Shown one piece after another: positions 1 to 20,111 of a DNA stretch of 20,111 nt. The DNA lies in the IMG/VR virus record IMGVR_UViG_3300011116_000053, positions 1-20,111 of that record, one strand, 5' to 3'. The stretch is from a virus. The translations under genes were made by a program, and so were the position numbers. The notes beneath the pieces were generated by a model. It did no database searches, had not been told where the DNA came from, and saw only the letters and a program-made list of their open reading frames with translations. How positions within the stretch are numbered: position 1 is the stretch's first letter; every line of letters begins with the position of its first letter.

Positions 1-47
1 TGGCAACGCAGAGTTCTGCGAAATCGGCGTTGGGGGGTTTGTCGCAA

Positions 48-482
48 ATGTCCGAATTAGAACTGTTGCAGTTTTTGCAAACTAACTACCTGCGCGATTT
101 AAAAAAAATGCCAAACCAGTTCAGTACGCACGATTGCGTAAGCGATGAAATGCACCTGGTAATTGAACTCAAATGCAGGCGAACGCACTATGAAGAACTC
201 TTAATTGAAAAGAAAAAATTTGATGCTTTGGTTTTAAAAGCTGAAAATTTGAACTACCAAGCGGCCTACATAAACTCAACGCCACTTGGAATTTATGGCT
301 GGAATCTTTCGTTGCTAACAATTGATTGGCAAAGCGAACAAATGCCAGCAACAACTGATTTTGAAAATGCTAATAGGATCGGCAAGGTTGTGGGTTTCCT
401 GCCAATTAGCAATGCAGTTCATCTATCGGGGGCGATGGATTACAAGCGATTGGATAAAAATAATGGCTGGCAGACCACCTAA
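48..482 (+). CDS. PD-(D/E)XK nuclease-like protein
   Basis: Probable small phage endonuclease of 144 aa acting on DNA, possibly in recombination, packaging-end processing or host DNA degradation. Counting from the ATG at 48, the sequence shows D29, then a hydrophobic strand leading into E40-L-K42 (VIELKCRRTHYEELLIEKKK). This is the D...ExK active-site layout of the PD-(D/E)XK fold, followed by a Lys-rich helix. It ends 20 bases inside the small terminase gene, so the two are probably co-translated. I chose the ATG at 48, which has a GGGGGG tract at 32-37 upstream. A TTG at 30 is possible, and the frame is open to the window edge, so the 5' end could lie outside. The fold call comes from motif spacing only; substrate is unknown. 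Confidence 0.65.
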   Translation: MSELELLQFLQTNYLRDLKKMPNQFSTHDCVSDEMHLVIELKCRRTHYEELLIEKKKFDALVLKAENLNYQAAYINSTPLGIYGWNLSLLTIDWQSEQMPATTDFENANRIGKVVGFLPISNAVHLSGAMDYKRLDKNNGWQTT

Positions 483-930
483 GCCGATTGAACAAAAACG
501 AAAGAATGGCAATCCTGGGCAACGCCCACTGCCTGATTTAAAGAATGTGATTTCATTGCCACCAATCAAAGGCGATGCACCGTTGCACCTTAGTGATGCA
601 GGCAAGAAGATGTGGTCCGATGTAAAGGCAATGGCACCCTGGATTGCTAATACCGATGGCAAGTTGCTCATTGAACTTTGTGAAAAGATGGATAAGAAGT
701 ACGAGCTAAAAGACAAACTAGCCGCAACTGATTATGTGCTTTTTACTGATAAGGGTTATGCCTATGCCAACCCTTTGTTTGGAATGTTGAATACAGTTGA
801 AAACGACATCATAAAATTGCTTTCCTTGCTGGGCTTAACCCCGGTGGATCGCAGTAAGTTGGGGGTTGCTGAAGTAACGGCTAAGGGCAAGTTGGCCCAG
901 TTGTTAGAGCAGCAAAAAAAGAATGGCTGA
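463..930 (+). CDS. terS: Terminase small subunit, P27 family
   Basis: DNA-recognition subunit of the packaging motor, 155 aa. The ATG at 463 gives an N-terminus MAGRPPKPIEQKRKNGNPGQ, very like the GRPPKP...GNPGKRP start typical of P27-type small terminases. This is why I prefer it over the in-frame ATG at 322, which would lie deep inside the preceding gene. The rest is helical, with a DRSKLGV segment near the C-terminus that is also common in this family. It overlaps the nuclease by 20 bases and the large terminase by 8 bases (ATGGCTGA). The position directly before the large subunit supports the call strongly. Confidence 0.88.
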   Translation: MAGRPPKPIEQKRKNGNPGQRPLPDLKNVISLPPIKGDAPLHLSDAGKKMWSDVKAMAPWIANTDGKLLIELCEKMDKKYELKDKLAATDYVLFTDKGYAYANPLFGMLNTVENDIIKLLSLLGLTPVDRSKLGVAEVTAKGKLAQLLEQQKKNG

Positions 931-2452
931 AATAGCAGGATGGCCACCGCGTTGGCTAACTGAAGTTCCTCTTGCGGATCAGATGCGTGGAGATGGCGAG
1001 TTGTATGCAAACTTTGCCGAAGCCGTTTGCCGAGTTACAAAAGATTCTGTAGCCTCACCTGCAGGCAAGTTACTTGAACTGCGTGGATGGCAGAAAGAAT
1101 TGCTCAAGCATATTCTTGCCCGCCGTGAGGATGGCCGTTTTAGACATCGCACCGCTTTGGTTGGAATGTCGAGAAAGAACGGCAAGAGCGCATTGGCAGC
1201 ATCAATGGGCCTTGCTGGTTTAACGCTAGGTGGCAACGGTTCAGAAATTTATTCTTGTGCCGCTGACCGCGACCAAGCACGCATTGTGTTTGGTACTGCA
1301 AAGCGAATGATTGAGCTAGATGAAGAACTATCTTCAATGTTCACGCTTTACCGTGATGCAATCGAATTCAAAGATAAAGGCAGTGTGTACCGCGTACTAT
1401 CTGCCGAAGCATATTCAAAAGAAGGCTTGAACCCTTCCCCGCTTGTTATTTTTGATGAGGTCCACGCCCAACCTAGTTGGGAATTATGGAATGTGCTTTC
1501 TCTTGCAGGTGGTGCGCGTGCTGATTCACTTCTCCTGGGCATCACAACTGCAGGTGTTAAGACACAAAGCAACGGCCAAGATTCTCTTTGCTACTCGCTT
1601 TATCAATACGGACAACAGGTTGTAAAAGGTGAAAAGAAAGATTCATCATTTTTCTTTTCGTGGTGGGAGCCAACTACACCTGAAGGCGATTACCGAGATC
1701 AATCACTTTGGCTTGAAGCAAATCCCGGATATAACGATTTACTTGATGCTGAGGAAATGCAAAGCGCCGTATTGCGTACACCTGAAGCTGAATTTCGTAC
1801 AAAGCGTTTGAACTGTTTTGTAAATACTTCAATTGCTTGGCTACCAACAGGTGCTTGGGAAGCGTTAGTTGATAAAGATAGATTTCCTGAACCTGGCGAA
1901 GATGTTATTCTTGCCTTTGATGGTGCGTTTTCAAATGACTCAACTGCACTTGTAGCTTGGCTACTTGGTGGAGAAAAGCCACACTTAATGGTTGTTGGCT
2001 TATGGGAACGCCCCGATGATGCTGAACAAGGCTGGCATATCCCTGTTGCTGAAGTTGAGCAAACAATTGTGGACACATACCGCGATGAACGCTTCAATGT
2101 AAAAGAAATTGTTTTTGATCCTGCACGTTGGCAAAGAACTTTTATGGTGTTGGATGAAGAAGGGTTGCCTGTTGTTTCATATCCCAACAGTGCGCAGAAT
2201 ATGGTTCCAGCAACACAAAAGTTTTATGAAGCCGTGGTCAATGAATCATTTACCCACGATGGAGATGAAAGACTTGCCAGGCATATTGCAAACTGCGTAA
2301 CAAAACAATCAAGCCGTGGTGTTATGGTTGCCAAAGCAAGTAGCAGGCGTAAGGTGGATGCAGCGGTTGCATCAATCTTTGGTTATGACCGAGCAACACA
2401 ACCCGCTGAACCGCCAGCACCAGTTGCTAGATTCTTTTCAATTCAGGTATAG
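923..2452 (+). CDS. terL: Terminase large subunit (Terminase_1 type)
   Basis: ATPase and nuclease of the DNA packaging motor, 509 aa, normal length for the family. The N-terminal ATPase domain shows a Walker A-like GMSRKNGKSA at residues 81-90, a Walker B LVIFDEVHA at 174-182 with the catalytic Glu in FDE, and a coupling motif ITTAG at 207-211. The C-terminal RNase H-like nuclease domain shows acidic residues at D333 (AFDGAFSNDSTA), D399 (VFDPARW) and D479 (RRKVDAAVA), the usual three-site arrangement. Translation is probably coupled to the small subunit through the 8-base overlap. It is followed after 8 bases by a small membrane protein and then the portal, the standard packaging order. Confidence 0.96.
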   Translation: MAEIAGWPPRWLTEVPLADQMRGDGELYANFAEAVCRVTKDSVASPAGKLLELRGWQKELLKHILARREDGRFRHRTALVGMSRKNGKSALAASMGLAGLTLGGNGSEIYSCAADRDQARIVFGTAKRMIELDEELSSMFTLYRDAIEFKDKGSVYRVLSAEAYSKEGLNPSPLVIFDEVHAQPSWELWNVLSLAGGARADSLLLGITTAGVKTQSNGQDSLCYSLYQYGQQVVKGEKKDSSFFFSWWEPTTPEGDYRDQSLWLEANPGYNDLLDAEEMQSAVLRTPEAEFRTKRLNCFVNTSIAWLPTGAWEALVDKDRFPEPGEDVILAFDGAFSNDSTALVAWLLGGEKPHLMVVGLWERPDDAEQGWHIPVAEVEQTIVDTYRDERFNVKEIVFDPARWQRTFMVLDEEGLPVVSYPNSAQNMVPATQKFYEAVVNESFTHDGDERLARHIANCVTKQSSRGVMVAKASSRRKVDAAVASIFGYDRATQPAEPPAPVARFFSIQV

Positions 2453-2460
2453 GGAGCATA

Positions 2461-2601
2461 ATGAAGAAGTTTGACCTTTCATTAACTGTTGAAATTGTCG
2501 GTGCAACTCTTGCAGCAACTGGCCTTGCAATGATTTCAGTGCCACTTGCCTTAATCGTTTCAGGTGTATTTCTAGTATGGATTACAGAAAAGGCTAACTA
2601 A
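2461..2601 (+). CDS. Small hydrophobic membrane protein, function unknown
   Basis: A 46-aa ORF filling the gap between terminase and portal. It starts at an ATG preceded by an AGGGAG Shine-Dalgarno (2453-2458). Its TAA stop overlaps the portal start codon (TAATG at 2599-2603). After a short charged N-terminus (MKKFDLS) nearly all residues are hydrophobic or small up to the C-terminal WITEKAN, suggesting one long or two short membrane segments (about residues 8-41). The good ribosome binding site and the stop/start overlap make it a likely real gene. I do not recognise a family. A role at the membrane, such as superinfection exclusion or early head assembly, would be speculation. Confidence 0.75.
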   Translation: MKKFDLSLTVEIVGATLAATGLAMISVPLALIVSGVFLVWITEKAN

Positions 2602-3995
2602 TGAGTTTATCAAAGCGTTTGGCAGGTGCTGGAACAAAGCGTTCAGCCAACAATCAATATATCGAGCCTTTAATTCCAGGCCGTCCAGCATTTTCATCTA
2701 ACGCTGGAGTGATTGTTGATTCTGAAACCGCAATTCGTATGTCAACTGTTTATTCTTGCGTGCGCCTATTGGCAGACACAGTAAGTTCATTGCCAGTTGG
2801 TGCTTATGTGCGCCGTGGTCGTAACCGCTTACCATACTCAACTATTTATGGTGATCAGCCTGCGTGGGTTGCAAAACCAAATCCTGAAACAACACGCCTA
2901 GAATTTTATGAGCAAATTGTTACTTCATTTAAACTTGAAGGCAATGCTTACATTTTGACAGTACGCGATGATATGGGCGATGTCCAAGAACTCTATGTTT
3001 TAAATCCACGCAATGTTCGCATTGAGCGCCTAGCGCCAGGTGAGCCATTGGTTTATTTTGTAAAGGTTAAAGATTCACAGGGCGTTTATGAGCAGCGCCT
3101 GACAGATAAAGAACTTTTGCACATTCCTGATTTTCGCCTTCCTGGTGATAGGTACGGCCTTTCACCAATTGGTGCTTGCCGTACAACACTTGGCGCTGCA
3201 ATGGCAGCCGATGTTTATGCCGCTTCATATTTTGGCAACGCTGCCAACCCTGGCGGTGTCGTTGAAGTGCCAGGTGAGCTAACTGAAGAACAGGCATCAG
3301 ACATTGGCCGAGATTGGAACCTCACCCACACTGGCCCATACCGCGCTGGCAAGATTGGTATTCTTTCAGGCGGTGCAACATTTAAGCCACTTACAATTAA
3401 CGCACAAGATGCGCAGTTGTTAGACACACGCCGTTTTAGTGTGGAAGAAATTGCTCGTATTTTCCGCGTTCCACTATCATTACTGGGACACCCAGTTGCG
3501 GGTGCAATGTCATTTGCATCAGTTGAAGCACAAAACCTTTCATTCGTTCAGCACTCATTGCGCCCAATCTTGGAGCGAATTGAGCAGTCACTATCAACAT
3601 TGCTACCTGAACCTGACGGATTCATTCGCTTTAACCTTGATGCACTGCTACGCGGTACAACACTTGAGCGCTACGATGCTTATACAAAAGGTTTGCGTGA
3701 AGGATTCCTTTCACTCAATGATGTTCACGCTTACGAAGATATGGCACCAATTGCAGACGGCGATCAATACCGTGTGCCATTACAAAACATTGATTCAACA
3801 GATGCTAAGGATGTTGGCCTCAAGTTACGCACCGAAATTGCAGCAGCATTGATTCAAGTTGGCTTTGACCCAGCAGCGGTTACAAAGGCAGTTGGCTTGC
3901 CTGATATGAAGCACACTGGCGTTCCATCTAGCCAATTGCAGCAGATTTCAACAATTGACCCAGCCGACCCAGCAGCAGTATATGAGGTTAAGTAA
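2601..3995 (+). CDS. Portal protein, HK97 family
   Basis: Forms the dodecameric ring at the unique capsid vertex through which DNA enters and leaves. The 464-aa length fits HK97-type portals. Seen in the sequence: the N-terminal STVYSCVRLLADTVSSLPVG stretch typical of the family, the clip/wing region around LEFYEQIVTSFKLEGNAY, and the conserved RRFSVEEIARIFRVPLSLLG segment followed by an SFASVEAQNLSF helix near residues 278-315. It begins on the stop of the preceding small gene and its own TAA shares one base with the protease ATG at 3995. Position between terminase and protease matches the call. Confidence 0.96.
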   Translation: MSLSKRLAGAGTKRSANNQYIEPLIPGRPAFSSNAGVIVDSETAIRMSTVYSCVRLLADTVSSLPVGAYVRRGRNRLPYSTIYGDQPAWVAKPNPETTRLEFYEQIVTSFKLEGNAYILTVRDDMGDVQELYVLNPRNVRIERLAPGEPLVYFVKVKDSQGVYEQRLTDKELLHIPDFRLPGDRYGLSPIGACRTTLGAAMAADVYAASYFGNAANPGGVVEVPGELTEEQASDIGRDWNLTHTGPYRAGKIGILSGGATFKPLTINAQDAQLLDTRRFSVEEIARIFRVPLSLLGHPVAGAMSFASVEAQNLSFVQHSLRPILERIEQSLSTLLPEPDGFIRFNLDALLRGTTLERYDAYTKGLREGFLSLNDVHAYEDMAPIADGDQYRVPLQNIDSTDAKDVGLKLRTEIAAALIQVGFDPAAVTKAVGLPDMKHTGVPSSQLQQISTIDPADPAAVYEVK

Positions 3996-5293
3996 TGCCA
4001 TACTTCATTTCTGATACTCAATCAGATTGTGCAGGTTGGGCAACAGTTAAAGAAGAATCAGATGGCTCTTATACAACAATTGGTTGCCACACAACCAAGC
4101 AAGATGCAGTAGATCAAATGGTTGCAATTTCACTTTCTGAAGATATGGAACCAGGCGGTGAAGTAAGAGCAGTTGATTTGAGCGTTCCTAGTTTTATCCG
4201 TGACAATGCAAAACGCGGTTTAAAGTACCTAGATGAAGGTTTTGGGGGAGATGGGTTAACTGAAGGCACAAAGCGTGAAGCACGCGAGATGGCTGCAGGA
4301 AACATATCTGAAAACAAAGTTAGAAAAATGGCACCGTGGTTTGCTCGTCATAAAGTTGATGGGCAGGCACCTAAAAATAGCAATCCATCAGATACCCAAT
4401 ACCCAGGTGCAGGTTTAGTTGCTTGGTTGCTATGGGGTGGAGATTCCAATTTCAGTAATAGAGCGCAAAACTGGGCGCAACGCAAGATTGATGCACTAGA
4501 TGCTGAAGCCGATTCAAGGAGCAAAGTGAAAAAAATTGAACGCCGTACATTTACGGTACAAGATGTTGAAGCACGCCAAGCCGAAGATGGCACAATGCGT
4601 TTGCGTGGTTATGCTGCAGTGTTTAACGATGCAAGCGTTCCATTACCATTCAAAGAGACAATCGCCCCTGGTGCCTTTCGCAAGACATTGAGCGAGACAC
4701 CTGATGTGCGTTTGCTTATTAACCACGAAGGGTTGCCATTAGCTCGCACCAAAAACGGCACACTTACGCTATCTGAAGATGATCGTGGTTTGCTTATTGA
4801 TGCAGTTATTGCAGATACCAGCGAAGGGCGCGATCTTTACAAGTTAGTTGAGCGCGGAGATGTTGACCAAATGAGTTTTGCTTTCCGTGTCATTCGTCAA
4901 AAGTGGAGTGAAGATCGCTCAACTCGCACACTTACTGAAGTTTCTTTGGCTGATGGCGATGTATCTGTTGTTACATATCCCGCTTACCCTACAACTTCAG
5001 TTGAAGCAAGAGAGGCAATCAAAAACGCAATGGAAGCAATCAAAGAAGGTCGCGCCCTAGACGGCGAATCAACTCTTGTTATCAATTCAATTCTTGAAAA
5101 GGTATCTGATTCTTACGATAGCCTTGAAGAAGGAAAAACAATGCTTGAGGTATTACTAGGGCTTAACACACTTACACCAACTATTGAGGTTGAAGAACCT
5201 GAAGTTGAGTTAATGCCAACAGATGTGCCAGCGGTTGCAGGTCGTTCAATTTCCCTGCGCCTTGCTCAAGCAATTATCAATAACACAAAATAA
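3995..5293 (+). CDS. Prohead protease (U35 / HK97 type) with N-terminal extra modules
   Basis: Capsid maturation serine protease, 432 aa, roughly twice the length of a minimal HK97 protease. Three parts are visible. Residues 1-50 form a small CAGWATVKE...GCHTTKQDA module seen at the start of some phage head proteins. Residues about 60-172 form a module with MAPWFARHKVDG and AGLVAWLLWGGD, ending in WAQRKIDAL. Residues about 180-345 are the protease, with the probable catalytic His in LLINHEGLPL (H244) and Ser in VDQMSFAFRV (S294). The C-terminal 90 residues are acidic and may bind capsid or act as scaffold. It lies between portal and capsid genes as expected. The protease call is firm; the role of the front modules is unknown. 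Confidence 0.92.
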   Translation: MPYFISDTQSDCAGWATVKEESDGSYTTIGCHTTKQDAVDQMVAISLSEDMEPGGEVRAVDLSVPSFIRDNAKRGLKYLDEGFGGDGLTEGTKREAREMAAGNISENKVRKMAPWFARHKVDGQAPKNSNPSDTQYPGAGLVAWLLWGGDSNFSNRAQNWAQRKIDALDAEADSRSKVKKIERRTFTVQDVEARQAEDGTMRLRGYAAVFNDASVPLPFKETIAPGAFRKTLSETPDVRLLINHEGLPLARTKNGTLTLSEDDRGLLIDAVIADTSEGRDLYKLVERGDVDQMSFAFRVIRQKWSEDRSTRTLTEVSLADGDVSVVTYPAYPTTSVEAREAIKNAMEAIKEGRALDGESTLVINSILEKVSDSYDSLEEGKTMLEVLLGLNTLTPTIEVEEPEVELMPTDVPAVAGRSISLRLAQAIINNTK

Positions 5294-5296
5294 ATT

Positions 5297-5316
5297 TCTG
5301 CTGCAAAAGTAGCAGA
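5297..5316 (+). promoter_or_regulatory. Stem-loop between protease and capsid genes
   Basis: An 8-bp stem (arms 5297-5304 and 5309-5316, one G-U pair) closed by an AAAA tetraloop, four bases after the protease stop codon and about 90 bases upstream of the capsid start. No T-tract follows, so it is not a typical intrinsic terminator. It could mark an mRNA processing or stability element for the capsid message. The rest of 5317-5396 holds no ORF or promoter that I can support. Confidence 0.4.
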
Positions 5317-5396
5317 GCGAAGTCGGAGCAAATCCCACACCCTAAAAGCGCCGTGGAGAGCATTGCCACCACCTCAAACAATTACAAACACTCATT

Positions 5397-5400
5397 GGAG
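5397..5400 (+). promoter_or_regulatory. Ribosome binding site that sets the capsid start
   Basis: GGAG four bases before the ATG at 5405. It decides the start of the major capsid protein against an in-frame upstream alternative at 5363, which has no such site and would add an unlikely Pro/Thr-rich leader. Confidence 0.7.
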
Positions 5401-5404
5401 AAAA

Positions 5405-6757
5405 ATGTCAAAGTCATATCTTGATGTTGCTCTTGAGCGCCGTGATGCAGTTAAGGCAGAAATGGATGCAGTTCTTGAGGCAGTAGCCGCAGAATCTCGC
5501 ACCGACCTTACTGCAGAGGAAACCGATAAGGTTGATGCTCTTGTAGAAGAAGCACGCGCACTAGATGCAAAGATTGAAAAGTTCACAACACAGGCAGCAG
5601 CAGATGTAAAGATTGCAGAAATGCGTTCATCAGTTGCAGCAGTAATCACACCAAAGGTGGGCGGCGCAGTTGTTACACGCGAAGCACGCACATACAACCC
5701 TGAAGCTGGTGTTTCATTCGTTAAGGATGTATTCAACGCACAGGTTCGCGGAGATTACTCAGCACAAGAGCGCCTTGCTCGCCACACAAAGGAAGAATCA
5801 ATCGAGCGCCGTGATGTTGATACATCAAACTTCGTTGGATTAGTTGTTCCACAATACTTGGTTGATCTCGCTGCACCTTATGCACGCGCAGGCCGTCCAA
5901 CTGCAGATTTTGCAACTGCAAAGCACACACTACCTGCTGCTGGAATGTCTCTTGAGATTTCCCGTATGACAACAGGTACATCAACTGCAGTTCAGGAAAC
6001 ACAGAACACTGCAGTATCAGAAACTGATGCTGATGACACACTACTTTCTGTTCCAGTACGCACAATCGCTGGTCAGCAAGACCTATCACGCCAGGCAATT
6101 GAGCGCGGAACAGGCATTGACACATTTGTTGTTGCTGACCTTATCCGTTCTTGGCACACAACAGTTGATGCTCAGGTTCTTAACGGAACAGGCAACAACG
6201 GCCAGTTCAAGGGAATCCGCAACGCAGGTGGAAACACAGTAACATTTACTGCAACAACACCAACAGTTGCACTTCTATATCCAAAGTTGGCTGATGCAAT
6301 TCAAAAGATTCAGTCAAATGTCTTTGAGACACCAACACATTGGATTATGCACCCACGCCGTCTAGCTTTCTTGCTTGCAGCAGTTGATTCAACAGGTCGT
6401 CCATTAGTAGTTCCAACTGCTAACGGTCCAATGAACTCATCAGCAGCAGGCGCAGGCGCAGCAGGATACGGTAACTCAGGTTACTCAATGATGGGCTTGC
6501 CTATCATCGCTGATGCAAATGTTGGAACAACATACGGCGCAGCAACAAACCAGGATGAAATCTACTGCGTAGCAGCACCTGAAATGCACCTATGGGAGCA
6601 ACCAGGTTCACCATTCGCATTGTCATTTGATGCAACTGGTGCTTCATCTCTCACAATCAAGTCTGTTGTTTATGGCTTCGGCGCATTTACTGCAGAGCGT
6701 TACCCACTAGCAGCCTCAATTATTTCAGGCACTGGTTTGGTAGCACCAACTTTCTAA
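5405..6757 (+). CDS. Major capsid protein, HK97 fold
   Basis: Shell subunit of the icosahedral head, 450 aa. The first 65 or so residues (MSKSYLDVALERRDAV onward) are charged and heptad-like, matching the scaffolding delta domain that the upstream protease would remove. A linker region around residues 90-140 follows, then the HK97-fold body with features such as VPQYLVDLAAPYARAGRPTA, a spine-helix region with IERGTGIDTFVVADLIRSW, HWIMHPRRLAFLLAA, and a C-terminal LTIKSVVYGFGAFTAERYP typical of Phage_capsid proteins. Codon use is very uniform (GCA, ACA, TTC, CGC), suggesting high expression. A terminator-like hairpin follows 16 bases after the stop. Confidence 0.96.
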   Translation: MSKSYLDVALERRDAVKAEMDAVLEAVAAESRTDLTAEETDKVDALVEEARALDAKIEKFTTQAAADVKIAEMRSSVAAVITPKVGGAVVTREARTYNPEAGVSFVKDVFNAQVRGDYSAQERLARHTKEESIERRDVDTSNFVGLVVPQYLVDLAAPYARAGRPTADFATAKHTLPAAGMSLEISRMTTGTSTAVQETQNTAVSETDADDTLLSVPVRTIAGQQDLSRQAIERGTGIDTFVVADLIRSWHTTVDAQVLNGTGNNGQFKGIRNAGGNTVTFTATTPTVALLYPKLADAIQKIQSNVFETPTHWIMHPRRLAFLLAAVDSTGRPLVVPTANGPMNSSAAGAGAAGYGNSGYSMMGLPIIADANVGTTYGAATNQDEIYCVAAPEMHLWEQPGSPFALSFDATGASSLTIKSVVYGFGAFTAERYPLAASIISGTGLVAPTF

Positions 6758-6773
6758 TCGAAAGTTAAAAATT

Positions 6774-6815
6774 GTAAGAGGCGGGTTTTTCTCCCCCGAC
6801 TAACCCGCCTCTTAC
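6774..6815 (+). terminator. Terminator-like hairpin after the capsid gene
   Basis: A perfect 14-bp inverted repeat: arms 6774-6787 and 6802-6815 with a 14-base loop at 6788-6801. On the + strand it is followed by TTCTT. On the - strand the stem is followed within a few bases by a run of five T (6766-6770), so it could work in both directions. It probably cuts or lowers transcription beyond the capsid gene. The loop also complements the next gene's ribosome binding site (see the regulatory entry covering 6774-6842). Confidence 0.8.
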
Positions 6816-6842
6816 TTCTTAAATGATTCGGGGGAATCTGTG
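6774..6842 (+). promoter_or_regulatory. Candidate RNA pseudoknot covering the glycosyltransferase RBS
   Basis: The hairpin loop contains TCCCCCGA (6792-6799), an exact 8-base complement of TCGGGGGA (6828-6835), which is the Shine-Dalgarno region five bases before the GTG at 6840. Pairing the two gives an H-type pseudoknot: 14-bp stem 1, 8-bp stem 2, a 4-base first loop, 2 bases between stems and a 12-base third loop. In read-through transcripts this would hide the ribosome binding site. Complementarity is seen directly; the folded form and regulation are inferred. Confidence 0.45.
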
Positions 6843-7517
6843 AAGTCGGCACATAAAGTTTCAATTGGCAGTTGCGACCCAGGAACAGTTAACGGTGGGT
6901 TTGCATTTAGTTTGATTCAGGTTGCTCAATCTCGATCATCCCAACTTGGTCCATTTATTCGCATTAAAGGTTCAGGATTGCTTTCAAAGCAACGCAATCG
7001 TTTGATAAAACAGTTTTTAGAAACCAAATCTGATTGGTTACTAATGATGGATTCAGATGAGCAATTATCTGTTGAAACATTTGATAAGTTAATTGAAACT
7101 GCCCACGATACGGAGCGCCCAGTTGTAGCAGGTTTAGTATTTGCCAGTTTTGAAACAGGCTATCCATACCCACAACCAGTGCCAACAATTTTTCAAGATG
7201 CCCCTGAAGGTTTCTTGCCACTCAATAAATACGATAAAGATTCAGTTTTCCAAGTAGATGCAGCAGGCACTGGATGTTTGCTTATTCACCGTAGCGTTCT
7301 TGAGGCGATTAGAGCAGATGCCGACCCACACCAGGGACAAGATTGGTGTTGGTTTTGGGATGGTCCAATCAACGGTGAATGGATAGGCGAAGATTTGCAG
7401 TTTTGCCGCCGAGTTCGCTCACTAGGTTTTCCAATCTATGTTCACACAGGTGCGATACTGCCTCACTCAAAGAGCTACTGGTTAGATGATAGGCAGCACG
7501 ATATATGGAACGCTTAA
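6840..7517 (+). CDS. GT-A fold glycosyltransferase (family 2-like)
   Basis: Likely transfers a sugar from a nucleotide-sugar donor to a phage or host target, 225 aa. Seen: KQRNRLIKQFLETKSDWLLM followed by the metal-binding DSDE (D71-x-D73), then VDAAGTGCLLIHRSVLE (139-155), which resembles the acceptor-side strand, then GEDLQFCRRVRSLGF (182-197) with an E-D pair, and an HTG...LPH segment (H202, H209) near the C-terminus. This is the standard order of GT-A glycosyltransferases. It starts at GTG 6840 with GGGGGA just upstream. Its place between capsid and connector genes suggests that it modifies a virion protein, but the acceptor is unknown. Confidence 0.82.
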   Translation: MKSAHKVSIGSCDPGTVNGGFAFSLIQVAQSRSSQLGPFIRIKGSGLLSKQRNRLIKQFLETKSDWLLMMDSDEQLSVETFDKLIETAHDTERPVVAGLVFASFETGYPYPQPVPTIFQDAPEGFLPLNKYDKDSVFQVDAAGTGCLLIHRSVLEAIRADADPHQGQDWCWFWDGPINGEWIGEDLQFCRRVRSLGFPIYVHTGAILPHSKSYWLDDRQHDIWNA

Positions 7518-7630
7518 AAAGAATTTTAAAAATTAAGGTAAAATCAAAGGAAACCGCTACCGCCGTTCCGCAGTTGGAACGCGCAATGCTTCCCAAAGTA
7601 GAAACGAGAACCAAGCGTGGCGATAACTAA
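7505..7630 (+). CDS. Small basic hypothetical protein
   Basis: A 41-aa ORF starting at ATG 7505, beginning MERLKRILKIKVKSKE and rich in Lys and Arg. It overlaps the end of the glycosyltransferase by 13 bases and the start of the connector by 14 bases, and bridges what would otherwise be a 99-base gap in a tightly packed operon. The ribosome binding site is weak (AGG about 10 bases upstream). No family is recognised. It may be a real small gene or a chance ORF. Confidence 0.45.
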   Translation: MERLKRILKIKVKSKETATAVPQLERAMLPKVETRTKRGDN

Positions 7631-8225
7631 CGGTTACACGACACTCAACGATGTAAAAGCTGCACTTAACCTTGAAGATTCAATGGATAATGCAGCCCTT
7701 GAAGTTGCGATTGCAACCGCTTCACGCCAAATTGATGATTATTGTGGCCGTTTCTTTTACAAGGATGGCACTGTAGGTACTCCAGCAACTCGCTATTACA
7801 CTCCAACCGACTATTACATTTTGCCAGTTGATGATTTTGTGAGCATTAGCGAAATTGCAACTGATGATAATTTTGATCGTACTTACGGTACGGTATGGAC
7901 CGCTGACGATTCAATGTTTGAACCAGTTAACAATCCTTCACGCGGCTGGCCAATGTCTCGTATTTTGGCAGTAGGTTCCTATGTTTTCCCGTGGAACTTG
8001 CCACAATCAGTACGCGTTAAGGGCGTTTTTGGATGGTCAGATGTACCTTATGAGGTAAAAACTGCCGCTAAAATTCAATCTTCCCGGCTTTTCCTGCGCA
8101 ATCAGTCACCATTTGGCATTGCTGGCAATACCGATATGGGAACAGTGCGTTTGGCTGCCAAACTAGATGCCGATGTAGAGGCTCTATTGCGCCCATTACG
8201 CAAGAATAATGGTTTGGCTAAATAA
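7617..8225 (+). CDS. Head-tail connector (gp6-like adaptor)
   Basis: Predicted first adaptor docking under the portal, 202 aa. The N-terminus (TLNDVKAALNLEDSMDNAAL, then VAIATASRQIDDYCGRFF) is the helical pattern of gp6/YqbG-like head-tail connector proteins: a short x-x-LK..L.....D...L helix followed by an A..ID.YCGR-type helix. A beta-rich middle (VDDFVSISEIATDDNFDRTY) and a C-terminal helical segment follow. The start is a GTG at 7617 with no strong Shine-Dalgarno, so translation may be coupled to the upstream small ORF. The stop TAA overlaps the next ATG by one base. Gene order supports the call. Confidence 0.82.
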   Translation: MAITNGYTTLNDVKAALNLEDSMDNAALEVAIATASRQIDDYCGRFFYKDGTVGTPATRYYTPTDYYILPVDDFVSISEIATDDNFDRTYGTVWTADDSMFEPVNNPSRGWPMSRILAVGSYVFPWNLPQSVRVKGVFGWSDVPYEVKTAAKIQSSRLFLRNQSPFGIAGNTDMGTVRLAAKLDADVEALLRPLRKNNGLAK

Positions 8226-8623
8226 TGTTGCCTAGTGAGGTCAGAAACGGCTTAAAAGCCAACCTAGAGGCTATTAAGGGTATGCGAGTTTATGAACTTA
8301 TCCCAAGTACGCCAGTAGCACCTGCTGCCATCGTTGGCCAATTGGATTTCACCTTTGATTTGAACAATGCCCGTGGATTAGACCAGGCAAACCTTGATGT
8401 TGTTGTTTTGGTTCAGCGTTTCACAGAGCGTTCAGGCCAAAATGATCTTGATAAGTACCTTGCAGGCAGCGGGGATTACTCAATCAAGGCAGCAATTGAA
8501 TCCGATTTGACACTTGGCGGTGCCTGCAACACTTTGCGCGTTACATCTGCAGAGGCTGGCACTTATGTTGCAGGTGAAATTGAGTTTCTTTCATACCGAT
8601 ACCGTCTCACCGTTTGGGGATAA
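8225..8623 (+). CDS. Tail terminator-like protein
   Basis: A 132-aa protein likely capping the tail tube at the head-proximal end. Its N-terminal helix (LPSEVRNGLKANLEAIKGMR), central beta strands (NLDVVVLVQRFTERSG) and C-terminal half with DKYLAGSGDYSIKAAIESDL and TLGGACNTLRVTSAE resemble the short actinophage tail terminator or tail completion proteins found between connector and tube genes. The start overlaps the connector stop (TAATG). Identification rests on pattern, size and place; a head-tail stopper role is an alternative. Confidence 0.65.
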   Translation: MLPSEVRNGLKANLEAIKGMRVYELIPSTPVAPAAIVGQLDFTFDLNNARGLDQANLDVVVLVQRFTERSGQNDLDKYLAGSGDYSIKAAIESDLTLGGACNTLRVTSAEAGTYVAGEIEFLSYRYRLTVWG

Positions 8624-8631
8624 GGAGAAAA

Positions 8632-8799
8632 ATGAGCTACACAGTTACCTCGGACAAATTCGAGGCGAAGAAAAAAGGCGAAACAATCACCGAAAAAGAA
8701 TTGCTTGAACTTGGGTTAAATATTGATGCCCTAGTCGCAGGCGAATACATAAAGAAACCAGCAGCAATCAAACCAGCAACAGTAGAGGAAACAAAATAA
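8632..8799 (+). CDS. Small conserved-position protein, function unknown
   Basis: A 55-aa, charged protein starting MSYTVTSDKFEAKKKGETIT, with an EKELLELGLNIDALVAGEYI helix-like segment and a Pro/Ala/Lys tail. AAGGAG at 8622-8627 fixes the start at 8632 rather than the in-frame alternative at 8614 inside the previous gene. It ends directly against the next ATG. Small proteins at this position occur in related phages, but no function is known to me. Confidence 0.75.
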   Translation: MSYTVTSDKFEAKKKGETITEKELLELGLNIDALVAGEYIKKPAAIKPATVEETK

Positions 8800-9222
8800 A
8801 TGGCCGCTTTAGTTCTTACAAACGCATCCGTTGTTATCAACGGGATCAATCTCAGCGAATTTATTACAAGCATTGCAATTTCAACTAGCGAAGATGTTAT
8901 TGATACTACAGGTATGGGTTCGGCTGGAGCGCGTACCCGTGTTAGTGGGCTTCAAGATAACTCAGTAACTATTGAGTTCAATCAAGATTTTGCTGCAGGT
9001 GGACCTGAAGTTTCAATTAACGCAGTTGGTTCATCACTTGTTGGCACAAATACAACTATTGTTGTGAAGCCAACATCAGCAGCAGTAAGTGCAAGCAATC
9101 CTAGTTACAGTTTTTCAGCGGTTGTTGCCGAATGGCAACCTCTTTCTGCAGCCGTGGGCGAGTTAAGTAGTATTTCGACTACTTGGCCAATCTCAGGCGT
9201 AATCACAAAGGCAATTGCATAA
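8800..9222 (+). CDS. Major tail protein, copy 1
   Basis: Probable tail tube subunit, 140 aa, rich in beta-forming, Thr/Ser/Val residues. It starts immediately after the previous stop. It is clearly paralogous to the next gene: both share MA-LVLTNA at the start, DVIDTTG, TRV-GL-DNS-TIEFNQD in the middle, and VSASNP...AEWQP-SAAVGEL...TWPISG-ITK at the end. The position before the tail assembly chaperone pair is the standard place of the tube gene. Which paralog forms the tube cannot be told from the sequence. Confidence 0.8.
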   Translation: MAALVLTNASVVINGINLSEFITSIAISTSEDVIDTTGMGSAGARTRVSGLQDNSVTIEFNQDFAAGGPEVSINAVGSSLVGTNTTIVVKPTSAAVSASNPSYSFSAVVAEWQPLSAAVGELSSISTTWPISGVITKAIA

Positions 9223-9657
9223 ATGGCGCGTTTAGTTCTCACAAATGCTTATGTCGTTTTTGCAAGCAACGATATTAGCCAATATGTTACCTCAGTTTCA
9301 TTATCAACATCTTATGATGTTATTGACACCACAGGTATTTCAACTACAGGCGCAGCTCGTACTCGCGTTGCTGGCCTTGCTGATAACTCAATAACTATTG
9401 AGTTTAATCAAGATTATGCAGACAATGCACTTGAAGAACTTATTAACGGAACTACTACAACAAATGGAACTGTTGGCTTAGTTGTGGCAATGGAAGTTCG
9501 ACCAGTTAACACAACTGTAAGTGCAAGCAATCCTAAATTTACCTTCAATGCGTTGATTGCCGAATGGCAACCTGTTTCTGCAGCCGTGGGTGAGTTAGCA
9601 AGCGTTTCTGCAACTTGGCCAATCTCAGGTCAAATTACAAAATCAATTACACCGTAA
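9223..9657 (+). CDS. Major tail protein, copy 2 (tandem paralog)
   Basis: A 144-aa tube-type protein beginning on the base after the stop of copy 1. The C-terminal part is most conserved with copy 1 (AEWQP-SAAVGEL, WPISG-ITK). At DNA level, 9127-9165 and 9559-9597 match at 37 of 39 bases, and 9085-9103 equals 9517-9535 exactly, both at an offset of 432 bases. This points to tandem duplication or gene conversion. The middle differs more (NALEELINGTTTTNG, AMEVRPVNT), so the two may have separate roles, such as tube and a decorated or tip-proximal ring. Confidence 0.8.
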   Translation: MARLVLTNAYVVFASNDISQYVTSVSLSTSYDVIDTTGISTTGAARTRVAGLADNSITIEFNQDYADNALEELINGTTTTNGTVGLVVAMEVRPVNTTVSASNPKFTFNALIAEWQPVSAAVGELASVSATWPISGQITKSITP

Positions 9658-9675
9658 TCTACTAAGGGGGAAAAG

Positions 9676-9954
9676 ATGGATGGATTAGCAGTTAAGGTAA
9701 AAACAGTTGATGGCAATGAAGTTAGTTACAAACTAACCCCACGCATCATTGTGGCATTTGAACAACAATTTGGTGCTGGTATGCCTAAGTTGCTGGGTGA
9801 ACAACAAAAAGTTGAACATATTTATTGGTTGGCTTGGAAAGCAATGCAGACTAATGGAATTGTTGTAAAACTTTTCGGTCCCGAATTCTTGGATTCAATT
9901 GTCAGCGCAGAATTGGATGCTGATAGTTCTTTCGAATCCACCGCAACAGTCTAA
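9676..9954 (+). CDS. Tail assembly chaperone, short form (gpG-like)
   Basis: A 92-aa protein expected to bind the tape measure and bring tube subunits during tail assembly. It is preceded by AAGGGGGAAAAG upstream of the ATG at 9676. It has a mostly alpha-helical pattern (RIIVAFEQQFGAGMPKLLGE, then HIYWLAWKAMQTNG) and an acidic C-terminus, as in gpG-type proteins. Position between the tube genes and the tape measure, plus a second overlapping reading frame downstream, supports the call. Confidence 0.8.
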   Translation: MDGLAVKVKTVDGNEVSYKLTPRIIVAFEQQFGAGMPKLLGEQQKVEHIYWLAWKAMQTNGIVVKLFGPEFLDSIVSAELDADSSFESTATV

Positions 9955-10079
9955 CTTATACGATTGCTGCGGTGGCCTGCGAAACTGGCGTGAGTCCGAT
10001 TGATCTACTAGATGCCCCTGAAGGCATCTTTGAAGCAATGACTATTTATTTGAAGGAACGAGCTAAAGCCAATGGCTGA
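9676..10079 (+). CDS. Tail assembly chaperone, frameshifted long form (gpGT-like)
   Basis: The -1 reading frame is open from 9927 to the TGA at 10077-10079 and encodes a plausible T domain (TIAAVACETGVSPIDLLDAP, then EGIFEAMTIYLKERAKANG) without a good start of its own. A -1 slip at about 9927-9933 (AGT TCT TTC) would join 86 gpG residues to 48 T residues, giving about 134 aa. The T frame overlaps the next gene by 8 bases. Frameshifted gpG/gpGT pairs are near universal in long-tailed phages; the slip site itself is inferred. Confidence 0.72.
9927..9975 (+). promoter_or_regulatory. Candidate -1 frameshift signal: slip site plus stem-loop
   Basis: The presumed slip site TTCTTTC (9927-9933, read T-TCT-TTC in the gpG frame) is followed after a 4-base spacer by a perfect 8-bp, GC-rich stem: CCACCGCA at 9938-9945 with TGCGGTGG at 9968-9975. 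The 22-base loop contains the gpG stop codon (9952-9954). The heptamer is not a canonical X-XXY-YYZ; only the Phe codon re-pairs cleanly (TTC to TTT). Confidence 0.6.
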
Positions 10080-10641
10080 TGAAGTAATTGTTCTAACAGG
10101 TATCAAAGAAACTATTGATGCCCTAAAAGCCTTTGATAAAGATGCAGTTAAACGCTTCAATAAAGTAATCAATACTGAACTTGCTGGCGCTCAGCGAGAT
10201 GCCCGCAATATCATCCAGGATGAACCGCCGATGAGTGGTTGGAGCAAATCCGATGCGGCTAAACCCCGCAAAACCACTCGCGGTGGTGCTGGATGGCCTG
10301 GATGGAACGCTGGCGAAATCAAAAGCAAGATTACAAAGACAAAAGCCCAGGGCAAGGTTCGTGGTGATTACACAACAAGTGCTGGTGCTTTATTGAACAA
10401 ATCTGCAGCAGGTTCAATTTTTGAAGTTGCTGGGCGCGTTGCTTCAGGTACTAAGAGAATGACTGCCCAATCATCTAGTGGGCAATTCTTGCGAACTCTT
10501 GGAAACAGATTTGGAAAAGCATCGCGTGTAGTATGGCGTGTTGTTGATAAAGACAGATCAAGAATTGAAGCAAATGTAAATCGTGCTTTGGAACAGGCAA
10601 AGGCAGATTTGCAACAACATTTAAACAAGGAGCGTGCATAA
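10072..10641 (+). CDS. HK97 gp10-like tail protein (tentative)
   Basis: A 189-aa basic protein beginning MADEVIVLTGIKETIDALKA, with the pattern L..L..F...AVKRFNK.......AQRDARN at residues 15-46. This resembles the N-terminus of HK97 gp10-type head-tail or tail proteins. A Gly/Lys-rich middle (KPRKTTRGGAGWPGWN) and a C-terminal helix (NRALEQAKADLQQHLNKE) follow. HK97 gp10 relatives usually lie upstream of the tube gene, whereas this gene sits between the chaperone pair and the tape measure. It overlaps the T frame by 8 bases and touches the tape measure ATG. A structural role in the tail is likely; the exact one is uncertain. Confidence 0.5.
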   Translation: MADEVIVLTGIKETIDALKAFDKDAVKRFNKVINTELAGAQRDARNIIQDEPPMSGWSKSDAAKPRKTTRGGAGWPGWNAGEIKSKITKTKAQGKVRGDYTTSAGALLNKSAAGSIFEVAGRVASGTKRMTAQSSSGQFLRTLGNRFGKASRVVWRVVDKDRSRIEANVNRALEQAKADLQQHLNKERA

Positions 10642-12228
10642 ATGGCAGTTGGCGCAATTGTAGCCCGCATCCTTACCCAGTATTCTGATAAAGGTTCAAA
10701 GGCTGCTCAAAAAGATATTAACAAACTTGGCAAAAACATTGATGGATTTGCCAAAAAAGCTACAAAAGCATTTGGATTGGCAGCATTAGCATCAGCAGCA
10801 CTTGCGGTTAAAATTGGAAAAGATGCAGTTCAGGCAGCAATTGCGGATCAGAAATCTCAAGCATTGCTTGCTAACTCTTTGCGTAATACTGCAGGTGCAA
10901 GTAAAGAAGCAATTGCAGGGGTAGAAGGCTACATAACTTCGCTTCAAAAGCAATTTTCCGTGGTGGATGATGATTTGCGCCCGTCTATGGCGCGGTTGAC
11001 TGCAGCCACAGGCTCAATTACGGCAGCACAAACTTTAATGCAAACCGCCTTAGATGTAAGTGCTTCATCAGGTGCTGATTTAGAATCTTCGGTTGGCGCA
11101 ATCATTAAGGCAACAAGCGGGCAATTCAAGGCACTAAAAACACTTGTGCCAGCCTTAAGCAATGCAACCATTAAATCTAAAGATGTTGCTAAAGCATTTG
11201 AAGAAGTAAATAAAGCAACCTCAGGCGCAGCAGCAAAACGCGCTGGAACTCTTGAGTATCGCCTTGCAGGATTAAAAATTGCATTTGGTGAGATTCTTGA
11301 AACATTGGGTTATGCGCTTTTGCCAATTATTGAAAGATTTGCAACAACTGTTTCAACAAAGATTTTGCCAGCAATTGAAAATTGGGTTGCACTTAATAAA
11401 GATAAATTAGCGGCTAGTTTTCAAACTGCTACAGATTTTGCAGTTAAATTACTTGGTGTGGCATTAACATTTGGTAATTGGGTTTCAAATAACACAACTG
11501 CTATTAAAATCCTTGCTGGATTGATTGCGGGTATGTTTGTAGTAGGAAGAATCTCAGCATTTGTTCTTGCAATTGGAACAATTACAACCGCAATGGCAGC
11601 ATTGCGAGCAACTGCATTAGGTGCAGCCGTTGCAACGGCTTTTGCAACAGGTGGCGTAAGTGCAGTAGCAGGTGGAGTAGCCGTTGCTGGAATACTTGCA
11701 GCAGTTGGTGCGGCAGCAATGGCACCAGGAACTACTGCAGGCGGTAGTGGTAAGAGTGGCGGGGCAACTAGCGGCAATCCATTCCCTAAGTTGGGTGCAG
11801 GTGGCGCAACTGGTGGAACTGGCGCTACTCCACGAAATTATACTGGCCACCCATCAATGAATAGTATTGGACCAATTAAATCTGCTGATCAAACATTTTC
11901 CGATTGGCTTGCTGCGCTTAATAAAAATACAACCGCAACTATAAAAAATACAAAATCTGTAATGGATATTGCAACAGAAAACGCAATGAAAGAACTAGCA
12001 GCACGCCAAAAGGCGCTATCAGGTTCAGCTTCAATTGCGATTGGTGGCGGTGGCAAGATTTATAGCACTCGCAATAATGCTGGTGTAATAGTCAATGTTA
12101 ACGCAGGTAATGTTATTGGTTCAGCAGATGCGCTTATTGAGACAGTTCAAACAGGCCTTCAAGCTAGTGGCCGCCGTAATGGTGGCACTTTTGTTGGTGG
12201 GCGCAATATCGGAAATCTTGTAGTCTAA
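10642..12228 (+). CDS. Tail tape measure protein
   Basis: Sets tail length and may help DNA entry, 528 aa. It has the Ala/Lys-rich helical N-terminus (GSKAAQKDINKLGKNIDGFA), a conserved tape-measure segment around residues 60-230 (LANSLRNTAGASKEAI, LKTLVPALSNATIKSKDVAK, GEILETLGYALLPIIERFAT), and hydrophobic, probably membrane-active segments at about residues 285-370 (ILAGLIAGMFVVGR, AVAGGVAVAGILAAVGAAA). The C-terminus is Gly/Asn-rich. At about 0.15 nm per residue, a common rule of thumb, the tail would be near 80 nm. It is short for a siphovirus but complete; its TAA overlaps the next ATG by one base. Confidence 0.93.
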   Translation: MAVGAIVARILTQYSDKGSKAAQKDINKLGKNIDGFAKKATKAFGLAALASAALAVKIGKDAVQAAIADQKSQALLANSLRNTAGASKEAIAGVEGYITSLQKQFSVVDDDLRPSMARLTAATGSITAAQTLMQTALDVSASSGADLESSVGAIIKATSGQFKALKTLVPALSNATIKSKDVAKAFEEVNKATSGAAAKRAGTLEYRLAGLKIAFGEILETLGYALLPIIERFATTVSTKILPAIENWVALNKDKLAASFQTATDFAVKLLGVALTFGNWVSNNTTAIKILAGLIAGMFVVGRISAFVLAIGTITTAMAALRATALGAAVATAFATGGVSAVAGGVAVAGILAAVGAAAMAPGTTAGGSGKSGGATSGNPFPKLGAGGATGGTGATPRNYTGHPSMNSIGPIKSADQTFSDWLAALNKNTTATIKNTKSVMDIATENAMKELAARQKALSGSASIAIGGGGKIYSTRNNAGVIVNVNAGNVIGSADALIETVQTGLQASGRRNGGTFVGGRNIGNLVV

Positions 12229-13376
12229 TGCCAGCATTTGACGGTACAACTTCACCTAGCATTGCAGTTCAATTCCTCAAAAGCGGAACTTGGACTTCAG
12301 CGACAATTAGCGATGTTGTTCAAATTGATATTCGCCGTGGCCGTGAGCGTGCAGATTTGCGTGACCAGGCAGGATTTGCCAGCATTATTTTTAACAATGA
12401 ATCAGGTTATTATGATCCTGACAATACAAATGCCTCAAGTCCGTGGGTAGTCTCAGGTGCAAGCATCCTTCGTGATGGCCTACAAATGCGCATTACTGCA
12501 ACTTGGAACTCAACTGTTTATCCATTGTTTTATGGTTTCCTTGAAAATAATTACACCAACCAGGGATTCTTGCCCAATGTAACAATGACTTTCTATGATG
12601 GCATTGGCTACATTGCCGATGGCTTCGCACCAGCATTGGCCGTTGCCGCTAACTCAGAAACTGCTGCTACTCGCGCTGGCAGAATGTTGGATTATGCAGG
12701 CTGGACCACTGGCAATGGATTTTCACGCTCACTTACAGGCTCAGTTACTATGCTTGCAACTGTTCAAAACCGTGGATGTATGCAGGCAATTACAGAGTGC
12801 GTTGATTGCATCTCAGGCCGTTTCTATATTTCAAAATCAAATGTGGCTACATTGGTTCCGCTATCTGACAAATTCAGCCGTCCAACTCAATTGCTTTTTA
12901 GCGATTCCGGGGCAGTAAATACAGTTTCTTATTCAGATTTAATTACCAACCCAGGCACAAAATATGTGGTTAATCAAGCAATTATTATGCGTGGCGATAA
13001 CAACCAGGTTACATCTACATATAACCCAAGCAAAACTGCCTACGGTGTAGCAAAGAAAGAAATCTTTGCACCAGTCAATACCGATACCAATGCAACTAAT
13101 TTAGCTTTATATGAATCACGCAAACTTGCAACCCCTGATACATATATTGAGCGCATTGATTTCAATGGTTTAGTTGTGGCTAAAAATGGCTTGCTTTATC
13201 CTGATTTCCTATCAACAGAGTTATCCGATCAGGTTAGCGTTCAACGCACAACCTATGATGGCCGTTTTATTCAATGGAACCTTGTGGTTGAAGGTATGAA
13301 ACATACCATCACACAAAGCAACTGGAATATCTCTTTTAATACATCCGACATTAACCCTTACAGTATTACCATCTAG
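12228..13376 (+). CDS. Minor tail protein, tail-tip/hub-like
   Basis: A 382-aa beta-rich protein starting MPAFDGTTSPSIAVQFLKSG, with IDIRRGRERADLRDQAGFAS near residue 30 and NNESGYYDPDN near 50. This N-terminal pattern is common in minor tail proteins following the tape measure of actinophages and reminiscent of hub proteins. The centre (MLDYAGWTTGNGFSR, CMQAITECVDCISGRFYISK) holds three Cys within about 11 residues. The C-terminus ends in WNLVVEGMKHTITQSNWNIS. It likely forms part of the tail tip that contacts the tape measure or bears fibres. An 8-base gap with AGGGGGA leads to the fibre gene. Confidence 0.7.
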   Translation: MPAFDGTTSPSIAVQFLKSGTWTSATISDVVQIDIRRGRERADLRDQAGFASIIFNNESGYYDPDNTNASSPWVVSGASILRDGLQMRITATWNSTVYPLFYGFLENNYTNQGFLPNVTMTFYDGIGYIADGFAPALAVAANSETAATRAGRMLDYAGWTTGNGFSRSLTGSVTMLATVQNRGCMQAITECVDCISGRFYISKSNVATLVPLSDKFSRPTQLLFSDSGAVNTVSYSDLITNPGTKYVVNQAIIMRGDNNQVTSTYNPSKTAYGVAKKEIFAPVNTDTNATNLALYESRKLATPDTYIERIDFNGLVVAKNGLLYPDFLSTELSDQVSVQRTTYDGRFIQWNLVVEGMKHTITQSNWNISFNTSDINPYSITI

Positions 13377-13384
13377 GGGGAACA

Positions 13385-14755
13385 ATGCCTTTATGCCCAC
13401 AAATTACTAATACGCCAATTACAGTTACACAGACTGCAGACTTTACTGTTTCAAGCGTATTGCCTGTAGTGCCAGCAACTACTACACAACTTGATGATGC
13501 CATTATTCTCATTGACGGCAAAACAAAAGCCTATTACCAGGCAACTGCGCCAACAACAGGTATGACTGAAGGCGATATTTGGTTTGATACTGATGATGGT
13601 AATAAACAGTATTATTACAATGGCACCGCTTGGGTATCTGTTCAAGATACTGCTATTGCCGCCGCACAATCAGCCGCAACTGCAGCGCAGACTACGGCAG
13701 ATGGCAAAAATAAGATTTACCGCCAGGGAACCACGCCATCAGGAACATTTGCCGTAGGTGATACTTGGTTTAATACTTCCAGCGATAATGCCATTTCACG
13801 CTGGGATGGATCATCTTGGGTTGCTACAACTCTTGGAAACAATGCACTAGCAAGCATTTCTGCAAACAAAATTACTGCAGGAACAATTGATGCTTCAGTC
13901 ATTACAGTTTCAAACCTTGATGCAGGAAATATAACAACTGGTTCTTTGGCTGCAGCTCGAATTGCAGCAGCAAGCATTACAGGCACAAAAATTGCTGCTG
14001 GCACAATCACGGCTTCAAATATTTTGGCTTCAACTATTACTGCAACTGAAATTGCAGCAGGAACAATCACTGCAGCAAAATTAGCAACTGGAACATTATC
14101 TGCAAATAATATAGAAACTGGAACTTTAAGCGCATCTGTTGGCTTAACTGCACAATCAGGCACAATTGGTGGTTGGAATATAACTACCAATCAATTATAT
14201 ACAGGCACTCTTTCAAGTCCAAATCAATATTTAAATGCTTCAGGCGGTGCTTTATTTACTGGAACAACAACTTGTTCTGCATTAGGTGTTAACTCAAATC
14301 TTACAGTTGGTGGAACAATTACTGGTTCTTCTAGCGTTACTGCTAATGGCGAACTATACGCTGCAGGTCATACAACAACTGCCAATGCTGCCAATGGTTA
14401 TGTATTTACAACAGGTGGCCGTATTGCTCGCTCAACTGCATCATCTCATCGTTACAAGGAAAATATTGTTGACCTTTCAACAGTGCCTGAATTAGACCCA
14501 AAAAAATTACTTGATTTACCAGTTCGTGCTTTTACTTACAAAGAAGGCGAATTGCCACAAACCGATGATAGATACCAACAACTTATTCCAGGTTTTATTG
14601 CTGAAGAAGTTGATGCAATTTACCCAATTGCTGCCGATTATGTTAATGGCCCTGAATCTTGGAATGATCGAATGATTGTTCCCGCATTACTTTCACTTGT
14701 GCAAGATTTATATAAGCGCATTGAAAAACTAGAAAATCCAATTACTAACTCATAA
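13385..14755 (+). CDS. Tail fibre with C-terminal S74 intramolecular chaperone
   Basis: A 456-aa trimeric fibre candidate. Residues about 47-95 and 107-150 are two copies of a small module (GDIWFDTDDGNKQYYYNGTA and GDTWFNTSSDNAISRWDGSS). Residues 163-252 are nine 10-residue repeats of the type [I/L]-x-x-G-T-[I/L]-x-A-x-x, probably a beta-helical shaft. Residues about 260-345 look like a beta domain. Residues 353-456 are the chaperone, with the self-cleavage motif SSHRYKENI aligned so that S353 and K358 would be the Ser-Lys dyad, plus PGFIAEEVDAIYP and a C-terminal coiled segment. By family knowledge the chaperone guides trimerisation and is cut off in cis, before S353. Confidence 0.88.
   Translation: MPLCPQITNTPITVTQTADFTVSSVLPVVPATTTQLDDAIILIDGKTKAYYQATAPTTGMTEGDIWFDTDDGNKQYYYNGTAWVSVQDTAIAAAQSAATAAQTTADGKNKIYRQGTTPSGTFAVGDTWFNTSSDNAISRWDGSSWVATTLGNNALASISANKITAGTIDASVITVSNLDAGNITTGSLAAARIAAASITGTKIAAGTITASNILASTITATEIAAGTITAAKLATGTLSANNIETGTLSASVGLTAQSGTIGGWNITTNQLYTGTLSSPNQYLNASGGALFTGTTTCSALGVNSNLTVGGTITGSSSVTANGELYAAGHTTTANAANGYVFTTGGRIARSTASSHRYKENIVDLSTVPELDPKKLLDLPVRAFTYKEGELPQTDDRYQQLIPGFIAEEVDAIYPIAADYVNGPESWNDRMIVPALLSLVQDLYKRIEKLENPITNS
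13871..14140 (+). repeat. Nine 30-base (10-residue) repeats in the fibre shaft
   Basis: In-frame units start at 13871 and continue every 30 bases. Encoded units include ITAGTIDASV, ITTGSLAAAR, IAAGTITASN, IAAGTITAAK and IETGTLSASV. The period is exact at protein level while the DNA has diverged, suggesting an old, structurally constrained shaft. Confidence 0.85.
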
Positions 14756-14771
14756 CGGGAGAACCGCGCAA

Positions 14772-14966
14772 ATGACACCAGCAAACTGGGCAGGTCTTAT
14801 TGTTTCACTAATTGCAATTGTTTCTGCATTTGCAGGTTCGGTGCGATGGCTAGTAAAACATTACTTGGCTGAACTCAAGCCCAACGGGGGCAGTTCGATG
14901 CGTGACTCCATCAACCGCCTTGAAGCTCAAATGGAGTTAGTCCTAGAGTTAGTGAAGTCAAAGTGA
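14772..14966 (+). CDS. DUF2746-like membrane protein, possible lysis accessory
   Basis: A 64-aa protein with one N-terminal transmembrane segment (about residues 5-28), then KHYLAELKPNGGSSMRDSIN and a predicted coiled coil to the end (RLEAQMELVLELVKSK). The ELKPNGGSS-RD motif is familiar from short membrane proteins beside actinophage lysis genes. It overlaps the endolysin start by four bases (GTGA, 14963-14966), so the two are co-translated. It could be a holin partner or antiholin; the sequence does not decide. Confidence 0.72.
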   Translation: MTPANWAGLIVSLIAIVSAFAGSVRWLVKHYLAELKPNGGSSMRDSINRLEAQMELVLELVKSK

Positions 14967-15457
14967 AATTAGCAACCAAAGCATCACCAGCGGCAGTAGC
15001 GGTGCTACGCCAGGCCAGCGCCCTGAAGCCATTGCGCAAGAAGGCATCTGATGGGCTTTTGCCATCTGCTGCCCATCAAATTCAAAATCCGAAGTCAGAT
15101 CACAATACTGGCCTAGCCGTGGACTTAACCCACGACCCAAAGAACGGTATTGATTGTGCTGAAATCTTTGAAAAGCTAAAAGAGGATAAGCGCGTTGATT
15201 ACTTGATTTTTAACGGCAAGATTTGGTCAAAGGCAAAAGCCAAAGAAGGCAACCGTAAATATACGGGCGTTAATCAACACAACAAGCACCTTCATATTTC
15301 AATTAAGGCTGAATTTGCTCAAGATACTTCACCTTGGTTTTGGTGGATGAATCAGCCAAGCATTATTTCACAGGTGGGTGCTAAAATGTTCACAGTTCCT
15401 GCTAAAAAAGCATATAAAACTGAAGTTTGCACTTGTTGCAAAGTTCACGGCAAATAG
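14963..15457 (+). CDS. Endolysin, M15-type peptidase
   Basis: Probable peptidoglycan peptidase of 164 aa that lyses the host from inside. The zinc-site motif SDHNTGLAVD (residues 45-54; H47 and D54) and the later HNKHLHIS (H109-L-H111) are the S-x-H-x-x-G-x-A-x-D and H-x-H signatures of M15 metallopeptidases. No signal peptide is seen, so release should need the holin encoded 11 bases downstream. The C-terminal tail holds CTCCKVHG (C156, C158, C159 and a nearby His), an unusual Cys cluster. It starts at GTG 14963 inside the previous gene. No separate cell-wall-binding domain is obvious. Confidence 0.88.
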   Translation: MKLATKASPAAVAVLRQASALKPLRKKASDGLLPSAAHQIQNPKSDHNTGLAVDLTHDPKNGIDCAEIFEKLKEDKRVDYLIFNGKIWSKAKAKEGNRKYTGVNQHNKHLHISIKAEFAQDTSPWFWWMNQPSIISQVGAKMFTVPAKKAYKTEVCTCCKVHGK

Positions 15458-15468
15458 GGAGTCAGACA

Positions 15469-15654
15469 ATGGAACAATTCAAACAAATCGCACTTTCTTG
15501 GTTTCGCGCTGCTGCTGCATCTGCAGTAGCTCTTTTTCTTTCAGGTGAAACTGATTTTAAAACTCTTGGCTATGCCGCCCTTGCTGGCGCTGCTGGTCCA
15601 ATACTCAAGTGGCTAGATTCATCAGCCGTAGAATTTGGAAAAGGCTCAAAGTAA
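15469..15654 (+). CDS. Holin
   Basis: A 61-aa membrane protein expected to form the lysis pore that releases the endolysin. Two hydrophobic segments are seen (WFRAAAASAVALFLSG, about residues 10-25, and TLGYAALAGAAGPILKWLD, about 31-49), separated by a short ETDFK turn, with a charged C-terminus (EFGKGSK). The layout resembles small actinophage holins in which a G-x-TDWK turn precedes the second helix. The start at 15469 with AGGGAG upstream (15457-15462) is better than the in-frame ATG at 15427, which lies in the endolysin gene. Confidence 0.82.
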   Translation: MEQFKQIALSWFRAAAASAVALFLSGETDFKTLGYAALAGAAGPILKWLDSSAVEFGKGSK

Positions 15655-15680
15655 TCCACCCCTAGTTTTGGAGTAAATAA

Positions 15681-16022
15681 ATGGCAGGCATTTACGATTT
15701 CACAATCGAACAAGGCGCAACTTTCAATCTTCTTATGACTTGGAAAATTGATAATGTGCCAGTTAACCTTACTGGTTATACTGCCCGCCTACAGGCACGC
15801 ATTGATGTTGATGAAACTGACACAATTTTGTCACTTACAACAGGTGCAGGTATCACACTTGGCGGTGCCGCTGGCACAATTACCTTAAATCAAAGCGCTG
15901 CACAAACTGCAGTTTTGCCAAAAGGTGAGTATGTCTATGATTTAGAGCTACAAACAAGCGGTGGCATCGTCACACGCTTGCTACAAGGTGAACTTAACAT
16001 TTCTGCAGAGGTGACTCGATAA
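15681..16022 (+). CDS. Tail-associated beta-sandwich protein
   Basis: A 113-aa beta-rich protein of a widespread phage type found just before fibre genes. It begins with [20 protein letters not shown], has [15 protein letters not shown] in the first third, and ends with [20 protein letters not shown] followed by [12 protein letters not shown]. The pattern is that of an Ig-like or BppU N-terminal-like attachment domain, so it may anchor the collagen-like fibre to the tail. GGAG at 15670-15673 marks the start. Its TAA shares one base with the fibre ATG, which supports a joint function. Confidence 0.7.
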
Positions 16023-18901
16023 TGGCCACAAGCGTTGTAACAATTAACACCGAAGATATTGATGTTGTTATTTCTAATGCACAAGGCCCACAGGGTCCAG
16101 GTGGTGCGACAGGTCCAACTGGTCCTGCGGGTGCAACAGGTGCTACTGGTGCAACAGGCATTGGTGCAACAGGTGCTACAGGTGCTACAGGTTCAACTGG
16201 TCCTGCAGGCGCTACTGGTGTTACAGGTCCAATTGGCGCAACGGGTGTAACCGGTCCAACTGGTGTTATAGGTGCAACTGGACCTCAAGGAACAATTGGA
16301 GCAACAGGTGCAACAGGTGTGGTTGGACCAACGGGTGCAACTGGATCGCAAGGAATCCAGGGTATTCAGGGAATTCAAGGCGTAGTAGGCGCAACAGGTG
16401 CTACTGGCGTTCAAGGAAATGTTGGCGCAACTGGACCGCAAGGTGCAACTGGAGTTACAGGTGCAACAGGTGCTACAGGTCCACAAGGTTTAACTGGTCC
16501 AACTGGTGCTACAGGCGCTCAAGGTACTGGCATAACAATTCTTGGTTCATATCCAACTTATGCAGCACTAATTGCAGCCCACCCAACAGGAAATGCTGGC
16601 GATGCTTACATTGTTGGACCTGATCTTTATGTATGGTCAACAACAACATCTTCTTGGCTCAATACTGGCCAAATTCAAGGCCCAACAGGTGCAACTGGTG
16701 CTACAGGTCCAATTGGTGCTACTGGTGCAACTGGTCCAATAGGTGCAACAGGTAATACTGGCTCAACAGGTGCTACAGGTTCAACTGGTCCAATCGGAGC
16801 TACAGGTGCAACTGGTCCAACAGGTGCAACTGGTGCTACAGGTGCAACAGGTGCCGATGGTGGTTCAGCAAATTATTACGACTACAAAGCAAAAACCACA
16901 ATTACAACGGGCGACCCAACTAGTCAATATTTAATTTGGAACAATGCAACACAGATTTCTGCAACACAAATTAACATAAGCCACATTAACGCAGATGGTG
17001 TTGATGTTGATATTTTCTTAGCCTTAATTAAAACAAATGATGTAATTATTGTTCAAGATAAAAATGCATCTACTAACTTTCAAAAATTTACAGTATCTGC
17101 AACACCAACAATTCAAACAGGTTATGTTCAAATCCCAGTAACACTTACATCATCAGGTGGCACTGGAACAACTAATTTTGCAAACAATATTGCAATTATT
17201 GTTGCAATTGTATCTGCAGGTGTTGTCGGTCCAACAGGTGCAACAGGTTCCGTAGGTGCCACTGGCCCAATCGGAGCCACGGGCGCTACAGGGCCAACAG
17301 GGGCGATAGGTGCTACTGGCCCAGTCGGTGCAACGGGTGCAACTGGCGCAGTCGGTGCAACAGGTGCCGTAGGTCCGACAGGGCCAATTGGCGCAACTGG
17401 ACCGCAAGGTGTTGCAGGCGCAGATGGAGCAACTGGACCTGTTGGTGCTACTGGTCCAATCGGTGCTACTGGTTCAATCGGAGCAACAGGCGTTGCTGGA
17501 ATTGATGGAGCAACAGGTGCAACAGGACCTGCAGGTGCTACTGGTGCAACTGGACCACAAGGAATTCAAGGTATCCAGGGAGCAGTTGGAGCAACTGGAC
17601 CAATCGGTGCTACTGGACCTGTTGGTGCAACTGGACCTGTTGGTGCTACTGGACCTGTTGGTGCTACTGGACCTGTTGGTGCTACTGGACCTGTTGGTGC
17701 TACTGGACCTACTGGAGCAACAGGTGTTGCAGGTTATACAGTTCTTAGCGGCACTGTTGATCCAACAACCGAAGGTGTTAATGGCGATTTTTACATTAAC
17801 ACTTCAACAAACAAAATCTTTGGACCAAAGGCAGCAGGCGTATGGCCTGCGGGTGTATTTATCGTTGGACCTACTGGTGCAACAGGACCTGTAGGTGCTA
17901 CTGGCCCTGTTGGTGCTACTGGTACCGCTGGCGCAGTTGGAGCAACTGGTGCTACTGGTCCTGCTGGTGCCACTGGACCCGTGGGAGCCACGGGCGCAGT
18001 AGGTGCCACAGGTGTTACAGGCGCTACAGGTGCCACAGGCGCTGCAGGTTCAACTGCTGCAATAACTTATGTTTATACTGCAACCGCATCACAAACAACA
18101 TTTAGTGGCGCTGACCTTAACTCACTTACTCTTGCTTATACCGTAGGAGCTGAACAGGTGTATCTCAACGGTACTTTGCTTGTTCGCACTAGCGATTACA
18201 CCGCAACCACAGGAACATCTATTGTTCTTGCAAGCGGTGCATTGGCCGGGGATTCATTAGCAGTAACGGCTTATGGAACTTTCAATGTTGCCAATACTTA
18301 TACAATTGCTCAATCAGATGCAGCATTTATTCCTAAATCACTTGTAACAACAAAGGGTGATTTAATAGTTGCAACGGCATCGGGTACGGTAGATCGCTTG
18401 GCTGCGGGAAGTAGCTCACAAATACTTGTGGCGGATAGTTCCACTTCAACAGGCTTAAAATGGGCTACGGCTGCGGGCGGTGGCAAAGTCTTACAAGTTG
18501 TAATGGGTACCACAACTACGGAAGTTACTTCAACCACTAGCACTTATGTAGATACAGGATTAACGGCGACAATTACTCCAAGTGCCTCAACAAGTAAAAT
18601 ACTTGTTTTAGTGGCACAGAATGGATTTGATAAAGACATAAGCGACACAGGAACAGACCAAATTCTTTTACGAGGCGCGACCCAAATCTCATTCTTTGCT
18701 CAAGACGCAGGATACACAAATGGTACAACGCCAGGCCATAATGCTATTGGCGGCGTAGCAATAAATTATTTAGATAGTCCTGCTACCACTTCTGCCACTA
18801 CTTATAAAACACAATTTCGTTCAAATGCTAATACTTCAAGGGTACGCATTCAATGGAATAATGCTATGTCATCTATAATTTTAATGGAAATAGGAGCCTA
18901 A
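16022..18901 (+). CDS. Collagen-like tail fibre
   Basis: A 959-aa fibre, the largest gene here. Four blocks of Gly-X-Y triplets (mostly [15 protein letters not shown]) occupy residues 22-170, 220-280, 403-571 and 616-676, about 145 triplets in total. They should form triple-helical rods. Between them are short globular inserts: 171-219 ([20 protein letters not shown]), 281-402 (beta-rich) and 572-615 ([20 protein letters not shown]). The C-terminal 280 residues contain beta strands, a KGDLIV...ILVADSS module, and an end domain ([20 protein letters not shown]) resembling a trimeric jelly roll. It probably protrudes from the tail or head and binds the host surface. Collagen-like phage fibres are known; this arrangement is not one I can assign to a named family. 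Confidence 0.88.
16085..16531 (+). repeat. Collagen-like block 1
   Basis: Tandem 9-base units coding for Gly-X-Y (about 49 triplets), with one short interruption at GATGIGATG and an Ile-Gln-Gly run ([10 protein letters not shown]). Confidence 0.9.
16679..16861 (+). repeat. Collagen-like block 2
   Basis: About 20 Gly-X-Y triplets, mainly GAT, GPT and GPI, ending in GADG. Confidence 0.9.
17228..17734 (+). repeat. Collagen-like block 3
   Basis: The longest block, about 56 triplets. It contains the near-identical 18-base repeats at 17615-17704. Confidence 0.9.
17615..17704 (+). repeat. Five tandem 18-base repeats
   Basis: Five copies of GGACCTGTTGGTGCWACT, encoding GPVGAT. Copies 2 to 5 are identical and copy 1 differs by one base, unlike the diverged codons elsewhere in the gene. 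Confidence 0.9.
17867..18049 (+). repeat. Collagen-like block 4
   Basis: About 20 triplets, mostly GPV, GAT and GAV, leading into the C-terminal domains. Confidence 0.9.
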
Positions 18902-19147
18902 ATGAATAAGACATCGGATGTTTTAACAATGTTAATTCCAGGTGGCGGTTGGGTTTTAGTTGGCGATTCTTGGGAAGGTGTTCAATTTGTTGAAGCAACA
19001 CCAATTACTAAAGAAGAATTTGACAAAGCGGTCGCTCAATATGACGCTTGGAAAGCAGAGCAAGAAGCAAAAGCAGCAGCCGACAAAGCCGCACTACTAG
19101 CCAAACTTGGCATAACTGCTGATGAAGCGAAACTGTTGCTTTCATAG
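18902..19147 (+). CDS. Small fibre-associated protein, putative assembly factor
   Basis: An 81-aa protein starting directly after the collagen-like fibre stop. A short beta-type N-terminus (MLIPGGGWVLVGDSWEGVQF) is followed by TPITKEEFDKAV and a long charged helix (AWKAEQEAKAAADKAALLAK), ending LGITADEAKLLLS. This C-terminal pattern is common in small proteins beside phage fibre genes. A chaperone or accessory role for fibre assembly is likely from context only. Confidence 0.7.
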   Translation: MNKTSDVLTMLIPGGGWVLVGDSWEGVQFVEATPITKEEFDKAVAQYDAWKAEQEAKAAADKAALLAKLGITADEAKLLLS

Positions 19148-19174
19148 TGGAACACTTGACTGAGAAACTGACTG

Positions 19175-19180
19175 AAGGAG
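19175..19180 (+). promoter_or_regulatory. Ribosome binding site of the truncated fibre gene
   Basis: A full AAGGAG six bases before the ATG at 19187. It fixes the start of an ORF that has no stop within the window. Confidence 0.8.
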
Positions 19181-19186
19181 CTATAA

Positions 19187-20111
19187 ATGACTAAAGCAAG
19201 ATCAAACGCCGTAGCCAATGCCGCTAAAGGTGATCTAACAGTCGGCAGTGGCACCAACACTTCAGCCGTATTAGCTTTGGGGGCCGATGGCTCCAGCATC
19301 GTAGCCGATAGTGCTCAAACCAGCGGATTAAGATACAACGCACCAGTCGGCAGCCTTGCCAATCCAATTATTAATGGTGGTTTTGACGTATGGCAAAGAG
19401 GAACGTCTGGCTTTGTGCCTGCAAACAACTCAACTACCTTTGCGGCAGACCGCTGGCTTATTCAACGAGGAGTTTCGGGTTCAACCGTATCTCGTCAAAC
19501 TATTAGCGATTCAACCAATTTACCAAACATTCAATATGCTTTGAGGGTAGCAAGAGATTCTGGCAATACATCTACATCAACTATTGCTCTAGCGACAAAC
19601 GTAGAAACAACAAACTCAATTCCTTTCGCTAATAAAACTGTGACACTATCTTTTTATGCTCGCGCTGGAGCCAATTATTCAGCAGCATCTTCGGCGTTAA
19701 ATGCAGAATTGCGAACTGGAACTGGAACTGATGAAAATACCTTTAGCACCTATACAGGCTCAGCAACTCCAATTTCTTCAAACGTAACGCTGACGACTAC
19801 TTGGCAACGATTTGCTTTGACTGGCACTTTGGCTGCAACAACAACTGAATTTGCCTTAAAATTCGTTTCCACTCCAGTAGGAACTGCTGGTGCTAATGAT
19901 TGGTATGAAATTAGTGGAATCCAAGTAGATGTTGGCACTTGGACGGCTTCAACTGCTCCAACTTTCCGCAGAAGCGGTGGAACAATCCAAGGGGAATTAG
20001 CCGCTTGTCAGCGTTACTTGCCAGCCATTACAACAACGGCTGCAAGTGAAATCGGAACGGGTTTCAATATCAGCACAACTCAGCCATTTGTGATTATTCC
20101 TTTTCAAGTAC
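19187..20111 (+). CDS. Putative receptor-binding tail fibre, 3' end outside the window
   Basis: An open frame from ATG 19187 to the window edge, at least 308 aa, no stop reached. The N-terminus carries KGDLTVGSG and SSIVADSAQTSGLRYN, a module shared with the collagen-like fibre. It is followed by NPIINGGFDVWQRGTS (about residues 63-78) and AADRWLIQRG. Later TTWQRFALTG, NDWYEISGIQVDVGTWT and GELAACQRYLP follow. The INGGFDVWQRG...ADRW...WQRF...ISGIQ...CQRYLP order is typical of phage fibre or receptor-binding proteins with a carbohydrate-binding jelly-roll-like domain. It probably gives host specificity; sugar binding is inferred from the family. Confidence 0.82.
   Translation, partial: MTKARSNAVANAAKGDLTVGSGTNTSAVLALGADGSSIVADSAQTSGLRYNAPVGSLANPIINGGFDVWQRGTSGFVPANNSTTFAADRWLIQRGVSGSTVSRQTISDSTNLPNIQYALRVARDSGNTSTSTIALATNVETTNSIPFANKTVTLSFYARAGANYSAASSALNAELRTGTGTDENTFSTYTGSATPISSNVTLTTTWQRFALTGTLAATTTEFALKFVSTPVGTAGANDWYEISGIQVDVGTWTASTAPTFRRSGGTIQGELAACQRYLPAITTTAASEIGTGFNISTTQPFVIIPFQV

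Follow-up and report, generated by a model that had tools for sequence, protein, structure and literature searches.

Locus and gene order

The window, i.e., the whole 20,111-nt stretch of viral DNA that we analyzed, carries a putative tail assembly chaperone pair, gpG and T, whose identity is taken from gene order: the pair sits between the tail-tube genes and the presumed tape-measure gene, the latter assigned in the window by position only. The features of this region are as follows.

8800-9222 and 9223-9657, plus strand: two tandem tail-tube (major tail) protein genes (phrog_4574, E 1.6e-21 and 2.8e-16, respectively)
9676-9954, plus strand: gpG-like tail assembly chaperone ORF, 92 aa, the unshifted product (from the ORF and its IMG/VR homologues)
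9924-9926, plus strand: TAG in the -1 frame, the upstream limit of the slip window (from the sequence)
9927-10079, plus strand: T-domain open frame, -1 relative to gpG, predicted to be translated only after a shift
10642-12228, plus strand: presumed tape-measure protein, 528 aa (from its position, with gene order as in Pontimonas phage phiPsal1)

Searches of gpG/T against PHROGs, Pfam and NCBIfam profiles detected no similarity to annotated chaperones, a structure model (pLDDT 80) had no PDB match at E <= 0.001 and matched only uncharacterised phage proteins in BFVD, and profile searches of the 10642-12228 product gave no match. One extra ORF lies between T and the tape measure both in the window and in phiPsal1. 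In the window this ORF (10072-10641, 189 aa) has an ATG that overlaps the T stop, and profile searches gave no family match for it; the phiPsal1 equivalent, in the same place, encodes 217 aa and is also without a match. The two tail-tube genes, both matching phrog_4574, are 56% identical to each other and have the look of a recent duplication of the major tail protein. Elsewhere in the window, positions 16022-18901 encode a protein of 959 aa with collagen repeats (Pfam Collagen, E 9.5e-58) that resembles a tail fibre.

Relatives and coding in the two frames

We scanned IMG/VR with three gpG proteins, obtaining 232, 315 and 594 encoding stretches in overlapping sets, from each of which the best 80 were taken, and a T-domain profile scan returned 328 encoding stretches. 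The protein-retrieved set comprises 93 distinct sequences and a larger set 180 to 182. Since the larger set stems partly from a DNA-pattern scan that demands the conserved core, only the 93 protein-retrieved sequences are unbiased with respect to core conservation. The rows of L202 and L203 (reverse orientation) were left out of the junction comparison, and all parsimony counts given below come from single trees of short sequences, in which recombination is possible. The arrangement of gpG followed by T in the -1 frame is kept in 93 of the 93 distinct protein-retrieved relatives (from the best 80 per scan), and wherever the junction could be read, T lies in the -1 frame relative to gpG and is open from the same point or from further upstream. 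The presence of the same signal in many related uncultured phages suggests that it is real. In the genome collection neither gpG nor the portal protein had a confirmed relative, hence no prophage or host was identified there, and among sequenced phages only phiPsal1 matched gpG-T.

Coding selection is observed in both frames. Downstream of the overlap, variation in the alignment of relatives is concentrated at the third positions of the -1 frame, indicating that T is under protein-level selection. The original prediction had the T frame open only from 9927 and the gpG stop at 9952-9954, and both hold: the TAG at 9924-9926 closes the -1 frame upstream, and the stop codon is TAA. Thus, any -1 shift into T must fall within 9927-9954.

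The slip site

The elements of the candidate signal are the following.

9913-9918, plus strand: TTGGAT, perhaps a weak Shine-Dalgarno-like stimulator, though uncertain (85 of 87 relatives have a Leu codon ending in G)
9927-9933, plus strand: TTCTTTC, the heptamer proposed originally (its first three bases are not conserved in relatives)
9930-9933, plus strand: U_UUC slip tetramer, on which tRNA-Phe is proposed to move from UUC (9931-9933) to UUU (9930-9932)
9934-9937, plus strand: spacer GAAT, 4 nt between slip site and stem (from the sequence; 3-6 nt in relatives)
9938-9945, plus strand: 5' arm of the stimulatory stem, CCACCGCA (from the fold; conserved and covarying in relatives)
9947-9951, plus strand: 5' arm of the inner helix, CAGTC, pairing with 9962-9966 (from the fold)
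9952-9961, plus strand: apical loop TAACTTATAC, 10 nt, which opens with the gpG stop codon (from the fold)
9962-9966, plus strand: 3' arm of the inner helix, GATTG (from the fold)
9968-9975, plus strand: 3' arm of the stem, TGCGGTGG, in register I (most relatives have it shifted downstream by 6 nt, register II)

As predicted, there is no X_XXY_YYZ heptamer between 9927 and 9954. The zero-frame codons in this interval are TCT TTC GAA TCC ACC GCA ACA GTC, among which good -1 re-pairing is available only at TTC (UUC to UUU), TCT needing a central G.U pair. Synonymous changes in gpG occur freely as far as about codon 83 and cease after it; 9930, i.e., the first T of U_UUC, is the first third position without variation and marks the start of the synonymous constraint. 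Wherever the commonest amino acid is present, only TCT (codon 85), TTC, TCC and ACC are used, and GAA is used in 96% of cases; in the family as a whole TCC, TCT and TTC account for 3%, 21% and 21% of their synonymous codons, yet they are exclusive at the slip region. U_UUC is kept in 159 of 182 distinct relatives. Among 180 sequences we found TTCTTTC 99 times, the canonical AAATTTC 27 times, GTCTTTC 20 times, ATCTTTC 9 times and CTCTTTC twice, the further variants being AAATTCC, TTCTTCC and TTCCTTC. The base preceding the TCT codon is therefore free (U, G, A or C), which indicates that P-site re-pairing is not what is conserved. Furthermore, 92 of the 182 sequences, the window included, have a -1 stop at the exact site of the window's TAG, so that in half of the sequences only the U_UUC region is left for a shift.

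These patterns bear directly on the choice of TTCTTTC as the best slip candidate. The sequence is present at 9927-9933 and the region was rightly chosen, but the heptamer as such is not conserved; mostly its last four bases alone are, and even these are lost in some relatives with an upstream CCC. From the sequence comparison, the motif is best read as the established tetramer U_UU.C rather than as a weak or degenerate heptamer, and for the window the suggestion that tRNA-Phe may slip alone is the best one, as the base preceding TCT is not conserved. In the E. coli measurements of Sharma et al. (2014), made with a downstream pseudoknot, U_UU.C ranked second in efficiency among the 16 Z_ZZN tetramers, and the tetramer is in use in IS elements (PMC4066793). 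As far as we have checked, a U_UUC slip site is unusual for a tail gene but mechanistically established. By itself, U_UUC shifts at low frequency in E. coli and requires a strong stimulator, which counts against our main reading. The candidate Shine-Dalgarno-like stimulator at 9913-9918 would be a weak one: its anti-SD energy is modestly better than that of codon-shuffled sequences, and the site is absent from some more distant relatives. L038, an exception to the G-ending Leu codon, gains GAGG with a better anti-SD energy (-6.1).

The hairpin downstream of the slip site

The perfect 8-bp stem described originally, 9938-9945 with 9968-9975 and beginning four bases past the slip site, is borne out by the sequence. 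Its 22-base loop does hold the gpG stop, but it is not an open loop, since the minimum free energy (MFE) hairpin contains a 5-bp inner helix and thus consists of 8 + 5 bp around one A.C mismatch; all five inner pairs form in each of the nine distinct register I sequences. The fold of 9934-10010 has an energy of -22.8 kcal/mol (z = -2.3). A search of Rfam returned no known RNA family at E <= 1. A second hairpin is predicted at 10011-10030, inside the T coding region, where GATGCC pairs with GGCATC.

In a single sequence such a stem is moderately unlikely to arise by chance and is weak evidence, because a perfect stem of at least 8 bp, starting 0-8 nt downstream and closing within 60 nt, is present at about 1.0% of the positions in the window. 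Randomising codons with the T amino acids fixed and with family codon usage gave an equally long stem in 0.5% of draws for the window (P 0.005) and in 0.04-5% of draws for 15 relatives. The relatives carry more weight. A stem of 7-14 bp (G.U allowed) lies 3, 4 or 6 nt past UUC in all 93 protein-retrieved sequences, and in the larger set a stop-enclosing hairpin lies 3-6 nt past UUC in 175 of 180 distinct sequences; among the other five, the L324/L368/L403 type keeps 6 bp, and L328 and L404 have one mismatched pair. The pairing occurs in two registers: in register I, found in the window and 10 others, the two positions of a pair, counted from the stop, add up to 9, and in register II, found in 82 sequences, they add up to 15. 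Register II sequences show C-G, A-T or T-G at pair -8.23, and at pair -7.22 they show A-T, G-C or G-T; neither pair has a broken combination in 51 distinct sequences. The covariation in the stem called for as a check was thus found, with compensatory pairs that changed on several branches, including double changes from C-G to A-T on about three branches. The 3' arm needs GCG or TCG, which make up 9% of Ala codons and 5% of Ser codons, respectively; position +23 is GCG or TCG in all register II sequences, and GCC in register I, which has GCG at +17. The register has switched several times on the trees, and recombination of the T segment is an alternative to repeated mutation as the cause. A stem in nearly every relative, together with covariation, excludes chance, and its role as a frameshift stimulator is supported as the best reading by its conservation and covariation in relatives. 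The usual spacer between slip site and structure is 5-9 nt (PMC5009743); the spacer of 3-6 nt found here is at or below this range, and the 3-4 nt of many members count against our main reading. With such a spacer the base of the stem would be partly open during the shift.

Proposed mechanism and alternative explanations

We consider it probable that a programmed -1 ribosomal frameshift yields a minor gpG-T fusion beside the major 92-aa gpG, with a presumed lambda-like role in the tail. In the proposed sequence of events, a ribosome with the Phe codon UUC (9931-9933) in its decoding sites would be held by the hairpin at 9938-9975, 4 nt downstream. In a minority of ribosomes tRNA-Phe would leave UUC and re-pair with UUU, which overlaps it in the tetramer U_UU.C (9930-9933), and reading would resume at CGA (9933-9935) in the T frame, past the gpG stop inside the hairpin, while the remaining ribosomes would terminate at 9952. 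The fusion would be gpG(1-86)-RIHRNSLTYT..., 134 aa in length, with the junction ...ELDADSSF-RIHRNSLTYT...; its predicted junction tryptic peptide, LFGPEFLDSIVSAELDADSSFR, is the same in the window whichever tRNA slips, and the unshifted gpG ends in ...DADSSFESTATV. By analogy with lambda (PMC5009743), gpG and gpG-T may help assemble the tail around the tape-measure protein. We infer slippage itself and its frequency, and by the same analogy both the gpG:gpG-T ratio and the chaperone role.

Several other explanations have to be weighed against slippage by tRNA-Phe alone. Both tRNAs might slip on T_TCT_TTC, the P-site Ser-tRNA moving from UCU to UUC with a central G.U pair as tRNA-Phe moves from UUC to UUU; TTCTTTC is indeed the commonest variant (99 of 180), and a related group (27 of 180) has the canonical A_AAU_UUC, where both tRNAs can re-pair. 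However, G, A or C precedes TCT in 31 of 180 sequences, where first-position re-pairing of the Ser-tRNA fails and U_UUC and the stem are kept all the same, and we therefore regard two-tRNA slippage as unlikely. That the shift takes place one codon earlier throughout the family, on C_CCA_AAU or C_CCU_UCN, with U_UUC merely coding, would account for the CCC found there in all 23 sequences that lack U_UUC and would bring the spacer to 6-9 nt; it is impossible in the window and 91 others, which have a -1 stop at that codon, and so is open to the CCC group only and, for the family, highly improbable.

The two remaining alternatives dispense with the stimulator or with the shift. The stem could simply result from dual coding together with the repetitive Ala-Val codons in T: its 5' arm is nearly fixed and codes in both frames, and the randomisation P is only about 0.05 in the group that has the AAVAVETG motif. 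Against this, double compensatory changes recur, pairing is kept through the register switches, stems reach 14 bp (P 0.0016-0.0018 for that length, counting Watson-Crick and G.U pairs), and the rare GCG or TCG is fixed at +23 in register II, leaving a stem with no stimulatory role very unlikely. As to separate translation of T, by re-initiation past the gpG stop or from a start of its own, the close overlap between the gpG stop and the T domain resembles that of coupled genes, and the window group has a T-frame GTG at +20, while 51 of 93 relatives have one at +26. But these GTGs lie within the 3' stem arm and the conserved domain, 26 of the 93 distinct relatives lack any ATG, GTG or TTG among the 12 T codons that follow the stop, and the -1-frame constraint starts 22 nt before the stop, which separate initiation does not explain. 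No start codon for T was found to be conserved in the 93 distinct relatives, and on this ground an own start or re-initiation, which would have spoken against the original prediction, was rejected; we regard separate translation as extremely improbable.

Possible turnover of the slip site in CCC-containing relatives

In each of the 23 of 182 sequences without U_UUC (AAATTCC, TTCTTCC or TTCCTTC), CCC stands directly upstream and the -1 frame is open, and these CCC-only sequences carry C_CCA_AAU or C_CCU_UCN one codon earlier. Both CCC and U_UUC are present in 20 sequences, and U_UUC is missing in none of the 139 sequences without CCC (Fisher P 1e-17, kinship ignored). On trees built from either G or T, about four changes led to the CCC-only state. 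Our opinion is evenly divided on whether the slip site was handed over within one phage family, U_UUC becoming dispensable once a CCC-based site lay upstream, through intermediates with both sites, as the hairpin stayed in place and its 3' arm could swap between two neighbouring Ala-Val codon pairs. If true, the family would display the evolution of a frameshift signal as a natural series, and its interest lies mainly in such a series for slip-site turnover. For the CCCAAATTCC relatives, the predicted junctions are ...PNF-RIHR for a shift on C_CCA_AAU and ...PNS-RIHR for a shift at the TCC codon.

Comparison with known systems

The lambda G/GT slip site is a heptamer, whereas the window has a U_UUC tetramer and a strong downstream hairpin that contains the stop. 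The likeness to lambda gpG/gpGT lies in a small G followed by T in the -1 frame, between the tail-tube and tape-measure genes, and in the minor fusion that a -1 shift close to the G terminus would be expected to yield (PMC5009743). Gene order, frame relation, slip motif, stem and reduced synonymous variation all agree with this class, and as U_UUC is experimentally active in E. coli, we place the signal among the lambda G/GT-type frameshifts; the class is known, and it is the slip site that is uncommon. The Z_ZZN signals of IS1 and IS3 elements likewise combine a single-tRNA -1 slip on a tetramer, U_UU.C included, with a downstream structural stimulator, but they serve transposase genes and often use a pseudoknot or an SD-like stimulator, in contrast to the simple hairpin in a tail gene here (PMC4066793). 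Slip motifs beyond XXXYYYZ have also been proposed for the actinophage tail chaperones of the PRFect training set (PMC10885494). In that source, the relatives with AAATTCC agree with the motif name 'threetwotwo', but NTCTTTC appears, judged by the motif names, to match none of the eight backward motifs, and 22 annotated genomes of the training set have no listed motif in the overlap (PMC10885494). A limited check of the literature found no paper on the frameshift signal of this phage family.

Tail-chaperone frameshifts are widespread, and prediction tools depend on lists of slip motifs. As the conserved core in these uncultured phages is merely UUUC and a hairpin, the fusion is easily missed. 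On present sequence evidence, a slip at UUUC probably gives this freshwater phage its tail chaperone in two versions, one short and one long. With the natural variants, namely a free base before TCT, loss of U_UUC only where CCC lies upstream, and two stem registers, both slippage by a single tRNA and the influence of stem spacing can be tested directly.

phiPsal1 (MG835450) has homologous G and T in the same -1 relation and the same gene order, and its gene at the tape-measure position is annotated as tape measure. It shares 28% identity with the window over gpG-T and differs in having, right before the G stop, an A7 slip run (A8 in related contigs) in place of U_UUC. In its record G (gene 016) and T appear only as hypothetical proteins, with T unannotated as such (MG835450 10817-11229, corresponding to L162 3001-3413); very likely, the record misses a joined -1 frameshift at the A7 run.
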